From positions 5,579,001 through 5,643,000 of the forward strand of contig NZ_CP109067.1 of the NCBI RefSeq assembly GCF_035917335.1: a stretch of 64,000 nt of DNA, written 5' to 3'. This stretch comes from Micromonospora sp. NBC_01813 (GTDB taxonomy: Bacteria > Actinomycetota > Actinomycetes > Mycobacteriales > Micromonosporaceae). Of this stretch, positions 1 to 64,000 are shown one piece after another. The notes beneath the pieces are model-generated. The model had not been told where the DNA came from and ran no database searches. It was given only the letters and a program-made list of their open reading frames with translations. How positions within the stretch are numbered: position 1 is the first letter of the stretch; each line of letters opens with the position of its first letter. The translations under genes and the position numbers were made by a program.

Positions 1-47
1 ACACCGATCAGGACGTCCAGCGGGCTGACGAGTGGACTTCAGGTGGC

Positions 48-76
48 GCGGCGTAGCGGATCTAGCTAGCGCTCAC
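48..76. repeat. Direct repeat copy 1 flanking the GntR gene
   Basis: The block GCGGCGTAGCGGATCTAGC, then a duplicated TAGC, then GCTCAC, recurs almost exactly at 402-426 without the TAGC duplication. The two copies bracket the GntR gene, and this copy overlaps its stop codon. Such flanking repeats suggest an old recombination or duplication event at the edge of a mobile element. That cause is inference. Confidence 0.6.
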
Positions 77-291
77 TTGGGTTCGGCGACGAACACGCCG
101 ACGCCGTGAGCGCTCTCGACCAGGCCCTCAGTGCGCAGGGCATGCATTGCGTAGCGGATCACCGAGTCCGAGATGTCGTGCTCGGCCTTGAGCTGGGCAG
201 TTGACGGGAGCTTGTCGCCTGGCTGCAACTCGCCGCTCTTGATCTGAGCGCGAATGTGGTCGGCAAGCTTCTCCCACTTGGTCGCGGGCAT
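73..291 (-). CDS. GntR-family winged-helix regulator, DNA-binding domain only
   Basis: A 72-residue protein that is almost entirely a GntR winged-helix domain. The stretch from KWEKLADHIRAQI to GDKLPS, followed by the recognition-helix region SDSVIRYAMHALRTEGLVE, is typical of the family. There is no effector-binding domain, which matches short GntR/KorSA-like regulators of actinomycete integrative elements. The ATG at 291 has a GGGAG ribosome-binding site 7 nt upstream. It lies next to an AlpA-like gene and a broken DivIVA-like gene, so it probably belonged to a conjugative/integrative element. Family assignment is firm; its targets are unknown. Confidence 0.85.
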   Translation of the reverse strand: MPATKWEKLADHIRAQIKSGELQPGDKLPSTAQLKAEHDISDSVIRYAMHALRTEGLVESAHGVGVFVAEPK

Positions 292-366
292 CGGGGCACT
301 CCCTGGTCTCCGTTGGGGGGCTGCGCCATCCTCCCCACCCGCCGCCCGTCATGGGTAGCGGGTATC

Positions 367-436
367 CAAGATCAATGTGAGCGCCAGAGACCTTTGAAGC
401 TGCGGCGTGGCGGATCTAGCGCTCACATTGATCTTG
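367..436. repeat. 18-bp perfect inverted repeat upstream of the GntR gene
   Basis: The arms at 367-384 and 419-436 are perfect inverted copies of GCGCTCACATTGATCTTG, separated by 34 bp. The right arm overlaps the second direct-repeat copy (402-426). The structure sits between the GntR gene and the AlpA-like gene. It could be an operator bound by two regulator dimers, a recombination site, or a remnant terminator; the sequence alone does not decide. Confidence 0.65.
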
Positions 437-511
437 TTTGACCAATGCGGCGTGGTGGCACTCCCCCTTGTTCTGACCGGGCACAAGCAAGGGTGTCGGG
501 TTCCTGCCAGA

Positions 512-706
512 TCACTCTTCGCGTTGGCTCGGCCGGTTGGCGGCGATCCAGGCAGCGACCTCGTCGCGACTCCAGATGCGCATCCGGCCGTTGCCCACCA
601 CGTCGATCGGCTCGGGGAATCCTGGCCGGCGGACGATCTCCACCGTCCTCGTTCGCGACACGCCGCCGAGCATCGTGGCGATGTCTGCCAGGGCGACGAG
701 CTTCAC
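512..706 (-). CDS. AlpA/excisionase-like helix-turn-helix protein
   Basis: A 64-residue protein with the layout of AlpA/excisionase MerR-like HTH proteins: a helix-turn-helix (ALADIATMLGGVSRTRTVEI), then FPEPIDVVGNGRMRIWSRDEVAAWI, which is the wing and specificity loop. Such proteins act as excisionases or as regulators of integrative elements and phages. The GTG at 706 lies 6 nt after a TACGTT hexamer (TAnnnT -10), so it is probably translated from a leaderless transcript. A similar but damaged gene is present near 35070. It is on the same strand as the GntR gene and likely from the same element. Confidence 0.7.
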   Translation of the reverse strand: MKLVALADIATMLGGVSRTRTVEIVRRPGFPEPIDVVGNGRMRIWSRDEVAAWIAANRPSQREE

Positions 707-752
707 AGCTTGAACGTAGGACCGCCGAGAGTTGCCACTTCAGCACTTGCCT

Positions 753-770
753 ACTTGACAGTGTCTAAGT
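753..770. promoter_or_regulatory. Near-palindromic operator-like site upstream of the AlpA-like gene
   Basis: ACTTGACA-G-TGTCTAAGT is an almost perfect dyad with one inserted base. It lies about 50 bp upstream of the predicted start of the AlpA-like gene. The neighbouring GntR protein is a candidate binder, because GntR-type operators are short A/T-edged dyads. Binding is inferred only. Confidence 0.4.
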
Positions 771-913
771 GATAAGTGAGGCTGTGGTGGTCAGCGATGA
801 GCCTGTGAGTGATATCGGTCGGGGCGGTCGGCGAGGTCATGTCGCCGGGTGTCCCGGCCCCGAAGGTTGCCCTGGTCGCCGTACTGCCAAGGAGGGCTGT
901 GGCGGTTGGGGTC

Positions 914-955
914 GGGGGTGGCCCTGCCGGATCGGCAACGGGCAGGGCCACCCCC
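914..955. terminator. 15-bp GC hairpin before the DivIVA-domain gene
   Basis: The arm GGGGGTGGCCCTGCC (914-928) and its exact complement (941-955) enclose a 12-nt loop. No T-run follows. It lies between the excisionase-like gene's upstream region and the DivIVA-like reading frame, so it may insulate that gene or act as a leader structure. Confidence 0.5.
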
Positions 956-1008
956 TTCCAGACCCTCGGCTCTCGTAGCAGAGCACCAGCGAAAGGAAGG
1001 AAGACCAG

Positions 1009-1401
1009 ATGCGAGAACTATGGCGCCGCTGGCAGGTCCGCCGGCAACGTCGGAAGTTGGCGACCACCCCACCGGCCGACTGGCCCGGCGGGAACGGTGT
1101 CCACCGCGCACCGAGCGCCGGCCGCAACCAGCGGGCAGGCGCATACCGGCCGATCCGACCGTGGCAGGTCCGCAGCCAGCGCTTTCGCACTGTCGGCCGT
1201 ACCGCGCACGGCCGCGGCTTGGACCCGGCCGACGTCGCCGCCTTCCTCGATCGGATCGCACACGACCTCGGCATCGTCTAGGCCGAACTGGACCGCACCT
1301 GGGAGCAGAACGACCGAATCAAGGACGCGCTGCGTCGATGGCAGACCACCCAGGCCGCCTTCGCCCAGGGGAGCCTTCAGCAGGCGGGCACCCACCGGTG
1401 A
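1009..1401 (+). pseudogene. DivIVA-domain protein interrupted by an in-frame TAG
   Basis: Translation from the ATG at 1009 (purine-rich GGAAGGAAG upstream) gives an Arg-rich N-terminus and then RGLDPADVAAFLDRIAHDLG, the DivIVA-domain core found in small proteins carried by actinomycete integrative elements. A TAG at 1279-1281 stops it at 90 residues. The same frame continues with AELDRTWEQNDRIKDALRRW, the expected coiled-coil continuation, to a TGA at 1399-1401. An intact product would be 130 residues. The family continues past this point, so a nonsense mutation (or a sequencing error) is the simplest reading. A truncated functional protein is possible but less likely. Confidence 0.75.
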
Positions 1402-1535
1402 ACACGCCGAAACCGCCCGCTGTCACGAATGTCGACTGTGCCGGCTGTCACGGCACCGCGACCATCAGGCGGGAGTCCTGGTGGTGGCCAGGCTGTGGGA
1501 GTCCAACATGGCCGAAGGGTAGGCGTGGTGGCTAG
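1398..1535 (+). CDS. Small Cys-containing protein coupled to the DivIVA-like frame
   Basis: A GTG at 1398 overlaps the TGA of the extended DivIVA frame (GTGA), which indicates translational coupling in the ancestral operon. The 45-residue product has NVDCAGCHG near its start and a later Cys in PGCGSP, so it could bind a metal like a small zinc ribbon. Such tiny Cys-rich proteins often follow DivIVA-domain genes in integrative elements (recollection of context, not proof). Because the upstream gene now ends early, coupling may be lost. Confidence 0.45.
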   Translation: MNTPKPPAVTNVDCAGCHGTATIRRESWWWPGCGSPTWPKGRRGG

Positions 1536-1695
1536 CCGACTACTCGCCGTACCGGCTCCGAAGCCAGGGGACGCGCTGCACGTCAGACGGCTGAGCATCG
1601 ACCGAGGAGTGAAATGATCACCGAGGGGAAGCACGGATGACGTGGATGGGCCGCACCTCGATGCGTCGTAGCCGGACCGGTGATAGGAGCGAGGG

Positions 1696-1930
1696 ATGAG
1701 CGACACGATGGGGCAGTGGGTGGCGTCGGCCGCCGCCGAACTCGGGCTCGAACCCGGTGACGTGCCGGTGCCGGTGGTGCTCGATCTGGCCCGCGACGTG
1801 GCGCACAACGTGCTGCGGCCGGGTGCGCCGGTCACCGCGTACCTGCTGGGGTTGGCTGTTGGTCGCGGCGCCGACCCGGTCGAAGCCGGCGCCCGACTAG
1901 CGGCCCTGGCCCGTGCCTACGGCGAAGGTG

Positions 1931-1953
<23 letters not shown>
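1696..1953 (+). CDS. DUF6457-type small protein linked to molybdenum-cofactor genes
   Basis: 85 residues, acidic and alpha-helical. It begins MSDTMGQWVASAAAELGL and carries the VPVPVVLDLARDVAHNVLRPGAPVTAYLLGLAVG core of DUF6457, a domain found alone or fused to MobA-like enzymes in actinobacteria. GAGCGAGGG precedes the ATG. It converges with the molybdopterin oxidoreductase and overlaps its 3' end by 23 bp, which supports a role in molybdenum-cofactor delivery or insertion. Its exact activity is not known. Confidence 0.75.
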
Positions 1954-4201
<2,248 letters not shown>

Positions 4202-4385
4202 GCCTGCCACCTTCTCACGCTTCGCGATCGCGGTGCCATACCGGAAGGCGGACGAAGGGGCAGGCCAGCGGCGGTACGGCCGGTTCCTGGCGGGATGTTG
4301 CCGGTTATCCGACCGCGGCCGGGGCTAGCCGGTGCGGTAGGCGACGTGGGTAGGGTGTGCGCACAGAACTCCGGAGATGATCACG

Positions 4386-5504
4386 GTGGGGGAGCAGGTG
4401 CCGGCAACAGGGGACCAGGTGACCGGGAACGAACCGACGGCCGGGAACGAACCGACCGCCCACGAGCCGCTCCTGCTCGACGAGCCGAGCATGGCCGACC
4501 TGCGGGAGAAGGTGAACCAGGCGTGGCGGGACTTCGCCGCCGCCCTGGCGAGCACGCTGCCGACCCTGCCGGCCGGCGCTCAGGTCGAACTCACCCTGGA
4601 TCCGACCGCGTCCGGCACCGGTGACGCGATCTACTCGGTCGGTGTGCGGATCGGCCTGCAGGACCGGCTGAGCGCCTCGGCGGTGAGCAACGCCACGCTG
4701 CCGCCGGCCTACCGGATGAACCGGGAGGCCGTGGCCGACCTGGTCGCGCTGGGCTGGTCGCCGCCCGGCGTGGTGCCAGGCTCCGGCGACAACTTCGGGC
4801 TGGCCACCACGACCGCCGAGATCACCCGGCTGGCGTCGCTGATCACCCACACGCTGCGGCGCGTCTACGACGCACCGCATCCGGCATTCCTGGTCTACTC
4901 GGTCCACGACGCCAACGACGAGCCGATCGAGGTGGAGCCGTTCGGCACCGCCCGGCCGGAGTCGTCGATCGGTGACAACCTCGGCCTGCCCACCGCCGCC
5001 GAACTCGCCGCCGCCGACGACGATGTCGAGCCGGCCGACGCGTTGCCGCTGGACGAGCGGGTACGCACGGTGGTCGCCACGATGATGCGCAGCACCCCGG
5101 AGCACCTGAGCGTGGACGCCGACGGTGACATCGGCATCCGGGCGGGCTCGGCGATGGTCTTCGTCCGGATCCGGGACAACCCGCCGCTGGTTGACGTCTT
5201 CTCGCCGGTGTTGACCGAGGTGGAGCCGACCGAGCAGCTCTACGTGAAGCTGTCCGAGTTGACCAACCGGATGCCGATCGGCCGGCTGTACTGCACCAAC
5301 GACACGGTGTGGGCGTCGATCCCGGTGTTCGGCCGCAACTTCCAGGCCACCCATCTGATGCTCGCGGTGCAGGTGATGACCGGGCTGGCCGACGAGTTGG
5401 ACGACCGGCTGCACGGCGAGTTCGGCGGCAAGCGGTTCTTCGGCGATGGTGACAAGCCGTCCCGGGGCGGGTCCGCTGACCCGCCAACCGGAATGTATCT
5501 CTGA
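4386..5504 (+). CDS. Protein with YbjN/T3SS-chaperone-like (TY-Chap) domains
   Basis: About 372 residues. A variable acidic N-terminus is followed by a first alpha/beta domain (MADLREKVNQAWRDFAAAL through FLVYSVHD). A C-terminal YbjN-like domain has RVRTVVATMMRSTPEHLSVDADGDI and ASIPVFGRNFQATHLMLAVQVM. The fold is that of peptide-binding chaperones related to type III secretion chaperones, widespread in actinobacteria without type III secretion. No signal peptide or membrane segment is visible. GGAG at 4373 sits 9 nt before a GTG at 4386 and directly against the ATG at 4377, so the GTG is preferred. Its partner is unknown. Confidence 0.7.
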   Translation: MGEQVPATGDQVTGNEPTAGNEPTAHEPLLLDEPSMADLREKVNQAWRDFAAALASTLPTLPAGAQVELTLDPTASGTGDAIYSVGVRIGLQDRLSASAVSNATLPPAYRMNREAVADLVALGWSPPGVVPGSGDNFGLATTTAEITRLASLITHTLRRVYDAPHPAFLVYSVHDANDEPIEVEPFGTARPESSIGDNLGLPTAAELAAADDDVEPADALPLDERVRTVVATMMRSTPEHLSVDADGDIGIRAGSAMVFVRIRDNPPLVDVFSPVLTEVEPTEQLYVKLSELTNRMPIGRLYCTNDTVWASIPVFGRNFQATHLMLAVQVMTGLADELDDRLHGEFGGKRFFGDGDKPSRGGSADPPTGMYL

Positions 5505-5551
5505 CCCTCCCACGCCCGCGCTGTCGGTGGTGCTGCCGCCAGCCGGGTGGG

Positions 5552-6034
5552 TCAGCCCGGCGGATCGGGGACGGCGACCGGTGGCGGCGCGTCGACCAGC
5601 CGGGACAGCACGATCATGCTGCGGGTGGAGGTGATGAACGACTCGGCCCGTAGCCGTTCGAGTGCCTGCTCCAGGTGGGCGATGTCGGCGGCGCGCAGGT
5701 GCACCAGGGCGTCCGCCTCACCGCTGACCGTGTAGGCGCCGACCACCTCCGGATGCCGCCGGGTGGCGGCCGCGATCTGCGCCGGAGTGGTCCGTCCGGT
5801 GCAGAACAGCTCGATGAACGCCTCGGTGGTCCAGCCGACCGCAGCAGGGTCTATGACGGTGGTGAAGCCACGGATCACCCCCGCTGCCCGCAGCCGGTCC
5901 ACCCGGCGCTTCACCGCTGGCGCGGACAGCGAGACCCGGGTGCCGATGTCCGCGTACGAGGAACGGGCATCCGCCACCAGTGACGCAATGATTCGCTGGT
6001 CAACCGCATCGATTTGCAACGTTTGATCCCTCAC
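5552..6034 (-). CDS. Lrp/AsnC-family transcriptional regulator
   Basis: 160 residues from the GTG at 6034. The N-terminal HTH spans IDAVDQRIIASLVADARSSYADIGTRVSLSAPAVKRRVDRLRAAGVI, and a C-terminal RAM effector domain (VVGAYTVSGEADALVHLRAADIAHLEQALERL) follows. It is transcribed away from the dimethylargininase-like gene. Mycobacterium tuberculosis has the same divergent pair (Rv2324/Rv2323c), so this protein probably senses arginine, ornithine or a related amino acid and controls its neighbour. Upstream in-frame codons exist, but they would overlap the divergent promoter. Confidence 0.9.
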   Translation of the reverse strand: MRDQTLQIDAVDQRIIASLVADARSSYADIGTRVSLSAPAVKRRVDRLRAAGVIRGFTTVIDPAAVGWTTEAFIELFCTGRTTPAQIAAATRRHPEVVGAYTVSGEADALVHLRAADIAHLEQALERLRAESFITSTRSMIVLSRLVDAPPPVAVPDPPG

Positions 6035-6039
6035 GCGCA

Positions 6040-6060
6040 ACAATCGTGGCTTCTTATTGT
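6040..6060. promoter_or_regulatory. Lrp-ddaH divergent promoter with short dyad
   Basis: ACAAT at 6040-6044 and ATTGT at 6056-6060 form a dyad with an 11-bp spacer, immediately upstream of the Lrp GTG. On the other strand TACTCT (6074-6079) is a -10-like box 8 nt before the GTG at 6088, so the ddaH-like mRNA is probably leaderless. The dyad is a reasonable autoregulatory Lrp site, but the match is short. Confidence 0.4.
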
Positions 6061-6087
6061 GTGACAGCCTACCTACTCTTGGTTCCC

Positions 6088-6921
6088 GTGACTTCCCCGA
6101 GCGTTGCCGCCGACCCGTCACGCTCCTACCTGATGTGCCCGCCGGAGCACTTCGCCGTCGAATACGCGATCAACCCGTGGATGGACCCGGGACAGCCGGT
6201 CGACACCGAACTCGCCCTCAAGCAGTGGGACGGGCTGCGGGAAACCCTGATCGGGCTCGGCCACCAGATCCACCTGCTGCCGCCGCGCCCCGGGCTGCCC
6301 GACATGGTCTACGCCGCGAACGGCGCCTTCTCCGTCGACGGCACCGCGTACGGCGCCAGGTTCACCCACCCGCAGCGGGCACCGGAGGCCGCCGCGCACC
6401 GCGACTTCTACCAGCAGCAACTGGGCTGGCGGTACGTCCGGCCAACCGAGACCAACGAGGGCGACGGGGACTTCGCCTACCTGCCGGCCGCGTACGGCGG
6501 CACGATCCTCGCCGGCTACGGGTTCCGCACCGACCCGGACGCGCACCGGCGGTTGCAGGAGACACTCAGCCGGCCGGTGGTGTCGCTGCGGCTGGTGGAT
6601 CCGCTCTTCTACCACCTCGACACGGCGCTGGCCGCGCTCGACGACGAGAACATCGCGTACCACCCGGCGGCGTTCTCACCCGCCTCGCAGCGGGTGCTGC
6701 GGCAACTGTTTCCGCACGCGCTGCTCGCGAGCCGGGCCGACGCGCTCTCGTTCGGGCTCAACCTGGTCAGCGACGGCCGGCACGTGGTGCTCAACAGCGA
6801 GGCGACCACGATGGCCGGCAAACTCGCCGCCGCCGGCTATCAGCCGGTGTTGGTGGAGCTGACCGAGTTACACAAGGGTGGGGGCAGCGTGAAGTGCTGC
6901 GTCGCCGAACTACGCGGCTGA
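6088..6921 (+). CDS. ddaH: Dimethylargininase / amidinotransferase-fold hydrolase
   Basis: 277 residues with the pentein fold of DDAH and arginine deiminase. Active-site elements are visible: LPDMVYAANGAF (substrate loop), ETNEGDGDFAYLP (acidic residues), PLFYHLDTALA (catalytic His), and GGGSVKCCVAEL with the nucleophilic Cys near the C-terminus. Expected reaction: hydrolysis of methylated arginine or a related guanidine or ureido compound to citrulline or ornithine plus an amine. The length fits DDAH rather than the longer arginine deiminase. The GTG at 6088 is chosen because -10-like TACTCT lies 8 nt upstream. It is divergent from a Lrp regulator. Close relatives have been given different substrates, so substrate is uncertain. 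Confidence 0.8.
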   Translation: MTSPSVAADPSRSYLMCPPEHFAVEYAINPWMDPGQPVDTELALKQWDGLRETLIGLGHQIHLLPPRPGLPDMVYAANGAFSVDGTAYGARFTHPQRAPEAAAHRDFYQQQLGWRYVRPTETNEGDGDFAYLPAAYGGTILAGYGFRTDPDAHRRLQETLSRPVVSLRLVDPLFYHLDTALAALDDENIAYHPAAFSPASQRVLRQLFPHALLASRADALSFGLNLVSDGRHVVLNSEATTMAGKLAAAGYQPVLVELTELHKGGGSVKCCVAELRG

Positions 6922-6938
6922 ACCGACCCGGTCAGCCG
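6915..6938. terminator. Bidirectional terminator overlapping two stop codons
   Basis: CGGCTGA, a 10-nt loop, and TCAGCCG form a hairpin whose arms contain the TGA of the ddaH-like gene and the TGA (reverse strand) of the lipoprotein gene. The convergent genes are only 10 bp apart, so one small hairpin can serve both. Confidence 0.5.
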
Positions 6939-8137
6939 AGCGTGGCCAACTCGGTGATCAGCACGTTCGACAGCACCGGCCCGTCACGCAGGACCTCCCG
7001 CAGATACCACTTCTGCTGCGGGGTACGCGGCTGGTTGAACTGCCACGATCCGCGCGGGCTGTCGATCTGGCCGATCCGGCCGAGCGCCAGGTTCAACTGC
7101 TGAGCGTTCACCCCGGCGCCTGCGGTGCGGATCGCCTTGTCCAGCACCTGGGCCGCGTCGTACGAGGCCATGGCGTACGTGGTCGGCGACGCGCCGTACC
7201 GCTTGCGGTAGCCGCTGGCGAAGAGCAGGTTCGCCGAGTTGTCCAGGTCAGCCGAGTAGTTGAGAGCGGTGATGATGCCACTGGCCTCCTCGCCGAGCTC
7301 GTCGACGACCGTGCCCTCGGTGAGGAACCCGGGGCCGTAGATCGGTCCGTCGTAGCCGGCGTCGCGCAGTTGGCGGATGAACGCCACCGCGGCGCTGCCG
7401 GTGAAGAAGCAGTAGACCGCTTCCGGGTCGCGGCCGATGAGCTCCTCGATCGGATCGGCGAAGGTGTCCCGGCCCGGATTCGGGGTGGAGTCCGCCCAGA
7501 TGATGGGGGCGGAGATCCGGTCGTCTCCGGCGCCGAACCCTTCCCGGAAGCCCTGCACCAGGTCGCGGCCGGCGGGCTGGTCGGCTGCGACGATCGCCAC
7601 CTCGCCGTTGCTGGAGATCTCCTGGGCGAGGTACCCGCCCAGGGCCACGCCCGGCTCGTCCGAGACATACGAGGTACGCCAGATGTACACGACGCTCTGC
7701 AGACTGCGCGGTGAGGCGTTCGAGCCGATCAGCGGGACCTGTGCCTGCTCCACGGCGTCGCGGATGGCGAGCATCACGGCGGCGTTCGCCACGCCGGTGA
7801 GCGCCAGCACGTTCTGCTGCAACAACGAGTCCACCGCCGCCTGGCCGGACTGGGGGGTCTCCCCTTCGTCGGCGATGACCAGGTCGACCGGCCGGCCGCC
7901 GAGGCGACGCTGGTTGTTGTCGAGATAGAGCTGGAAGCCGTTGAGCATTTCGTCGCCGATCGGCTTGTAACCACCGGTCTGCGGGACGATCAACCCGATC
8001 CGGATCGGCACGTCGCTGACCAGGTCGTCCCCGGTGTCCGGATCGTCCTCGGTGCCGATGCTGCACGCGCTGGCCAGCCCGGTGACGCCGAGCGCGGCCA
8101 GCAGCTTCAAGGCTTGCCGGCGGTCGATGTTGGGCAC
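6932..8137 (-). CDS. Substrate-binding lipoprotein, branched-chain amino acid (Leu/Ile/Val) type
   Basis: 401 residues. The signal peptide DRRQALKLLAALGVTGLASAC has a twin-arginine-like RR and ends in a lipobox with Cys25, so the protein is probably exported folded and lipid-anchored. The mature part is a periplasmic-binding-protein type 1 fold (PIRIGLIVPQTGGYKPIG, IADEGETPQSGQAAVDSLL, WADSTPNPGRDTFADPI), as in LivJ-like receptors. The start is a GTG with GAGAGG about 10 nt upstream. No permease or ATPase gene adjoins it, so it is an orphan receptor. The ligand may be an amino acid, amide or urea, but this cannot be read from sequence. Confidence 0.85.
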   Translation of the reverse strand: MPNIDRRQALKLLAALGVTGLASACSIGTEDDPDTGDDLVSDVPIRIGLIVPQTGGYKPIGDEMLNGFQLYLDNNQRRLGGRPVDLVIADEGETPQSGQAAVDSLLQQNVLALTGVANAAVMLAIRDAVEQAQVPLIGSNASPRSLQSVVYIWRTSYVSDEPGVALGGYLAQEISSNGEVAIVAADQPAGRDLVQGFREGFGAGDDRISAPIIWADSTPNPGRDTFADPIEELIGRDPEAVYCFFTGSAAVAFIRQLRDAGYDGPIYGPGFLTEGTVVDELGEEASGIITALNYSADLDNSANLLFASGYRKRYGASPTTYAMASYDAAQVLDKAIRTAGAGVNAQQLNLALGRIGQIDSPRGSWQFNQPRTPQQKWYLREVLRDGPVLSNVLITELATLG

Positions 8138-8416
8138 AGGGGTGGTCCTCTCGCAAGGGGTTGCGACGGCGCTGGTCTACCGCTCATCCGGCGTTCTACC
8201 CGCTCTGCCGTGTCGCGTCAATGCTAAGTGATCCACGGCCCTGGGCAGCTGACGGGCAGCGCGGTGTGAGCGCGGAAGCCGTCCTATTGGTGCCGAATTG
8301 TTGCGAAGGCGTTGTCGACGGGGGCTGCGGCGGTCCAGATGCCTGGGGTGCCGGCCGGGTCGGGCGATCGGGGGACCGGCGAGCGGTCGGCCGGGTCACT
8401 GCGTCAAGATGGTCGC

Positions 8417-9040
8417 ATGACCGATACGCCAGGCTCCCCGGAAGAGACCGACGAGTCCGTACCGACCGCTGGCCGACCCGGTGCGGTGGTGGTGGTCGGC
8501 CCGGATGGTCGACCGATCGGCACGGTCGGCACCGGCACCGGTGCCGCTTCCGACGACGACGCCGCCGATCCTGACGATCCGTCCCGGCTGATCGAGCAAC
8601 CCGCCAAGGTCATGCGGATCGGCAGCATGATCAAGCAACTACTCGAAGAGGTCCGCGCCGCGCCGCTGGACGAGGCGAGCCGGCAACGGCTGCGCGAGAT
8701 CCACCAGCGGTCGATCACCGAGCTGGAGGACGGGCTGGCCCCGGAGCTGCGCGAGGAACTGGAGCGGATCTCGTTGCCGTTCGAGGACGGCACGACACCG
8801 AGCGAAGGCGAACTGCGGGTCGCGCAGGCGCAGCTGGTCGGCTGGCTGGAAGGGCTGTTCCACGGCATCCAGGCGGCGCTGATGGCCCAGCAGATGGCGG
8901 CCCGGCTGCAGCTGGAGCAGATGCGCACCGGCAACCGGCCGGCGCTGCCGATGGGCCCGGGCGGGATGATCCCCGGCATGCCGGGTCAGCAGGGTCAGCC
9001 CGGTGACGGCGGCGGCTCCCGCACCGGCCAGTACCTCTGA
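8417..9040 (+). CDS. bpa: Bacterial proteasome activator Bpa/PafE
   Basis: 207 residues. The N-terminus is low-complexity and acidic. A helical core (RLIEQPAKVMRIGSMIKQLLEEVRAAPLDEASRQRLREIHQRS to LVGWLEGLFHGIQAALMAQQMAARLQLEQM) is followed by a Gly/Pro/Gln linker and a C-terminal GQYL. This is the Bpa/PafE architecture (DUF2587; Rv3780 in M. tuberculosis). Bpa forms a dodecameric ring that opens the 20S proteasome gate with its C-terminal GQYL, allowing ATP-independent degradation of unfolded proteins. The motif is intact. The proteasome genes themselves are not in this window. The ATG at 8417 is the first start consistent with the conserved N-terminus. Confidence 0.92.
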   Translation: MTDTPGSPEETDESVPTAGRPGAVVVVGPDGRPIGTVGTGTGAASDDDAADPDDPSRLIEQPAKVMRIGSMIKQLLEEVRAAPLDEASRQRLREIHQRSITELEDGLAPELREELERISLPFEDGTTPSEGELRVAQAQLVGWLEGLFHGIQAALMAQQMAARLQLEQMRTGNRPALPMGPGGMIPGMPGQQGQPGDGGGSRTGQYL

Positions 9041-9066
9041 CTCAGCGCCAGTACCGCTGACTCAGC
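9027..9066. repeat. 20-bp tandem duplication covering the bpa C-terminal codons
   Basis: GCCAGTACCTCTGACTCAGC (9027-9046) is followed directly by a copy with one change (T to G, 9047-9066). The first copy encodes the terminal Gln-Tyr-Leu-stop of Bpa; the second lies beyond the stop. Confidence 0.85.
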
Positions 9067-9895
9067 TCGCCTCGGGAGTGGCTCGCTCGGCTTCGGCCAG
9101 CAGGCCCTCCAGGTACACGGCGACGCCGTCGTCGGCGTTCGACGCGGTCACCGCGTCGGCGATCTCGCGTACGGCCGGGTGGGCGTTGGCCACCGCCACC
9201 GCCCGCCCGGCCCAGGTCAGCATCGGTACGTCGTTGGGCATGTCGCCGAACGCGACCACGTCGTCGGCGGTCACCCCCAGCCGGGCGCAGAGCCAGGCCA
9301 GGCCGGCAGCCTTCGTCACGCCGGCCGCCGAGATCTCCACCAGCCCCGACTTCGACGAGTGGGTGGCCTCGGCCAGCCCGGCGAGCGCGCCCGCGACGAT
9401 CCGGACGAACACGTCAGGGTCGTCGGTATAGCTGCTGCGTACCAGCAGCTTCACCGCTGGTGAGGTGAGCAGTTCGGCTGGATCGGTCACCAGCAGTGCG
9501 CTCGGATGCTCGCTGTTCCAGTGCGACGGCCAGTCGGCGGTGTGCCGCATCGACCGGCCGTCGTCCACCTCGACGGCGAAGACGACGTCGGGCACCTCCG
9601 CCCGCAGCCGCCGGGCCACCTCGGCCATGATCTCCGGAGCGAGTGGGTCGGCGCGCAGCACGGTGTCGGTCTGGGGGTCGTAGACCACCGCGCCGTTCGC
9701 ACAGACCGCCGGCACCGGTTCGCGTAGCTGTGCGTAGACGGCGGGCAGCCAGCGGACCGGGCGACCGGTCACCAGCAGCACCTGCCCGCCACGGGCGTGG
9801 AACGCGTCGAGTGCAGCGGCGGTCCGGGCACTGAGCGACTTATCGGGCCGCAGCAGTGTCCCGTCGAGGTCGGTGGCGACCACGTGCGGACGCAC
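9062..9895 (-). CDS. HAD-superfamily Cof-type phosphatase
   Basis: 277 residues. VVATDLDGTLLRPDKSLS is HAD motif I with the nucleophilic Asp and the acid/base Asp two residues later. LLVTGRP is motif II, a Lys in the KAAGLAWL region is motif III, and VVAFGDMPNDVPML is motif IV. The large C2B cap typical of Cof/YbjI sugar-phosphate phosphatases lies between. It is a cytoplasmic hydrolase of unknown substrate. GGAG sits directly against an ATG at 9901 but 6 nt before the GTG at 9895, so the GTG is preferred. It is a tandem paralogue of the next gene and overlaps it by about 56 bp. Confidence 0.85.
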   Translation of the reverse strand: MRPHVVATDLDGTLLRPDKSLSARTAAALDAFHARGGQVLLVTGRPVRWLPAVYAQLREPVPAVCANGAVVYDPQTDTVLRADPLAPEIMAEVARRLRAEVPDVVFAVEVDDGRSMRHTADWPSHWNSEHPSALLVTDPAELLTSPAVKLLVRSSYTDDPDVFVRIVAGALAGLAEATHSSKSGLVEISAAGVTKAAGLAWLCARLGVTADDVVAFGDMPNDVPMLTWAGRAVAVANAHPAVREIADAVTASNADDGVAVYLEGLLAEAERATPEAS

Positions 9896-10721
9896 TTGCA
9901 TCTCCGGACATTAGCCGATCGAGGTAAATCGCTACGCCATCATCGTCATTACGCAGTGTAATCTCATCGGCGGCTCGGCGTACTGTCGGATGCGCGTTCG
10001 ACACCGCCACCCGGCCCCAGCCGGCCCAGGCGAACATCGGCAGGTCGTTCGGCATGTCACCGAAGACCAGCACGTCCGCCGGGTCGACGCCGAGTGACTC
10101 GGCGACCACCGCCAGGCCGGTGGCCTTGTCCACCCCGGGTGGGCAGATCTCGATGTAGCCGAGCCCGGCCTGGGTCACCGTCGCCAGCGTGGGTGGAACG
10201 AGCCGGACGGCCGCCGCGAGCAGGGCGTCCACGTCGTGCGACGGAGTCCGGGCGAACGCCTTGATCACGTCACCGGCCAGGCACTGCTGCCGGGTGCGGG
10301 CCTCGAAGCGTTCCGGGTAGCGCCAGTGCGGGTCGAAGTCGCCCCACAGCGGAGCGTCGTGTTCGTCGGACGCCTCGACCATCACGGTGAGCGGCCCGAC
10401 CGCCGCCTCCAGCTGGGTGATGATCTCGGCCAAGGTGTCACCGGGCAGCCGTTCGTCGCGCAGCACCCGTGGGCCGGCCGGATCGCTCTGGTCGACGACC
10501 CGGCCGCCGCCGGCCATCACCAGGTAGTCGGCCGCCCGGATGTCGTTGCGGGTCAGCTCCATCAACCGCGGACCCCGGCCGGTGGCTCCGACCACCGGGA
10601 TGCCGAAGCGCCGGGCGCGGTCGAGAACCTCATGGGTGTACGCGGAAACGGTCTCGTCGCTGCGGACCAGTGTGCCGTCGAGGTCCGTCGCGATCAGCTT
10701 GGGTAGGCCAGGGCGCGGCAT
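9840..10721 (-). CDS. HAD-superfamily Cof-type phosphatase (paralogue)
   Basis: 293 residues. KLIATDLDGTLVRSDETVSA (motif I), VVGATGRGPRL (motif II), DKATGLAVVAESL (motif III) and VLVFGDMPNDLPMF (motif IV) are all intact, with a C2-type cap in between. The ATG at 10721 has a strong GGAGG 5 nt upstream; an in-frame start at 10757 has no such site. Its 3' end runs into the next HAD gene, giving an Arg-rich tail encoded by overlapping sequence. The two probably arose by tandem duplication and are co-transcribed. Substrate unknown. Confidence 0.85.
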   Translation of the reverse strand: MPRPGLPKLIATDLDGTLVRSDETVSAYTHEVLDRARRFGIPVVGATGRGPRLMELTRNDIRAADYLVMAGGGRVVDQSDPAGPRVLRDERLPGDTLAEIITQLEAAVGPLTVMVEASDEHDAPLWGDFDPHWRYPERFEARTRQQCLAGDVIKAFARTPSHDVDALLAAAVRLVPPTLATVTQAGLGYIEICPPGVDKATGLAVVAESLGVDPADVLVFGDMPNDLPMFAWAGWGRVAVSNAHPTVRRAADEITLRNDDDGVAIYLDRLMSGDASASARGRHRPRRDTAAAR

Positions 10722-10937
10722 GCTGTCCTCCTTGATCCCCGGTCGACGGGGCAGCAACCGTACCTCGCGTTCCGTGACCTGACCATGACTTCCGTACTAA
10801 GACCGGATGCACACTGACCAGCGCCGGGACCGGGTGTCCGGCGTCGGTTCAGGCCTGGCTGGTCTGCCAGCGGCGCAGCGCGTCCTTGATCCGGTCCTTC
10901 TGCGGGGCGTGAGCAGGCCCAAGCAGCAGTACCACCC

Positions 10938-11000
10938 GTCGAGTGGAGGGCTGGGACACGTAATTCTCGCGGAATTACGTGTCCCAGCCCACCACTCGAC
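10938..11000. terminator. Long hairpin (29-bp arms) downstream of the esterase gene
   Basis: Arms 10938-10966 and 10972-11000 are complementary apart from one A:A mismatch, with a 5-nt loop. The inner part is GGGCTGGGACACGTAATTC and its complement. It ends 5 bp before the esterase stop codon (reverse strand), so it probably terminates the serS-esterase transcript. Long GC hairpins without T-runs are common terminators in actinomycetes. Confidence 0.75.
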
Positions 11001-11005
11001 ATCGT

Positions 11006-11881
11006 TCAGCCGGGGTCCGGTGGCCGCCACAGCCAGCGCAGCGCATCCGGCAGCAGCACGCCAGGGTGGTTCGGGTTGTGCCCGCCGTCGCCGAGCACCA
11101 GCCGGAAGTCGTACCCCGCTTGAGTCAGCGCTGCCGCGACGCGCAGGTTGCTGGCGAGCCAGTTGTGCTCCGGCTCGTTCCAGTTGATGTCCCGGTGCCC
11201 GGCCTGCAGGAAGATCCGCAACGACTTACCCGGGGTGCTGCCGAGCAACTCGGGATAGGGGTTGCCGCCTGGCATCTGGGCGAAGCTGGACAGGCAGCAG
11301 AGCACCCGGCGGAACCTGTCCGGGCGCAGCCAGGCAACAGTGAAGGCACAGTTGCCGCCGCTGCTGATGCCGCAGATCCCCCACTGATCCGGGTCGTCGG
11401 TGATGAGAAAGTGCTGTCGCACCTGCGGGATGATCTCGCCCAACAACAGGTTGGCGTACCGGTCGTCGAAAGCGTCGTACTCGACGTTGCGCTGCCCACG
11501 CCCACCGCTGTCACCGGCACCAGGGCCGCCACCAGCAAAGTCAGGCGTGGACCCGGGGTCGACGAAGAGGCCGACCATGGGCGGGAGGTCGTCTTTATGG
11601 ATCAGGTTGTCCAGGACGAGGGCGGCACGGACCTCGCCGGCCGGGTCCAGGTTCCACCAGCCGTCCTGGAACACCAGCAGGGCAGCAGGGCGCGATGGGT
11701 CGTACTGCGCCGGCAGGTGCACCCAGAACTTCCGGGCCGTACCTGGATAGACGGCGCTGTCAGCCCAGTCGAACTCGATGGTCCGACCGGCGGGCACTCC
11801 GGGTAGGCGTAGCGAATCGGGGCCGTGCAGGTACCTGACGTCGGACTGGTCAACCGGCAAATGCCGGAACGGCACCTGCAC
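11006..11881 (-). CDS. Alpha/beta-hydrolase esterase of the enterochelin-esterase/esterase D type
   Basis: About 291 residues from a GTG at 11881, only 5 nt after the serS stop. A beta-rich N-terminal part (RTIEFDWADSAVYPGTARKFWVHLPAQYD) leads into a PF00756-like catalytic domain. LLVFQDGW is the oxyanion region, GICGISSGGNCAF holds the GxSxG nucleophile (about Ser173), and the GDGGHNPNHPG end carries the catalytic His. Family members hydrolyse siderophore esters or other acyl esters. No signal peptide is seen. Position behind serS suggests co-transcription but does not reveal a substrate. Confidence 0.8.
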   Translation of the reverse strand: MQVPFRHLPVDQSDVRYLHGPDSLRLPGVPAGRTIEFDWADSAVYPGTARKFWVHLPAQYDPSRPAALLVFQDGWWNLDPAGEVRAALVLDNLIHKDDLPPMVGLFVDPGSTPDFAGGGPGAGDSGGRGQRNVEYDAFDDRYANLLLGEIIPQVRQHFLITDDPDQWGICGISSGGNCAFTVAWLRPDRFRRVLCCLSSFAQMPGGNPYPELLGSTPGKSLRIFLQAGHRDINWNEPEHNWLASNLRVAAALTQAGYDFRLVLGDGGHNPNHPGVLLPDALRWLWRPPDPG

Positions 11882-11886
11882 AGTGG

Positions 11887-13152
11887 TCAGGCGGTGGCGA
11901 GGGGTTCCAGCACGTCCCGGCCGCCGAGGTACGGCTGTAGTGCTTTCGGCACCCGGACCGAGCCGTCCGGCTGCTGATGGTTCTCCAGGATCGGGATCAG
12001 CCACCGGGTCGTCGCTAGGGTGCCGTTGAGGGTGGCCACCGGCTGGGTGCGGCCTTCGGCGTCGCGGTAGCGGATGTTCAGCCGGCGGGCCTGGAAGGTG
12101 GTGCAGTTCGACGTCGAGGTGACCTCGCGGTAGCGGCCCTGTGACGGCACCCACGCCTCGCAGTCGTACTTGCGGGCCGCGCTGGACCCGAGGTCGCCGG
12201 CGGCCACGTCGATCACCCGGTACGGGATCTCGACCTTGGCCAGCATCTCCTCCTCCCAGGCGAGCAGCCGCAGGTGCTCGTCGTGGGCCTGCTCCGGCGG
12301 GCAGAAGGAGAACATCTCGACCTTGTCGAACTGGTGCACCCGCAGGATGCCGCGCACGTCCCGGCCGTACGAGCCGGCTTCGCGCCGGAAGCACGACGAC
12401 CAGCCCGCGTAGCGCTGCGGCCCGTCGAGGGTCAGGATCTCGTTCGAGTGGTACGCGGCCAGCGGCACCTCGCTGGTGCCGACGAGATACAGGTCGTCGG
12501 CTTCGAGCCGGTAGACCTCGCTGGCGTGCTCGCCGAGGAAGCCGGTGCCCTCCATCGACTCCGGCTTGACCAGCACCGGGGTGATCGTCGGGGTGAGGCC
12601 GTACTCGACGGCCTGGGCGATGGCCAGCTGCAGCAGGCCGAGTTGCAGCAGCGCGCCGACGCCGGTCAGGTAGTAGAACCGGCTGCCGGAGACCTTGGCG
12701 CCGCGTTCGACGTCGATCGCGCCGAGCGCCTCGCCGATCGCCAGGTGGTCGCGCGGGGCGTCGATGGCTGGGCGCTCGCCGACCTCACGCAGGACCACGT
12801 AGTCGTCCTCGCCGCCGGCCGGCGCCCCGGCCTCGACCAGGTTGGGGAAGGCCAACTGCGCCCGGCGCAGCGCCTGCTCGGCCTCGGTGACGGCGGCCTC
12901 GGCCGTCTTCACCTGCGCCGACAACTCCTTGGTACGGGTGAGCAGCTCGGCCTTTTCGGCCGGCTCGGCCCGGGGTAGCCGCTTGCCGAGTTGCTTCTGC
13001 TCGGCGCGCAATGCCTCGAAGGCCTGCACCGCCGCGCGGCGGGCCTCGTCGGTGGCGATCAGGTCGTCCACCCGGGACTCGGACTCACCGCGGGCACGCT
13101 GGCTGGCACGGAAGAGGTCCGGGTCGTCGCGGAGCAGACGGAGATCGATCAC
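11887..13152 (-). CDS. serS: Seryl-tRNA synthetase
   Basis: 421 residues, the usual length. An N-terminal antiparallel coiled coil ([27 protein letters not shown] onward) binds the long arm of tRNA-Ser. The class II catalytic core has [16 protein letters not shown], motif 2 ([19 protein letters not shown]) and motif 3 ([17 protein letters not shown]). It charges tRNA-Ser with serine in the cytoplasm. The GTG at 13152 is 8 nt after TATCGT, so the message is probably leaderless; an upstream TTG is less likely. The esterase gene follows directly. Confidence 0.97.
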
Positions 13153-13207
13153 GGATGTCAACGATACCGGGCCGGGTGGTCCGCCCGCGCGCAGGTTTAC
13201 GCCGGCA

Positions 13208-14053
13208 TCACCAGCGTCGGTTCTGGTACGGCGGCTGGTCCGGCCGGACGAAGGGGTCGGTCGGCGCGACTGTCAGGTCGGCGGGTGGACGCAGATCGGT
13301 CCCGGGCTCCGCGTCTGGGTCGAGCAGCGGCCCGGTGTCCGGCACGGGCCCGTCGCCCGGTGCCGGCCCGGTCGGGGTGGCCGGCTCGGCTCCGAGACCA
13401 GTATCGCTACCGGTGTCGTCGGGGGAGTCTGCGCGTCCGGCCAGATATACGGCCGCCAGCAGGGCGCCGACGCCGAGGTAGCCGACGTTGAGGCCGGCGC
13501 CGGTGCCGGTCTGCACGATCAGATCCGGCCCGATCCGGAGCGTGGAGCGGACCCACCCGTCGGCGTTGCCGGCGACCACGATCAGCAACACCAGCAGGCC
13601 GCCGCCGAGGGCCAGCACGGCGATCCGGGCGTCGCGGCGGATCCCGGGGGAACCGAACAGCGCGAGCGCCGCACCGACCAGCAGGGCGAAGAAGCCGAGC
13701 AGGTACGTAGTGCCGTACCCGCCGAGGTCGGCGACCGACATGGTGGCCACGTACTGCCCGTCGCCGTCGATGGTGAGGCCGGGGATTCCGTACTCGATCC
13801 AGGCGCTGCCGGCCGAGCCGGCTCCGGCCAGTGCCCCGAGGGCGGCCAGGGTCAGACTCGCCGTACGGCCGGTCCCGGGCGGGGCGCGGTGGCCACTGGC
13901 GGCGGCCCGTAGCCGTTGTGTGAGCTGGGCGGCCGACCCGGACCAGCGGCGCGGCGGGCCGGCCGGCGGGGTCGGTGCGCCGCCGAAGTTCAGCACGACC
14001 GGCTCGGTTCGGGTGCCGGCGTCCACGGGAGTACGGCTGTCGTCGTCGGCCAT
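13208..14053 (-). CDS. Predicted membrane protein with four or so transmembrane segments
   Basis: 281 residues. A Pro/Arg-rich cytoplasmic N-terminus is followed by hydrophobic segments: [62 protein letters not shown] and [17 protein letters not shown] Pro/Asp-rich C-terminal tail of about 80 residues ends it. AGGAGG 10 nt before the ATG at 14053 fixes the start. I recognise no functional family. It is divergent from osmC. Confidence 0.7.
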
Positions 14054-14147
14054 GGCGGCTGGCCCTCCTGGAGTGTCGTCGGCCCCACGGTGTCGTTCGT
14101 CCAAGGCATCGTCGCACCGGCCACCGGGGTGAGCTAGCGTCATGGCC

Positions 14148-14579
14148 ATGCCTATCCGTACCGCATCAGCCCGCTGGCAGGGCAATCTGACCGAGGGTTC
14201 CGGCACCATCCGCACCGGCAAGGGCGGATATGAGGGGAACTATTCGTTCAAGTCCCGTTTCGAGGAGGGCGAGGGCACGAACCCCGAGGAGTTGATCGGG
14301 GCGGCGCACGCCGGCTGTTTCTCGATGGCGTTTTCGAAGGGGCTGGCGGACGCCGGCTTCACGCCGACGTCGGTGCAGACCACCGCGTCCGTGCACCTGG
14401 GCAAGACCGACGCCGGGATGACCGTCACCCGGATCGATCTGGAGACGGTCGGCGAGGTGCCCGGCGTCGACCCGGACACCTTCCAGAAGCTCGCCGAGGC
14501 GGCGAAGGCCAACTGCCCGATCTCCCGGCTGCTCTCGCCGGGTGCCGAGATCACGCTGAACGCCAGCCTCTCGGTCTGA
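14148..14579 (+). CDS. osmC: OsmC-family peroxiredoxin
   Basis: 143 residues with the OsmC fold. The two redox Cys lie in AAHAGCFSMAFSK and AKANCPISRLL, and the conserved NPEELIGAAHAGC motif is intact. These enzymes reduce organic hydroperoxides using thiols or lipoylated partners in the cytoplasm. TAGCGT (14135-14140) is a -10 box whose predicted start point falls at 14147-14148. The second ATG (14148) is therefore favoured over the ATG at 14142, which would lie upstream of the transcript. Confidence 0.9.
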   Translation: MPIRTASARWQGNLTEGSGTIRTGKGGYEGNYSFKSRFEEGEGTNPEELIGAAHAGCFSMAFSKGLADAGFTPTSVQTTASVHLGKTDAGMTVTRIDLETVGEVPGVDPDTFQKLAEAAKANCPISRLLSPGAEITLNASLSV

Positions 14580-14596
14580 ACCCAGCGACTGGAAGC

Positions 14597-14652
14597 AACG
14601 GTCGTGGGCTTGTCGCGTGATCAGCTGATCACGCGACAAGCCCACGACCGTT
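14597..14652. terminator. Perfect 56-bp palindrome after osmC
   Basis: 14597-14624 is the exact reverse complement of 14625-14652, with no mismatch and no spacer; the centre is TGATCAGCTGATCA. It lies 17 bp after the osmC stop and 32 bp before the next start. As RNA it would fold into a 26-bp stem with a tetraloop, a strong terminator. As DNA it could extrude a cruciform. Confidence 0.8.
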
Positions 14653-14684
14653 CGGTGTCCGTCACGGTGCGGCAGAATGGACCG

Positions 14685-15038
14685 ATGCCGGTCGAGATGA
14701 ACCGCGAACGCTTCGAGGAGCTCGTCGGGGAGGCCCTCGACGAGGTGCCGCCGGAGCTGCTCAGGCTGATGAGCAACGTGGTGATCCTCGTCGAGGACGA
14801 CACCCCCGCCGGTGAGCCCGAGCTGCTCGGCCTCTACGAGGGCCACGCGTTGACCAGCCGGGGCTGGGACTACGCCGGGGTGCTGCCCGACCGGATCCTG
14901 ATCTACCGCAATCCGATCCTGCGGATCTGCGAGACCGAGGCCGACGTCGTCGACGAGGTGGCGATCACCGTGGTCCACGAGATCGCCCACCACTTCGGTA
15001 TCGACGACGAACGGCTGCACGCCCTCGGCTGGGGTTGA
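14685..15038 (+). CDS. Zincin-like metallopeptidase of the DUF1025/PF06262 family
   Basis: 117 residues. The C-terminal HEIAHHFGIDDERLHALG matches the HExxHHFGxxDxxLxxLG signature: two His ligands, catalytic Glu, and a downstream Asp. EMNRERFEELVGEALDEVPPELLR is the conserved N-terminus. The family is a minimal cytoplasmic zincin whose substrate is mostly unknown. The ATG at 14685 is used; an ATG at 14697 (MNRERF) is an equally plausible start. Confidence 0.85.
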   Translation: MPVEMNRERFEELVGEALDEVPPELLRLMSNVVILVEDDTPAGEPELLGLYEGHALTSRGWDYAGVLPDRILIYRNPILRICETEADVVDEVAITVVHEIAHHFGIDDERLHALGWG

Positions 15039-15110
15039 CCGCCGCCAAGGTGCCGGGTTGCGCGTGCTCACTATCCTTCGGTCGATAGCCCCTGACCAGG
15101 AGGAACCCTC

Positions 15111-15803
15111 ATGCGCAGTGCCCTGTTCTCCGCCGAGCATCTGGAGAAGGAGTCGGCCCAGCCCGGCCTGCGGCTGCAGAACTCCAAGCTGCTGAAGATC
15201 GAGCTCAACGGCGAAGCGATGGCCCGGACCGGCGCGATGGTCGCCTACCAGGGCAACGTCCAGTTCAAGGCGCTCGGCTCCGGCGGCCTCGGCAACTTCC
15301 TCAAGCAGCAGCTCACCGGCGAGGGCGTTCCGCTGATGAAACTGACCGGCCAGGGCGACGTCTTCCTCGCCAACGAGGCCAGCGACGTACACCTGATCGA
15401 TCTGGAGCCGGGCGACGCGCTGTCGATCAACGGGTCCAGCGTGCTGGCCTTCGACGCCGGTCTGCAGTACGACATCCGGATGGTGCAGGGGATGGGCTTC
15501 GCCTCCTCCGCCGGGCTGTTCAACTGCGTCTTCAGCGGCCAGGGGCGGATCGCCATCACCACCAAGGGCACCCCGGTGGTGCTGACCGTCGACCAACCGA
15601 CCTACGTCGACCCGCAGGCGGCGGTCTGCTGGTCCGCCGGGCTGCAGACCGGCTATCACCGCGCCGAGCAGTTGGGCCTGGGGACGCTGCTCGGCCGGCG
15701 GACCGGAGAAGCGTTCACCATGAGCTTCGCCGGTCAGGGCTTCGTGATCGTCCAGCCGTCCGAGGAGCCGCCGGTGCGAGGTGCCGGCCAACAGCAGCAG
15801 TAG
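15111..15803 (+). CDS. AIM24/TerD-like beta-sheet protein
   Basis: 230 residues. A Gly- and beta-rich protein of the AIM24 family (double-stranded beta-helix). Hallmarks include NGEAMARTGAMVAYQGNVQFKALG, GQGDVFLANEASDVHLIDLEPGDAL and SGQGRIAITTKGTPVVL. An AGGAGG sequence lies close before the ATG. Yeast AIM24 is mitochondrial, but bacterial members lack a defined role. There is no signal peptide, so it is presumably cytoplasmic. Its 3' end is 5 bp from the convergent pheA. Confidence 0.85.
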   Translation: MRSALFSAEHLEKESAQPGLRLQNSKLLKIELNGEAMARTGAMVAYQGNVQFKALGSGGLGNFLKQQLTGEGVPLMKLTGQGDVFLANEASDVHLIDLEPGDALSINGSSVLAFDAGLQYDIRMVQGMGFASSAGLFNCVFSGQGRIAITTKGTPVVLTVDQPTYVDPQAAVCWSAGLQTGYHRAEQLGLGTLLGRRTGEAFTMSFAGQGFVIVQPSEEPPVRGAGQQQQ

Positions 15804-15808
15804 CCCCG

Positions 15809-16765
15809 TCAGTCCAGTCGACCGGCGCGGACCCGAGCCAGCCAGGCAGCTGCCTGGGCGTAGTCGTCGTCGCGCCGGTCGGCCCGGTCGCCGCCGGCGC
15901 GCCCGCCGCCGGCCGGTGGCCAGTCGTGCCGGGGGTACGAGCCGAGGAACCGCACCTCGGCGCAGACCCGGTGCAGCCCGCGTAGCGCGTCACCGAGCCG
16001 GTCGTCGGCGACGTGACCCGAGCAGTCGAGGAAGAACGCGTACCGGCCGAGCGCCTCGCCGGTCGGGCGGGACTCGATCCGGGTCAGGTTGACCTCCCGT
16101 ACCGCCAACTCCATCAGCACGGCGAGCAGCGCACCGACGCTGTCGTGCGCGATGTAGACCGCCAGCGTGGTGATGTCGTCGCCGGTGGGCGGGGGCGGCG
16201 GGCCGGGGCGGCGGACCAGGACGAAACGGGTCACCGCGTCGCAGTGGTCGGCGATCTTGTCGGCCAGTACGGTCAACCCGTGGCCGGTCGCTCCGATCGG
16301 CGCGCAGATCGCGGCGTCGTGGTCGCCGGCGGCCACCCCGGCGGCGGCCGCGCCGTTGGACAGGACGTCGACCACGGCCGCGTTCGGGACATGGTGGCGT
16401 AGCCAGCCCCGGCACTGGGTGGACGCCTGCGGATGGGCCGCGATGCTGCCGATCTGCTCCAGGCTCGTCCCGGCACGGGCGGCGAGCACGAACTCGACCG
16501 GCAACACGACTTCCTGGGTGATGACCAGCGGCGTGCCGTTGGTCAACTCGTCGAAGGTGACCCCGACCGCCCCACCGATGGAGTTCTCCAACGGCACCAG
16601 CGCGGCGTCGGCGGCGCCCGTCCGGACCGCCTCCAGCGCCTCGGGGACGCTGCGCGCCGGCAGCCGTACGCCTTGCTCCGCCGCCGGGATGGTCCGCAGC
16701 GCCTGCTCGGCGAAGGTGCCTTCGGGGCCGAGATAGGCGAATCGGGTCGGTGCGACGACGGACAT
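15809..16765 (-). CDS. pheA: Prephenate dehydratase
   Basis: 318 residues. The catalytic domain begins RFAYLGPEGTFAEQALRTI and contains VPLENSIGGAVGVTFDEL, with the DAVTRFVLV loop carrying the catalytic Thr-Arg-Phe. A C-terminal ACT domain (LTRIESRPTGEALGRYAFFLDCSGH) gives feedback control by phenylalanine. It converts prephenate to phenylpyruvate. This is the monofunctional actinobacterial form without chorismate mutase. The ATG at 16765 starts the conserved region. A lipoprotein gene lies 10 bp upstream on the same strand. Confidence 0.95.
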   Translation of the reverse strand: MSVVAPTRFAYLGPEGTFAEQALRTIPAAEQGVRLPARSVPEALEAVRTGAADAALVPLENSIGGAVGVTFDELTNGTPLVITQEVVLPVEFVLAARAGTSLEQIGSIAAHPQASTQCRGWLRHHVPNAAVVDVLSNGAAAAGVAAGDHDAAICAPIGATGHGLTVLADKIADHCDAVTRFVLVRRPGPPPPPTGDDITTLAVYIAHDSVGALLAVLMELAVREVNLTRIESRPTGEALGRYAFFLDCSGHVADDRLGDALRGLHRVCAEVRFLGSYPRHDWPPAGGGRAGGDRADRRDDDYAQAAAWLARVRAGRLD

Positions 16766-16775
16766 GCCGGCCAGC

Positions 16776-17378
16776 TTACGGAGTCGCCGGTGGGATCGGC
16801 ACGGACTCACAGGCAAGGGTGCGGATACCGGTCGGCGCGCCGACGCGTACCGGGATGACGCAGACGTCGGTGCCGGCGGTGACCAGGGAGAACGAGGTGG
16901 GTGAACCTTCGGTCACCACCTGCAACGGCTCGCGGTCGGGGATCTGCACCACCGTGTACTGCCAAGTCCCGGCGCAGCGCGGCGCGACCGGGACGGACAC
17001 CCGGGCGCCGGCGGGCAGTAGTTCGGTGCTTCGCCGTAGCAGCGCCACGACCTGGTCGGCGGAGGGGCGGCCGGCGCAGTCGACGGCGACCCGTTCACCG
17101 AAGCCGGGGCTGCCGGTGGGCGTCGGGGTGGTCGGTCCGCCGGCCGGGGTGCTGGTGCGGGGCGGTGGATCGGGCGTCGCCGGTGCGGTCGTGCCGGTCG
17201 ATGGAAGCGTCCGGTCGGACGGTGTCTGCCCGCGCAGCTCGGGCGGGCGGCCGCAGCCACCGGCGCTGAGCGTCGCGCCGATCAGCAGCGTGCCGATCAG
17301 CAGCGCACGGCAGGCGGCCGAAGTCTGCCTGCTGGTCCGGGACCTGTCTGCCCGACGCCGCTGGTGCGCGGAAAGCAC
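16776..17378 (-). CDS. Putative lipoprotein with GerMN-like/unknown C-terminal domain
   Basis: 200 residues from the GTG at 17378. A basic N-terminus and hydrophobic ALLIGTLLIGATLSAGGC give a lipobox with Cys42. A 60-residue Pro/Thr linker follows. A C-terminal domain of about 90 residues has VAVDCAGRPSADQVVALLRRSTELLPAGARVSV and two Cys pairs likely to form disulfides outside the cell. TACCAT 6 nt before the GTG suggests a leaderless message. I do not recognise a specific family. It may be co-transcribed with pheA by proximity alone. Confidence 0.65.
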   Translation of the reverse strand: MLSAHQRRRADRSRTSRQTSAACRALLIGTLLIGATLSAGGCGRPPELRGQTPSDRTLPSTGTTAPATPDPPPRTSTPAGGPTTPTPTGSPGFGERVAVDCAGRPSADQVVALLRRSTELLPAGARVSVPVAPRCAGTWQYTVVQIPDREPLQVVTEGSPTSFSLVTAGTDVCVIPVRVGAPTGIRTLACESVPIPPATP

Positions 17379-17395
17379 CAGCTCATGGTAGGGGC

Positions 17396-17782
17396 TCAGC
17401 CAGCCACTCGGTGACCGGTCCCGGTCAGCGTGGCGAGTGCTTCGGCGAGCCGGACCGTCGGCACCAGCAGATAGTCCGTGTCGTACGTGGAGAACGCCAC
17501 GATGTTGACTCGGGCGTCGGCCAGTGGCCCGGCCAGGGAAGCGAGAACGCCGGTCATCGCGAGGTCCAGCGGCCCGGCCACCTGCAGACACCGCCAGGGA
17601 GTGGCTGCCGTTGCCTCGGCCGGGGCCCGGTCCGCCCGACAGATGATCGACACCTCGTCCTCGGTCCAGGTGACCGAGACGATGCCATCGGCGGGGCCGG
17701 CGAGTAGGCCGGCCGGCAGTGAGGAGCCGGACGGGAGCCGGCAGATGGCGTACTCCTCGGGCAGCAGTACGAGGTCGAGCAT
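17396..17782 (-). CDS. ACT-domain (CASTOR-like) amino-acid-sensing protein
   Basis: 128 residues from ATG 17782. The first ACT half (LDLVLLPEEYAICRLPSGSSLP to DEVSIICRADRAPA) is followed by a second half (LDLAMTGVLASLAGPLADARVNIVAFSTYDTDYLLVPTVRLAEALATL). The FSTYDTDYLLV segment is typical of stand-alone ACT_7/CASTOR-type proteins, which bind amino acids and regulate partners. No partner is evident, though pheA lies two genes away. A longer start at 17812 is possible. Confidence 0.75.
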   Translation of the reverse strand: MLDLVLLPEEYAICRLPSGSSLPAGLLAGPADGIVSVTWTEDEVSIICRADRAPAEATAATPWRCLQVAGPLDLAMTGVLASLAGPLADARVNIVAFSTYDTDYLLVPTVRLAEALATLTGTGHRVAG

Positions 17783-17875
17783 GGGGGCAGCGTACGACAG
17801 TGGCGCCGGCATCCGGGCCGGTCGGTCGGTGCGGGGGCACGGACTGATCGGTCAGCCGGCCGGCGACGCCGTTGG

Positions 17876-18358
17876 TCAGCTGGCGGAGAAGGCGGTGGTG
17901 ATCGGGGCGAAGAAGGTCAGCGAACCGGTCACCCGCTTGCCGCTCCAGACCGGAGTGGCGATCGCGTCCACGGTGCCGTCGTCCGGACCGTTCTCGGCGG
18001 CGCAGGCCAGCCGGAGCAGCCCTCGGGCGAGGCGACCGGAGCTGAGGGCGAGCAGCGGTGGGATCTTGTCGATCTCGTTCTCGTCGAGCTCGCCGCGTTG
18101 TGCGGTGAAGTCGACCAGACGCAGGCCGGCCAGCAGCGGCCGACCCGCCACTGTGCCCGGATCGCCGAGGCCGAGCAGTTCGCAGCAGGCTGGCGAGGCC
18201 GCTGCGATCGTCAGGCCCTGGTCGATCACCAGGCACGGCTCGACCGCGACGGCAGCGGCGGAGATCCACAGCTGGAAGTTGTCCACCCGCAACGTCTCGA
18301 TCGACTCGCGGGCCTGCGGCACCAACGGCTCAGAAATTGAGAGCTCGACGTGCGCCAT
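17876..18358 (-). CDS. PAS-domain protein
   Basis: 160 residues. A short leader (VELSISEPLVPQARESIETLRVDNFQLWIS) precedes a PAS-like domain (PCLVIDQGLTIAAASPACCELLGLGDPGTVAGRPLLAGLRLVDF) with adjacent cysteines. It ends with GKRVTGSLTFFAPITTAF. There is no kinase, HTH or cyclase domain, so it is a stand-alone sensor or partner protein. GGGGAGG before the ATG at 18358 fixes the start. Role unknown; similar proteins seem common in Micromonosporaceae (recollection). Confidence 0.7.
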   Translation of the reverse strand: MAHVELSISEPLVPQARESIETLRVDNFQLWISAAAVAVEPCLVIDQGLTIAAASPACCELLGLGDPGTVAGRPLLAGLRLVDFTAQRGELDENEIDKIPPLLALSSGRLARGLLRLACAAENGPDDGTVDAIATPVWSGKRVTGSLTFFAPITTAFSAS

Positions 18359-18534
18359 CGCGCCTCCCCTGACTCCACCGGACAACCGCAACGCTAACCG
18401 GTCTCTGCCACGTCCGTCGAATGACGCCGGGACGAGCCGGCGATCCGACGGATGTGTGCAAACACCCGCAGGCGTCACATGTCCGATAGAGGCGGACGTA
18501 GGCCGCAGGAAGGTTGTAGCGTCTCGGCCCGAGG

Positions 18535-19287
18535 CTACCGCCGGCCGGACGGCTTGTCAGCCGCCGTTCGGTCCGCGCCGTACCACCGGTAGTCGGTGTT
18601 GGACCGGTACGGGGCGTTGCCCCAGGTGCCCGGGTGCCGGGCGACCTGGTACAGCTTCTCAGCGGTGGCCGCGCTGATCCGGCTCCCACCGGCGATGAGC
18701 AGCCGGTCGAGCTCCCGGTGGGTGGTGACCATGCACTCCTTGGGAAGCCCGTAGACGCTGATCACCCCGGAGCCGACGAAGGTCAGGACCGGCGCGACCG
18801 GGATGGTGTGGCCGACCGCGGCGGTCATCGCCTTGCTGGCCCGCTTCGCGTCGCGGCGGGCTTCGGCGACGTACGCCGGGCGCTTGCCGTTGATCTGGAC
18901 GACGTCCCCGGCGACCAGCACCCGGCTACGGCCATGATCGACGACGGTGACCGCGAACAGCCCGCTGGGGCCGATGGCGAGGAAGCCGGCGCGCTCGCCC
19001 CGGCCGGCGGTCTCCAGCCCGAGTACATGGTCCGGGCTGTCGGTACGCGGCCAGTTGACCGCGTGCCAGGCCGGCCCGAGATGATCGAGTCGGTGCACCG
19101 CACGGGCACCGGCGGCCTCGATGCGCCGGGCACCCCGCTCGGCCCGTCGACGTCGGGCCCACTCCATCGGCGACGGCCGGATGGCCTCCAGCGCATCGGA
19201 GTGGGACTCCTCCATGGGCCGTGCTTCTGCTTGGTGTGGCAGGGCCCGCTGCGCGGGCAGAACTCGGCGCTCATGGAACACAGTCAT
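18535..19287 (-). CDS. NERD-like (nuclease-related) domain protein
   Basis: 250 residues from ATG 19287, which has GGAGG 5 nt upstream. A basic N-terminal helix (PSPMEWARRRRAERGARRIEAAGARAVHRLDHL) leads to a domain with WHAVNWPR, LGLETAGRGERAGFLAIGPSGLFAVTVVDHGRSRVLVAGDVVQING, resembling the restriction-endonuclease-like NERD core. TFVGSGVISVYGLPKECMVTTHRELDRLL and LYQVARHPGTW follow. The classical catalytic triad is not clear, so nuclease activity is uncertain. It is divergent from arcA. Confidence 0.6.
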   Translation of the reverse strand: MTVFHERRVLPAQRALPHQAEARPMEESHSDALEAIRPSPMEWARRRRAERGARRIEAAGARAVHRLDHLGPAWHAVNWPRTDSPDHVLGLETAGRGERAGFLAIGPSGLFAVTVVDHGRSRVLVAGDVVQINGKRPAYVAEARRDAKRASKAMTAAVGHTIPVAPVLTFVGSGVISVYGLPKECMVTTHRELDRLLIAGGSRISAATAEKLYQVARHPGTWGNAPYRSNTDYRWYGADRTAADKPSGRR

Positions 19288-19376
19288 CACGACCTCCGGC
19301 AAAAGGTCCCCTGGACTTTGGACTTCCCACTACCGTACGTGGCGACACCGGTACTGAAGCAAGACGCCAAGCCGGA

Positions 19377-19403
19377 GTGAGTAGGGATGAATGCCCTATT
19401 CAC
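19377..19403. promoter_or_regulatory. ARG-box-like palindrome upstream of arcA
   Basis: GTGAGTAGGG and CCCTATTCAC form a 10-bp dyad with one mismatch around a 7-nt centre. Within it TGAAT-N5-ATTCA (19388-19402) resembles the arginine-repressor box (TGAAT-N4-ATTCA) but is 1 bp longer. It lies 52 bp upstream of the arginine deiminase start, so an ArgR/AhrC-type site is a reasonable guess. Confidence 0.45.
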
Positions 19404-19454
19404 CCTACGACTCTTTAGACAGATGGTGCCAAACGACAGCCATGGGGCGCGAGT

Positions 19455-20696
19455 GTGACGCACTACGTCGACAGTGAGGTCGGCCACCTCCGCACCGTCC
19501 TGCTCCACCGCCCCGGCACCGAACTGGCCCGGTTGACCCCGCGCAACAGCGGGGCCCTGCTGTTCGACGCGATCCCCTGGGTCGCCCGTGCCCAGGAAGA
19601 ACACGACGCCTTCGCCGAGGTGCTGCGCCGCCGGGACGTGGAGGTGCTCTACCTCGAACAGCTGCTCGCCGAGACGGTCGCCAACGACACCGCCCGGGCC
19701 GAAGCCGTCGAGACCGTACTCGCCGGCAGCCGGCTCGGGCAGACGCTGCGCCAACGGGTGGCCGACCAACTCGCGTACCTCGATCCGGCCGGGCTGGCCC
19801 GGGTGCTCGTCGCCGGCGTCGCCCGTGGGGAGCTGCGGGTCGGCGCCGGGCGACCACCCGGACTCGGGTACGCCCTGATGCGCGAGCACGAGTTCATCGT
19901 CGACCCGTTGCCCAACCTGATGTTCACCAGAGATTCATCTGTGTGGATCCGGGACCGGGTCGCGGTGACCAGCCTCGCCATGCCGGCCCGGCGCAGGGAA
20001 GGCCAGCTCACCGACCTGATCTACCGGCACCATCCGCGCTTCGTCGGCACCGAGCTGCTCTACCGGCCGGACCTCGACCATGTCGAAGGCGGCGACGTGC
20101 TACTGCTCGCCCCCGGGGTCGTCGCGATCGGCACCGGCGAGCGGACCACGCCAGCCGGGGTGGAGCACCTCGCCCGTCGGGTGCTCGGCGCCGCGCTGGC
20201 CCACACCATCCTGGTGGTGCCGATCGCCCAGCGCCGGGCGACCATGCACCTGGACACCATCTGCACCCTCGTCGACGTCGACACCGTGCTGATGTATCCG
20301 CCGATGGCCGACGAGCTCACCGCGTACACGGTGATTCTCGACGGCTCCGGCGAGCTGCAGGTGGACGGGCCCGCGCCGTTCCTGCCGGCTGCCGCCGACG
20401 CGATGGACCTGGATCGACTCCGAGTGGTCGACACCGGGCTGGATCCGGTCACCGCCGAGCGCGAGCAGTGGGACGACGGCAACAACACGTTGGCCCTGTC
20501 GCCCGGCGTCTGTGTCGCCTACGAGCGCAACACCGCGACCAACGCCGCGCTACGGCGGGCCGGAATCGACGTCGTCACCATCTCCGGCACCGAGCTCGGA
20601 TCCGGCCGAGGCGGACCACGGTGCATGTCGGCACCGCTGGTCCGCGACCCGGCTCGCCCACGACCCAGTCGACTGCCCGGCTCGCCTACCGGGTGA
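19455..20696 (+). CDS. arcA: Arginine deiminase
   Basis: 413 residues from a GTG. The pentein-fold motifs are complete: [41 protein letters not shown], the catalytic His in [24 protein letters not shown], and the nucleophilic Cys in [12 protein letters not shown]. It converts arginine to citrulline and ammonia. No carbamate kinase or ornithine carbamoyltransferase is adjacent, so this is not a complete ADI operon. An ARG-box-like palindrome lies upstream. It complements the dimethylargininase-like gene 13 kb away. Confidence 0.95.
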
Positions 20697-20722
20697 GCCG
20701 CCGTCCCGACCGCCCGACGGAC

Positions 20723-21604
20723 TCAGCGCAGGGTGAGCTGACGTCCCAGCAGGCCCTGTCGGGAGCGGCGGGCGGCGGCGTCGAGGTCGCCGGTGTCCGC
20801 GGCCGCCTCGGCGTAGCGCTTGACGAACTGCGTCAGTGGATCTTCCCACTCGTCTGCCGCCGGGCCTGGCGGCAGATCCCAGACCGGCACCAGTAGCCCG
20901 TGCGCCCGGAACATGCCGGCGAACTTGGTCTGCGGCCCCAGCGGGAGGTCACCCGCCGCGCTGAGTCGGGCCAGCGTGTCGAGCGCCCGATCCTCCTCGT
21001 CGCCCAGCACCCAGCGCACGTGTGCCCGCTCGCCGACCCGACACCAGTACGCGGCGGTCGCGGCGGTCATCCGGGTCGTCGGATAGATCGAGGCGTCGGC
21101 CCGTTCGAGCGAGGCCTGCACCGCCGGGTCGGCTGCTGCCTCCGCCGCCACCCAGAACGCGAAGCTGTCGTGCACTGTCACCGCGAGCGCCCCGTCGGTC
21201 AGGACGTCCTGCAGCCGTGGCCCGGGACCAGGCAGCGGCGGCACCGCCACGGTGTCCCCGGGATCGGTCTCCAGCGCGGCGAGCAACGCGGCGGCCAGGT
21301 CCCGGGACACGTCACCGGACTGGGCGTGCCGCTGCAGTCCGATCATGATCTGGCCGTCGGCCCGCACCAACGCCGGCACCGCCATCGGCAGTACGGTGGC
21401 CAGCGTCACCGTTCGATCGGGGTACCGGTCGTTCAGTTCGTCGGCGAGCACCAGGGGTGCGGTCGCGGCCGGGACGAGTTCGCGTAGCGCGATCCAGTCC
21501 GGCTCGGCGGTGAGCCCGGCGAACGGCCGGGGTACGTACACGTCGCGGATCTTCTCCCGCTTGCCGCCGCTGGCGGTCCGGTCCTGCTTTCGGCGCTTGC
21601 TCAC
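20723..21604 (-). CDS. DUF5926-family protein
   Basis: 293 residues from a GTG. It begins with a basic MSKRRKQDRTASGGKREKIRDVYVPRPFAGL tail, then a long conserved alpha/beta body (DWIALRELVPAATAPLVL, DVLTDGALAVTVHDSFAFWV, AYWCRVGERAHVRWVLGDEEDRALDTLARL, AGMFRAHGLLVPVWDLP). This is the actinobacterial DUF5926 pattern. Its role is unknown. It starts 11 bp after the RsbW-like gene and probably shares its transcript. Confidence 0.75.
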   Translation of the reverse strand: MSKRRKQDRTASGGKREKIRDVYVPRPFAGLTAEPDWIALRELVPAATAPLVLADELNDRYPDRTVTLATVLPMAVPALVRADGQIMIGLQRHAQSGDVSRDLAAALLAALETDPGDTVAVPPLPGPGPRLQDVLTDGALAVTVHDSFAFWVAAEAAADPAVQASLERADASIYPTTRMTAATAAYWCRVGERAHVRWVLGDEEDRALDTLARLSAAGDLPLGPQTKFAGMFRAHGLLVPVWDLPPGPAADEWEDPLTQFVKRYAEAAADTGDLDAAARRSRQGLLGRQLTLR

Positions 21605-21615
21605 GGCCAGTCAGC

Positions 21616-22050
21616 CTAGAGGATCGACCCGGTGTCCGGACCGCAGAGTTCGGCCCAGACGCAGCGCCCGGTGCCGAGGTTCTCCACCCCCCACCGCCTG
21701 GCCAGCGCGGCGACGATGGTCAGCCCTCGTCCGTTGAGCGCCTCCGGGGTGGCCGTGCGCAGCTGTGGGCTGCCGCTGGAACCGCCGTCGGTCACCCGGA
21801 TGCGAATCGTGTCGCTCGGCCACGTCGGAATGAGCTGGCAGGTGACGCGGATCATGCCGTCGGGAAGCGGTCGGGCGTGCCGTACGGCGTTGCCGACCAG
21901 TTCGGCGACGACCGTCATCACGTCAGCCAGAAAGTTGGGACGGATCCGACTCGCCAACGTCTTGGTCAGTTGGTGCCTGGCCAGCCGCGCACCGCTGACA
22001 TGGTGGGGTACCAGGACGCTCCACGTCCGTCCCATCAGTGCTGCGGTCAC
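21616..22050 (-). CDS. RsbW-like ATP-binding regulatory protein (anti-sigma kinase type)
   Basis: 144 residues. A HATPase_c_2 fold with the N box AELVGNAVRHARPLP, a G1 box (IRIRVTDGGSSGSPQL), and the GRGLTIVAALARRWGVEN G2 loop. There is no dimerisation-phosphotransfer domain. Such proteins bind and phosphorylate anti-sigma antagonists or act as anti-sigma factors. The GTG at 22050 has GGAG upstream and lies 12 bp after the histidine kinase stop, so the two are co-transcribed. The sigma factor or antagonist is not in the window. Confidence 0.8.
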   Translation of the reverse strand: MTAALMGRTWSVLVPHHVSGARLARHQLTKTLASRIRPNFLADVMTVVAELVGNAVRHARPLPDGMIRVTCQLIPTWPSDTIRIRVTDGGSSGSPQLRTATPEALNGRGLTIVAALARRWGVENLGTGRCVWAELCGPDTGSIL

Positions 22051-22062
22051 GCCGGTCTCCTC

Positions 22063-23523
22063 TCATCCGCGGGGCAGCCGTACCTGGGCTACCGTTCCCC
22101 CGCCGTTTCGCGGTCGCAGAGACACCCAGCCGTGTTGACGCTCGACGATCTGACGGACCAGATAGAGCCCGAGACCCGCGCCCGGATAGCGACGCTGATC
22201 GCCCGATTCACCCTGCCAAAACCGGTCGAACGCTCGTTCCACGTGCTCGGGATGTACCCCGATGCCACGATCGCTAATCCGGAACACGACCGTGCGCTCG
22301 TCGGCCGTGGCGGTCAACTCCACCGGGGTGCTTCCCGGTGAGTACTTGTCGGCGTTGGTGGCGAGCTCGGTGAGTACCGTGGCCAGGCTGCTGCGGTCTC
22401 CGAACGCCTTGGGCAGATCGTGCGGCAGGTCCACGGTGAGCCGGCGCCGCAGCTCGGCGGGGAGGGTGTCGACCGCTGAACGAAGCGTCTCGACGAGGTC
22501 GAACGGTGCGAGCGGGCCACCGGCCACCGGGCCGGCGTCGTTCGCGGCGGCGAGTAGCCGGTCGACCAGTCGGGCGAGTTCGGTGGCCCGCTGACCCAGC
22601 ACCCGGGCCGCCTCCCGGCGCTCCTGGTCGCTCAACGAATCCCAGTGGTCGCCGAGCGTTTCGGCGTATCCCTTGATGACGGTCACCGGGGTACGGAGTT
22701 CGTGACTGGTGACCGCGATGAACAGATCGACGTCGTGGTCCCGGCGATGTTGATCGCTGATGTCCCGGAAGGTGACGACCCGTGATGCGACGAAGCCTGG
22801 CAGTTCTCCCGAGGTGATTCGCAGCCAGCGGCCGTCCGGCTGTTGGTGGTCGACGACCTGACCGGACGGTGGCACCGGGAACGGGATCGGTCGGTGCAGG
22901 CGCTCCCGGGCGAGACTGCCGGTGAGTCGCTCGGCCGCCGGGTTCCACAGCCGTACGCAGGACTCGTCGTCGATGATGGCGAGCCCGTCGGCGAGCGCGG
23001 CGACCACGGGACCGTCGCCGTGCACCGGCAGCCCGGTCTGGTCGCCGTACATGTGCGCGATGCACGACGACAGGTACGCGATGAGAGTGTGGTGCTCCGG
23101 GCTGGCTTCGCCGTCCGGATCGGGGTAGTAGGCGTGCAGGCTGCCGATCAGTACTCCGCCGATCTCGGCCCGGGCGGTCAGCATCCGGTGCAGTCCGCGC
23201 CCGGCGATCTGGTCGGCCTGCTCGGCGGAGAGCGCTGTCACCGGGAACTCGACCGTTCGTGGGCCGGCGAGCAGTTGGGCGGTCGCCGGATCACCGAGGT
23301 CGACCGGCCGGCCGATCGACCACTCGGCTGCCCCGGCGGCGGCGATGATCCGGCCGCTGGCCGGGCCGTACTCGGCGAACGACGTGCCGGCGGCTCCGAG
23401 GGCACGTTGGGCCAGCCGCAGCAGGTCGTGCAGGACCGGCAGCCCGGCGTCCCCGTTGTTGATCATGTCGAGGACCACGGTGTGTCCGGCGATCAGGCTC
23501 GGGTAGTCGGGGCGTTCCGGCAT
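22063..23523 (-). CDS. Cytoplasmic sensor histidine kinase with GAF and PAS domains
   Basis: 486 residues from ATG 23523. The order is a GAF-like domain (residues ~15-160, with YLSSCIAHMYGDQTG at its end) and a PAS domain (~170-270, GLAIIDDESCVRLWNPAAERLTG). A HisKA helix follows with the phosphoacceptor in FIAVTSHELRTPVTVIKGYAE, then a HATPase with ATNADKYSP, ISDRGIGVHPEH and GAGLGLYLVRQIVE. No transmembrane segment is seen, so it senses an internal signal such as redox, ligand or energy state. No response regulator adjoins; an RsbW-like protein follows instead. Confidence 0.85.
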   Translation of the reverse strand: MPERPDYPSLIAGHTVVLDMINNGDAGLPVLHDLLRLAQRALGAAGTSFAEYGPASGRIIAAAGAAEWSIGRPVDLGDPATAQLLAGPRTVEFPVTALSAEQADQIAGRGLHRMLTARAEIGGVLIGSLHAYYPDPDGEASPEHHTLIAYLSSCIAHMYGDQTGLPVHGDGPVVAALADGLAIIDDESCVRLWNPAAERLTGSLARERLHRPIPFPVPPSGQVVDHQQPDGRWLRITSGELPGFVASRVVTFRDISDQHRRDHDVDLFIAVTSHELRTPVTVIKGYAETLGDHWDSLSDQERREAARVLGQRATELARLVDRLLAAANDAGPVAGGPLAPFDLVETLRSAVDTLPAELRRRLTVDLPHDLPKAFGDRSSLATVLTELATNADKYSPGSTPVELTATADERTVVFRISDRGIGVHPEHVERAFDRFWQGESGDQRRYPGAGLGLYLVRQIVERQHGWVSLRPRNGGGTVAQVRLPRG

Positions 23524-23624
23524 GCCTGTGAGTCTGCCGTCTGTCGGCCGATTTCGGCAGTAGCCAGGATGCCGGCGTGCGGTCGACGGTGCCAGCCGGT
23601 CGACGTGAGGTCGCGGGTGGCCGG

Positions 23625-23960
23625 TCAGAGGACCCGCGCCGGCTGGCCGGTGTCGCTGACCATCGGCCGGGCACCCGCCGCCCAGTCCTGCATGCCGCCG
23701 GCCAGGTTGCGGACGTTGTCCCAGCCGTGCTGCCGCAGGTACGCCACGACCTGACCGGACCGGCCGCCGGAACGGCAGACGACCACCACGTCGCCGTCCT
23801 GTGGAACTTCGGCGAGCCGCTGCGGGACCTCCATCATCGGCAGATGGTGGGCACCGGGCGCATGCCCGGCGGCCCACTCCTGCGGCTCGCGTACGTCGAT
23901 CAGGTATGCGTCGTCGGCGACGTCGGCGACGACGACCGTGGGGACGTTGGGTCCGAACAT
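23625..23960 (-). CDS. Single-domain rhodanese-like protein
   Basis: 111 residues. Rhodanese fold with AYLIDVREPQEWAAGHAPGAHHLPM and the active-site loop VVVCRSGGRSGQV carrying the persulfide Cys. It transfers sulfane sulfur or serves as a sulfur carrier in the cytoplasm; substrate cannot be read. It starts at ATG 23960, 10 bp after the LCP gene stop on the same strand. Confidence 0.9.
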   Translation of the reverse strand: MFGPNVPTVVVADVADDAYLIDVREPQEWAAGHAPGAHHLPMMEVPQRLAEVPQDGDVVVVCRSGGRSGQVVAYLRQHGWDNVRNLAGGMQDWAAGARPMVSDTGQPARVL

Positions 23961-23970
23961 GCCGCCCAGC

Positions 23971-25176
23971 CTATTGCTGACCGGCGAGCACGGTCGGGTT
24001 GGCCAGCACGAAGTCGTCGAGGGCATCGTTCTTGACCGCCTGGAACATTTCCATGCTGAGGGGGTCGAGCACTTCCCGGCCGGAGTCGTTGCCGTTGAAG
24101 CTGCCGCCGTTGGTCCGCAGCATGACCAGGTCGTTCGCGGCTACACCACGCAGCGTGAAGACGAAGTCCTCGATCGGCGTGCTGCCGACGTCCAGCACGA
24201 ACGCCTCACCGGCGGCCTTGGTCAACTCGCCGATCTTGAGCGGGTTGGTCATCACCCCGGCGGACATCGCCTTCTTGGCCATGCCCTTGATCAGCTTCTG
24301 CTGGTTCTTCTGCCGGTCGTAGTCGCCGTTGGCCAGGCCGTACCGCTGCCGGGAGAAGTCCAGGGCCGCCCAGCCCTCCATCTCGCGGCAGCCCTTCTTG
24401 TGCACCACCTGCTGCTTGTCGCCGTAGACCTTCTCGGCGTCGGAGTTCCACATCGGCTGACCGTCGACCAGGGTCATGTGGGTCGACGGAGTGTCCTCGT
24501 CGACGCAGATCGGGATGCTGCCGAGGCTGTCGATGACCGACTTGAACCCGCTGAAGTTGATGATCGCGGCGCCGTCGAAGCTGATCCCGCTCATGTTCTT
24601 GATGGTCTCGGCCATCAGCTGGGCCCCGCCGGCGTGCCCGGCGCCGTTCTGCGCACCGTGGAAGAAGGCCTCGGTGGCCTTGGCCACCCCACCGCCGTAG
24701 CCGCTGGCGGGGAAGGGCGGCACCTCGACCTCGGTGTCGCGCGGCAGCGAGATCAGATAGGCCTGGTCGTGGGTCGCCGGAATGTGCAGGATGATGATCG
24801 TGTCGGCCCGGGTGTCCGACTCCGCCCAGTCGCTGCGGTGGTCGATGCCGAGCAGCAGCAGGTCGATCGGGCCTTCCAGGCTGTCGCCGCCCTCGGCATC
24901 GGTCTTGCCTGCCGTGCCGAGCAGGTTCGACTGCTCGATCCCGCTGGTCGCCTGGGCGATGAACCACTTGCTGCCGACGATGGTGGTGCCGCTGACCATC
25001 ATCAGCAGCGCACCCATGATCACCATCGTGCGGGCCCAGATCGGGTCCTTGCGGCGGGGGCGCTTACCTGCGCCGCCCTTGCCGCCGGCGCGGTTACCGG
25101 GCCGGCGGCCGGTCCGGCCGGCATGGGGGCCAGCCGACTCGGCCGACGTCGAACGTCGGCGGGTCTGAACCGGCAT
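23971..25176 (-). CDS. LytR-CpsA-Psr (LCP) family cell-wall glycopolymer ligase
   Basis: 401 residues. A basic cytoplasmic N-terminus (RRPGNRAGGKGGAGKRPRRKD) precedes one transmembrane segment (MVIMGALLMMVSGTTIVG) and an extracellular LCP domain: DLLLLGIDHRSDWAESDTRADTIIILHI, LISLPRDTEVEVP, and GRQKYGL-type SRQRYGLANGDYDRQKNQQKLI. LCP proteins attach glycopolymers such as arabinogalactan or teichoic-type polymers to peptidoglycan. AGGAG lies just before the ATG at 25176. It is one of two tandem LCP genes. Confidence 0.9.
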   Translation of the reverse strand: MPVQTRRRSTSAESAGPHAGRTGRRPGNRAGGKGGAGKRPRRKDPIWARTMVIMGALLMMVSGTTIVGSKWFIAQATSGIEQSNLLGTAGKTDAEGGDSLEGPIDLLLLGIDHRSDWAESDTRADTIIILHIPATHDQAYLISLPRDTEVEVPPFPASGYGGGVAKATEAFFHGAQNGAGHAGGAQLMAETIKNMSGISFDGAAIINFSGFKSVIDSLGSIPICVDEDTPSTHMTLVDGQPMWNSDAEKVYGDKQQVVHKKGCREMEGWAALDFSRQRYGLANGDYDRQKNQQKLIKGMAKKAMSAGVMTNPLKIGELTKAAGEAFVLDVGSTPIEDFVFTLRGVAANDLVMLRTNGGSFNGNDSGREVLDPLSMEMFQAVKNDALDDFVLANPTVLAGQQ

Positions 25177-25309
25177 GTCTGCTCCTGAAGGGCGTGACAA
25201 TAGGGCGTGCCCACTGTACGGACGTTTGATGGATAAATCGACCCTACTTGGGTTTCGAATTCGCGTCGGATTGAGTTGGTTACCGTCTGATGTTAGCGAT
25301 CATCGTCAC

Positions 25310-26482
25310 TCAGTCACTGGCCCCCGGACTCGGCGTGACATTCGCTTGTACCCAGGCGGTCATCTGGTCGTTGGCCATCGCCTGGTACATGGTCAAGGCC
25401 TTCTCCCGGTCCGAGACGACCACCGACTCCCCGTTGATCGTGTCGCTGCCGTTGTGCGGGCTGGTGAGGAACTGCAGATTCTCCCCCCGCAGCTTGCGGA
25501 ACTCCAAGGCCATGTCGATCAGCGAGAACCCCTCGTCGACCGTCACCGCTTTGGTCGTCGCCTTGAGGAACGAGTTCAGCTTGGCCGGGTTCGACAGTGT
25601 GCCGGAACTCACAGCCTTGTCCATCAGGGCTCGCAGGAACTCCTGCTGGTGCCGCATCCGCGCGAAGTCACCTTCCGGGAACTGCTTTCGCTGCCGGACC
25701 CAGTCGAGCGCCTCTGCCCCGTTCATGTGATTCACACCCTGGCTGAACTGCCGGTACGGCTTGTGGATTGAGGTGGTGTCCTGCTCGACGGTCAGGTCCA
25801 CGCCGCCGAGCGCGTCGGTCACCTCGACGAACCCGCCGAAGTCGATGGCCATCACGTGGTCGATCCGTACGCCGGAGAAACACTCCACGGTCCGGACCGC
25901 CAGCGGCATCCCACCGAAGGCGAACGCGGCGTTGATCTTCGCCCGCTGCCCGCTGTCGCAGGCCGCACCGGCCTCTTCCGGGACGGTGACGTAGAGGTCA
26001 CGCGGAATCGACACCAGGTACGCCCGGTCGTGCGACGACGGAATGTGCATCACGATGATCGTGTCGGCCCGCCACCGGCCGGCCTGGTCCAGTTGAGCGT
26101 CCGGATCCCGCGAGTCGGTGCCGATCATCAGGATGTTCAACGCGCCGTCGACCGCTGCGGGCGGGCGACCCTCGGTGATCGCCGAGAACGGGTCGGTGCG
26201 GGCGAGGTCCTGGTCCAGCCCTCGCGCGTACGCCCAGAGACCGCCGCCGGCGACCAGTGCGACCAGCAGCAGCGCCACCAGGCTCACCAGCGCGATGCGG
26301 CCCCAGCGCGGGCGTACCCGGCGAGGCCGGCCGCCGTACTGCCCGCCCTGGTAGCCGCCTGGGCCACCCGGGCCTCGGCCGCCTGGCCCGCCTGGCACCT
26401 GGGCCCGGCCAGTGGACCCGGCGCGGACCGGCCGTCCAGGTCCGGATCCGGACGGGTCACCGTAGTGGCTGCTGACTGACAT
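25310..26482 (-). CDS. LytR-CpsA-Psr (LCP) family protein, second copy
   Basis: 390 residues. The Gly/Pro/Arg-rich cytoplasmic tail contains repeated GGPGG/GGYQGGQYGG runs. A transmembrane helix (IALVSLVALLLVALVAGGGLWAY) leads to the LCP domain: LNILMIGTDSRDPDAQLDQAGRWRADTIIVMHI, YLVSIPRDLYVTVPEEAG, and WVRQRKQFPEGDFARMRHQQEFL with the catalytic Arg residues. Two Cys in the domain may form an extracytoplasmic disulfide. It lies upstream of the first LCP gene and downstream of a UDP-sugar decarboxylase-like gene, which suits envelope glycopolymer assembly. Confidence 0.92.
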   Translation of the reverse strand: MSVSSHYGDPSGSGPGRPVRAGSTGRAQVPGGPGGRGPGGPGGYQGGQYGGRPRRVRPRWGRIALVSLVALLLVALVAGGGLWAYARGLDQDLARTDPFSAITEGRPPAAVDGALNILMIGTDSRDPDAQLDQAGRWRADTIIVMHIPSSHDRAYLVSIPRDLYVTVPEEAGAACDSGQRAKINAAFAFGGMPLAVRTVECFSGVRIDHVMAIDFGGFVEVTDALGGVDLTVEQDTTSIHKPYRQFSQGVNHMNGAEALDWVRQRKQFPEGDFARMRHQQEFLRALMDKAVSSGTLSNPAKLNSFLKATTKAVTVDEGFSLIDMALEFRKLRGENLQFLTSPHNGSDTINGESVVVSDREKALTMYQAMANDQMTAWVQANVTPSPGASD

Positions 26483-26573
26483 GCCTTCAGCGTACGTACC
26501 GCACGCTCGCGGACCCAGGAGTCGGCACCGGGTTCTAGGCCGGTACGCCGGTCAGACAGCCACCCGGTGAGAT

Positions 26574-27551
26574 TCAGCCGAGCCGCTGCCGGAAGTACGC
26601 GATGGTGCGCGCCAGCCCGTCCGCCGGGTCGACCGAGGGCTGGTAGCCGAGCAGGGTCCGGGCCAGGGTGAGGTTGGGGCGGCGCATCTCCGGATCGTCG
26701 GACGACCTGCCGACGAAATCGATCGACGAGCTGCTGCCGACCAACTCGATGATCAACTCGGCGAGGTCGCGCATCGACAACTCGTGCTCGGTGCCGCAGT
26801 TGATCGGCCCGATCTCGGTGGAGTCCAGCAACGCTACGATCCCGGCGACCAGGTCGGTCACGTAGCAGATCGACCGGGTCTGTCCCCCGGTGCCGTGCAC
26901 CGTGATCGACTCCCCGCGCAACGCCTGACTGATGAACGTCGGGATCGCCCGCCCGTCGTCCGGGCGCATCCGGGGGCCGTAGGTGTTGAAGATCCGAACG
27001 ATCCCGGCGTCCAGCCCGCGATAGCGGTGATATGCCATCGTGGCGGACTCGGAGAACCGTTTGCCCTCGTCGTAGACGCTGCGGACACCGATCGGGTTGA
27101 CGTTTCCCCAGTAGGTCTCCGGCTGCGGGTGCACCAACGGATCCCCGTAAGCCTCCGACGTCGACGCCATGACGAACCGGGCGCCGTCGGCGACCGCGCG
27201 GTCCAGCAGGTGCAGCGTGGCGATCGAGCCGACCCGCAGGATCTCGATCGGCAGGGTGGCGAAGTCGGTTGGGCTGGCCGGCGAGGCCAGGTGCATGATC
27301 GCGTCGAACCGCCGTCCGAAGGCCGGGTGGTGATCCGGCAGCCCGTCGGAGACATCCGCCTCGACCAGGGTGAACCGGGGGTGGTCGAGCAGATGCGCGA
27401 CGTTCTCCTTGGAACCGGTGACGAAGTTGTCCACCACGACCACCGAGCAACCGCGCGCGATCAGCTGGTCGACCAGATGGCTTCCGACGAAACCGGCACC
27501 ACCGGTGACGAGCACGCGGTGGCCGTCGCCGAACCGGGGAACAGGCAGCAT
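26574..27551 (-). CDS. NAD-dependent UDP-glucuronate decarboxylase-like epimerase
   Basis: 325 residues, extended SDR family. VLVTGGAGFVGSHLVDQLIARG is the NAD-binding Rossmann motif. MASTSEAYGDPLVHPQPETYWGNVNPIGVRSVYDEGKRFSE contains the catalytic Ser/Thr and YxxxK, in the spacing of UDP-xylose synthase (UXS). RIFNTYGPRMRPDDGRAIPTF is the nucleotide-sugar site. The likely reaction is UDP-glucuronate to UDP-xylose, though other nucleotide sugars are possible. GGAG precedes the ATG. The two LCP genes downstream suggest use in a cell-envelope polymer. Confidence 0.85.
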   Translation of the reverse strand: MLPVPRFGDGHRVLVTGGAGFVGSHLVDQLIARGCSVVVVDNFVTGSKENVAHLLDHPRFTLVEADVSDGLPDHHPAFGRRFDAIMHLASPASPTDFATLPIEILRVGSIATLHLLDRAVADGARFVMASTSEAYGDPLVHPQPETYWGNVNPIGVRSVYDEGKRFSESATMAYHRYRGLDAGIVRIFNTYGPRMRPDDGRAIPTFISQALRGESITVHGTGGQTRSICYVTDLVAGIVALLDSTEIGPINCGTEHELSMRDLAELIIELVGSSSSIDFVGRSSDDPEMRRPNLTLARTLLGYQPSVDPADGLARTIAYFRQRLG

Positions 27552-27635
27552 GACTCCAAGCCTACTGCTACGCGGGCGACTCGGCGGAGGTCGCCACCCG
27601 GGCCGGAGGGTCGGATGCCGACAGTGTTCGGCCGG

Positions 27636-28286
27636 TCATCGAGGGCCGGTCGGGTCGGCCAACTGCCGGTACCGACCGCGGTAGTGGATCAACGGGCCGG
27701 CATCGGGTTCGTCGCCGACCGTCACCGACTCGACGGTTGCCTCGATCAACATCGACCACCCGAACGGACGGGCGTCGTCGAGTCGGCAGCCAGCCCAGCT
27801 CGTCGCCGTCGCGAGCACCGGTCCGTGCTCGGTGAAGCGCCAGTCCACCCCCTTGAACGGGCCGCCCGGCGCGGGCATCAGACCGGCGAACCGATCCGCC
27901 AGCTGCCGGTGCGACGGGCCCAACGGGGTGACGGCGAACCGGTGCGAATCCTGGAGCACCTCCCACAGTTGTGACTCCTCGTCGAGCAGGCCGATCAGCC
28001 GTGGCGGTTCGCCGTCGACCAGGACGGTCGACGACACGGTCAACCCGGCCAGCGGCACCGCCGCCCCACGTGCCGGCTCGGCCGGATGCATCGTGCGTGC
28101 CGGCCCGGCCGGATCCGTACCGGGTGTCGGCTCGGCCGGATGCATCGTGCCGACGGTCCAGAGCGTGACCGGGGCGGCCAGTCGCCCGCGCAGCCGCCGC
28201 GCCGGCGATCGCTCCGCCGCGGTGGACGCGAACGGGTCGCGGTAGTGGATCTCGGCACCTGGCTCTGGATGATTCACGTGAAACAT
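27636..28286 (-). CDS. Flavin reductase-like FMN-binding protein
   Basis: 216 residues. The C-terminal two thirds is a flavin reductase domain (PVTLWTVGT, VPLAGLTVSSTVLVDGEPPRLIGLLDEES, DSHRFAVTPLGPSHRQLADRFAG, PVLATATSWAGCRLDD). The domain is split by an inserted TMHPAEP/GTDPAGPARTMHPAEP repeat of about 20 residues, a local duplication. It probably binds FMN and either reduces it or serves as a flavin partner. The ATG lies inside a parS-like palindrome, so the first residues (Met-Phe-His-Val-Asn-His) are dictated by that site. Confidence 0.75.
   Translation of the reverse strand: MFHVNHPEPGAEIHYRDPFASTAAERSPARRLRGRLAAPVTLWTVGTMHPAEPTPGTDPAGPARTMHPAEPARGAAVPLAGLTVSSTVLVDGEPPRLIGLLDEESQLWEVLQDSHRFAVTPLGPSHRQLADRFAGLMPAPGGPFKGVDWRFTEHGPVLATATSWAGCRLDDARPFGWSMLIEATVESVTVGDEPDAGPLIHYRGRYRQLADPTGPR
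28270..28285. promoter_or_regulatory. parS-like ParB-binding site
   Basis: TGATTCACGTGAAACA matches the parS consensus TGTTTCACGTGAAACA at 15 of 16 positions. It overlaps the flavin reductase start codon. In actinobacteria parS sites cluster around oriC and load ParB/SMC for chromosome segregation. It is the only such match I found in the window. Confidence 0.75.
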
Positions 28287-28320
28287 TGTGGCCCGGTCGC
28301 CGGTTGCCCCGCCGCGTACC

Positions 28321-30033
28321 TCACCGGCGGGGAGTCACCGTGGCCAGCAACTCCGGCATGCGCCGGTCGAGCAGGTCGCCGGTGATGTACAGGCCGAGGA
28401 GCACCGCGCCGAGGCCGTACCCGAGGCCGACCGGCAGCGCCAGCCAGACCCAGACGTCACCGAGCAGCGCGGTCGCCACCACCATCGGCACGGCGGCCGC
28501 CGCCGACGCGACCATAGCCACGAACGCGAGCAGGCTCTTGGCCATCCCGGCCCCGCTGTTCAGCGCGAACGGGTTCGACGTCTCCGGCAGCGAGTACGCC
28601 CCGATCACCGAGATGACCAGGTTCACCGCCAACCCCGCCCCGTACGCGGCGAACAGCGTCCCAGCCGCGATCGGGATCCAGCCGGGCTCCTGGAGGAAGA
28701 AGCCGAGACCGGCGGAGATGACCACCAGCATCGGCACGATGTACACGGAGAAGCCGACCACCCGGGCCCGCAGCTCCAACCGGCCCGGCACCCCGGCGAT
28801 CACGTTCGCCGCGTACGCGCTGCCGTCGAAACCGAACTGGTTGGCCAGCGTCACCGCGGCGAGCGCGCCGACGAAGAGCATCGAGAGGCTGACCGTGGTC
28901 GCCGACGCGGTCGGACCGGCGTCGACCTGTCCGTCGCCGCCGAACGCGAAGCCACCGAATCCGCCGACGTTGATCAGCGCCGGTACGAAGACCCCGATCA
29001 CGGCGACCGTGATCAGGTTGGCGCGTCGCCGCATGTCCCGCCACCAGTAGCGCGTCTCGCGGGCGACCAGCGCGCCGTAGCGGTTGCGCGGGGTTCGGCC
29101 GAGTAGCCGGGGGAACAGTTGCGCCACCGGCGCGCCGGGCTCGCCGGTGACTGCCTTCGCCGTACCGGTGCTCGCGGAGCCCACCATCGCCGATTCCAGC
29201 GAACGCGCCCACCAGGCCAGCAGCGCGATCACGGTCACCACGGTGATGAGCAGCTTCACCGGGACCGCCCAGAGCCGCCCCTCGACCACATCGAAGCCCA
29301 TGGTGTACGGCGCGGCCAGCGGCGTCCAGCCGACGATCCGCGCAATGTCCGCCAGCCGATCCCAGTCGGCGTTGCCGAGACCACCGATCACCACCAACTG
29401 CAACGGGCCGAGCAGCGCGGCCAGCACCGCCAACAGCACCGCGGCCAGATCTCGGACCTTGCGGGAGCGCAGCATCCCGGCGAAGGCGCTGGTGATGGCC
29501 CGGCTCGCGACCACGCAGAGCACCAGCCCGGCGGCGACTCCGACCAGCTGGACGAATCCGGCCAGCGCCCCGCCGAGCAGAAGTGCGCTGAGCACCGTCC
29601 CCAGCGTCGCCAACCCGGTGGCGATCGCCGGAACGCCGACCAGCGCCGCCGCCAGCAGCCCGGCGACCAACGCCCGGCGGGGCAGCGGCAACAGCGCGAA
29701 GCGGGCCGGATCGAGCGACTCGTCCACCCCGAAGAAGACCAGCGGCAGCAGCAGCCAGCCGAGCACCAGCAGCGCTCCACCGAAGCCCGTGGTCAGCAGC
29801 ATGCCCTGCGGGTTGTCGCCCAGGCCCGGTGCGGCCAGCATCAGAAACCCGGTGCCGGCGAACCACAGCCCGGCCAGCAGACCACCGATGAACAACCCGA
29901 TCCGCCAGCCCTGGCCGCGCAGGTTGTTGCCCATCACCCGCAGCTTGAGTCGGACGAAGTGCCGGGAGCGCACCGGGCGGGCGACACCGTCGGCCGCAGC
30001 TCCCAGCGGCGGTGTCGGCGCGATCACAGCCAT
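28321..30033 (-). CDS. ABC transporter permease (ABC-2 type)
   Basis: 570 residues with about 12 hydrophobic segments in two halves (for example IGLFIGGLLAGLWFAGTGFLMLAA, AAVLLAVLAALLGPLQLVVIGGL, LPMLVV-type MLVVISAGLGFFLQEPGW). A soluble loop near residues 300-340 (LLGRTPRNRYGALVARETRYWWRDMRRR) is typical of the coupling region of these exporters. It starts 10 bp inside the end of the ATPase gene and so is translationally coupled to it. Substrate unknown; drug, lipid or peptide export are all possible. Confidence 0.85.
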   Translation of the reverse strand: MAVIAPTPPLGAAADGVARPVRSRHFVRLKLRVMGNNLRGQGWRIGLFIGGLLAGLWFAGTGFLMLAAPGLGDNPQGMLLTTGFGGALLVLGWLLLPLVFFGVDESLDPARFALLPLPRRALVAGLLAAALVGVPAIATGLATLGTVLSALLLGGALAGFVQLVGVAAGLVLCVVASRAITSAFAGMLRSRKVRDLAAVLLAVLAALLGPLQLVVIGGLGNADWDRLADIARIVGWTPLAAPYTMGFDVVEGRLWAVPVKLLITVVTVIALLAWWARSLESAMVGSASTGTAKAVTGEPGAPVAQLFPRLLGRTPRNRYGALVARETRYWWRDMRRRANLITVAVIGVFVPALINVGGFGGFAFGGDGQVDAGPTASATTVSLSMLFVGALAAVTLANQFGFDGSAYAANVIAGVPGRLELRARVVGFSVYIVPMLVVISAGLGFFLQEPGWIPIAAGTLFAAYGAGLAVNLVISVIGAYSLPETSNPFALNSGAGMAKSLLAFVAMVASAAAAVPMVVATALLGDVWVWLALPVGLGYGLGAVLLGLYITGDLLDRRMPELLATVTPRR

Positions 30034-30800
30034 GCCAGCTCCTCGCCGGTCGCCGTGCGACCGCCGACGACCTGGACGAACACCTCCTCGAGGGAACGCC
30101 CGGCGCGGACGAAGTCCAGCGTGCCGACCTGCTTGATCACCCCGTCGGCGAGGATGGCGACGTGGCTGCAGAGCCGTTCCACCACGTCCATCACGTGACT
30201 GGAGAAGACCACGGTGCCGCCGCCGGCGACGTACCGCTGCAGGATGTCGCGGATCAGCGCCGCGGAGACCGGGTCGACCGCCTCGAACGGCTCGTCGAGG
30301 ACCAGCAGTCGCGGGCCGTGCAGCAGCGCGCAGGCCAGGCCGATCTTCTTCTTCATTCCGGCGGAGTAGTCGACGACGAGGGTGCGCCCGGCGTCACCCA
30401 GGGCGAGTACGTCGATCAGCTCCCGGGCCCGTTGGTCGACCACCGCGGGATCCATCCCCCGCAGCAGGCCGTGGTAGGCGAGCAACTCGGCGCCGGTGAG
30501 CCGGTCGAACAGCCGCACCCCGTCCGGCAGTACGCCGAGCAGCTGCTTGGCCCGGGTCGGGTCCGTCCAGACGTCGTGGCCGAGGACGTGTGCGCTGCCG
30601 GCATCCGGCCGGAGCAGGCCGACGGCCATGGACAACGTGGTCGTCTTGCCTGCGCCGTTTGGGCCGAGAAGTCCGTAGAAGGAGCCGACCGGCACGTCGA
30701 GGTGCACTCCGGCCACCGCGATCTTGTGGTCGAACCGTTTGGCGAGCCCACGCAGGGTCAGCGCGCTCGGGCGTGCGGTATCCATCGGGTCGCTGCTCAC
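30024..30800 (-). CDS. ABC transporter ATP-binding protein
   Basis: 258 residues. Walker A in GLLGPNGAGKTTTLSMAVGLL, ABC signature variant VDYSAGMKKKIGLACALLHGP, Walker B PRLLVLDEPFEAVD, and the H-loop region VVFSSHVMDVVERLC are present. It powers the downstream ABC-2 permease. The GTG at 30800 is 6 nt after TACGGT, so the operon mRNA is probably leaderless. The sequence gives no substrate clue. Confidence 0.92.
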   Translation of the reverse strand: MSSDPMDTARPSALTLRGLAKRFDHKIAVAGVHLDVPVGSFYGLLGPNGAGKTTTLSMAVGLLRPDAGSAHVLGHDVWTDPTRAKQLLGVLPDGVRLFDRLTGAELLAYHGLLRGMDPAVVDQRARELIDVLALGDAGRTLVVDYSAGMKKKIGLACALLHGPRLLVLDEPFEAVDPVSAALIRDILQRYVAGGGTVVFSSHVMDVVERLCSHVAILADGVIKQVGTLDFVRAGRSLEEVFVQVVGGRTATGEELAWL

Positions 30801-30903
30801 GGTACGACCGTAACCAGTGCCGGCCAGGTTGGCATCCGGGCCGGGGAAGGATTCACGTCTCCTACCTGGTGGCGAGGCTCCTCCGCCGCCGGATGAGGAG
30901 GAC

Positions 30904-32547
30904 CTAGCCGCGCAGGCTCTCCGGGGCGTGCAGCCGCAGCATCACCGCGTTCACCTGACCAGGCAGCCGACGGCGGGTCAGCGCCGACACCAGGATCATC
31001 ACCGCGAACGCCAACGGCACCGTCCACGCGGCCGGCTGCGCCACCAGGACCGCCGGCCAACCGGACAGTGCGGGGCCCAGCATGGTCCAGAGCACCGCGC
31101 CGATCGCGGCGCCGCCGCCGACGATGATGCCGGCCGCCGCACCGGCGTCGGTCAGCCCACGCCACCAGATGCCCAGCACCAACAGCGGGCAGAAGCTCGA
31201 CGCGGCTACCGCGAAGGCCAGTCCGACGACCTGGGACACGTCGAGCCCGGAGACGTTCAACGCCAGCACCATCGGCACCGCGCCGGCGACCAGCGTCGCC
31301 AGCCGGAACCCACGTACCGAGGGACGCCGCAGCACATCGGTGGAGACCGCGCCGGCGACGCTGGTCAGCAGCCCGGACGAGGTGGACAGGAAGGCTGCGA
31401 ACGCCCCGGCGGCGACCAGCGCGGCGAGTAGTTGACCGAGCGTCCCGCCGCCGAGCGCCGCTTCCGGCAGCAGGATCACCACCGCGTCCGAGCGGCCGGT
31501 CATCAGCAGCTGCGGGGTGTAGACCCGGCCGAGCACCCCGTACAGCGTCGGGAACAGGTAGAACATGCCGACCAGGCCGAGCACCACCAGGGTGGTGCGG
31601 CGGGCGGCGGCGCCGTCCGGGTTGGTGTAGAACCGCACCAGTACGTGCGGCAGCCCCATCGTGCCGAGAAACGTCGCGAGAATCAGTGAATAGGTGGCGA
31701 ACAGCCCCTGGTCACCGCGCTCCGGGTCACCCGGCAGCAGCCAGGCCAGCCCTCGGTCGGCGTCGACCCCGGACACCTGTGGCACCGGGTCGCCGGCCTC
31801 GAAGGTCAGCTCGGTGCCCGGCTCCACCTGCTCGGTGCGCCCATCCAGGTAGGTCAGGGTCGCCGACCGTTCGATCAAGACCGTGGTGGTCTCGATGAAG
31901 GCCGCCCCCTCCGGCGGGGTGATCGGCGGTCGACCGTCGGACTGCCACTGCAGCGCGAGGAAGATCGCCGGTACGGCGAGCGCGGTCAGCTTGAGCCAGT
32001 ACTGGAACGCCTGCACGAAGGTGACCGCCCGCATCCCGCCCAGCGCCACGTTCGCCGTCACCACCCCGCCGACCAGCAACGCCCCCAGCGGGTACGGCGC
32101 GCCGGTGACCGTGGCCAGGGTCAGCCCGGCGCCCTGCAGCTGCGGCAGCAGGTAGAACCAGCCGATGAAGATCACGAAGAGGGTGGCGAGCCTGCGTAGC
32201 CGCCGCGAACCCAGCCGGATCTCGCAGAAGTCGGGCAGGGTGAACGCCCCGGAGCGACGCAGCGGGGCGGCCACGAACAGCAGCAGGGCCAGGTAGCCGG
32301 CGGCGAAACCGACCGGGTACCAGAGCACGTCCACGCCGTACTTGAGGATCAGCCCGGCGATGCCGAGGAACGACGCCGCCGACAGGTACTCGCCGCCGAT
32401 CGCCGCGGCGTTCCAACCCGGGCTGACGGTACGCGAGGCGACCAGGAAGTCGGAGGTGGTGCGGGCCAGTTTCAACCCGTAGAACCCGATGGCGACGGTC
32501 ACCAGGGTGACCGCCACCAGCGCCGGAACCAGGTACGGGTTGGCCAT
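30904..32547 (-). CDS. Sodium:solute symporter (SSS family, ActP-like)
   Basis: 547 residues with about 13 transmembrane helices. GGEYLSAASFLGIAGLILKYGVDVLWYPVGF is the SSS signature region with sodium-site residues. FAAFLSTSSGLLTSVAGAVSTDVLR and VVGLAFAVAASSFCPLLVLGIWW follow. An extracytoplasmic insertion near residues 200-290 (TYLDGRTEQVEPGTELTFEAGDPVPQVSGVDADRG) is characteristic of actinobacterial acetate/carboxylate symporters. It is preceded by its small membrane partner with a 9-bp gap. Confidence 0.88.
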   Translation of the reverse strand: MANPYLVPALVAVTLVTVAIGFYGLKLARTTSDFLVASRTVSPGWNAAAIGGEYLSAASFLGIAGLILKYGVDVLWYPVGFAAGYLALLLFVAAPLRRSGAFTLPDFCEIRLGSRRLRRLATLFVIFIGWFYLLPQLQGAGLTLATVTGAPYPLGALLVGGVVTANVALGGMRAVTFVQAFQYWLKLTALAVPAIFLALQWQSDGRPPITPPEGAAFIETTTVLIERSATLTYLDGRTEQVEPGTELTFEAGDPVPQVSGVDADRGLAWLLPGDPERGDQGLFATYSLILATFLGTMGLPHVLVRFYTNPDGAAARRTTLVVLGLVGMFYLFPTLYGVLGRVYTPQLLMTGRSDAVVILLPEAALGGGTLGQLLAALVAAGAFAAFLSTSSGLLTSVAGAVSTDVLRRPSVRGFRLATLVAGAVPMVLALNVSGLDVSQVVGLAFAVAASSFCPLLVLGIWWRGLTDAGAAAGIIVGGGAAIGAVLWTMLGPALSGWPAVLVAQPAAWTVPLAFAVMILVSALTRRRLPGQVNAVMLRLHAPESLRG

Positions 32548-32556
32548 CGGCGCTGC

Positions 32557-32976
32557 TCAGCGCTCCGGCCGGCGGACCAGCGCGGCGAAGTCCTGCTCGT
32601 TGCGTTCGGCGAGATACACGTACGCCAGGCCGACCGCGAGCAGGAACGGGAAGGCGGCCACCCCGAGCAGCAGCCAGGCCAGGTTCACACCGCCGATCTT
32701 GGTGCTGCCGACCGCCGGTGCCACGGTGAACAGCATCGGCAGTGCGCCCAGGCCGATCGCCACCACCGCCGCCAGCCGCAACGCCAGCGCCAGTTGAGCC
32801 CGGACCAGCCCGCGGACGAGTGCCTCGCCGACCTGGGTCTGCTCGGCCAGGTCGGTGCGGAGCCGGTCGGCGCCGCTGCGGCGGTTGACCTCGCCCAGCA
32901 CGATCCGCACCCGGCGGGGTGGCGCCGTGGTGGGCTCGGACGCCGGACCGTGGCCGGCGTCGTCGTGTTCGGCCAT
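32557..32976 (-). CDS. Small membrane subunit associated with the SSS symporter
   Basis: 139 residues. A cytoplasmic N-terminus carries a basic segment (RRVRIVLGEVNRRSGADRLRTDLAEQTQVGEALVRGLVRAQL). Two transmembrane helices follow (LRLAAVVAIGLGALPMLFTVAP and NLAWLLLGVAAFPFLLAVGLAYVYLAERNEQDF). DUF485-like small subunits accompany ActP-type symporters. It lies directly upstream of the symporter gene. A damaged partial copy of it is found at about 34495-34617. Confidence 0.8.
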   Translation of the reverse strand: MAEHDDAGHGPASEPTTAPPRRVRIVLGEVNRRSGADRLRTDLAEQTQVGEALVRGLVRAQLALALRLAAVVAIGLGALPMLFTVAPAVGSTKIGGVNLAWLLLGVAAFPFLLAVGLAYVYLAERNEQDFAALVRRPER

Positions 32977-33023
32977 GCCGGCAGTCTCACCGGCCGTCGC
33001 AGAATGTCAAGCCCACCCACACA

Positions 33024-33062
33024 GCGAAGCGCCTGACCGCAGGCTGCGGTCAGGCGCTTCGC
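33024..33062. terminator. 18-bp perfect hairpin between symporter genes and HTH regulator
   Basis: Arms 33024-33041 and 33045-33062 are exact complements around a GGC loop; the top arm reads GCGAAGCGCCTGACCGCA. Degenerate relatives occur at 34626-34644 and 35256-35286, the latter just past the tRNA-Phe 3' end. The family looks like a recurring terminator element. Confidence 0.7.
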
Positions 33063-33064
33063 TA

Positions 33065-33091
33065 AAGCTTCCGGTGGTCAGCTGTCATCCA
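33065..33091. repeat. Direct repeat AAGCTTCCGGTGGTCAGCTG... copy 1
   Basis: A 27-bp block beginning AAGCTTCCGGTGGTCAGCTG and ending TCATCCA recurs identically at 34655-34681. Each copy follows a hairpin of the same family, and the upstream sequences are also related. The HTH-TPR regulator gene lies between the two. Confidence 0.8.
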
Positions 33092-33231
33092 TGGACCCCT
33101 GGTTGATAGTCAACTTTGCGTCACGGTGAGTGTCGATTCGCCGTTCCTTCCAAGTACCGTCATCGATGGCGGCGCGTCGGGAGTAGCGGCCCGGTCGCGT
33201 CGCCGCCCAGACCGCTACCTGGGGAGCCATC

Positions 33232-34362
33232 ATGCGAGTCGTTGACCCGCGCCTGCCCGCAACCCTGCGAGCCCTGCGCGACCAAGCCGGCCTGTCTCTC
33301 CGAGAGCTGGCCAAGATCGCCTACTCCAGTCGATCCCACATCCATGACATTGAGCAGGGGCGCCGCCAGCCGCCCCCGGACCTGCTCGCCCGCATCGACG
33401 AAGCCCTCGACGCCGGCGGCCGGCTGACCGCCATGGTCCATACGCCATCCACGGTGCTCGACGGCGACCAGGCCGCACGCCTGCGCTACGCCCGCCGCAC
33501 CGGACAGATCAGCCCTGGCGGCATCGCCGCCCTTGCCGATCTGCTCGCCGCCCAGCGACGGCTCGATGACCAGGTGGGTTCCGGCGCGGTGCTACCTGCC
33601 GCAGCTGCCCAGCTCGACATCATTTCCACGCTGGTTGCCGAGGCAGCCGGCCCGCACCGGCCCGCGTTCGTCGACGTCGCAGCCCAGTGGGCCCAGTTCG
33701 TCGGCTGGCTGCACTCTGCCGTCGGGGCTGCGGCTAGCGCAGAGCAGACGTGGGCCTGCGGCCTGGCATGGACGGCAGAGACCGGCGACACCGACCTGGC
33801 CGCCACCATCCTCAGCTTTCGCGGCTGGGCGGCAGAGCAGCAGGGACGAACCGGGGCGATGATCACACTGTCGCAGGCCGCCCAGCGTCAACCCGGCGTC
33901 CACCCCGGTCAGCTTGCCTACTCAGCCGGCCAGGAGGCGCGCGGCCTAGCAGTCGCCGGGCACGGGCCGAGCAAAGTGCTCGGCGTGCTCGACCGGTCTG
34001 CAGAGCACGCCGCCCGACAGGATGAGCGGCCGTTGCCTGCGTGGAACTACTTCCACACCGGAGAGTTTTTCCTGGTGCAACGCGGCATCGCGTACCTTTA
34101 CCTGGCTGACGCCGGGTACGACTGCTATGCCGACCGAGCGGTGGAGCTCCTCGCCACGGGGCTGGCTCCCGGCCGTCGGCGACCCGGCTGGTCAGGAGCG
34201 CACCTGTGCGATCTCGGTGACGCGCACGCCCACGTCGGCGACAGGTCCGCAGCTGAGGCCGCCTACGCCGAGGCGGCCGGTGTAGCGGCCACCACTGGTG
34301 ACGAACGCCTCGCGGAGCGGGCGTCCGCAGGTGTCCGCGCTCTGTCCGCGCCGTCCGTGTAG
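33232..34362 (+). CDS. XRE-family helix-turn-helix regulator with TPR-like sensor region
   Basis: 376 residues. An N-terminal XRE domain (LRALRDQAGLSLRELAKIAYSSRSHIHDIEQGRRQPPPDLLARIDEAL) is followed by about 300 helical residues with alternating hydrophobic repeats (AQWAQFVGWLHSAVG, ATILSFRGWAAEQQGR, YSAGQEARGLAVAGHGPSKVLGVLDRSAEHA, LCDLGDAHAHVGDRSAAEAAYAEAAGVAA). This layout is common in actinomycete regulators that sense peptides or small molecules. It runs opposite to its neighbours and is bracketed by direct repeats. TTGA-TAG-TCAA at 33103-33113 upstream could be part of its promoter or operator. Confidence 0.8.
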   Translation: MRVVDPRLPATLRALRDQAGLSLRELAKIAYSSRSHIHDIEQGRRQPPPDLLARIDEALDAGGRLTAMVHTPSTVLDGDQAARLRYARRTGQISPGGIAALADLLAAQRRLDDQVGSGAVLPAAAAQLDIISTLVAEAAGPHRPAFVDVAAQWAQFVGWLHSAVGAAASAEQTWACGLAWTAETGDTDLAATILSFRGWAAEQQGRTGAMITLSQAAQRQPGVHPGQLAYSAGQEARGLAVAGHGPSKVLGVLDRSAEHAARQDERPLPAWNYFHTGEFFLVQRGIAYLYLADAGYDCYADRAVELLATGLAPGRRRPGWSGAHLCDLGDAHAHVGDRSAAEAAYAEAAGVAATTGDERLAERASAGVRALSAPSV

Positions 34363-34410
34363 CGGCGCGGGACATAGACCGTCACTGGTGGTGGGCGCAC
34401 GCTGTCGGGA

Positions 34411-34493
34411 GGACGGCGGTTGCCCCCGTGGCCGCCGTCCCCTCAAAGCAGGGCCGGCGGCGCAAGTGCCCACAACGCTCCCGCCGCCGGCCC
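34411..34493. terminator. Two tandem hairpins after the HTH regulator
   Basis: GGACGGCGG/CCGCCGTCC (34411-34440, 12-nt loop) is followed by a 12-bp stem GGGCCGGCGGCG/CGCCGCCGGCCC (34451-34493, 19-nt loop). They occupy the gap after the regulator stop. The remainder of the 34363-34667 stretch has no intact gene; it holds the degenerate symporter-subunit copy described next. Confidence 0.55.
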
Positions 34494-34494
34494 G

Positions 34495-34617
34495 GCACGG
34501 CGAAGTCCTGTTCGGTTGCGTTCGGCGAGATACACGTACGCCAGACCGACCGCGAGCAGGAACGGGAAGGCGGCCACCCCGAGTTGAGCCCGGACCAGCC
34601 CGCAGACCAGTGCCACC
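34495..34617 (-). pseudogene. Decayed partial copy of the small symporter-subunit gene
   Basis: The segment 34497-34584 is nearly identical to 32579-32664, the codons for LGVAAFPFLLAVGLAYVYLAERN. It then jumps to sequence matching 32793-32840 with about 128 bp missing, and an extra G in the CGAACGCAACCG segment shifts the frame. No start or stop remains in place. The relic therefore records duplication of the 32.58-33.09 kb block followed by deletion. Confidence 0.8.
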
Positions 34618-34654
34618 GACCTGCCCGACCGCAGCCTGCGGTCGAGTGCCGCTG

Positions 34655-34681
34655 AAGCTTCCGGTGGTCAGCTGTCATCCA
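34655..34681. repeat. Direct repeat copy 2
   Basis: Identical to 33065-33091. Here the repeat overlaps the stop codon of the reverse-strand gene ending at 34668, whose last residues Asp-Asp-Ser are encoded by it. Confidence 0.8.
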
Positions 34682-35039
34682 ACGCTGCCCGCGTCCGGGT
34701 TACGCCCGCCGCCTCGATCTGTTCGGCGGTCACCGGTTCACCGCCGTTCGCCTGCCAGGCGTCCATCAGGTCGGCGAGGATCAACCGTGCGCCGTCTTTG
34801 CCGTGCTCTTCCAAGAGGTCGGTGTAGGTCCAGCGCAGGATTACGCCCGGTGCCGCGCCGGCCACGCCGTCGCCTGCGGTCGGCAGGTCGGTGCGGCACT
34901 CGCGGTCTTCTCCGTCGAGCCATGCGAACTCGGGGTCGTCGCGCTTGCCTTCGGCAGTCAGCCGGTCGCGGAGCTTGTCGAGCTGGACGATACGCAACTT
35001 GTCACCAAGGGGAGTGACGGCAAGGGGAGTTGTCGTCAA
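34668..35039 (-). CDS. Hypothetical protein, possibly from an integrated element
   Basis: 123 residues, acidic. It begins with a TTG at 35039 (no in-frame ATG or GTG nearby). The C-terminal part (RWTYTDLLEEHGKDGARLILADLMDAWQANGGEPVTAEQIEAAGVTRTRAALDDS) looks helical. I recognise no family. It is divergent from an AlpA-like frame 30 bp away, as seen at element borders, and its 3' end lies in the duplicated repeat. Codon use is GC-rich like its surroundings. Confidence 0.45.
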   Translation of the reverse strand: MTTTPLAVTPLGDKLRIVQLDKLRDRLTAEGKRDDPEFAWLDGEDRECRTDLPTAGDGVAGAAPGVILRWTYTDLLEEHGKDGARLILADLMDAWQANGGEPVTAEQIEAAGVTRTRAALDDS

Positions 35040-35069
35040 TGGGACTGGTGTGGTGCCTACCGTCCGGGC

Positions 35070-35237
35070 ATGGAGCGCATCCGGGTCGTTGGCTTGGCCG
35101 AGGTCGCCGAGCTCCTGGGCGGCGTCTCCCGCCAGCGTGCCGCCGATCTGGCCGCCCGGCCGACGTTCCCGAAGCCACTTGGCGTCAGGCGGACGACGCC
35201 CAGCTGGCGTCGAAGGGGTGCGGCAGTAGGCGGCTGA
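35070..35237 (+). pseudogene. AlpA/excisionase-like HTH protein, probably frameshifted
   Basis: From ATG 35070: MERIRVVGLAEVAELLGGVS then RQRAADLAARPTFPKPL, closely like the intact protein at 512-706. After that the frame gives an Arg/Trp-rich tail (GVRRTTPSWRRRGAAVGG), whereas the +1 frame gives ASGGRRPAGVEGVRQ, nearer to the expected wing. A small indel has probably broken the gene. It adjoins a tRNA cluster, a usual integration site. Confidence 0.55.
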
Positions 35238-35255
35238 GCGGCTCGGAAACAGCGA

Positions 35256-35286
35256 AGCGCCCGACCGCAGGCTGCGGTCGGGCGCT
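35256..35286. terminator. Hairpin terminating the tRNA cluster
   Basis: AGCGCCCGACCGCA and its exact complement around GGC lie 25 bp past the 3' end of tRNA-Phe on its transcribed side. The stem shares its core with the hairpins at 33024-33062 and 34626-34644. Confidence 0.65.
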
Positions 35287-35310
35287 GCTGAAGCCCGGCG
35301 AGAGGCTTTG

Positions 35311-35384
35311 TGGCCAGGGGCGGGGTCGAACCGCCGACCTTCCGATTTTCAGTCGGACGCTCGTACCAACTGAGCTACCTGGCC
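35311..35384 (-). tRNA. tRNA-Phe (GAA)
   Basis: The reverse strand folds into a 74-nt cloverleaf: acceptor GGCCAGG/CCTGGCC with discriminator A, D arm GCTC/GAGC, anticodon loop CTGAAAA with GAA, and T arm with GGTTCGACCC. CCA is not encoded. It is the last gene of a Glu-Asp-Phe cluster. Confidence 0.95.
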
Positions 35385-35492
35385 GGGCAACCGGGTCATC
35401 ATACCCGGGCCGGCGACGGTGGTCTCCGGACCGGGTGGACGTGCCCCGGAACACTAATCGCCGCGTATCGAAACACGCGGCGACCGGTGTTG

Positions 35493-35566
35493 CGGTCCTG
35501 ACGGGACTTGAACCCGCGACCTCCGCCTTGACAGGGCGGCGAGCACTCCAACTGCTCCACAGGACC
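35493..35566 (-). tRNA. tRNA-Asp (GTC)
   Basis: A 74-nt cloverleaf on the reverse strand: acceptor GGTCCTG/CAGGACC with discriminator G, anticodon loop CTGTCAA (GTC), and T loop GGTTCAAGTCC. It lies between tRNA-Glu and tRNA-Phe. Confidence 0.95.
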
Positions 35567-35597
35567 TCGGTGTTGCGCCGGCCGGTTGGCCGGTTGG

Positions 35598-35670
35598 TGC
35601 CCCCAACGGGATTCGAACCCGTGCTACCGCCTTGAAAGGGCGGCGTCCTGGGCCGCTAGACGATGAGGGC
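35598..35670 (-). tRNA. tRNA-Glu (TTC)
   Basis: A 73-nt cloverleaf on the reverse strand: acceptor GCCCTCA/TGGGGGC with a T-G pair and discriminator A, anticodon loop CTTTCAA (TTC), and T loop GGTTCGAATCC. It is the first gene of the cluster in transcription order. Confidence 0.95.
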
Positions 35671-35793
35671 GGCCCCATCATCATCGCACATCGCGACTTT
35701 GACGGTAGTGCTCCCATCCGGCCCCGCCGGAAGCTTGCGAAAGCATACGCGACGAGCATGCCCCGGGCCAAACCAGCCCGGTGGACCGGACGA

Positions 35794-36681
35794 TCAGGGG
35801 GAAAGGCTAGCACCGAGCGGCATGATGCCGTACCGCTGCCTCAGCTCTTGGATGATCGCCGGCAGGGCCGCGACGGTGGCGGACCGGTCACCGCCGCCGT
35901 CGTGCAGCAGGATCACCGAGCCGAGCCGGGATTCGGTCTGGATGTGATTGATGAGCTGATCTTTGGTTGGTTTGTCCCAATCGCGTGGGTCGACGTCCCA
36001 GTCCAGCGACACCATGCCCAACTCGTCGGCGACCGCCACCGCGGCCGGAGTCCAGGCGCCGGCCGGATGCCGGAAGTGCTCGACCGGCACGCCCGGAACG
36101 ACCTTGTGGATCTCCTTCGTCGTACGCAGCAGATTGGCGCGAATCTCCGCTTCCGGCAGTAGCCCGAGATCGAGCTCGTGCCCCCAACTGTGGTTGCACA
36201 ACGTGTGACCCTCCCGGACGATCCGGGCGACCAGTGCGGGATACCGGCGTACCTGGGCACCGACCAGGCAGAACGTCGCCGTCACCCTGGCGGCACGCAG
36301 CTCGTCGAGGATCAACGGGGTCCACTGTGGGTGCGGGCCGTCGTCGAAGGTGATCGCCACCTGGCGGTTGCCGGTGCGGCGCTGCAACAGGCCCGGATCG
36401 ACCGTGGGCCGCGCCGAAGCGCCAGGTGCGGCGGTCCCGGCCGACGGCGGTCGGGATTCACCGGTGTCGTCGACCGACGGGCCGGGCGGGACGGGTCTGG
36501 GCGCGGGCTCGGGGACCACATCGGACAGGCCGTCGGCCTGACCGGGTGCCGCGCCGAATCCGGCGATGGCCGACGACTTCGCAGGCACATCCCGTGCGCC
36601 GCGCACGGCGGAGATACTCTCGCTGCCGACGAGCAGGGCGAACACGGTCAGCCCAGCTGCGAAAACGGTGCGTCTCGACAT
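35794..36681 (-). CDS. Secreted polysaccharide deacetylase (NodB domain)
   Basis: 295 residues from ATG 36681 with GGAG upstream. An N-terminal signal or anchor segment (TVFAAGLTVFALLVGSESISAV) and a Pro/Ser-rich linker precede a CE4 domain: QVAITFDDGPHPQWT (motif 1, catalytic Asp and metal Asp), HTLCNHSWGHELDL (motif 2, metal His pair), FRHPAGAWTP (motif 3), DWDVDPRDWDKP (motif 4) and ILLHDGGGDRS (motif 5). It deacetylates a GlcNAc-type polymer, probably peptidoglycan, outside the cell. All catalytic residues are present. Confidence 0.9.
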   Translation of the reverse strand: MSRRTVFAAGLTVFALLVGSESISAVRGARDVPAKSSAIAGFGAAPGQADGLSDVVPEPAPRPVPPGPSVDDTGESRPPSAGTAAPGASARPTVDPGLLQRRTGNRQVAITFDDGPHPQWTPLILDELRAARVTATFCLVGAQVRRYPALVARIVREGHTLCNHSWGHELDLGLLPEAEIRANLLRTTKEIHKVVPGVPVEHFRHPAGAWTPAAVAVADELGMVSLDWDVDPRDWDKPTKDQLINHIQTESRLGSVILLHDGGGDRSATVAALPAIIQELRQRYGIMPLGASLSP

Positions 36682-36800
36682 GTCGACTCCGGGCGAGGGG
36701 GTTTGGCGGAGACCGAGCGACTGCATACGTTAGCCGATCAATGCGTACAGATCGACCCTTTCCGCTGAGTAATCGCTCAGTAGCCCGGCCGGGTGCTCGG

Positions 36801-37787
36801 TCAGTCGAACGCCGGGTGCCCGGTGGCGACCTCGGCGGCCTGGCAGAGCTCGACCGCCTCGGTCAGGTTGCCCGCGTGCCGCACCCCGGCCGGTAGCTCC
36901 GCCAGCGACCAGCCGGGGCCGACCGCCAGCACCAGCACCGGGCGATGCCGCCCGGCACGTACCGCCAGCAGCTGGCCGGTGTCGGCCGTCGCCGGCGTCT
37001 GCGACCAGAGCGCCACCGCGGCCGGACCGGTCCGGCCGATCGCGGCGGCCAGCGCCGACGTCGGCACCCGGGCACCCAGCAGCCGGGTGAGTACCCCGAC
37101 CTCGGCGAGCGCCGCCGCCAACGCCTCCAACGGCAGCGTGTGCTGCTCCTCGTCGGCGCAGGCCAGCAGCACGCCCGACCCGCCCCCGACAGCAGCGCCG
37201 TGGCCGACCGCACCGCCGGTGGTCGACACCGGCCGGTTCACCATCGCCAGGGCCTCGGAGACGCAGCGCGACAGCAGATGCTCCACGTCCACGAAGCCGG
37301 CTGTGGTCGCGTACCGGTCGCCGACACTGGCCAGCACCGGGCGTACCACCTGGTCCCAGGTGGCGATGACCCCGTCGCTGAGCAGCGCCTGTTCCAGGAT
37401 CTCCCGCATGGCCAGGTTGTCCAGCCGGACGGCCGCCCGGGCCAGGCCGCGCGCTGCCGGCCCGGCGGCACCGACCCCGATGGCGAACCCACCGCCGGCC
37501 CGCCCGGTCGCCACCGTCGCGGACGGACGCGGACCGGCCGTAGCGGACGCAACCGACCCGCCGGCAGCCGCCGCCCAGCGGGCCGCCTCGGCTGGGGCCA
37601 CGCCTTCGGCGGTGAGCCGGCGCATCACCTCGAGCCGGGCCAGGTCCTCGGGGCCGTACCGGCGATGGTGACCTTTGACGTGTCGGGTCGGCCCCAGTCC
37701 GTAGCGTTGATGCCAGGTGCGCAGCGTGGTCACCGCCACGCCGAGTCGGCGCGCCGCGTTGCCCGCGCTCAGCGCGTCATCGCCCAC
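36801..37787 (-). CDS. litR: MerR-type regulator with B12-binding domain (LitR/CarH-like photoreceptor)
   Basis: 328 residues from a GTG overlapping the idi stop. The N-terminal MerR HTH (LSAGNAARRLGVAVTTLRTWHQRYGLGPTRHVKGHHRRYGPEDLARLEVMRRLT) is followed by an Ala/Gly linker. A helical cap (WDQVVRPVLASVGDRYATTAGFVDVEHLLSRCV) and a cobalamin-binding Rossmann domain with DEEQH complete it. His216 with Glu213 is the ExxH cobalt-ligand motif of CarH. The cap Trp seen in CarH is Tyr here (GDRY), so light chemistry may differ. Relatives bind adenosylcobalamin, repress carotenoid genes in the dark and release DNA on illumination. Confidence 0.8.
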   Translation of the reverse strand: MGDDALSAGNAARRLGVAVTTLRTWHQRYGLGPTRHVKGHHRRYGPEDLARLEVMRRLTAEGVAPAEAARWAAAAGGSVASATAGPRPSATVATGRAGGGFAIGVGAAGPAARGLARAAVRLDNLAMREILEQALLSDGVIATWDQVVRPVLASVGDRYATTAGFVDVEHLLSRCVSEALAMVNRPVSTTGGAVGHGAAVGGGSGVLLACADEEQHTLPLEALAAALAEVGVLTRLLGARVPTSALAAAIGRTGPAAVALWSQTPATADTGQLLAVRAGRHRPVLVLAVGPGWSLAELPAGVRHAGNLTEAVELCQAAEVATGHPAFD

Positions 37788-38397
37788 CCGACCGCTCCGT
37801 GACCGTGCCGGGCTCCTGTCGGCCCTGAGTCGACCCGCCGCCGTCGGCGAACAGGTTGCCCTGAGCGAACAGGTGGTCGGCGACGCCGGTGAGCCACGGG
37901 GCGTACGAGTCCGGTTCGTCGGCCAGCCCGGCCCGTAGCTCCTGCGCCCCGACCCACCGCAGCTGCGCGACCTCCTGCGGGTCGGGCCGCAGCGTGGCCT
38001 GCGGGTCAAGGGAACCCAGCAGTACGTGGTCGTACTCGTACTCGGTCCGTCCGGTGACCGGGTCGGTGGCCTGGTAGGTGTGCACGCCGATCTCGGTCAA
38101 CGTGACCGGCTCGACGCCGATCTCCTCGCCGAGGCGGCGGTTGGCGGCCACCGACAGGTCCTCCCCGGGCAGCGGATGGCCGCAGCAGGTGTTCGCCCAG
38201 CGCAGCGGAAAGCGGGTCTTCACCGCGGCCCGCTGCTGCAGCAGCAGCCGGCCGCTGTCGTCGACCAGGAGCACCGAGAACGCCCGGTGCAGTTGGCCAG
38301 GGGGATGGTGGGCGTCGGCGACGGTGGCCGAGCCGACCGGCCGACCGGTCGGGTCGACCAACTCGACCAGGTGGCTCTCTCGTGCGTGGACGGTCAT
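37777..38397 (-). CDS. idi: Isopentenyl-diphosphate delta-isomerase, type 1
   Basis: 206 residues, Nudix fold. LHRAFSVLLVDDSGRLLLQQRAAVKTRFPLRWANTCCGHPLPGED contains the catalytic Cys (NTCCGHP) and metal His residues. NRRLGEEIGVE is the Nudix helix, and EYEYDHVLLG carries the second catalytic Glu region. It interconverts IPP and DMAPP, supplying the starter for GGPP. Its ATG overlaps the crtI stop (ATGA), and its 3' end overlaps the regulator start. A low-complexity Gln/Gly tail of about 20 residues follows the domain. Confidence 0.95.
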   Translation of the reverse strand: MTVHARESHLVELVDPTGRPVGSATVADAHHPPGQLHRAFSVLLVDDSGRLLLQQRAAVKTRFPLRWANTCCGHPLPGEDLSVAANRRLGEEIGVEPVTLTEIGVHTYQATDPVTGRTEYEYDHVLLGSLDPQATLRPDPQEVAQLRWVGAQELRAGLADEPDSYAPWLTGVADHLFAQGNLFADGGGSTQGRQEPGTVTERSGGR

Positions 38398-39923
38398 CGG
38401 GCACCTCCCGTGCTTGCGTGTCCGCCGCCACGGCGGCCGGTCCGCGATGCTCCGCCGGTCACCCGGGCCGCGGCCAGCTTCCCAGAAATCAACACCATCG
38501 GTACGCCGACCCCGGGTTGGGTGCCGGAGCCGACGAAGACCACATTCTCCAGTGTGGGGTGCAGATTGCCAGGGCGGAACGGCCCGGTCTGGAACAGGCT
38601 GTGCGCGGCGGCGAACGGCGTACCGGCCGCCATCCCGGCGTCGGCCCAGTCCGCCGGGGTCACCACCTCGCGTACCTCGATGCCGTCGGCGAAGTCACGG
38701 TAGCCGCGCTCCTCCAGGGTGTGGATCAGCTCGTCGGCGTACCGCTGCGGCAGGTCGCCGCGCCAGTCCAGCTGGCCACTGTCCAGGTTGGGCACCGGCG
38801 CCAGGACGTAGTAGGTGTGCCGGCCGGCCGGCGCGACCGACGGGTCGGTCCGGCTCGGGTTGGTGACCAGCAGCGACGGGTCGCTCATCAGCTCGCCCCG
38901 GCGGATCACCTCGTCGAAGGTGCCCTTCCAGAGCCGCCCGAAGTGGATGTTGTGGTGGCCGATCTGTTCGTAGCCCTGCCGGGAGCCGATGTGCAGCACG
39001 ACGCAGGACGGCGAGTAGCGCAACCGGCGTTGGCGGCTCGGCGGCAGCAGCTCGCGGTAGGCGACCGGCAGGTCCGGGTTGAGCACGACGACGTCGGCGG
39101 GGATCCGCTCGCCGTCGGCGGTGAGTACGGCGCGGGCCCGGCCGCCGGCGGTCTCCACGTTGGTGACGGTGCAGCCGTAGCGGATCTTCACCCCGTGCTT
39201 CTCGGCGGCGCCGGCCAACGCCCGGGGCACCGCGTGCATGCCGCCGCGCGGGAACGACACGCCGGCGACGGAGTCCAGGTAGGCGATCACCGTGTAGATC
39301 GCAAGGGCGTCGTGTGGCGCCAGGCCCGCGTACATCGCCTGGAAGGAGAAGATCCGCCGGGTACGGGGGTCGGCGAAGAACTGGTCGATCTTGGTCTGCA
39401 TCCGCCGGAACGCCCCGGCGGCCAGCAGCCGCAGCAGGTTTCCGGTGATCAGGTCGGGTGGGCTGTCCAGGTTGCGGTCGATGAAGTCGTTGCGTTCGAG
39501 CTGCCACAGCCGCCGGGCGTAGTCGACGAACCGCAGGTAGCCGTCGGCCTCCCGGGGCCCACAGACCCGGGACACCTCGGCGGCCATCCGGGCCGTGTCG
39601 GTGATCACGTCCAGAGTGGAGCCATCGGGGAAGTAGGCCCGGTACGCCGGGTCCAGCGGCGTCAGATCCAGCCAGTCCGACAACTCCTCGCCGACCGCGC
39701 CGAGCGCCTCGGCGATCAGCTCCGGCATGGTCAGCACGGTCGGGCCGGTGTCGAACTCGTACCCGTCGACCGCCCGCCGCCCGGCCCGGCCGCCCGGCAC
39801 CGCCTCGCGCTCGAGCAGGGTCACCTGCCGGCCGGCGCCGGCCAGGTGCAGCGCGCAGGCCAGCCCACCCAGCCCGGCACCGACCACGACCACATGTTCG
39901 GTTGCCCCGGTCACGGTACGCAT
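38394..39923 (-). CDS. crtI: Phytoene desaturase
   Basis: 509 residues. The N-terminal FAD-binding motif is VVVVGAGLGGLACALHLAGAGRQVTLLERE. YEFDTGPTVLTMPELI is typical of CrtI, and the C-terminal NVVFVGSGTQPGVGVPMVLISGKL is the bacterial phytoene dehydrogenase signature. It introduces double bonds into phytoene to give lycopene or a less desaturated product. AAGGAGG 9 nt before the ATG at 39923 decides the start over an in-frame ATG at 39956. Coupled to idi by ATGA. Confidence 0.93.
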   Translation of the reverse strand: MRTVTGATEHVVVVGAGLGGLACALHLAGAGRQVTLLEREAVPGGRAGRRAVDGYEFDTGPTVLTMPELIAEALGAVGEELSDWLDLTPLDPAYRAYFPDGSTLDVITDTARMAAEVSRVCGPREADGYLRFVDYARRLWQLERNDFIDRNLDSPPDLITGNLLRLLAAGAFRRMQTKIDQFFADPRTRRIFSFQAMYAGLAPHDALAIYTVIAYLDSVAGVSFPRGGMHAVPRALAGAAEKHGVKIRYGCTVTNVETAGGRARAVLTADGERIPADVVVLNPDLPVAYRELLPPSRQRRLRYSPSCVVLHIGSRQGYEQIGHHNIHFGRLWKGTFDEVIRRGELMSDPSLLVTNPSRTDPSVAPAGRHTYYVLAPVPNLDSGQLDWRGDLPQRYADELIHTLEERGYRDFADGIEVREVVTPADWADAGMAAGTPFAAAHSLFQTGPFRPGNLHPTLENVVFVGSGTQPGVGVPMVLISGKLAAARVTGGASRTGRRGGGHASTGGAR

Positions 39924-39957
39924 GCCGCGACCACCTCCTTGATGAGCGTTGCTCACA

Positions 39958-41133
39958 TCATGCCTGTCGAGTGGTGGCGGCCACGGCCAGGTCGGTGAGC
40001 GCGGCTCGGGCGTCGGCGTCGATCGGCGCGGCCGTGACGGCGGCGAGGGCGGCCTGCACCCGTTGCTCGATCATCCGTTCCACCTGGGCGACGGCTCCGG
40101 TCTCGACCACGACCTCGGTCATCCGGGCCACCCACCGGTCGACCTCGGAGCCGGTGCCGACCGGCGGTGCGGCGGCAGGTGGTGCGGCCAGCTCGGCGCG
40201 TTGCGCGCCGGTGGCCAGCTCGCGGGCGATCAGCAGCAGCACGGTCGGTTTGCCGGTGCGCAGGTCGTCGCCGGCGGGTTTGCCGGTCCGCGCCGGGTCG
40301 CCGACCACGCCGAGCAGGTCGTCGCGCAGTTGGAACGCCTCACCGACGTCGGTGCCGTAGCGCCGGTACGCGTCCCACACCGGCGGCTCGGCGGCCGGGC
40401 CGGCCAGCGCCGCGCCCAGATGCAGCGGACGCAGCACCGTGTAGCAGGCGGTCTTGTGCCGGGCCACCCGCAGCGCCCGGTCGACCGACCAGTTGCCGGC
40501 GTCGGTCTCGCCGAGGACGTCGAGGTACTGCCCGGCGATGGTCTCCACCCGCATCTGGTCGTAGCAGCGGCGGACCTGCCGCATGGTGGCTGCCGGCACG
40601 TCGGCCATGGCGAGCAGCCGGTCGGCCCAGACCAGGCAGAGATCGCCGACGAGTACGGCGGCCGCCTCGCCGAACCGGTCGGCGTCACCGGTCCGGCCGG
40701 CGTCGCGGTGCTGGCCGGCCAGCCGCTGGTGTGCGGTGGGTCGACCGCGGCGGGTGGCGGAGGCATCCATCACGTCGTCGTGGATCAGGGCGAAGGCGTG
40801 CAGCAACTCCAGTGCGGCCAGCGCCGGCAGCACCGGGGTGAGCGCCGCGTCGGGGCCGACGACGCCGCGCCAGCCCCAGTGGGCGAAGACCGGGCGCAGC
40901 CGCTTGCCGCCGCCGAGCACGGTGTCCCGGGCGACCTGGGCGAACGGTTGCAACGCCGGGTCGATCACGTCGAGCGCGGACAGCTCGGCGGAGAGGAAAT
41001 CGATCAGGGTGTCGTCGACGGCGGCGCTCAGCTGGGCGTGGACGCGGGCGGTCGGTGGTTCGTGGGTGGCCGTAGTCGGCGGGACGTCGGCCGCCACGCT
41101 GAGCGTGTTGCCCGCAACTGTGTGATTGGCCAC
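39958..41133 (-). CDS. crtE: Geranylgeranyl-diphosphate synthase-type polyprenyl synthetase
   Basis: 391 residues from a GTG. GGGKRLRP is the substrate-binding motif, LIHDDVMD the first Asp-rich motif and FQLRDDLLGVVGD the second. GKPAGDDLRTGKPTVLL is the KxxD/E loop region. It condenses IPP units to make GGPP for CrtB. A non-conserved Pro/Ala stretch (ELAAPPAAAPPVGTGSEV) extends the C-terminal part. It faces crtB across a 64-bp divergent promoter. Confidence 0.92.
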   Translation of the reverse strand: MANHTVAGNTLSVAADVPPTTATHEPPTARVHAQLSAAVDDTLIDFLSAELSALDVIDPALQPFAQVARDTVLGGGKRLRPVFAHWGWRGVVGPDAALTPVLPALAALELLHAFALIHDDVMDASATRRGRPTAHQRLAGQHRDAGRTGDADRFGEAAAVLVGDLCLVWADRLLAMADVPAATMRQVRRCYDQMRVETIAGQYLDVLGETDAGNWSVDRALRVARHKTACYTVLRPLHLGAALAGPAAEPPVWDAYRRYGTDVGEAFQLRDDLLGVVGDPARTGKPAGDDLRTGKPTVLLLIARELATGAQRAELAAPPAAAPPVGTGSEVDRWVARMTEVVVETGAVAQVERMIEQRVQAALAAVTAAPIDADARAALTDLAVAATTRQA

Positions 41134-41155
41134 GGGAACGAGCGTACCCTAGGCT

Positions 41156-41186
41156 TTGAAGTTGCGTCGATTGTTGCGTCGATATT
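41156..41186. promoter_or_regulatory. crtE-crtB divergent promoter with tandem 12-bp repeat
   Basis: GTTGCGTCGATT (41161-41172) is directly repeated as GTTGCGTCGATA (41173-41184). For crtB, TTGAAG (41156-41161) and GATATT (41181-41186) are spaced by 19 bp, the long spacer typical of MerR-controlled promoters, and the repeats fill it. The linked LitR/CarH-type protein is the natural candidate binder. Confidence 0.5.
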
Positions 41187-41197
41187 GAGGGGGGCCG

Positions 41198-42244
41198 GTG
41201 GGCGCGATCGAAGAGGGGCCGACGGGCGCGGACCTGGCGACTGCCTATGCCCGGTGTCGTGAGCTGCACAAGCGACACGGCCGCACCTACTATCTCGCGA
41301 CCCGGTTGCTGCCGCAGTGGAAACGACGGCATGTTCATGCTTTGTATGGATTCACCCGCTATGCCGATGAAATCGTCGACCGCACCGACGCGCTGCCGAC
41401 CGACGACCGCGCCGCCGCGCTCGACCAGTGGTCGCGGCGGTTCCTCGCCGGGCTGCACGGCGCTCGGGTCGACGACCCGCTGCTCCCCGCCGTCCTGCAC
41501 ACCATCGCGGTGTTCGACCTGGACAAGGCCGACTTCACCGCGTTCCTGCGCAGCATGGCGATGGACCTGACCGTCACCTCGTACCCGCGCTACGCCGACC
41601 TGCTCGACTACATGGAGGGTTCGGCGGCGGTGATCGGCACCATGATGCTGCCGATCCTCGGCAGCACCGACCGGGCCGCCGCCCGGGAGCCGGCCCGGCA
41701 ACTCGGCTTCGCGTTCCAACTCACCAACTTCATCCGCGACGTCGCCGAGGACCTGGAGCGGGGCCGCACCTACCTGCCCGACGAGGACCTGGCCCGGTTC
41801 GGCGTCACCCGCGCCGACCTGACCGACGCCGCCCGGCAGCGGCGGTCCACCCCGGCGATCATCGAACTCATCGAGTACGAGGTCGCCCGGGCACAGGCCC
41901 ACTACGCCGCCGCCGCACCGGGCATCACCATGCTGGAGCCCGCCTCGCAGGCATGCATGCGCACCGCGTACGCCCTCTACGGCGGCATCCTCGACGAGGT
42001 CGCCGCCAACGGGTTCGACGTCTTCACCCGCCGGGCCACCGTGCCGAACCGGCGCCGCGCCGCCGTCGCCCTGCGCGCCCTGCTCACCCCCGCCGGCACC
42101 CCGGTCACCCTGCCCGGCCCGGTCCGGTCGGCAAGCGCCGACCTGCCGCCGGTGACCGCAGACGGGGCACTCGCAAGCGCCGAGCTGCCACCGGCAAGCG
42201 TCGACCAGCCGCCGGTGACCGCCGACCTGCCGGCCGCCCCGTAA
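41198..42244 (+). CDS. crtB: Phytoene synthase
   Basis: 348 residues from a GTG with GAGGGGGG just upstream. Squalene/phytoene synthase motifs are present: YADEIVD (first Asp-rich motif), GSAAVIGTMMLPILG, and FQLTNFIRDVAEDLERGRTYLPDEDL (second Asp-rich motif). It joins two GGPP molecules to phytoene. A 35-residue C-terminal tail of repeated ADLPPVTAD/AELPPASVD-like units is not part of the family and is probably disordered. The photolyase gene follows 6 bp downstream. Confidence 0.93.
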   Translation: MGAIEEGPTGADLATAYARCRELHKRHGRTYYLATRLLPQWKRRHVHALYGFTRYADEIVDRTDALPTDDRAAALDQWSRRFLAGLHGARVDDPLLPAVLHTIAVFDLDKADFTAFLRSMAMDLTVTSYPRYADLLDYMEGSAAVIGTMMLPILGSTDRAAAREPARQLGFAFQLTNFIRDVAEDLERGRTYLPDEDLARFGVTRADLTDAARQRRSTPAIIELIEYEVARAQAHYAAAAPGITMLEPASQACMRTAYALYGGILDEVAANGFDVFTRRATVPNRRRAAVALRALLTPAGTPVTLPGPVRSASADLPPVTADGALASAELPPASVDQPPVTADLPAAP

Positions 42245-42250
42245 CCCGCC

Positions 42251-43543
42251 GTGCGTACCGCTGTCGTCCTGCTCACCCGCGACCTGCGGGTGCACGACCA
42301 CCCGGCGCTGGCCACCGCCTGCGCCACCGCCGAGCAGGTGGTGCCGCTGTTCGTGCTCGACCCACGGCTCGCCGGGCGATCCGCCAACCGGGACCGGTTC
42401 CTGCACCAGGCCCTCGCCGACCTGCGCGCCGTGCTGCGCGAACGCGGCGGCGACCTGGTGCTGCGCCACGGCGACCCGGTCACCGAGACGATCCGACTCG
42501 CCCGCGACGTCGACGCCGACGGCATCGCCGTCTCCGCCGACGTCAGCCACTACGCCCGAGGCAGGCAGCGGCGGCTCCGCGACGAATGCGAGCGGCACCG
42601 CATCGCGTACCGCGAATTCCCCGGCCTGACCGTCGTCGACCCGGCGGCGCTCACCCCGACCGGCGGCGACCACTACAAGGTCTTCACCCCGTACTTCCGG
42701 GCCTGGAGCGCCGCCGACTGGCGGACCGCCTGCGCCGCCCCGGACCAGATCCGGCTGCCCGACGGGCTCGCCGTCGGCCGGTTGCCGGCCCTGCCGGCCG
42801 GCGAATCAGCGCAGGCCGCCGCCGGTGGCGAGACCGTCGGCCGCCGCCGGCTGCGCGACTGGCTCGGCAACCTCGACCGGTACGGCGACCTGCACGACGA
42901 CCTGCCCGGCGACGCCACCTCCCGACTCAGCCCGTACCTGCGGTTCGGCTGCCTGTCGCCACTGGAGGTGGCGCAGGCCGCCGGCGACCGCGACGGGCCG
43001 TTCGTCCGGCAACTCTGCTGGCGCGACTTCCACTACCAGGTCGCGCACGCCTTTCCGGACCTGGCGACCACGGCCTACCGGCGCAACGCCAAGGAGGAGT
43101 GGCGCTACGACGCCGCCGCGCTGGACGCCTGGCAGACCGGGCACACCGGGCTGCCGATCGTCGACGCCGGCATGCGCCAGCTGCTCGCTCAGGGCTGGAT
43201 GCACAACCGGGCCCGGCTGATCACCGCCGCGTACCTGACCAAGGAGCTCGGCCTGGACTGGCGGGCCGGGCGGGCCTGGTTCGACCGGTGGCTGCTCGAC
43301 GGCGACCTGCCGAACAACTCCGGCAACTGGCAGTGGGTGGCCGGCACCGGCAACGACACCCGACCCAACCGGCGGTTCAACCCGCTGCGCCAGGCACACC
43401 GCTTCGACCCGGCCGGCGACTACGTCCGCCGCTGGCTGCCCGAGCTGGCCGGCGTCCCCGGTGCCGCCGTCCACGAGCCCTGGCAGCTGCCGCTGGCCGT
43501 CCGGGCCGGCCTCGACTACCCGCCGCCACTGTCCGAGCGCTGA
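42251..43543 (+). CDS. phr: Deoxyribodipyrimidine photolyase (class I CPD type)
   Basis: 430 residues. The N-terminal antenna-binding Rossmann domain (AVVLLTRDLRVHDHPALATAC) is followed by the FAD domain: FVRQLCWRDFHYQVAHAFPDL, WQTGHTGLPIVDAGMRQLLAQGWMHNRARLITAAYLTKELGLDW, and LPNNSGNWQWVAGTGNDTRPNRRFNP. The Trp and Asn residues around FAD are those of photolyases, so it should repair UV-induced pyrimidine dimers using blue light. It starts 6 bp after crtB and is co-transcribed with it. Confidence 0.93.
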   Translation: MRTAVVLLTRDLRVHDHPALATACATAEQVVPLFVLDPRLAGRSANRDRFLHQALADLRAVLRERGGDLVLRHGDPVTETIRLARDVDADGIAVSADVSHYARGRQRRLRDECERHRIAYREFPGLTVVDPAALTPTGGDHYKVFTPYFRAWSAADWRTACAAPDQIRLPDGLAVGRLPALPAGESAQAAAGGETVGRRRLRDWLGNLDRYGDLHDDLPGDATSRLSPYLRFGCLSPLEVAQAAGDRDGPFVRQLCWRDFHYQVAHAFPDLATTAYRRNAKEEWRYDAAALDAWQTGHTGLPIVDAGMRQLLAQGWMHNRARLITAAYLTKELGLDWRAGRAWFDRWLLDGDLPNNSGNWQWVAGTGNDTRPNRRFNPLRQAHRFDPAGDYVRRWLPELAGVPGAAVHEPWQLPLAVRAGLDYPPPLSER

Positions 43544-43593
43544 TCCTGGCCGCCCGGTCGGTGGTGGTTCGTACTCTCTGACATGCTGACCTC

Positions 43594-44958
43594 ATGCGTG
43601 AGCCGCAGCAGGTGGACGTCGTGGTCGTCGGGCTCGGAGTCGGTGGCGAGGAGGTCGCCGGCCGGCTCGCCCAGGCCGGGCTGACCGTCGTCGGCGTCGA
43701 ACGGCGACTGGTCGGCGGCGAATGCCCCTACTGGGGCTGCGTGCCCAGCAAGATGATGATCCGGGCCGCGAACGCGCTCGCCGAGGGCCGCCGGATCGCC
43801 GACCTGGCCGGCACCGCCGACGTCCGTCCAGACTGGACACCGGTGGCGCGGCGGATCCGCGACGAGGCCACCGCCGACTGGACCGACACCGCCGCCGTGG
43901 ACCGGCTCACCAACAAAGGGGTACGCGTACTGCACGGCACCGCCCGGCTCACCGGCCCAGGCAGGGTCGACGTCGACGGGCAGGAGTTCACCGCCCGCCG
44001 GGGCGTGGTGATCGCCACCGGCACCGTCGCGGCGGTGCCGCCGATCGACGGGCTCGCCGGCACCCCGTACTGGACCAACAAGGAAGCGATCGAGGTCGCC
44101 GAGCTGCCCGAGTCGCTGGTGGTGCTCGGCGGCGGGGCGATCGGGCTGGAGCTGGCCCAGGTCTTCGCCCGGTTCGGCGTACGGGTGACCATCGTCGAGC
44201 CCGGCGAGCGGGTGCTCTCCCGCGAGGAGCCGGAATCCTCCGCGCTGGCCGAGCGGGTGCTCGGCACCGACGGAGTCCGGATCCGGCTCGGCAGCCGCGC
44301 CGAATGGATCGAGCACCACGACGACACGTTCGCCGTACACCTGTCGAAGGGCGGCCCGGAGAGCGGGCAGCGGCTGCTGGTCGCCACCGGCCGCCGCGGT
44401 GACCTGGGCAGCCTCGGCCTGGACACGGTCGGGCTCGACCCGGCCAGCCGCTACCTGCCGGTCGACGACCGGATGCGGGTCGGCGACGGGATGTGGGCGG
44501 TCGGCGACATCGCCGGCCACGGTGCCTTCACCCACCTCGCCATGTACCAGGCGGACGTGGCGATCCGCGACATCCTCGACCAGGGCGGGCCGGCGGCCGA
44601 GTACCGGGCGGTGCCCCGGGTCACCTTCACCGACCCGGAGATCGGCGCGGTGGGCCTGACCGAGCAGCAGGCCCGCGAGCAGGGCATCGACGTCGCGGTG
44701 GCGGTGACCGAGGTGCCGGACTCGTCACGGGGCTGGATCCACGGGCCGGGCAACGACGGCTTCATCAAGCTGGTCGCCGACGTCGACCGGGGCGTGCTGG
44801 TCGGGGCGACGTCGGCCGGCCCGACCGGCGGCGAGGTGCTCGGCGCACTCGCCGTCGCGGTGCACGGCGAGGTGCCGCTGACCAGCCTGCGGCACATGAT
44901 CTACGCGTACCCGACGGTGCACCGCGCCATCCAGTCCGCCGTAGCGCAACTCACCTGA
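43594..44958 (+). CDS. Pyridine nucleotide-disulfide oxidoreductase family protein
   Basis: 454 residues. FAD motif VVVVGLGVGGEEVAGRLAQAGLTVVGVE, redox-active disulfide GGECPYWGCVPSKMM, NAD(P) motif VVLGGGAIGLELAQVFARFGVRVTIVE, second FAD contact MWAVGDIAGHGAFTHLAMYQA, and a dimerisation domain. The C-terminal HxYPTxxE catalytic dyad of lipoamide dehydrogenases is replaced (IYAYPTVHRAI, Tyr for His, no Glu). It is therefore not a standard lipoamide, glutathione or mercuric reductase. It may use another disulfide or a quinone. It follows the photolyase by 50 bp and may share light control. Confidence 0.8.
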   Translation: MREPQQVDVVVVGLGVGGEEVAGRLAQAGLTVVGVERRLVGGECPYWGCVPSKMMIRAANALAEGRRIADLAGTADVRPDWTPVARRIRDEATADWTDTAAVDRLTNKGVRVLHGTARLTGPGRVDVDGQEFTARRGVVIATGTVAAVPPIDGLAGTPYWTNKEAIEVAELPESLVVLGGGAIGLELAQVFARFGVRVTIVEPGERVLSREEPESSALAERVLGTDGVRIRLGSRAEWIEHHDDTFAVHLSKGGPESGQRLLVATGRRGDLGSLGLDTVGLDPASRYLPVDDRMRVGDGMWAVGDIAGHGAFTHLAMYQADVAIRDILDQGGPAAEYRAVPRVTFTDPEIGAVGLTEQQAREQGIDVAVAVTEVPDSSRGWIHGPGNDGFIKLVADVDRGVLVGATSAGPTGGEVLGALAVAVHGEVPLTSLRHMIYAYPTVHRAIQSAVAQLT

Positions 44959-45024
44959 CCGGTAGCGGCCAGCTTCCATACTCGTTCTGGACGGACTCGG
45001 TCCGGCAAGCAATGATGACCCTCC

Positions 45025-46260
45025 ATGAGGCGCTTTCCTGACAACTTTCTCTTCGGTGTCGCCACCTCAGGCCACCAGACCGAGGGAGACAACACCGGCA
45101 GCGACACCTGGTTCCTGGAGAACGTCGCGCCGACGGTCTTCGCCGAACGCTCCGGCCGGGCCTGCAACAGCTGGGAACTGTGGCGGGAAGACCTGGATCT
45201 GGTGCAGGCGATGGGGCTGGGCGCGTTCCGGTTCTCCGTGGAGTGGGCCAGGGTCGAGCCCGAGGAAGGCACCTTCTCCAGCGAGGCGTTGGACCACTAC
45301 GCCGCTATCGTCGACAGCTGCTCGCAGCGGGGCCTGGCTGCGGTGGTGACGCTCAACCACATGACCTGTCCACACTGGTTCGCCGCGCGCGGTGGCTGGC
45401 TGGACCCCGCCGCGCCCGAGTTGTTCGCCCGCTACTGCGACCAGGTGATGCGCCACTTCGGTGACCGGATCGCGGTGGCCGTCACCCTCAACGAGCCGAA
45501 CCTGCCGCAGCTTCTCTCCTGGGCGGACATGCCCGAGTCGGCCCGGAAGTTGGAACGGGCCACCCTGGAGGCGGCCAGCGCCGCCGCCGGCGTGCCCCGC
45601 TACCGGGTCAGCACCATGATGCTGCCGGAGGACTTCGACGCGATGCGCGACGGCATGACGGCGGGCCATCTCGCCGCCCGTACGGCGCTGAAGGCCAGGC
45701 GGCCCGACTTGCCGGTGGGGCTCTCCATGGCCATGGTGGACGACCGGGTGGCCGGCGACGATGCGACGCTGCGCGACCGCAAGCGCGACGAGGTGTACGA
45801 CCACTGGTTGCGGCTGGCCCGCGACGACGACTTCATCGGCATCCAGAACTACGAGAGCGCGGTCTACGACGCCAACGGACTGTTGCCGCCACCGCCGCAG
45901 GCCACCCTCCACCAACTGGGCTCGGCGATCGACCCGGCGGCGCTCGGTGGCGCGGTGCGGTACGCGTACGAGGTCAGCGGGGTGCCGGTCTTCGTGACCG
46001 AGCATGGCGTCGGCGTCGACGACGACGCCCTGCGGGCGGCCTTCGTCGAACCGTCGCTGGCCGGGCTGCTCGACGCGATCGACGACGGCGTGCCGGTGCT
46101 CGGTTACTGCCACTGGACCCTGCTGGACAACTTCGAGTGGGCCGCCGGCTACCGCTTCCGTTTCGGCCTGCACACCGTGGACCGGGAGACGTTCGCCCGT
46201 ACCCCCAAGCCGAGCACCACCAGGTACGCCGCCATCGCGACCAGCCGGTCCGTGCCCTGA
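45025..46260 (+). CDS. Family 1 glycoside hydrolase (beta-glucosidase-like)
   Basis: 411 residues, a (beta/alpha)8 barrel. FLFGVATSGHQTEGDN is the GH1 N-terminus. TLNEPN carries the acid/base Glu157 and VTEHGVGVDDD the nucleophile Glu326; the usual TENG is TEHG here. WTLLDNFEWAAGYRFRFGL is the C-terminal GH1 signature. No signal peptide, so it acts on an imported or intracellular beta-glycoside. At 411 residues it is slightly shorter than the family norm of about 450. Substrate unknown. Confidence 0.88.
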   Translation: MRRFPDNFLFGVATSGHQTEGDNTGSDTWFLENVAPTVFAERSGRACNSWELWREDLDLVQAMGLGAFRFSVEWARVEPEEGTFSSEALDHYAAIVDSCSQRGLAAVVTLNHMTCPHWFAARGGWLDPAAPELFARYCDQVMRHFGDRIAVAVTLNEPNLPQLLSWADMPESARKLERATLEAASAAAGVPRYRVSTMMLPEDFDAMRDGMTAGHLAARTALKARRPDLPVGLSMAMVDDRVAGDDATLRDRKRDEVYDHWLRLARDDDFIGIQNYESAVYDANGLLPPPPQATLHQLGSAIDPAALGGAVRYAYEVSGVPVFVTEHGVGVDDDALRAAFVEPSLAGLLDAIDDGVPVLGYCHWTLLDNFEWAAGYRFRFGLHTVDRETFARTPKPSTTRYAAIATSRSVP

Positions 46261-46288
46261 ACCGGGCGCGGTCGCGAAGGGCTGGCCG

Positions 46289-46999
46289 TCAGTTGAGCAG
46301 CGCCCGGGTCAGGGTGGTGATGCTGGAGACGACGGGTATCTCTGTCCCCGCGAGATGTTTGCGCCGGTCCCGCCCGCATTCGCAGCCAAGGCTGACGGCA
46401 CCTATGTCGCGGGCGGCGCGGAGCATCCGAGCATTCCCGCTCACCACGAGGCACTCAGTCACGTCGACGCCGAGCAGCTCAGCAGCGCGTCCAGCTGGAC
46501 GTCCGGCGTGGCGGAACACCAGGTCGAGTCCTTGCCGGGCAGCGACTGCGGCAATACGTCCGTTCATCCCGTGCGCTCGCAGCGTCGCGAGTACAGCAGG
46601 CTCGGCCAGGTCGCTGATCACTGCCACCTGACGTCCGCTGGCCTCGCACGCGCCGAGGAGCTCCGGCAGACCTTCGGCGGGGCGTGCGGTGAGGGCAGCA
46701 TCCAGTTCAAGTGCCGACACCACCGCTTCCGCCTCGGCGGCAACATCGGGCTCACGCTCCGCGAGATACTCCAGGGTCTGGTGCACGCCGAACCAGGCGG
46801 AGGTGATCGGCACCGGCCGTGGACGGTGGTCCCGGTCCGCCAGCAACGTCACGATCGCCTCCTCCCGGGTGTCGGGGCCGAGCGCGTCCTTCACGTTGAA
46901 CATCACACCGTCGAAGTCGAGCAGCACCCGACGAGCGCGGTCGACGGCACGGCGGACATGAGGACGGATGCGTGCATGCCCGGGATCCACACCAGTCAT
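46289..46999 (-). CDS. HAD-like phosphatase
   Basis: 236 residues from ATG 46999. RVLLDFDGVMFNVKDAL is HAD motif I; the second Asp-like position is Val-Met, so the usual DxDGT is DFDGV. VAVISDLAEPAVLATL is motif II, and a Lys/Arg in GLDLVFRHAGRPAGRA is motif III. ECLVVSGNARMLRAARDIGAVSLG has Asn in place of the usual motif IV Asp pair, so metal binding and activity may be altered. A GAGGGGTGG stretch precedes the start. Converges with the GH1 gene. Confidence 0.75.
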   Translation of the reverse strand: MTGVDPGHARIRPHVRRAVDRARRVLLDFDGVMFNVKDALGPDTREEAIVTLLADRDHRPRPVPITSAWFGVHQTLEYLAEREPDVAAEAEAVVSALELDAALTARPAEGLPELLGACEASGRQVAVISDLAEPAVLATLRAHGMNGRIAAVAARQGLDLVFRHAGRPAGRAAELLGVDVTECLVVSGNARMLRAARDIGAVSLGCECGRDRRKHLAGTEIPVVSSITTLTRALLN

Positions 47000-47115
47000 G
47001 GCCACACCACCCCTCGCGGATCTTCGAAACTCGGATGGGGGCGACCGGTGCGCCCTGCCAACGCGCAAGATCGTGACAGGGTCGATGCCCGAGTTCAACA
47101 CCTTAAGATGGCGCG

Positions 47116-47754
47116 ATGGCCATTCCTGAGATGCGACCTGGTGACGGCCCGGCCGACAGGCCTCTGGTCGACGAGGCCCTGCGGCTGCTCTCCGGATCGC
47201 CGGTCGGACTCGACGTCGCCACCGGGCGGCTGAGCCGTGGCAGCGGCGTCTACGCCTGGTGGGCTGCGCCTTCGATCCTTCCCGACCTTCCGGGGCCGCC
47301 GAACGGGAGCGTCCCGTCGCTGCGGATGCTGTATCTCGGGCGGGCGACCAGCCTGCGCGGCCGGATCCTGCGCAACCATCTGCGGCGTTCGGGCAGTTCG
47401 ACCCTGCGTCGTACGTTGGCCGGGCTCCTGGTGTCCGAGGGCTTCCGGACGACCTGGACCGACCGGGTCGTCCTGATTCCTGAGGATGAGGCGCGGCTGA
47501 CCGCGTGGATGTCCGCGAACCTGCGTCTGACCTGGGCGGAGTACGCGGAGCCGGCGGGCATCGAAGCCGAGCTTGTCCGGCGGCTGCACCCGCCGCTCAA
47601 CGTCCACGGCGTCGACCCCGAGCACCTCCAACCGGCCGTGGTAGCCGCTAAGAGCTCGTACAACTCCGGCAGCATGGCGGGGAGCGAACTACCCGCCGTC
47701 GTTGCCGTCGCGCAGGGAACGGACCATGCTCTGCAGGATCCGGAGCGCGGCTGA
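47116..47754 (+). CDS. GIY-YIG-like domain protein
   Basis: 212 residues. SRGSGVYAWWAAPS and LRMLYLGRATSLRGRILRNHLRRSGSSTLRRTL fit the GIY...YIG core, with Arg and His in the expected positions and Glu (IEAELVRRLHPPLNVHG) later. The catalytic set looks partly conserved. It could be a small nuclease or a non-catalytic derivative. The last 20 residues overlap the 3' end of the convergent MarR gene by 66 bp, and may be a readthrough extension. Confidence 0.65.
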   Translation: MAIPEMRPGDGPADRPLVDEALRLLSGSPVGLDVATGRLSRGSGVYAWWAAPSILPDLPGPPNGSVPSLRMLYLGRATSLRGRILRNHLRRSGSSTLRRTLAGLLVSEGFRTTWTDRVVLIPEDEARLTAWMSANLRLTWAEYAEPAGIEAELVRRLHPPLNVHGVDPEHLQPAVVAAKSSYNSGSMAGSELPAVVAVAQGTDHALQDPERG

Positions 47755-48147
47755 CTGCTCGGTCTCGGTCAGGCCGGCCAGCATCCTGACCTCGACCGAC
47801 CGGACCGCCACGGTCGCCTTCTCGAGACTCCGCCGACCGCGGGGCGTGAGCCGGGTGGGGAGGACCTTCCCGACGGGCGCCTCCGCCGGCCGGGTCACGT
47901 AGCCCTCGCGCTCCAGGGCTTGGAGCAGCACGTTCATCGACTGCCGGGTCACGAACGCGCCCCGCGCGAGCTCGGAGTTCGACAAGCCGGGTCGTTGAGC
48001 CAGCAACTCGAGGCACGAGTAGCGCGTCACGCTCATCCCGAGCGGCCGCAGCACCTCCTCCATGGCTTGGCGCAGTGCGCTCGATGCCTCTTTCAGCAGG
48101 TAGCCCAGGGACGTCTCCAGGTCGACGCCCACCCCGTCTTGACTCAT
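47689..48147 (-). CDS. MarR-family transcriptional regulator
   Basis: 152 residues. The winged helix spans TRYSCLELLAQRPGLSNSELARGAFVTRQSMNVLLQALEREGYVTRPAEAPVGKVLPTRLTPRGRRSLEKA, flanked by dimerisation helices. The start codon lies at the edge of a TGTCAG-N4-CTGACA palindrome that recurs 28 bp away, the expected layout for autoregulation. It is divergent from a VOC-family gene, the likely regulated partner. Confidence 0.92.
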   Translation of the reverse strand: MSQDGVGVDLETSLGYLLKEASSALRQAMEEVLRPLGMSVTRYSCLELLAQRPGLSNSELARGAFVTRQSMNVLLQALEREGYVTRPAEAPVGKVLPTRLTPRGRRSLEKATVAVRSVEVRMLAGLTETEQSAALRILQSMVRSLRDGNDGG

Positions 48148-48162
48148 GTCAGCATTCTGACA
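48147..48162. promoter_or_regulatory. MarR operator copy 1
   Basis: TGTCAGcattCTGACA, a perfect 6-bp dyad with a 4-bp spacer. It overlaps the MarR start codon. The same dyad recurs at 48175-48190. Confidence 0.85.
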
Positions 48163-48174
48163 TAGGCTCCCTGG

Positions 48175-48190
48175 TGTCAGGAAACTGACA
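48175..48190. promoter_or_regulatory. MarR operator copy 2
   Basis: TGTCAGgaaaCTGACA, identical arms to copy 1, centres 28 bp apart (nearly three helical turns). It lies 19 bp upstream of the VOC start, so binding would block both divergent promoters. Confidence 0.85.
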
Positions 48191-48209
48191 CGTAGAAACG
48201 GAGATTGCC

Positions 48210-48578
48210 ATGCCCGTCACCGGCCCCGACTTCATCTCGCTGCAAGCGCGCGACCTCGACGCCTCACAGGCGTTCTACGAGCAGTACCTCGGCCTCGTAC
48301 GCTCGCCGGCCGGACCTCCGCACGCCGTCGTCTTCGAGACGAAGCCCATCGCCTTCGCGCTGCGCGACATCGTTCCCGGCACCGACCTCGCATCCGTCGC
48401 CCAGCCCGGCATCGGTGCCGCGATCTGGCTCCACGCCACCGACGTACAGGCCATTCACGATGCTCTCGTCGCCGACGGCCACCCCATCGTCTCCGCGCCG
48501 ATCGACGGCCCCTTCGGTCGGACGTTCACCTTCGCCGACCCCGACGGCTACCAGGTCACCCTCCACGACCGCGCCTGA
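48210..48578 (+). CDS. VOC-family (glyoxalase/bleomycin-resistance fold) protein
   Basis: 122 residues. Paired beta-alpha-beta-beta-beta modules: ISLQARDLDASQAFYEQYLGLVR and AIWLHATDVQAIHDALVADGHPIVSAPIDGPFGRTFTFADPDGYQVTLHD. The FADPDGYQVTL end is the usual metal-binding Glu region, here with Gln. It could detoxify or bind an electrophile or drug. The divergent MarR regulator with twin operators suggests induction by its ligand. Confidence 0.85.
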   Translation: MPVTGPDFISLQARDLDASQAFYEQYLGLVRSPAGPPHAVVFETKPIAFALRDIVPGTDLASVAQPGIGAAIWLHATDVQAIHDALVADGHPIVSAPIDGPFGRTFTFADPDGYQVTLHDRA

Positions 48579-48626
48579 AAGCCGATCACGCCTGCGCCGG
48601 CGCGGAGGGCCCCTGCGCTCGGCTGG

Positions 48627-49274
48627 TCAGGTGGGACGTACCCCGTCGAGGAGCATGGTCAGACCTCGCTCGTAGTACTCCTGCTCGTCGGGCAGGCCGA
48701 GGAAGAAGTCGGCGGTCTCGGTCAGGTGGGGGTAGTCCTGCGGGGGTAGTGACTTCAGCCGCGCGCGCTTGGCCGTGAGCAGGGACTCCCGCAGGGCCGG
48801 ATCGGTGGCAGCCGGGTCACCCGGCTGGCGGATCACCAACCCGATCAGCGCGTTGAGCAGGATGATGCTCAGCTGGGCGGCGGCCACCGGCGAGTGCCCA
48901 TCGGTGCGCAGCAGCGCGACGACCCGCTCGGCCAGATCGATGCCGGCGTCCGTGCGCATCAAGCGGATCGGCGTGATCTCGGCGAGGGCGGGGTGCGCGC
49001 GCAGGACGCGCAGCAGGGCCGTCAGCACGGTACGCAGGTCGGCCTCGTCGCTGGCGGTCAGGTCCAGCTCGCCGAGGATCCGTTCGACCAGCGCGTCGAG
49101 CAGGGCGTCCTTGTCCTTGAAGTGCCAGTACAGCGCCATGGGTGTGACGTTCCAGGCGGCGGCGACCCGGCGCAGCGTGACGGCGTCGAGTCCGTCGGCG
49201 TCGGCGATGGCGAGGGCGGTGGACAGGACCTCGTCGCGGTCGAGTCGCTCGGAGGCAGGTGGCCGGGGTGACAT
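48627..49274 (-). CDS. TetR-family regulator
   Basis: 215 residues. HTH near residues 12-60 (LDRDEVLSTALAIADADGLDAVTLRRVAAAWNVTPMALYWHFKDKDALLDALVERIL), and a TetR_C-type ligand domain. The ATG at 49274 lies 7 nt after TAAAGT (-10), so it is probably leaderless. TTTA-N5-TAAA at 49284-49296 overlaps that box and is a likely operator. It is divergent from an SDR gene. Confidence 0.9.
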   Translation of the reverse strand: MSPRPPASERLDRDEVLSTALAIADADGLDAVTLRRVAAAWNVTPMALYWHFKDKDALLDALVERILGELDLTASDEADLRTVLTALLRVLRAHPALAEITPIRLMRTDAGIDLAERVVALLRTDGHSPVAAAQLSIILLNALIGLVIRQPGDPAATDPALRESLLTAKRARLKSLPPQDYPHLTETADFFLGLPDEQEYYERGLTMLLDGVRPT

Positions 49275-49283
49275 GCGGCTTAC

Positions 49284-49355
49284 TTTATCTCGTAAATGGG
49301 GACTGTTGACGATCGACCAAAGCGGCGCTACCGTAGCTATACGCAGTAAATTTAC
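49284..49355. promoter_or_regulatory. TetR/SDR divergent promoter with two A/T dyads
   Basis: TTTAtctcgTAAA (49284-49296) overlaps the TetR -10 region. A perfect decamer palindrome GTAAATTTAC lies at 49346-49355. Both are A/T islands in GC-rich DNA and share TAAA/TTTA halves, consistent with TetR operators for each direction. Confidence 0.5.
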
Positions 49356-49442
49356 GTGACATAGTTACGGGGTGGGCATGGCTCGGGCCGTCCTCCTCAC
49401 CAGCGGCCCGGCGGGCTTCGTCTCGCCGAAAGGGAGAATCCT

Positions 49443-50390
49443 GTGACCCACACCATTGTCATGACCGGCGCGACTCGAGGGTTCGGCCGGGTCGCCGTCA
49501 AGCGCATCCTCGAAGGCGATCCCCGGGCGCACCTCGTACTCCTCGCCCGTGGCGCCGCGGGAACTGAGCTCGCCGCTCAGCTCGGCCAGGGTGGGCGCGC
49601 CGTCACATCGATCCCGACGGACCTGTTGTCACTTGGCAGCGTCCGTGCGGCGGCTGACCAGTTGGCCCAACGGCTCGACACGGGGGATCTGCCACCGCTG
49701 CGTGGATTCGTCGGCAACGCCGGCCTGCTCTACACCAACAACGTCACGGAGAGCCCGGACGGCTTCGAGGCGACATTCGCCGTGAACGTCCTCGCCAATC
49801 ACGTCCTGCTCCGCCTTCTGCAGGACCGATTCACGGCACCGTCACGGATCGTCATCACCGTCAGCGACGCCCACTTCGGCGACTTTCGCCACAACGCGGG
49901 AATGCTGCCCGCGCCGTCATGGCAGGACCCGGCCAGCCTGGCCCGCATCCGCGCGTTCCCGAAGCCGGACACCGTCACAGCGGGAGCGACCGCGTACTCC
50001 ACCAGCAAACTCGCCGCGATATACCTCATCCACGAGTACGCACGACGTTTTCCGCAGGGCGTCGATATTCTCGCCTACAACCCCGGGTTCGTGCCCGGCA
50101 CCGGCCTGAGTCGCGAAGCAGGCGCAGCCGTCCGGTTCGTGGGGCGACGGATCATGCCGCTGATGACGCTGACCCCGTTCGCCTCGAGTCAGAAGAACGC
50201 CGGCCGACACCTCGCCGACGTCGCGCTCGGACGCGTCCCGGCACCTTCCGGGTCCTACGTCGACCGCACCCGAGAAGTCCCCTCGTCGAAGGAGTCCTAC
50301 GACCCCGATCGTGAACGACAGCTCTGGGAAACGGTAGAGGACCTGTGTCTCTCGACCGCCCCACCTCTCGCGCATCATCGAGCGGGTTGA
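49443..50390 (+). CDS. Short-chain dehydrogenase/reductase
   Basis: 315 residues from a GTG. Rossmann motif VMTGATRGFGRVAVKRIL, NAG-type FVGNAGLLY, catalytic Ser in IVITVSDAHFG, and the YxxxK in TAYSTSKLAAIYL, with PGFVPGTGL after it. It uses NAD(P) to oxidise or reduce an alcohol or carbonyl substrate, likely controlled by the divergent TetR protein. The last residues (APPLAHHRAG) come from out-of-frame antitoxin-remnant sequence, so the native stop was probably lost. Confidence 0.9.
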   Translation: MTHTIVMTGATRGFGRVAVKRILEGDPRAHLVLLARGAAGTELAAQLGQGGRAVTSIPTDLLSLGSVRAAADQLAQRLDTGDLPPLRGFVGNAGLLYTNNVTESPDGFEATFAVNVLANHVLLRLLQDRFTAPSRIVITVSDAHFGDFRHNAGMLPAPSWQDPASLARIRAFPKPDTVTAGATAYSTSKLAAIYLIHEYARRFPQGVDILAYNPGFVPGTGLSREAGAAVRFVGRRIMPLMTLTPFASSQKNAGRHLADVALGRVPAPSGSYVDRTREVPSSKESYDPDRERQLWETVEDLCLSTAPPLAHHRAG

Positions 50391-50469
50391 ACGCGGCGAG
50401 GAGATCATCATCGACCGGGCAGGCACCCCGGTGGCGAAGGTGGTCCCGTTGGTGCGTCGGGCCGGCTCA
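50362..50469 (+). pseudogene. Truncated Phd/YefM-type antitoxin gene
   Basis: In the frame starting 50362 the DNA reads HLSRIIERVERGEEIIIDRAGTPVAKVVPLVRR. This is the central and C-terminal part of a Phd/YefM (or VapB-like) antitoxin, including the ERGEEI and RAGTPVAKVVP signatures. The N-terminal start and the conserved first beta strand are missing, replaced by the SDR gene. No toxin gene follows; the regulator gene begins on the other strand. A relic left by deletion. Confidence 0.7.
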
Positions 50470-50472
50470 GGG

Positions 50473-50820
50473 TCACTGGACCTCGGTGGTGGTTTCGACG
50501 CGGGCGATCAGCATCTTGAGGTGGCCGATCTCCTCGGCCAGGGCAGCGCTTCCGGCGGTGGTGAGGGTGATCCAGGTGCGGGCGCGCTTGCCCTCGTAGC
50601 CCTTCTCGATCTCGACCAGGCCGGCCGTCTCCAGCACGCTCAAGTGTTTGGAGAGGTTGCCGGCGGTCAGGTCGAGATGGATACGCAGGTAGCCGAATTC
50701 GACCCGCCGAGCCTCGTGCGCGATCGCGAGAATGCCCAGCCGCACCCGCTGGTGCACGACCTCATCGAGGCCGGTGGCCGGGTGGTCGGTCGGGTCCGGG
50801 GTATTGATGTCGGCGGTCAT
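50473..50820 (-). CDS. Winged-helix regulator of the HTH_34 (ArsR-like) type
   Basis: 115 residues. DEVVHQRVRLGILAIAHEARRVEFGYLRIHLDLTAGNLSKHLSVLETAGLVEIEKGYEGKRARTWITLT is the PF13601-type winged helix. Its ATG overlaps the TGA of the membrane protein (ATGA), so the two are translationally coupled. Such pairs usually form a regulator with a membrane protein of unknown role. Confidence 0.85.
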   Translation of the reverse strand: MTADINTPDPTDHPATGLDEVVHQRVRLGILAIAHEARRVEFGYLRIHLDLTAGNLSKHLSVLETAGLVEIEKGYEGKRARTWITLTTAGSAALAEEIGHLKMLIARVETTTEVQ

Positions 50821-51539
50821 TGCTGCCTCCGGCGTGCGTTGTAGAAGGCGATCCCGGCAGCCAGGAGAGCGGCCCCGATGATGAGCTGGGACGGCGTCAT
50901 GGACAGTCGGAGGTACATGTCTGTCGCTGACATGAACGACGGGACCGCCCAGTCCGGAATCTGCATGCCTTCGGTCGTCGGTAACACCATCAGTACCAGT
51001 ACCAGGTAGCTCAGAGTGAACGCCAGCAGCGCGACGTTGCGTTCGAGACGAGCCAGCACAAGCAGCGCAAGCCCGATCAGGCCCCATGGTGCGATCAGCC
51101 GGTCCAAAACGATCCACCAGAAGGGCATCGGACCGCCTCCGAAAGGCGGGTTGGTCGGGAAATAGGCGGCCGCTGCTGTGTATGCGGCCGTGAACACGAC
51201 GGCTGTCGCGGCACCGGTGATCGCATATGGCAGCACACGGGCACCCAGCCCTCGCGCCCGAGCGGCCCGTACATAGCTTACGGCGATCGCCGCGTAGGCG
51301 AGCAGGAGCGCGGGCGGCCAATAGTAGAGCATCCCCCGGCGCCCGAACGTGCAGCCGCTGCCGTCGCAGGACACCTGCATGAGGAGCCAGTCGAAAGGAA
51401 CAGCCACGAAGGTCACCGCGGCCAGGACCAGCAGCGCCACGTGGGTCAAGCGCTGGTCGCGGCGCACCCGGCCGGTCAGGTCGCGTATGTCGGAGAGGAG
51501 GCGCCGGGGATCTCCGGCGGACATCGATCCAGTGGTCAT
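50817..51539 (-). CDS. Predicted multi-spanning membrane protein
   Basis: 240 residues from ATG 51539, about six hydrophobic segments (LTHVALLVLAAVTFVAVPFDWLL, MLYYWPPALLLAYAAIAVSYV, VLPYAITGAATAVVFTAAYTAAA, PWGLIGLALLVLARL, ALLAFTLSYLVLVLMVLP, LIIGAALLAAGIAFY). A Cys pair (SCDGSGC) lies in the first external loop. No family recognised. Coupled to the winged-helix regulator by ATGA. Confidence 0.7.
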   Translation of the reverse strand: MTTGSMSAGDPRRLLSDIRDLTGRVRRDQRLTHVALLVLAAVTFVAVPFDWLLMQVSCDGSGCTFGRRGMLYYWPPALLLAYAAIAVSYVRAARARGLGARVLPYAITGAATAVVFTAAYTAAAAYFPTNPPFGGGPMPFWWIVLDRLIAPWGLIGLALLVLARLERNVALLAFTLSYLVLVLMVLPTTEGMQIPDWAVPSFMSATDMYLRLSMTPSQLIIGAALLAAGIAFYNARRRQQ

Positions 51540-51632
51540 AGCAATAGGTTTCCACAGCAAACCTGTTTGCGCTAGTCCCTGGTGGTACGGCGAGGCCGCG
51601 CAGGATCTGGCAGGCTCCTCGTTGTGCGCCCG

Positions 51633-52199
51633 ATGGACAACCGTGATGTCGACCAAGCCGTGGCCGAGATGGTGCGGGTGCTGACACCGCACGAGTCGGC
51701 GGACTGGCGACGCCCGGCCGGGACGCTCGACTGGAGCTGCTGGGAGACAGCCGCCCATGTCGCGCATGACCTCCTCGCGTACGCCGGGCAACTCGCCGCC
51801 CGACCTGACTCCGCGTACCTCCCGTTCGACCTGGTGGTACGCGACGACGCGTCGCCCCGCGATCTGCTGCGAACAGTCACCGGCGCGGGAAGGTTGTTGA
51901 GCACCGTGTTGGCCGCGTCCGACCCGTCGGTACGGGCCTGGCACTGGGGGCCGACCGACCCGAGCGGCTTCGCGGCGCTGGGCGTGAACGAGACGCTGGT
52001 GCACACCCACGACATCACCGAAGGGCTCGGCATCCACTGGCATCCGCCGAGATCACTCTGCGAAGCCGTGCTGACCCGGCTCTTCCCTGACGCTCCGGCC
52101 GGCGATCCGATCCAGGTGCTCCTCTGGTCCACCGGGCGCACTGACCTCTCCGGCCGTCCTCGACCCACCTCCTGGGTCTTGAAAGCAGCGATCGAATAG
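51633..52199 (+). CDS. DinB-fold, mycothiol-dependent maleylpyruvate isomerase-like protein
   Basis: 188 residues. A four-helix-bundle with a metal-binding pattern: WETAAHVAHDLLAYAGQL (first His) and NETLVHTHDITEGLG (Glu...His...His). This is the MDMPI N-terminal/DinB_2 arrangement, which in actinobacteria often serves mycothiol transferases. An ATG at 51633 is used; GTG 51624 is possible. Function beyond a thiol-transfer guess is unknown. Confidence 0.7.
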   Translation: MDNRDVDQAVAEMVRVLTPHESADWRRPAGTLDWSCWETAAHVAHDLLAYAGQLAARPDSAYLPFDLVVRDDASPRDLLRTVTGAGRLLSTVLAASDPSVRAWHWGPTDPSGFAALGVNETLVHTHDITEGLGIHWHPPRSLCEAVLTRLFPDAPAGDPIQVLLWSTGRTDLSGRPRPTSWVLKAAIE

Positions 52200-52322
52200 G
52201 CTTGGCGGGGGAGCTATCTGGCCGCCGGTGGTCACTCTGCGTACCCGGATGGTTCGTCGTTCTTGATCGGTCCCGGCGGCAGCTGGGGCGTGGCTCCGGT
52301 GGCACCTGGGTGGGTTTTGTTG

Positions 52323-52343
52323 CACATGCCGTAGCGGCATGTG
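52323..52343. promoter_or_regulatory. Perfect dyad upstream of the MerR gene
   Basis: CACATGCCG-TAG-CGGCATGTG is a perfect 9-bp inverted repeat with a 3-bp spacer, 40 bp before the MerR ATG. MerR regulators bind dyads between spaced promoter elements, so autoregulation is plausible. It could also fold as a leader hairpin. Confidence 0.5.
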
Positions 52344-52383
52344 GTGGGGTCGGGGTACCACAGCACGAAAGGTTCTGTCTGCG

Positions 52384-53289
52384 ATGTACCCCTCCCTCAC
52401 GCCTCCCCGGCAGGTCAAGATCGGTGATGCCGCTGCGTTCGCCGGGGTCACCCCACGCGCCATCCGCCACTACCACGAGATCGGTCTGCTGCCGGAGCCC
52501 GAGCGCGGCGGGGACGGCCGCCGCCGCTACGGCTATGACGACATGATCCGCCTGCTGTGGATCCGCAAGATGGCTGATGCCGGTATCAGCCTGGACGACA
52601 TGCGGGCCGCCTTCGGCGAAGCCCGGGACGAAGCTGGAGACGAAGCCCTGGACCAAGCCCCGGACCAGGCCCCGGACATCGAGTCGGTCCTGAGCAGGCT
52701 GGAGGAAACCTTGGCGGCGCAGGAGGCCGCCATCAAACGTCGGCGCGCGGCTGTCCAGCGCCTGCAGGCGGTAGGCAGCCCGCTGGGGCTGCTCTCCGAA
52801 CTGGTCACGGACCGGCTCAGCCACCTGCCCCCGGGCGCGTTGCGCCCCTCCGATCTGGACGCCCTGCTAGTCACGGAACGGATCTTCGGGCCGCTGGGCG
52901 CCGCCATCCAGGCCGGTACGTTCATCGTGCTGGCTACCCACCCCGACCTGCGGGCCGAGGAGGACCGTCTCGAGGCAGCCGAGGCCGCCCTCGACGACGG
53001 CGTCGAACCCGACGACCCGCGCGTCGAAGAGCTCGCCGTACAGCGATGCGCTCACCAGATGGCCCTGAATCAGGCCATCGAGGCATCTGGTCTCGACGCG
53101 GCTGAGGAGAGACTCTTCGAGATCTACGACGCCGACCTGAAAGGGGAGGAGGCCACAAAAAGGATGAGCGCCGCCACAGCGATCACCAAGATGCCTTACG
53201 ACTTCTCTCCTGCCCGGATGCGCTGCCTGGAACTCGCCGGACGCCTCGTCGGCGAGGCCCTTGCCGACGCACACTCCGCGGACAGCTGA
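52384..53289 (+). CDS. MerR-family transcriptional regulator
   Basis: 301 residues. Canonical HTH_MerR near the N-terminus (KIGDAAAFAGVTPRAIRHYHEIGLLPEPERGGDGRRRYGYDDMIRLLWIRKMADAGISLDDMRAAF). An acidic Asp/Glu/Pro stretch and a coiled-coil helix (VLSRLEETLAAQEAAIKRRRAAVQRLQAVG) follow, then a long C-terminal helical domain that presumably binds ligand. ATG 52384 fits the conserved start. No clear target gene is adjacent downstream in the same direction. Confidence 0.88.
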   Translation: MYPSLTPPRQVKIGDAAAFAGVTPRAIRHYHEIGLLPEPERGGDGRRRYGYDDMIRLLWIRKMADAGISLDDMRAAFGEARDEAGDEALDQAPDQAPDIESVLSRLEETLAAQEAAIKRRRAAVQRLQAVGSPLGLLSELVTDRLSHLPPGALRPSDLDALLVTERIFGPLGAAIQAGTFIVLATHPDLRAEEDRLEAAEAALDDGVEPDDPRVEELAVQRCAHQMALNQAIEASGLDAAEERLFEIYDADLKGEEATKRMSAATAITKMPYDFSPARMRCLELAGRLVGEALADAHSADS

Positions 53290-53327
53290 TCGCCTGTGCC
53301 TGGCACTGACGTGGCCCGGCCAGCGGC

Positions 53328-53449
53328 TCAGTGGCGTTTCGCGAGCTCGACGAAGCCTGCCCACGACGATGGGGTGAAGGTGAGTATCCCGCCGTCGCGG
53401 TCCTTGGTGTCCCGGACGAGGACCCGGCCGGGCAGGTTGTCGGCGACCT
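53328..53449 (-). pseudogene. Truncated DUF397 gene copy
   Basis: The reverse strand encodes VADNLPGRVLVRDTKDRDGG then ILTFTPSSWAGFVELAKRH, the C-terminal two thirds of DUF397. It is nearly identical to 55863-55983 (about 3 differences in 125 bp), including the flanking CCAGCGGCTCAG. Upstream of codon VADN the sequence is unrelated, so the N-terminal WRKSSRSxNGGxxCVE part is absent. A duplication relic on the far side of the esterase-like gene. Confidence 0.8.
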
Positions 53450-53568
53450 TTACTGAAACCCGCCTGCCGGCTACTTGGCCACAGGTCACAACGACCTCGC
53501 CGGCACCGTTTTCGGTCTCAAGCCGGGTCCGCCTCGGGCCTCGGAGCAACGAGCGGTAGCGTGCCCGG

Positions 53569-54837
53569 ATGCCTGATGACGCATTCCTTGACTTCGTTGC
53601 TGATGAGGCAGTGGCCTTGGCGACGTTGGATCCGGAAGCTCCGTTCGACGACCTGGAGCCGTTGGCCGCACAGCTGGCCGATGCCAAGGTAGTAGCCATT
53701 GGCGAGAGCTCCCACCTCGTACGCGAGTTCGGCCTGCTGCGGCACCGGTTGACGCGGTTCCTGGTCGAGCGCTTGGGGTTCACGCTGTACGGTTTGGAGT
53801 CAGGGTTCAGCGAAGGGCTGGCCGTGGATGACTGGGTACGCGGCGGTCCCGGTGATCTGCGGACGATCGCCGACACTGGGATCACGTACACGTTCGGGCG
53901 CTGCGCGGAGATGCGTGCGCACCTGGAGTGGATGCGGGAGACCAACGCGGCCGGTACGAACCCCGTGCGGTTCTTCGGAATCGACGTGCCGGGTTCCACG
54001 GCGTCCCCGCTGCCAGCGATGCACAACATCGGGCGCTATCTGAGCGTGGTCGACGGCGACGCGGCAGCCGTAGTCGATCGGATCGTCACGCTGATGGAGA
54101 AGTTCGCGGGCGAGCACCCGCTGCCGGCGTACGCAGCGTATGGCCAGCTCGCCGCAGCCGAGCGGGACGGGATCACGGCGTTGCTCGCCGAGCTGGCGAC
54201 CCGGTTCGACGCATTGGGCCCGGAGTACGTGTCGGCCGGCGGCGTCGAGTCGTACGAAGTCGTCCGGCACGAGTTGCGGCTGGTCTGCCTACTGGACCAG
54301 TCGACCAGGAGCATCGCCGCGCGAATGGCGGGTGACACGTCGCACCCGAAGGTGGCTGCGCGCGACCGCGGCATGGCCGAGACGGTGTCCTGGCTGCTCG
54401 ACCGGTTCGGGCCGGACGCGAAGCTCGTCATTGCGGCGCACAACAGTCACATACAACGGACACCGGTTGTCACACCGGCGTTCTCGCTGTCTGCGATGGG
54501 GCACCACCTGGCAAACCGGCTGGGCGGGGATTACGTGTCGATGGCGGTGACCAGCACCGCCGGCCGTACGGTGACCCGCCGGGCGAGCCCGGACCGGCCT
54601 GGCGGTGTCGAGATCGTCGGAGTCGACCTCGATCATGCGCGGGAGGGCAGCGTGGAGGCGGCGTTCGCCGCCGTGCCCGGGTTGCGGGTGGTCGACCTGC
54701 GCGGGGCGCGGGGACGGTTGACCGGTCCCGACTACATCCGGGTCATGGACACCTACCAGGAGGTACAACTACTCGAGGCCTTCGACCTAGTGGTAAACGT
54801 CCCCGAGACCTCCACGACCGAGCAGCTGGTTGGTTGA
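53569..54837 (+). CDS. Erythromycin-esterase family protein
   Basis: 422 residues. GESSHLVREFGLLRHRL (Glu46, His49) is the Ere signature near the N-terminus. LYGLESGFSEGLAVDDWV and RFFGIDVPGSTASPLPAM follow, and KLVIAAHNSHIQRTP supplies the second catalytic His. Real macrolide esterases (EreA/EreB) and uncharacterised family members share these motifs, so resistance is not established. A TAGCGT -10 box 6 nt before the ATG suggests a leaderless transcript. It is bracketed by DUF397 copies, which hints at acquisition. Confidence 0.85.
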   Translation: MPDDAFLDFVADEAVALATLDPEAPFDDLEPLAAQLADAKVVAIGESSHLVREFGLLRHRLTRFLVERLGFTLYGLESGFSEGLAVDDWVRGGPGDLRTIADTGITYTFGRCAEMRAHLEWMRETNAAGTNPVRFFGIDVPGSTASPLPAMHNIGRYLSVVDGDAAAVVDRIVTLMEKFAGEHPLPAYAAYGQLAAAERDGITALLAELATRFDALGPEYVSAGGVESYEVVRHELRLVCLLDQSTRSIAARMAGDTSHPKVAARDRGMAETVSWLLDRFGPDAKLVIAAHNSHIQRTPVVTPAFSLSAMGHHLANRLGGDYVSMAVTSTAGRTVTRRASPDRPGGVEIVGVDLDHAREGSVEAAFAAVPGLRVVDLRGARGRLTGPDYIRVMDTYQEVQLLEAFDLVVNVPETSTTEQLVG

Positions 54838-54894
54838 ATCAAAGCACCCATGTGGAGCACGCACGCGGCTGGTCGGCTGTGCCACGCTGTTGGG

Positions 54895-55473
54895 ATGGAG
54901 CCACGAGAACGGGTGCAACGACTCGTGACGGCCGCCGACCTGTATGCCGCCGAGGTGAGTGACGCCTATGACGAGGTCATCGAACAGGTTGTTGCCCGGG
55001 TGGCTGATGCGGGCAGTCTCGGCAAGCTCGACCTGGGCGCTCTGAGCGCCTGGAAACGACTACGCGCGGACACACCATGGATGGCGCAATTGATGAGCTG
55101 TCCTGAGTACACGGTTCGACAACATACCCAGCGTGCAGTCGCGGCGGCGCAGGACCAGTCTCGGACGGTTCCTGAGGCTGCTGCAGCTGCCCGCTCCGCT
55201 CTCACGCCCCTGCCAGGTTTCAGCACGGGGGATGCTCTGGCGTCGGTTGTGTGTTTTGTGGCGGCGCCAAAGCGGCTCGCTGTATACGATCGCCGGGCGC
55301 ACGAGGGTCTTCGCCGGCTGGGCCTCGCGCTCGACGATCGACCTGGCCGCTACGGTCGCTACCTGACGCTGCTCGAGCAATGCCGGGACGAGTTGGCCGA
55401 CCAGGGGCACCGGTGGTCTGCGCGTCATGTCGACCTTGCGCTCTTCCAGCTCGGTGGCCAGAAGGAACGGTAG
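54895..55473 (+). CDS. Hypothetical protein, possibly a DNA-glycosylase-like HhH fold
   Basis: 192 residues from ATG 54895. N-terminal helices (DLYAAEVSDAYDEVIEQVVARVADAGSLGKLDLGALSAWKRLRADTPWMAQLM) lead to a C-terminal part with PKRLAVYDRRAHEGLRRLGL. That resembles the end of OGG-fold/HhH proteins where an Asp follows a short helix-hairpin-helix. No clear catalytic Lys/Asp pair is visible, so the guess is weak. It lies 57 bp after the esterase-like gene on the same strand and may be co-transcribed with it. Confidence 0.5.
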   Translation: MEPRERVQRLVTAADLYAAEVSDAYDEVIEQVVARVADAGSLGKLDLGALSAWKRLRADTPWMAQLMSCPEYTVRQHTQRAVAAAQDQSRTVPEAAAAARSALTPLPGFSTGDALASVVCFVAAPKRLAVYDRRAHEGLRRLGLALDDRPGRYGRYLTLLEQCRDELADQGHRWSARHVDLALFQLGGQKER

Positions 55474-55519
55474 GCCGGATGAGCGGGGCAGCCCTATCCG
55501 TCTGGTGCGGGTCAGCGAC

Positions 55520-55705
55520 TCAGTGGCGCTTGGCCAGCTCGACGAAGCCTGCCCACGACGATGGGGTGAAGGTGAGCGTCCCGCCGTCGCGGTCCTTGGT
55601 GTCCCGGACGAGGACCCGGCCGGGCAGGTTGTCGGCCACTTCGACGCAGGTGTCTCCGCCGTTGGCCGATCGGCTGGACTTGCGCCAGCGGGGTTCACGA
55701 GTCAT
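55520..55705 (-). CDS. DUF397 protein (copy a)
   Basis: 61 residues with the full DUF397 pattern: PRWRKSSRSANGGDTCVEVA, DNLPGRVLVRDTKDRDGG and FTPSSWAGFVELAKRH. DUF397 proteins work with an XRE/DUF5753 regulator (Scr1-type) and modulate development or secondary metabolism. Its ATG overlaps the stop of a 23-codon frame (ATGA). Confidence 0.9.
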   Translation of the reverse strand: MTREPRWRKSSRSANGGDTCVEVADNLPGRVLVRDTKDRDGGTLTFTPSSWAGFVELAKRH

Positions 55706-55773
55706 GTCTCTGCCGCTCCCTCTTGATTATCGATACGTAGCTGCTCCAGCGGGCCGCTGGCGTCTTTGGTCAT
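55702..55773 (-). CDS. 23-residue ORF coupled to DUF397 copy a
   Basis: ATG at 55773, TGA overlapping the next ATG (ATGA at 55702-55705). The peptide is MTKDASGPLEQLRIDNQEGA plus AET. It starts just after the hairpin at 55780-55838. It may be a leader peptide that re-initiates translation of DUF397 after the structure, or a vestige of a longer gene. Peptide function unknown. Confidence 0.45.
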   Translation of the reverse strand: MTKDASGPLEQLRIDNQEGAAET

Positions 55774-55779
55774 CTGGCA

Positions 55780-55838
55780 TCGATGTGAGGCTGGGATACC
55801 CAACACCGCACTCGTTGGGTATCCCAGCCTCACATCGA
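55780..55838. terminator. 25-bp-arm hairpin between two DUF397 genes
   Basis: 55780-55804 and 55814-55838 are exact complements (TCGATGTGAGGCTGGGATAC then CCAAC) with a 9-nt loop. It lies between DUF397 copies b and a on the transcribed strand. It probably terminates or attenuates transcription between them. Confidence 0.75.
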
Positions 55839-55862
55839 CGGCGTCGGGTGCGGGCCAGCGGC

Positions 55863-56051
55863 TCAGTGGCGTTTCGCGAGCTCGACGAAGCCTGCCCACG
55901 ACGATGGGGTGAACGTGAGCGTCCCGCCGTCGCGGTCCTTGGTGTCCCGGACGAGGACCCGGCCGGGCAGGTTGTCGGCGACCTCGACGCAGGTGTCTCC
56001 GCCGTTGCCCGATCGGCTGGACTTGCGCCAGCGCGGTTCACTTGCGTTCAT
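55863..56051 (-). CDS. DUF397 protein (copy b)
   Basis: 62 residues, nearly identical to copy a after the first residues (PRWRKSSRSGNGGDTCVEVA). It overlaps the 3' end of the XRE/DUF5753 gene by 14 bp, so this is the cognate partner of that regulator. The truncated copy at 53328 derives from this one. Confidence 0.92.
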   Translation of the reverse strand: MNASEPRWRKSSRSGNGGDTCVEVADNLPGRVLVRDTKDRDGGTLTFTPSSWAGFVELAKRH

Positions 56052-56811
56052 CGATCATCCTTAGCATCAGATCCCGGGACTGCACCACGGGCAGCGCGAG
56101 TCCATCTACGGCTTCCCAGGCTAGTTCGAGGTCGGTCACTTCGCCATGGGTGGTCACCACAGTGCCCTTCAACTGGTTGTCCAGGTAGCCGCATCGGCGA
56201 CCGTCCGGCAGGTTGGCGATCACGAACGCGCCACCGAGGCCGGTGTGCAGCCCGACTTCGTCCGGCATCACCCGGATACGGACGGACGGGCGGTGGCCGA
56301 GGTCCACCAGATGCCCAAGCTGGTCTTTCATCACCTCGCGGGGGCCGCGCAGCAGCGCGTACTCACCGATGATGGCGGAGATGGCCACCGGCTTCTCCCG
56401 GCCGAGCGTCGCGGACTGCCTCTCCAGCCGGGTGCGCACCAGCTCGTCGATTCGCCCCTCGTTTCCCGCGACCGTTTCCAGGACCAGCCGCATGTACGCC
56501 TCGGACTGGAGCAGCCCAGGGACGAGCAGCGGCTGGTAGCTGCGTAACAGGATCGCCCGGCGCTCATGCTCGGCCCACGAGCGCATCCACGGGTGACGGT
56601 CCTCGCGGGCGATCGCCGACTGTTTCTGGATCTGGTCGCGGCTGTCGAGGATCTTGTCGATGGTCTCGGCGGTGTCCGGCTGCGGGATGTGCCGCCCCGA
56701 CTCGAACCCAGCGACCAGTGACTTGGACACCCGCAGCGCAGCGGCAAGCTGGCTCTGATTCATCCCACGCGCAATGCGAAGCCGCCGGATCTCGGCGGGT
56801 AGTTCACTCAC
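56038..56811 (-). CDS. Scr1-type XRE regulator with DUF5753 domain
   Basis: 257 residues from a GTG. HTH in EIRRLRIARGMNQSQLAAALRVSKSLVAGFESGRHIPQPDTAETIDKIL. The DUF5753 ligand or interaction domain follows (SWAEHERRAILLRSYQPLLVPGLLQSEAYMRLVLE, QSATLGREKPVAISAIIGEYALLRGPREVMKDQLGHL). Such proteins are paired with DUF397 genes and control antibiotic production or development in streptomycetes. Two intact DUF397 genes follow here, an expanded set. Confidence 0.92.
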   Translation of the reverse strand: MSELPAEIRRLRIARGMNQSQLAAALRVSKSLVAGFESGRHIPQPDTAETIDKILDSRDQIQKQSAIAREDRHPWMRSWAEHERRAILLRSYQPLLVPGLLQSEAYMRLVLETVAGNEGRIDELVRTRLERQSATLGREKPVAISAIIGEYALLRGPREVMKDQLGHLVDLGHRPSVRIRVMPDEVGLHTGLGGAFVIANLPDGRRCGYLDNQLKGTVVTTHGEVTDLELAWEAVDGLALPVVQSRDLMLRMIDERK

Positions 56812-56943
56812 GTTTGATCACCCCCGGATATGTGTTGGTGTGCTTGTAGTGCCCGGTACTCATATTCCCTGATGCCTAGCTGATAGTCCAGGGTGGAAAT
56901 CGACGGACGACATCCTTGATCGACTTCACCTGAGGGAGTAGGA

Positions 56944-57426
56944 ATGCTCAGGAACGACGGAATCGGTGGGACTCCCCGCCTTGCCCGCTACGTCTCGATA
57001 GGAACGCCGCCGGGCCACTCGGACGCGACGCCGGGCCACGGCCCGGCACCGGAGCGGCCCGGAGCCGAGGCCGAGCAGCCGACCCCGGGCCGGCCGCCGC
57101 TGCCGAAGCGGACCCCTGGCGAGACCGACCCGGACCAGGACCGCCGCTTCCAACTCGCCGGGGCGCGCGACGTGGCTCCCAGCCGGTCCGCTGAGTTGTC
57201 CCGGGCGATCCACGATGCGAACTCGACCGCCCGGACCCACCTGCCGAATCGCTCCACCGGCGAGTGTCACCGGTGCGGCGGAATCCCCGGCCCGTGTCGA
57301 CCATTCCTGCGGGCGATCGCGGTCCTCGACCGGTGGGAGCCGGCGAACGCCCGGCGGATCCGCGCGGTACTGCAGCTCTCCGGGCTGACGCCGGCCGGCT
57401 ACCCCCATGACGATCGTGACGACTGA
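56944..57426 (+). CDS. Hypothetical protein with C-terminal Cys motif
   Basis: 160 residues. A Pro/Arg/Glu-rich disordered region (to about residue 90) precedes SGECHRCGGIPGPCRPFLRAIAVLDRWEPANARRIRAVL, where three Cys and a His could bind zinc. GAGGGAG lies upstream. It diverges from the Scr1-type regulator and overlaps the next gene by 20 bp. Similar pairs appear next to XRE/DUF397 loci in Micromonosporaceae (recollection); function unknown. Confidence 0.6.
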   Translation: MLRNDGIGGTPRLARYVSIGTPPGHSDATPGHGPAPERPGAEAEQPTPGRPPLPKRTPGETDPDQDRRFQLAGARDVAPSRSAELSRAIHDANSTARTHLPNRSTGECHRCGGIPGPCRPFLRAIAVLDRWEPANARRIRAVLQLSGLTPAGYPHDDRDD

Positions 57427-57742
57427 CCCGCTGGTGTGCCCGGGTGACCTGGTGGCGCTGCGGCAGTGCGACCACCTCGACGGGCTCCGCCCGATCCGGC
57501 TGCGGGTGATCGAGGTGTGGCCGGCCCCGCCGGCGCGGTCCTGGGTGACGCTCACCGGCCGGGAGATCAACGACGGCGAACCTGACCGCGACGGCAAGGC
57601 GGTCACGGTCCGGCCGTACAAGGACGCGCTCGCCCGACCGGGCGCGGTCACCAGAAGCTCCCCCGGGGCGGGCAACCCCATCGTCGCCCCCGCCTCGGGG
57701 GACCCCGACCGGGACCGAGACAGGCCGCTCGGTCCCTGCTGA
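57407..57742 (+). CDS. Hypothetical protein following the Cys-motif gene
   Basis: 111 residues. The first 80 form a compact domain (LVCPGDLVALRQCDHLDGLRPIRLRVIEVWPAPPARSWVTLTGREINDGEPDRDGKAVTVRPY), likely an all-beta fold of the SH3/RimM-like kind by appearance only. The tail is Pro/Asp-rich. Its ATG lies inside the upstream gene, so the two are coupled. No family recognised. Confidence 0.55.
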   Translation: MTIVTTDPLVCPGDLVALRQCDHLDGLRPIRLRVIEVWPAPPARSWVTLTGREINDGEPDRDGKAVTVRPYKDALARPGAVTRSSPGAGNPIVAPASGDPDRDRDRPLGPC

Positions 57743-57976
57743 GACACCCCGGGGCGTCACGCCTTACCGCTCCCCACACCCCGCCGCTCGCGGCGTCGGC
57801 ACCCCCGGCCTTCCCCGTGCCCGGGGGTCGCCCGGCGGCGGGTCGCGCGGTCCCCGGCCGGACCGCATCCCGGTGAATCCGGGCAATGGATGGGAGATCC
57901 GGGCGGGCGCCCCGGGGTCCAGCGCCGCTGGGCACGACACACGTTTGACGCAGTGACAGGTGGGAACGTCGCAGCG

Positions 57977-58828
57977 ATGCGGGCACTGTTGATGAGGATC
58001 GAGCAGGCGGCCGGGTTGGACCGGATCGGTGACCGGCTGCAACAGTCCGTCCAGCGGCGGATCAGCAACGAACGCGTCCGGGACCTGCTGCACGGGGTGT
58101 GGCTCGGGCACCCGCTGCACCCGGTGCTCATCCAGGTGCCGATGGGGGCCTGGCTCAGTGCCGCCGTACTCGATGTCCTGCCCGGCCAGCGGCGGGCCGC
58201 GACGACCCTGGTGGGTGTCGGGGCAGCCGCCGCGATCCCGGCCGCCGTCACCGGGGCGAACGACTGGGCGAGCCTGTCCCGGGAACAGCGCCGGGTCGGC
58301 CTGGTGCACGCCGTCGCCAACTCGGTCGGCCTGGCCTGCTACGCCGGTTCGCTGGTCGCCCGGCTGCGCGGGCAGCACCAGACCGGCCGTACGCTCGGAT
58401 TCCTCGGCCTGGCGGCGGTCGGAGCCGGCGGGTTCCTCGGCGGGCATCTGGCCTACAAGCAGGCGGCTGGGGTCAACCAGTCCGCCCCCGAGCTGCACCG
58501 GATCTCCGCCGGTTGGCATCCGGTGGCCGACTTCGCCAACCTCCCCGAATCGACCATGATCAGCCGGCAGGTGGACGACGTGCCGGTGCTGGTCTACCGG
58601 CACGGCGAGGACGTCACCGTGCTGCTGGCGCACTGCGCGCACCAGAACGGCCCGCTCGACGAAGGCAGCGTGATCAGCTCGAACGGGCACGCCTGCGTCG
58701 TCTGCCCCTGGCATGGCAGCGCGTTCCGGCTCACCGACGGCACGGTCGCGCACGGTCCGGCCGCCACCGACCAGCAGGTGCTGCGCAGCCGGGTGGTGGC
58801 CGGCGTCGTCCAGGCCCAGCTGCCCTGA
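57977..58828 (+). CDS. DUF2231-Rieske fusion membrane protein
   Basis: 283 residues from ATG 57977. The N-terminal membrane domain (DLLHGVWLGHPLHPVLIQVPMGAWLSAAVLDVL, TTLVGVGAAAAIPAAVTG, HAVANSVGLACYAGSLVARL, FLGLAAVGAGGFLGGHLAY) has the HPLHPVLIQVP signature of DUF2231. The C-terminal Rieske [2Fe-2S] domain has AHCAHQNGPL and VVCPWHGSAF, both ligand boxes intact. It may pass electrons at the membrane or serve as a heme/copper-linked redox sensor. An in-frame upstream start at 57890 is not supported by a ribosome-binding site. Confidence 0.85.
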   Translation: MRALLMRIEQAAGLDRIGDRLQQSVQRRISNERVRDLLHGVWLGHPLHPVLIQVPMGAWLSAAVLDVLPGQRRAATTLVGVGAAAAIPAAVTGANDWASLSREQRRVGLVHAVANSVGLACYAGSLVARLRGQHQTGRTLGFLGLAAVGAGGFLGGHLAYKQAAGVNQSAPELHRISAGWHPVADFANLPESTMISRQVDDVPVLVYRHGEDVTVLLAHCAHQNGPLDEGSVISSNGHACVVCPWHGSAFRLTDGTVAHGPAATDQQVLRSRVVAGVVQAQLP

Positions 58829-58862
58829 AACACAAGCCACTGAAGAGTACGAACGCCCCCGG

Positions 58863-60203
58863 TCAGGGCCGAGATCTCCAGGCCCGGCCGATGACCGTGC
58901 CGCCGGTCACGAACCGTCCGGCCGGTGACGTCGGGCGCGACACGTGCCCGCCGGCCACCGGAAGCCGTACGGTGAACCGCGCGCCGGCCCCCGGATGGCC
59001 GGTCGCCTCGATGGTGCCGCGATGCGCGGTCACCACCTCCCGGAGCAGTGCCAGGCCGAGGCCGGTGTGCCGGCGGTCCGACCCGGGACCCCGGTGGAAC
59101 CGGTCGAAGATGCGCTCGTCGGGGTCGAATCCTTCGCCGGTGTCGGCGACGGTCAGCTCGACGGTGTCGCCGGCGGTGGAGCGGCGGACGTCGACGTCGA
59201 TCCGGCCGCCCGGCCGAGAGTGACGCAACGCGTTGGTCAGCAACTCGGAGACCACCCGGCGTAGCGCCGACGGGACCCCGGTCACCGGCAGTGGGCCGTC
59301 GGCGGCGGTCAGGGCGATGACGACGCCGTACTCGTCGGCCCGGTCAGCTTCGGCGTCGACCGCGCCCTCGACGACGGCCGCCAGGTCCACCGGGGCGTCG
59401 GACACCCGGTCGGCCGGGGCGGCGGCGAGCCGGGCGGACAGCAGCAGGTCGTCGACGACCTCGCCGAGTTGCCGGGTGGTGCCGACCAGCCGGTCGAGGT
59501 CGGCGGCGTAGCCGGTGGGGAGCGTGCCGTTGCGGGCCCGGCGGGCCAGCAGCTGCGCCCGGGTGTGCACCTGGGCGATCGGCGTCCGCAGTTCGTGGCT
59601 GGCGTCGGCGATGAACCGCCGCTGGCGTACGAGCGCGTCGGCCAGCGGTGCGACGGTCAGCCAGCCGACGACGATTCCGCTGATCAGCGCGGCGATCAGC
59701 CCGATCCCCTCGGTGATGGTCAGGGCCAGGAGCAGTTGCCGGCGGTCGGCGAGTTGGAAGCGGGCGTCGAAGACCGCCTGCACGGTGTCGTCACCCTTGG
59801 GCTGGGTGAGAACATAGTAGACGGTGCCGTTGCGTTCGACGGTGCTGGACTGCGCGACTCCGGTGCTGGCGACGGTCTCCATGGCGGTGTGCAGCGGGAA
59901 TCCGGCGGGGATGGGTGGCGATGGCACGCCGTCGCGCAGGTGTTCGCCGCTGCGCAGGAACATCCAGGTGCAGCCCGGTGGCCCGGCCGGGTCGACCCGG
60001 CTGGCGGCGTAGCGCAGCTCACGGTCGATCTGCTTCTGCTGCCCGTGGAGGAGCATGCCGTACGCGATGCCGCCGACCAGGGTGACCAGCGCGGTGACCG
60101 CGAGGCCGACCAGGACGCCGACCCGCAGCCGGGCCCGCGCGAGGACGGTACGCTCGGCGGCCGCCCAGGAGGTGCCGAACGGTTCCGCCGACGATCGTGA
60201 CAT
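58863..60203 (-). CDS. Membrane sensor histidine kinase
   Basis: 446 residues. Two transmembrane helices (VGVLVGLAVTALVTLVGGIAYGMLL and LLLALTITEGIGLIAALISGIVVGWL) enclose a 120-residue sensor domain. Then HAMP-like, HisKA with IADASHELRTPIAQVHTRAQL, and HATPase with VSELLTNALRHSRPGG, VADTGEGFDPDERIFD and GLGLALLREVV. Its ATG overlaps the response regulator TGA (ATGA). The pair is the last segment of the lldD-like/P450 operon. Confidence 0.92.
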   Translation of the reverse strand: MSRSSAEPFGTSWAAAERTVLARARLRVGVLVGLAVTALVTLVGGIAYGMLLHGQQKQIDRELRYAASRVDPAGPPGCTWMFLRSGEHLRDGVPSPPIPAGFPLHTAMETVASTGVAQSSTVERNGTVYYVLTQPKGDDTVQAVFDARFQLADRRQLLLALTITEGIGLIAALISGIVVGWLTVAPLADALVRQRRFIADASHELRTPIAQVHTRAQLLARRARNGTLPTGYAADLDRLVGTTRQLGEVVDDLLLSARLAAAPADRVSDAPVDLAAVVEGAVDAEADRADEYGVVIALTAADGPLPVTGVPSALRRVVSELLTNALRHSRPGGRIDVDVRRSTAGDTVELTVADTGEGFDPDERIFDRFHRGPGSDRRHTGLGLALLREVVTAHRGTIEATGHPGAGARFTVRLPVAGGHVSRPTSPAGRFVTGGTVIGRAWRSRP

Positions 60204-60886
60204 CAGAGTTCCCCGATCCGGTAGCCGAGGCCGTGCACGGTCCGGATCACCGACCGGCCGAGCTTGCGGCGCAGGTAGTAGACGTACGTGTCGACGATGG
60301 AGGTGGCGTGCGCGTCGTCGAAGACCTGCCGGCGCAGCCCGGACCGGGAATGCACCCGGGTCGGCGCCATGGCGACCACTCGGAGCAGTTCGAACTCCCG
60401 CAGCGACAGCGCGACCCGGGAACCGTCCGGCAGGACGGCGTCACGCAGCCCGAGGTCGAGCCATCCTTCGCCGATCCGTACCGTCTCGGCGGTGTGGACG
60501 CTGCGCCGGCACAGGGCCCGCAGCCGGGCCGCCAACTCGTCCAACTCGAACGGCTTCACCAGGTAGTCGTCGGCCCCCGCGTCCAGGCCGGCTACCCGGT
60601 CGTCGACCGCGCCGAGCGCGGTCAGGATCAGCGCCCGGGCTCCGACCGCACGCGAGCGCAGCCGGGTGAGCAGGCTCAACCCGTCGATCGCCGGCAGCAT
60701 CCGGTCGATGACCATGACGTCGTACGGTCGGGTCAGCCCCAGATGCAGTCCTTGTTGCCCGTCGCGGGCGGTGTCGACCCGGTAGCCTTCGTCGGCGAGC
60801 ATCTCGGTCAGCAGACCGGCGAGCTCGGCGTCGTCCTCGATCAGGAGCAGGCGGTGTGCCGGTGGCGACGCCACGCTTGCCGTCAT
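60203..60886 (-). CDS. OmpR/PhoB-family response regulator
   Basis: 227 residues from ATG 60886. The receiver has LLLIEDDAELAGLL (acidic pocket), the phosphoacceptor Asp in VMVIDRMLPAIDG, and DDYLVKPF with the conserved Lys. The C-terminal winged helix (GSRVALSLREFELLRVVAMAPTRVHSRSGLRRQVFDDAHATSIVDTYVYYLRRKLG) is OmpR type, which binds direct repeats with about an 11-bp period. It lies 46 bp after the P450 stop. The 11-bp-period repeats at 63701-63779 are candidate targets. Confidence 0.93.
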   Translation of the reverse strand: MTASVASPPAHRLLLIEDDAELAGLLTEMLADEGYRVDTARDGQQGLHLGLTRPYDVMVIDRMLPAIDGLSLLTRLRSRAVGARALILTALGAVDDRVAGLDAGADDYLVKPFELDELAARLRALCRRSVHTAETVRIGEGWLDLGLRDAVLPDGSRVALSLREFELLRVVAMAPTRVHSRSGLRRQVFDDAHATSIVDTYVYYLRRKLGRSVIRTVHGLGYRIGEL

Positions 60887-60932
60887 CACCCGCCGAGAAT
60901 CGCACACGAGGTCCGATTTTCATAGGAGTCAA

Positions 60933-62396
60933 TCAATTCCTAGGGACTTCGGTGGACATGGTGGACGGCCCTGCCTGCTCGAAGTGGTCGGCGCACAGCC
61001 GTAGCCGGCGCGCGTGCAGCACCATCACCGTGCCGAGCACCAGTTGGACCAGACTGCGCCCAGCGTCGGCCCACCGGTCCCCGGTGCGCATCAACCACAG
61101 CCGCAGCCGTCCCGGTGCCGCCCCGGCGGTGACCGCGTCCGCGGCTGAGCCTGTGCCTGTGCCTGTGCCAGCGTCCGTCGGCGGACCGGCCGGCACCAGG
61201 TAGCACGGGCCCCGGCTCGGCAGCGACCGGTCGTGGCGCACCGAGGAAACCAGCGCGTACCGGCGCAGCACCTCGCGGGTCACCGCACGCATCATCACCG
61301 GCGCGACGCCGCGCGCCGGACAGGCCCGGTTCGCCGCGATACCGAACGGGATGAAGTGTGCCTCCCGCCGGGACAGCCGCAGCCACCGGTCCGGGTCGAA
61401 GTCGTCGTCGGCCGCCGGCCCGGTGCGCTGAAAGGCGAGATAGTTGAACAGCAGCACCGAGCCGGCCGGCAGCGTGAGGTCGGCGGTCACCTCGATCGGC
61501 GCCGAAGTGATCCGGTGCGCCACCCCGAACAGCGGATGCACCCGCATCGTCTCGTCGATGACCCGGTCCAGCAGCCGGTCGGCGTCGGCCGCCGGCCCGT
61601 CCAGCGCCCGACGGAGCGCGAGCTGCGTCGGCGGATGCTGGGCGATGGCCAGCAGCAGATGCGCCATCGCCTCGGACATCTGCACCACCGCCGTGTTGAA
61701 GAACGCACCCTGCATCCACCAGGCCGACTCCTGCGCGGTGAACGGCTCCGGCAACACGACCGGGGCGGTCCCCGCGTCGATGCGGGCGCGCAGGTAGCGG
61801 GTCAGCTGGTCGCGTCGGTCCATGTGCCGCAACCCGCAGCACTTCAACGCGGTCACCACGTCGTCGGCGTTGGCGACGATCAGCGCCCGCGCCTGCGGTG
61901 GGCACGGCTCGCCGAAGACCATCTCGTAGTAGACCTCGGCCCAGACCGGCTGCATCATGTCCCGCAGCCGCACCAGGCTGACCTGGTCGGCCGGCAACCG
62001 GTCCAACTGTCGGCGGGCGGCCGCCCCGGCCAGCTCCGTCGACCGTTCGTGTGACAGCGCCAGCACCCGCCGGGTGGTCCGGGCCACCGTCCGGTACCGC
62101 TCACCCGGTTCGAGGTGCTCCTGGTGCATGTGCGGCCCCGGTGCCAGCCAGTACCAGAACAGGTCGGACAGCCCGGCGCCCCGGCTGCGACCGTCCGCCG
62201 CCGGGTGCGCGTACACCCGCTCGAAGTGCTCCGCGCCGACCAGCGGGCCGGGCACCGCGATCCCCTCGGTGCCGTTGACCCGCGCGAACACCCACTGGCG
62301 CGCAGCGATCACCGCCGGCGGCAGCCACCGGGGCAGTGTCCACAGCGCGGCCGCCGCCGCAACGGCCACCAGCGCCGGTACGGCGAACCCGGTCAC
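60933..62396 (-). CDS. Cytochrome P450 with unusual heme loop
   Basis: 487 residues from a GTG overlapping the upstream TGA (GTGA). An N-terminal hydrophobic helix (FAVPALVAVAAAAALWTLP) could anchor it to the membrane, unlike most bacterial P450s. ExxR is ETMRVHPL. The heme loop FIPFGIAANRACPARGVAPVMM has the Cys but Ala where the second Gly of the FxxGxRxCxG motif usually lies. The I helix (WWMQGAFFNTAVVQMSEAMAHL) lacks the usual acid-Thr pair. A C-terminal extension of about 80 residues includes a GTGTGTG stretch. It probably oxidises a lipophilic substrate in this locus. Confidence 0.85.
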   Translation of the reverse strand: MTGFAVPALVAVAAAAALWTLPRWLPPAVIAARQWVFARVNGTEGIAVPGPLVGAEHFERVYAHPAADGRSRGAGLSDLFWYWLAPGPHMHQEHLEPGERYRTVARTTRRVLALSHERSTELAGAAARRQLDRLPADQVSLVRLRDMMQPVWAEVYYEMVFGEPCPPQARALIVANADDVVTALKCCGLRHMDRRDQLTRYLRARIDAGTAPVVLPEPFTAQESAWWMQGAFFNTAVVQMSEAMAHLLLAIAQHPPTQLALRRALDGPAADADRLLDRVIDETMRVHPLFGVAHRITSAPIEVTADLTLPAGSVLLFNYLAFQRTGPAADDDFDPDRWLRLSRREAHFIPFGIAANRACPARGVAPVMMRAVTREVLRRYALVSSVRHDRSLPSRGPCYLVPAGPPTDAGTGTGTGSAADAVTAGAAPGRLRLWLMRTGDRWADAGRSLVQLVLGTVMVLHARRLRLCADHFEQAGPSTMSTEVPRN

Positions 62397-63517
62397 CGCC
62401 GTACCGCCGGTCTGATCAGGTCCGGGGTGGCCTCGGCCGGGCGGGCGGCCCCGGCCAGCGTCATCGTTCGCTCCAGGTCGGCCCGCAGCAGCTCCAGCAC
62501 CTGCCGCACGCCGGCCTCGCCGTCGGCGGCCAGACCCCAGAGCACCGGCCGGCCGACGCCGACGGCGACCGCACCCAACGCCAGCGCGGTGAGGATGTCG
62601 GTGCCCCGGCGCACCCCGCCGTCGAGCAGCACCGGAAGGCGGCCGGCGACCGCCTCGACGACGGCGGGCAGCGCGTCGAGGCTGGCCGGTACGCCGTCGA
62701 GCTGGCGACCGCCGTGGTTGGACACCAGGACCGCGTCGACGCCGTGTTCGACGGCCAGCACCGCGTCGGCGGGATGCAGGATGCCCTTGAGTACGACGGG
62801 CAGTCGGGTGGTGCGGCGCAGCCACTCGATCCGCCGCCAGTCCAGGTGTGCGTCCATCGTGATCGGTCGGATCTCGCCGGTGTCCGGGTCGCGCATGTTC
62901 TCGCAGCGCAGCCCGTCCGGCAGGTCGAGGAAACCGTGCCGCAGGTCCCGTTCGCGGCGGCCGAACACCGGCGAGTCGACGGTGACCACCAGAGCGGCGC
63001 AGCCGGCCGCCTCGGCGCGGCGGATCACCGACTCGGTGAACGCCAGGTCCGGCTGTGGGTAGAGCTGGAACCACAGCTTCGGCGGCCGGTCCGGGCCGCC
63101 GGTCGTCAGCGGTGGGGGCGTCGCCGTCGCGGCGGCGGCCGCGATCTCCTCCACCGGCGTGGTGGCGGCCATGCTCACCACCATGATCGTGCCGGCGGCC
63201 GCGGTGGCGCGGGCACAGGCCGCCTCTCCGTCGGGGTGGGCCAGCCGGTGGAACGCGGTCGGGGAGACCAGGACCGGCATCGACACCGTCTCGCCGAACA
63301 GCGTCGTCCGCAGGTCAGGGGTGCCGACGCCGCGCAGCACCCGGGGCAGCACCCGGTAGGAGTCGAAGGCCGCCTCGTTGTCCCGTAGCGTCCGTTCGTC
63401 GCCGGCCCCGCCGGCGAAGAAGTCGTCGTGGACCGGGTCGAGCCGGCGTAGTGCCGCCGCCCGCAGATCGGCCAGGTTCACCGGGGCGGCGGGGGCGGCC
63501 AGCCGGTACCCGTTCAC
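62393..63517 (-). CDS. FMN-dependent alpha-hydroxy-acid oxidase/dehydrogenase
   Basis: 374 residues from a GTG at 63517. TIM barrel of the lactate/glycolate/mandelate oxidase family: MPVLVSPTAFHRLAHPDGEAACARA, VTVDSPVFGRRERDLRHGF, VVLKGILHPADAV (FMN Lys), and VSNHGGRQLDGV with the catalytic His and substrate Arg; LLDGGVRRGTDILTALALGA binds the phosphate. It oxidises a 2-hydroxy acid to a 2-keto acid. The substrate is unknown. It precedes the P450 with a GTGA overlap and is itself overlapped by a possible 54-residue ORF. Confidence 0.88.
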   Translation of the reverse strand: MNGYRLAAPAAPVNLADLRAAALRRLDPVHDDFFAGGAGDERTLRDNEAAFDSYRVLPRVLRGVGTPDLRTTLFGETVSMPVLVSPTAFHRLAHPDGEAACARATAAAGTIMVVSMAATTPVEEIAAAAATATPPPLTTGGPDRPPKLWFQLYPQPDLAFTESVIRRAEAAGCAALVVTVDSPVFGRRERDLRHGFLDLPDGLRCENMRDPDTGEIRPITMDAHLDWRRIEWLRRTTRLPVVLKGILHPADAVLAVEHGVDAVLVSNHGGRQLDGVPASLDALPAVVEAVAGRLPVLLDGGVRRGTDILTALALGAVAVGVGRPVLWGLAADGEAGVRQVLELLRADLERTMTLAGAARPAEATPDLIRPAVRR

Positions 63518-63678
63518 CGGCCACCGGTCCGTGGCGACGAACGGCCACCCTGCACCCGGCCGCGTCTCGCCACAGTCACGTCGATGTGTACTGCGGCAGC
63601 CACGCGCCGTAGGTTGGCCGGGTGCAAGGGGCCGGTCGGGTCGATGGAATCGAACCTGGTGTCCGGATGACGGGTCAC
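63514..63678 (-). CDS. Possible 54-residue leaderless ORF coupled to the hydroxy-acid oxidase
   Basis: The GTG at 63678 falls within 2 nt of the start point predicted from the TACGGT -10 box (63686-63691), and its TGA overlaps the oxidase GTG (GTGA). The product begins VTRHPDTRFDSIDPTGPLHP and has a basic C-terminus (RRGRVQGGRSSPRTGGR). No family recognised. Coding potential is unproven; coupling and placement are the evidence. A longer start at 63696 would lie upstream of the transcript. Confidence 0.4.
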   Translation of the reverse strand: MTRHPDTRFDSIDPTGPLHPANLRRVAAAVHIDVTVARRGRVQGGRSSPRTGGR

Positions 63679-63685
63679 CTCGCTG

Positions 63686-63717
63686 ACCGTATCCACGGAT
63701 TCTCAGAACGCTCTCAG
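63686..63717 (-). promoter_or_regulatory. Leftward promoter with 11-bp-period direct repeats
   Basis: TCTCAG at 63701-63706 and 63712-63717 (read as CTGAGA on the reverse strand) repeat with an 11-bp period. The nearest ends 9 bp before TACGGT (63691-63686), a TAnnnT -10 box. There is no good -35 hexamer, so an activator bound to the repeats is expected to recruit RNA polymerase. Confidence 0.65.
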
Positions 63718-63734
63718 TCCGGCAGCCCACCCCC

Positions 63735-63764
63735 GGGAACGGGTCGACGGCCTGGGAACGGGTC
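63735..63764. repeat. Second direct repeat in the divergent region
   Basis: GGGAACGGGTC occurs at 63735-63745 and 63754-63764, a 19-bp period. It lies between the two sets of 11-bp-period repeats and may be a further protein-binding site. Confidence 0.6.
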
Positions 63765-63795
63765 TGAGGAATCTCTGAGTCCGCGCCGCTAGGGT
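63763..63795 (+). promoter_or_regulatory. Rightward promoter with 11-bp-period direct repeats
   Basis: TCTGAG at 63763-63768 and 63774-63779 repeat with an 11-bp period. TAGGGT (63790-63795) is a TAnnnT -10 box 10 bp downstream, and the predicted start point is exactly the ATG at 63802. The layout mirrors the leftward promoter and matches SARP/OmpR-type activation sites. Confidence 0.65.
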
Positions 63796-63801
63796 CGCCG
63801 C

Positions 63802-64000
63802 ATGGCACCCGACCGTCACCCGCAGGCGATCCTCGACCTGTTGGCCGCAGCCGCTGACCGACCGGTGTTCGAACACGGCGCACGACTCGTCACCGGGGCC
63901 GAACTGCTGGACGCCGTCGGGCGGATCAGCACCGGCCTGCGCGCGGCGGGGATCGGGCCGGGCGACGGGCTGGCGATGTCGCTCGGCGTCACCCCGGAGG
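63802..64000 (+). CDS. AMP-binding (acyl-CoA synthetase/ANL) enzyme, N-terminal part
   Basis: The ATG at 63802 begins a frame still open at the window end (66 residues seen). It reads HPQAILDLLAAAADRPVFEHGARLVTGAELLDAVGRISTGLRAAGIGPGDGLAMSLG, the usual N-terminal domain of ANL-superfamily adenylating enzymes (the GVGPGDRVAL-type strand). It would activate a carboxylic acid to an acyl-adenylate or acyl-CoA. The predicted mRNA is leaderless. It diverges from the oxidase/P450 operon under a matching promoter. The P-loop and A-motifs are beyond the window. Confidence 0.75.
   Translation, partial: MAPDRHPQAILDLLAAAADRPVFEHGARLVTGAELLDAVGRISTGLRAAGIGPGDGLAMSLGVTPE

What the first reader, a model, noticed from the sequence alone, without database searches (positions are those of the whole stretch)
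63686..63802. Mirror-image divergent promoter with paired 11-bp-period repeats
TCTCAG-N5-TCTCAG and TCTGAG-N5-TCTGAG each lie 9-10 bp upstream of a TAnnnT box, one for each direction. Both predicted transcripts start at or within two bases of a start codon. OmpR-type response regulators and SARP activators bind exactly such 11-bp-period repeats next to the -10 box. An OmpR-type regulator is the third gene of the leftward operon, so the locus may be a self-contained switch controlling an oxidase, a P450 and an adenylating enzyme. I know of no described system with this set.
Basis: partly seen in the sequence, partly recalled or inferred. Interest (0 to 1): 0.75.

Follow-up and report, generated by a model that had tools for sequence, protein, structure and literature searches.

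The report
Shared two-way switch for gene cluster
The stretch is a real, conserved on-switch that drives a bacterial enzyme gene cluster in both directions and is most likely worked by the cluster's own sensor-regulator pair; it is a new variant of a known kind of switch.

Summary
TCTSAG-N5-TCTSAG occurs exactly twice in the 7.6 Mb genome, both here. Each pair lies 9 bp from a TANNNT box followed, 6-7 nt on, by a start codon. Of 66 distinct loci with this promoter in view (window included), 65 keep half-site, 9-10 bp and TANNNT on both sides; a scan of other spacings gave none. Fifty share one pair, TCTCAGA-N4-TCTGAGA type, between both promoters; the window's genus has two pairs. The half-site next to each promoter always has G at its centre (130 of 130 sides). 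All 72 of 300 family genomes with the cluster's P450 carry the OmpR-type regulator. Best explanation: the cluster's own two-component system activates two back-to-back, near-leaderless promoters and amplifies itself. The usual cluster also has an aromatic amino acid lyase, two flavoproteins and an antiporter; five of six genomes of the window's genus lack them here and keep a lyase stub, whose GTG is the leftward start codon. No SARP was seen among proteins scanned. Binding and transcript starts are unmeasured, and a paralogous regulator shares the motif. Closest kin: PhoB-type direct repeats, AgrR/CopR-type inverted repeats.

The parts
63701..63718 (-). left pair of half-sites (minus strand: ACTGAGA-N4-TCTGAGA), promoter-proximal half 63701-63707
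63686..63691 (-). -10 box TACGGT, 9 bp from the left pair
   Evidence: in the spacing scan TANNNT appeared only at 9-10 bp
63676..63678 (-). GTG start codon 7 nt after the -10 box, opening the lyase stub (near-leaderless)
63514..63678 (-). 54-codon stub ORF with stop; its first 142 nt are 84% identical to the lyase gene of a congener (G004), and its TGA overlaps the oxidase start
63719..63762 (.). 44-bp spacer between the two pairs (proximal half-site centres 73 bp apart)
63763..63780 (+). right pair of half-sites TCTGAGG-N4-TCTGAGT, promoter-proximal half 63774-63780
63790..63795 (+). -10 box TAGGGT, 9 bp from the right pair
63802..64000 (+). AMP-binding (adenylating) enzyme, 519 aa; runs out of the window (L010 5802-7361)
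   Evidence: NCBIfam ligase hits below cut-off; Pfam AMP-binding in its Micromonospora relative
62393..63517 (-). FMN-dependent alpha-hydroxy acid dehydrogenase, 374 aa, start GTG overlapping the stub's stop (start chosen by the conserved (A/G)TGAACGG)
60933..62396 (-). divergent cytochrome P450 (start inferred by reading)
60203..60907 (-). OmpR/PhoB-type response regulator
58863..60203 (-). sensor histidine kinase, sharing one base with the end of the regulator gene

Best explanation
The region is the bidirectional control point of a conserved gene cluster, activated by the cluster's own OmpR-type response regulator. (1) Shown: on each strand, half-sites TCTSAGA with 11-bp period end 9 bp upstream of a TANNNT box and 21-22 bp upstream of a start codon. 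(2) Inferred: the phosphorylated regulator binds a pair of half-sites over the -35 position (centre near -31 if transcripts start at the start codon) and recruits RNA polymerase to a promoter without its own -35, as PhoB-type class II activators do (recalled). (3) Shown by comparison: the proximal half-site always has G at its centre when read toward its promoter. A distal half-site that is free has the same orientation (direct repeat); one that doubles as the other promoter's proximal half is inverted. (4) Inferred: most of these genomes therefore use one near-symmetric pair as a shared two-way switch, and the window's genus has one pair per promoter. (5) Inferred: as regulator and kinase lie in the leftward operon, the switch is self-amplifying. 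(6) Shown: in five of six cluster-bearing genomes of the window's genus the lyase, both flavoproteins and the antiporter are absent from the locus. Inferred: the leftward transcript now starts on a lyase stub whose stop-start overlap couples it to the oxidase.
For: Two exact sites in the whole genome, both here. At 12 or more of 14 matching positions, 68 placements in 10.1 kb of divergent promoters against 6 in the rest of 1.12 Mb, three of those 6 also at cluster promoters. Spacing, with the best pair per promoter chosen without regard to the box: TANNNT at 9 bp in 60 of 66 on the lyase side and 49 of 66 (2 more at 10 bp) on the other side, 0 at the 13 other spacings from 3 to 17. With the half-site chosen per side together with its box, 130 of 132 sides fit (128 at 9 bp, 2 at 10 bp). 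Proximal centre base G in 130 of 130 sides; free distal halves G in 16 of 16. The regulator is present in 72 of 72 P450-bearing genomes and in 15 of 228 without. In two genomes of one genus, where regulator and kinase lie elsewhere, a pair sits both just upstream of the regulator and upstream of the flavoprotein. The stretch SIVDTYVYYLRRKLG (recognition-helix region, recalled) is identical in 7 and similar in 5 of the 12 clade members aligned, and differs in the 4 distant paralogues. Cellulomonas and Phycicoccus, whose proteins are about 55-69% identical to the window's, keep the shared pair.
Against: No binding or transcript data. Co-occurrence in a co-inherited cluster is not proof that this regulator binds. 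A different OmpR-type regulator (about 40% identical) has CTGAGA-N5-CTGAGA just upstream in the six other genomes of the genus, with another recognition helix in the one aligned, so the motif is not exclusive. Rugosimonospora (L221) has a 12/14 pair but no TANNNT at 9 bp. In the two genomes with the regulator elsewhere, the four pairs lack TANNNT at 9 bp (letters). Three loci have a 79-86% identical regulator without the cluster in view: two show no pair of 12/14 or better and one a single 12/14 match; one of the three (G129) lies at a contig end. The one search count chooses the half-site together with its box and so is less strict. Many of the 66 loci are close relatives, so counts are not independent. 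That each start codon is in frame with its gene was not checked locus by locus.
Confidence: 0.82

Rival explanations
1. The sites are bound by a different OmpR-type regulator of the cell (for instance the paralogue with CTGAGA-N5-CTGAGA at its own gene), and the cluster's regulator has other targets.
For: The paralogue's upstream region carries the same motif in the six other genomes of the genus; 15 of 87 regulator-bearing genomes lack the P450.
Against: The cluster regulator is present in 72 of 72 P450-bearing genomes. Where it has moved away, the motif sits at its own upstream region and at the flavoprotein promoter in two genomes of one genus. No exact match lies at the paralogue in the window's own genome.
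Confidence: 0.08
2. Repression: the regulator covers the -35 region and blocks both promoters rather than activating them.
For: The pair overlaps the -35 position, and OmpR-type regulators can repress from near there (CutR at htrB, PMC12802291, passages read).
Against: The spacing to the -10 box is 9-10 bp in 130 of 132 sides, which an activator that contacts polymerase needs and a repressor does not.
Confidence: 0.06
3. The conserved string is a promoter element of an alternative sigma factor, not a regulator site.
For: Fixed distance to the -10 box and conservation on both strands.
Against: The proximal half is only 9 bp from the -10 box, too close for a -35 element (usual spacing recalled). 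The 11-bp repeat would be unexplained, and the distal half changes orientation between arrangements. No sigma factor was seen among the cluster proteins scanned.
Confidence: 0.03
4. Chance repeats in a GC-rich intergenic region.
For: None found.
Against: Expectation 0.01 in the window; layout kept in 65 of 66 loci.
Confidence: 0.01

Closest known systems
PhoB-type class II activation at pho boxes (recalled, no paper read)
   Same: Tandem half-sites with 11-bp period overlapping the -35 position, a fixed short distance upstream of the -10 box; OmpR/PhoB-family regulator.
   Different: Different half-site (TCTSAGA, itself nearly palindromic); here the pairs serve two back-to-back, near-leaderless promoters, and one pair is shared in 50 of 66 loci.
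AgrR of Cupriavidus metallidurans, with CopR/PcoR (PMC7380067, passages incl. part of the abstract)
   Same: [quoted passage not shown] proposed Type II activator for most promoters studied; targets include divergent operons.
   Different: Different sequence and genes. Here relatives of one cluster differ between a shared inverted pair and separate direct-repeat pairs.
CutR of Streptomyces (PMC12802291, passages)
   Same: Actinobacterial two-component regulator.
   Different: Binds TAWATAAA, not TCTSAGA pairs.

Membership tests
OmpR/PhoB-family response regulator | receiver domain plus Trans_reg_C winged helix | tested here: met
   Pfam PF00072 (1.9e-25) and PF00486 (4.8e-14)
OmpR/PhoB-family response regulator | histidine kinase gene next to it | tested here: met
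   HisKA and HATPase_c in 58863-60203; that it is the partner is inferred
PhoB-type class II promoter | 11-bp-period half-sites at fixed short distance from the -10 box | tested here: met
   130 of 132 sides
PhoB-type class II promoter | regulator binds there and contacts RNA polymerase | not testable with these tools
   needs footprinting and in vitro transcription
AgrR/CopR-type inverted-repeat sites | inverted half-sites separated by 4 bp | tested here: not met
   the window has direct repeats; 50 of 66 loci do have inverted halves 4 bp apart
AgrR/CopR-type inverted-repeat sites | AgrR half-site ATTACA | tested here: not met
   half-site here is TCTSAGA
SARP activator | SARP regulator (OmpR-like domain with a bacterial activation domain, recalled) in the cluster | tested here: not met
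   regulator has a receiver domain; none among the cluster proteins scanned
NCBIfam named regulators (RppA, TctD, PmrA, CseB, MtrA) | score above curated cut-off | tested here: not met
   best 162.8 bits against a cut-off of 250 (RppA); the others also below theirs

The most novel reading that the evidence does not exclude
Because each half-site TCTSAGA is nearly its own mirror image, one regulator pair bound to a single 18-bp site can fire in either direction. The family would then show, within one gene cluster, a series from one shared pair to three and four half-sites, which frees two opposed operons from competing for one switch.
Probability: 0.35. Interest if true: 0.62.

Novelty: new variant of a known kind. 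Interest (0 to 1): 0.5.

Why it matters
Head-to-tail OmpR-type dimers should favour one direction, so how one site drives two opposed promoters is an open mechanical question. This family offers natural 2-, 3- and 4-half-site versions with a near-constant 9-bp promoter spacing. It also points to a widely kept biosynthetic cluster for which my searches found no description, and to a sensor pair that could be used to switch it on.

Tried and rejected
SARP reading: rejected, see membership test. CutR-like site: rejected, CutR binds TAWATAAA. Mycobacterial MprA as a namesake motif: searches gave listings of which I opened nothing, one search found no paper, so no claim is made. Polarity of shared versus split sites: the tree (65 rows; L021 dropped because the regulator is not in view) puts the 50 shared-pair rows on one side of a branch, but the root is uncertain, so which is ancestral stays open. 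Selection on the lyase stub: over the first 46 codons, summed over 10 pairs, substitutions fall evenly over codon positions (58, 63, 58) against 263, 195, 644 in the oxidase, so the stub's protein sequence looks unconstrained (that script stopped with an error after these results). The cluster product was not identified; paper searches returned no paper. In one search the lyase query ('ORFp') was translated out of frame; its rows are superseded, which uses the right frame.

Rows dropped: L047 was dropped as a duplicate of L181 in counts of 66 (spacing scan); and the row list include it (67 rows). Twelve of 79 loci had no divergent promoter in view. Four of these were extended: L249-L251 show the shared pair with 9-bp TANNNT on both sides, and L248 shows a pair with 12-bp period on reading; these four are not in the 66. 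L060 (a Legionellaceae bin) has core genes without the regulator; its one 12/14 match lies inside a gene.

Full report
CHECK OF THE OBSERVATION. The two repeats are present at the stated places. In the window 0.01 matches are expected from shuffles and 2 are found. The whole 7.63 Mb genome holds the same two and no more, and none for the pattern read backwards. All 7 genomes of the genus searched (own included) hold 2-4 matches to the related form CTSAGA-N5-CTSAGA, with 0 for the reversed control in all 7; many of these lie at other genes.

SURROUNDINGS. Leftward: FMN-dependent dehydrogenase, P450, OmpR-type response regulator, histidine kinase. Rightward: a 519-aa AMP-binding enzyme that leaves the window. 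Six of 7 genus genomes carry a regulator ortholog at 89-100% identity (own included); the best match in G005 is 40%, and G005 also has no P450 match.

RELATIVES. A scan with the P450 found 105 loci, of which the best 80 were kept; 16 of these (L047-L062) are strong relatives, in Mangrovihabitans, Micromonospora, Cellulomonas, Phycicoccus, Rugosimonospora and, at 36% identity, a Legionellaceae bin; the other 64 are weak. In the family, 72 of 300 genomes (drawn from a larger group) have the P450 at E of 1e-60 or better. In L049 and most others with enough sequence the cluster is larger than the window's: AMP ligase and, in most, a Pyr_redox_3 flavoprotein one way; aromatic amino acid lyase, a flavoprotein, FMN dehydrogenase, P450, Na/H-exchanger-family antiporter, regulator and kinase the other way. 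In the window's genus G004 keeps the two flavoproteins, the lyase and the antiporter; the other five cluster-bearing genomes lack them at this locus; elsewhere in those genomes they were not sought.

PROMOTER CONSERVATION. 79 loci (1.12 Mb) were examined; 67 rows (66 distinct, window included) have the divergent promoter in view. Pairs matching 12 or more of 14 positions: 68 placements inside 10.1 kb of promoter and 6 outside; of the 6, L216 lies at a rearranged cluster promoter and L222 and L224 upstream of the flavoprotein. With the best pair per promoter, TANNNT occurs at 9 bp in 60 of 66 (lyase side) and 49 of 66 plus 2 at 10 bp (other side), and at no other spacing from 3 to 17; in loci with separate pairs the best pair belongs to only one of the two promoters. 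Choosing the half-site for each side together with its box, 130 of 132 sides fit; ATG or GTG follows the box by 6-8 nt in 129 of these 130. The exception on both sides is Rugosimonospora, L221. Phycicoccus L057 lacks a near start codon on one side.

HALF-SITE LOGIC. Distances between the two proximal halves are 11 bp in 51 rows (50 distinct), 22 in 5, 12 in 2, and 36-87 in 8 (window 73). At 11 bp the two promoters share one pair, so the distal half is necessarily inverted (C in 100 of 100, not independent of the proximal counts). In the 8 loci with four half-sites the distal half is free and is G in 16 of 16, a direct repeat. In the 5 three-half loci the middle half is direct for one promoter and inverted for the other. 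This fits a regulator that prefers tandem half-sites but tolerates an inverted distal half, as TCTSAGA is nearly symmetric. Which arrangement is older is not resolved.

LINK TO THE REGULATOR. All 72 P450-bearing genomes have the regulator at E of 1e-68 or better, against 15 of the other 228. Five genomes with a P450 locus lacking a regulator in view have one elsewhere (60-75% identity); in G105 it lies in that genome's other P450 cluster. In two, G018 and G089, both of one genus, a pair lies just upstream of the regulator and another upstream of the flavoprotein (L229/L222, L230/L224), but none of the four has TANNNT at 9 bp. In G030 the lyase, a flavoprotein and AMP ligase sit beside the regulator, and the divergent gap reads TCTGAGT-9-TACGGT one way and TCTGAGA-9-TAATGT the other (read from the letters; the scan did not flag it). 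Among related regulators of about 57-61% identity, six loci have a distant AMP-binding gene nearby, and three of the six have a TCTAAGA-N4-TCTGAG pair at the end of their kinase gene (L237, L239, L241; not L235, L236, L238; L231 has the pair beside its kinase). A second, 66% identical regulator in G060 is followed by a pair with TAGCCT at 9 bp (L243); a 64% one beside an AMP ligase in G197 (L244) has no pair. The recognition-helix stretch is shared across the 12 clade members aligned and differs in the four distant paralogues. Against: the paralogue of about 40% identity also has CTGAGA-N5-CTGAGA upstream in six genomes, and three loci with a 79-86% identical regulator but no cluster in view have no pair (L232, L234) or one 12/14 match (L233).

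THE LEFTWARD START CODON. In all 5 reduced genomes the first 132-160 nt from the start codon match the start of the G004 lyase gene (82-86% identity), and the dehydrogenase match follows. The stub ORF has 54-65 codons and its TGA overlaps the dehydrogenase start by four bases (ATGA or GTGA) in 5 of 5, taking the conserved (A/G)TGAACGG as that start. Its codon positions change evenly, unlike the dehydrogenase, which shows purifying selection. So promoter and coupling are kept while the stub's protein sequence drifts; a single ancestral deletion is the simplest reading (inference).

MECHANISM AND NOVELTY. If transcripts start at the start codons, the pair spans about -40 to -23, the place of a class II OmpR/PhoB-type activator (PhoB rule recalled). 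AgrR, an OmpR-family regulator, binds a 6-4-6 inverted repeat with in-phase direct repeats and is proposed as a Type II activator (PMC7380067, passages), so both halves of this layout have precedents. Paper searches returned no papers; other searches gave listings from which only PMC12802291 and PMC7380067 were opened, for passages. That is not proof of absence. I file it as a new variant of a known kind.

Noticed in passing
L049 2773-14547 and the other loci: A widely kept cluster (aromatic amino acid lyase, two related flavoproteins, alpha-hydroxy acid dehydrogenase, divergent P450, antiporter, AMP ligase) of unidentified product; the NCBIfam hits shown for the 8 proteins scanned are all below their cut-offs.
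   Followed up: partly
window 63514-63678: A lyase N-terminal stub kept as a short ORF with stop-start overlap to the oxidase in 5 of 5 reduced genomes, although its protein sequence drifts.
   Followed up: yes
L011 3672, L014, L018, L019, L022, L026: Another OmpR-type two-component system of the genus has CTGAGA-N5-CTGAGA upstream; in L011 and L018 it lies opposite a gene that reads like a secreted protein.
   Followed up: partly
L016 3943, L020 5852 and 7409, L024 5714 and 7292: CTCAGA-N5-CTCAGA pairs between a gene that reads like purA and a predicted membrane protein, and (L020, L024) before a flavoprotein-like gene; names by reading only, regulator unknown.
   Followed up: no
L231, L237, L239, L241: A related regulator-kinase pair (about 60% identical) with a TCTAAGA-N4-TCTGAG pair at the end of the kinase gene, in three of them near a distant AMP-binding gene.
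   Followed up: no
L060: A Legionellaceae bin carries antiporter, flavoprotein, FMN dehydrogenase and P450 relatives (37-49% identical) in one row without the regulator.
   Followed up: no
L178, L180, L248: In three of four genomes of one genus the shared pair has 12-bp instead of 11-bp period, with the 9-bp promoter distance kept (L248 by reading); the fourth, L182, has four half-sites.
   Followed up: partly
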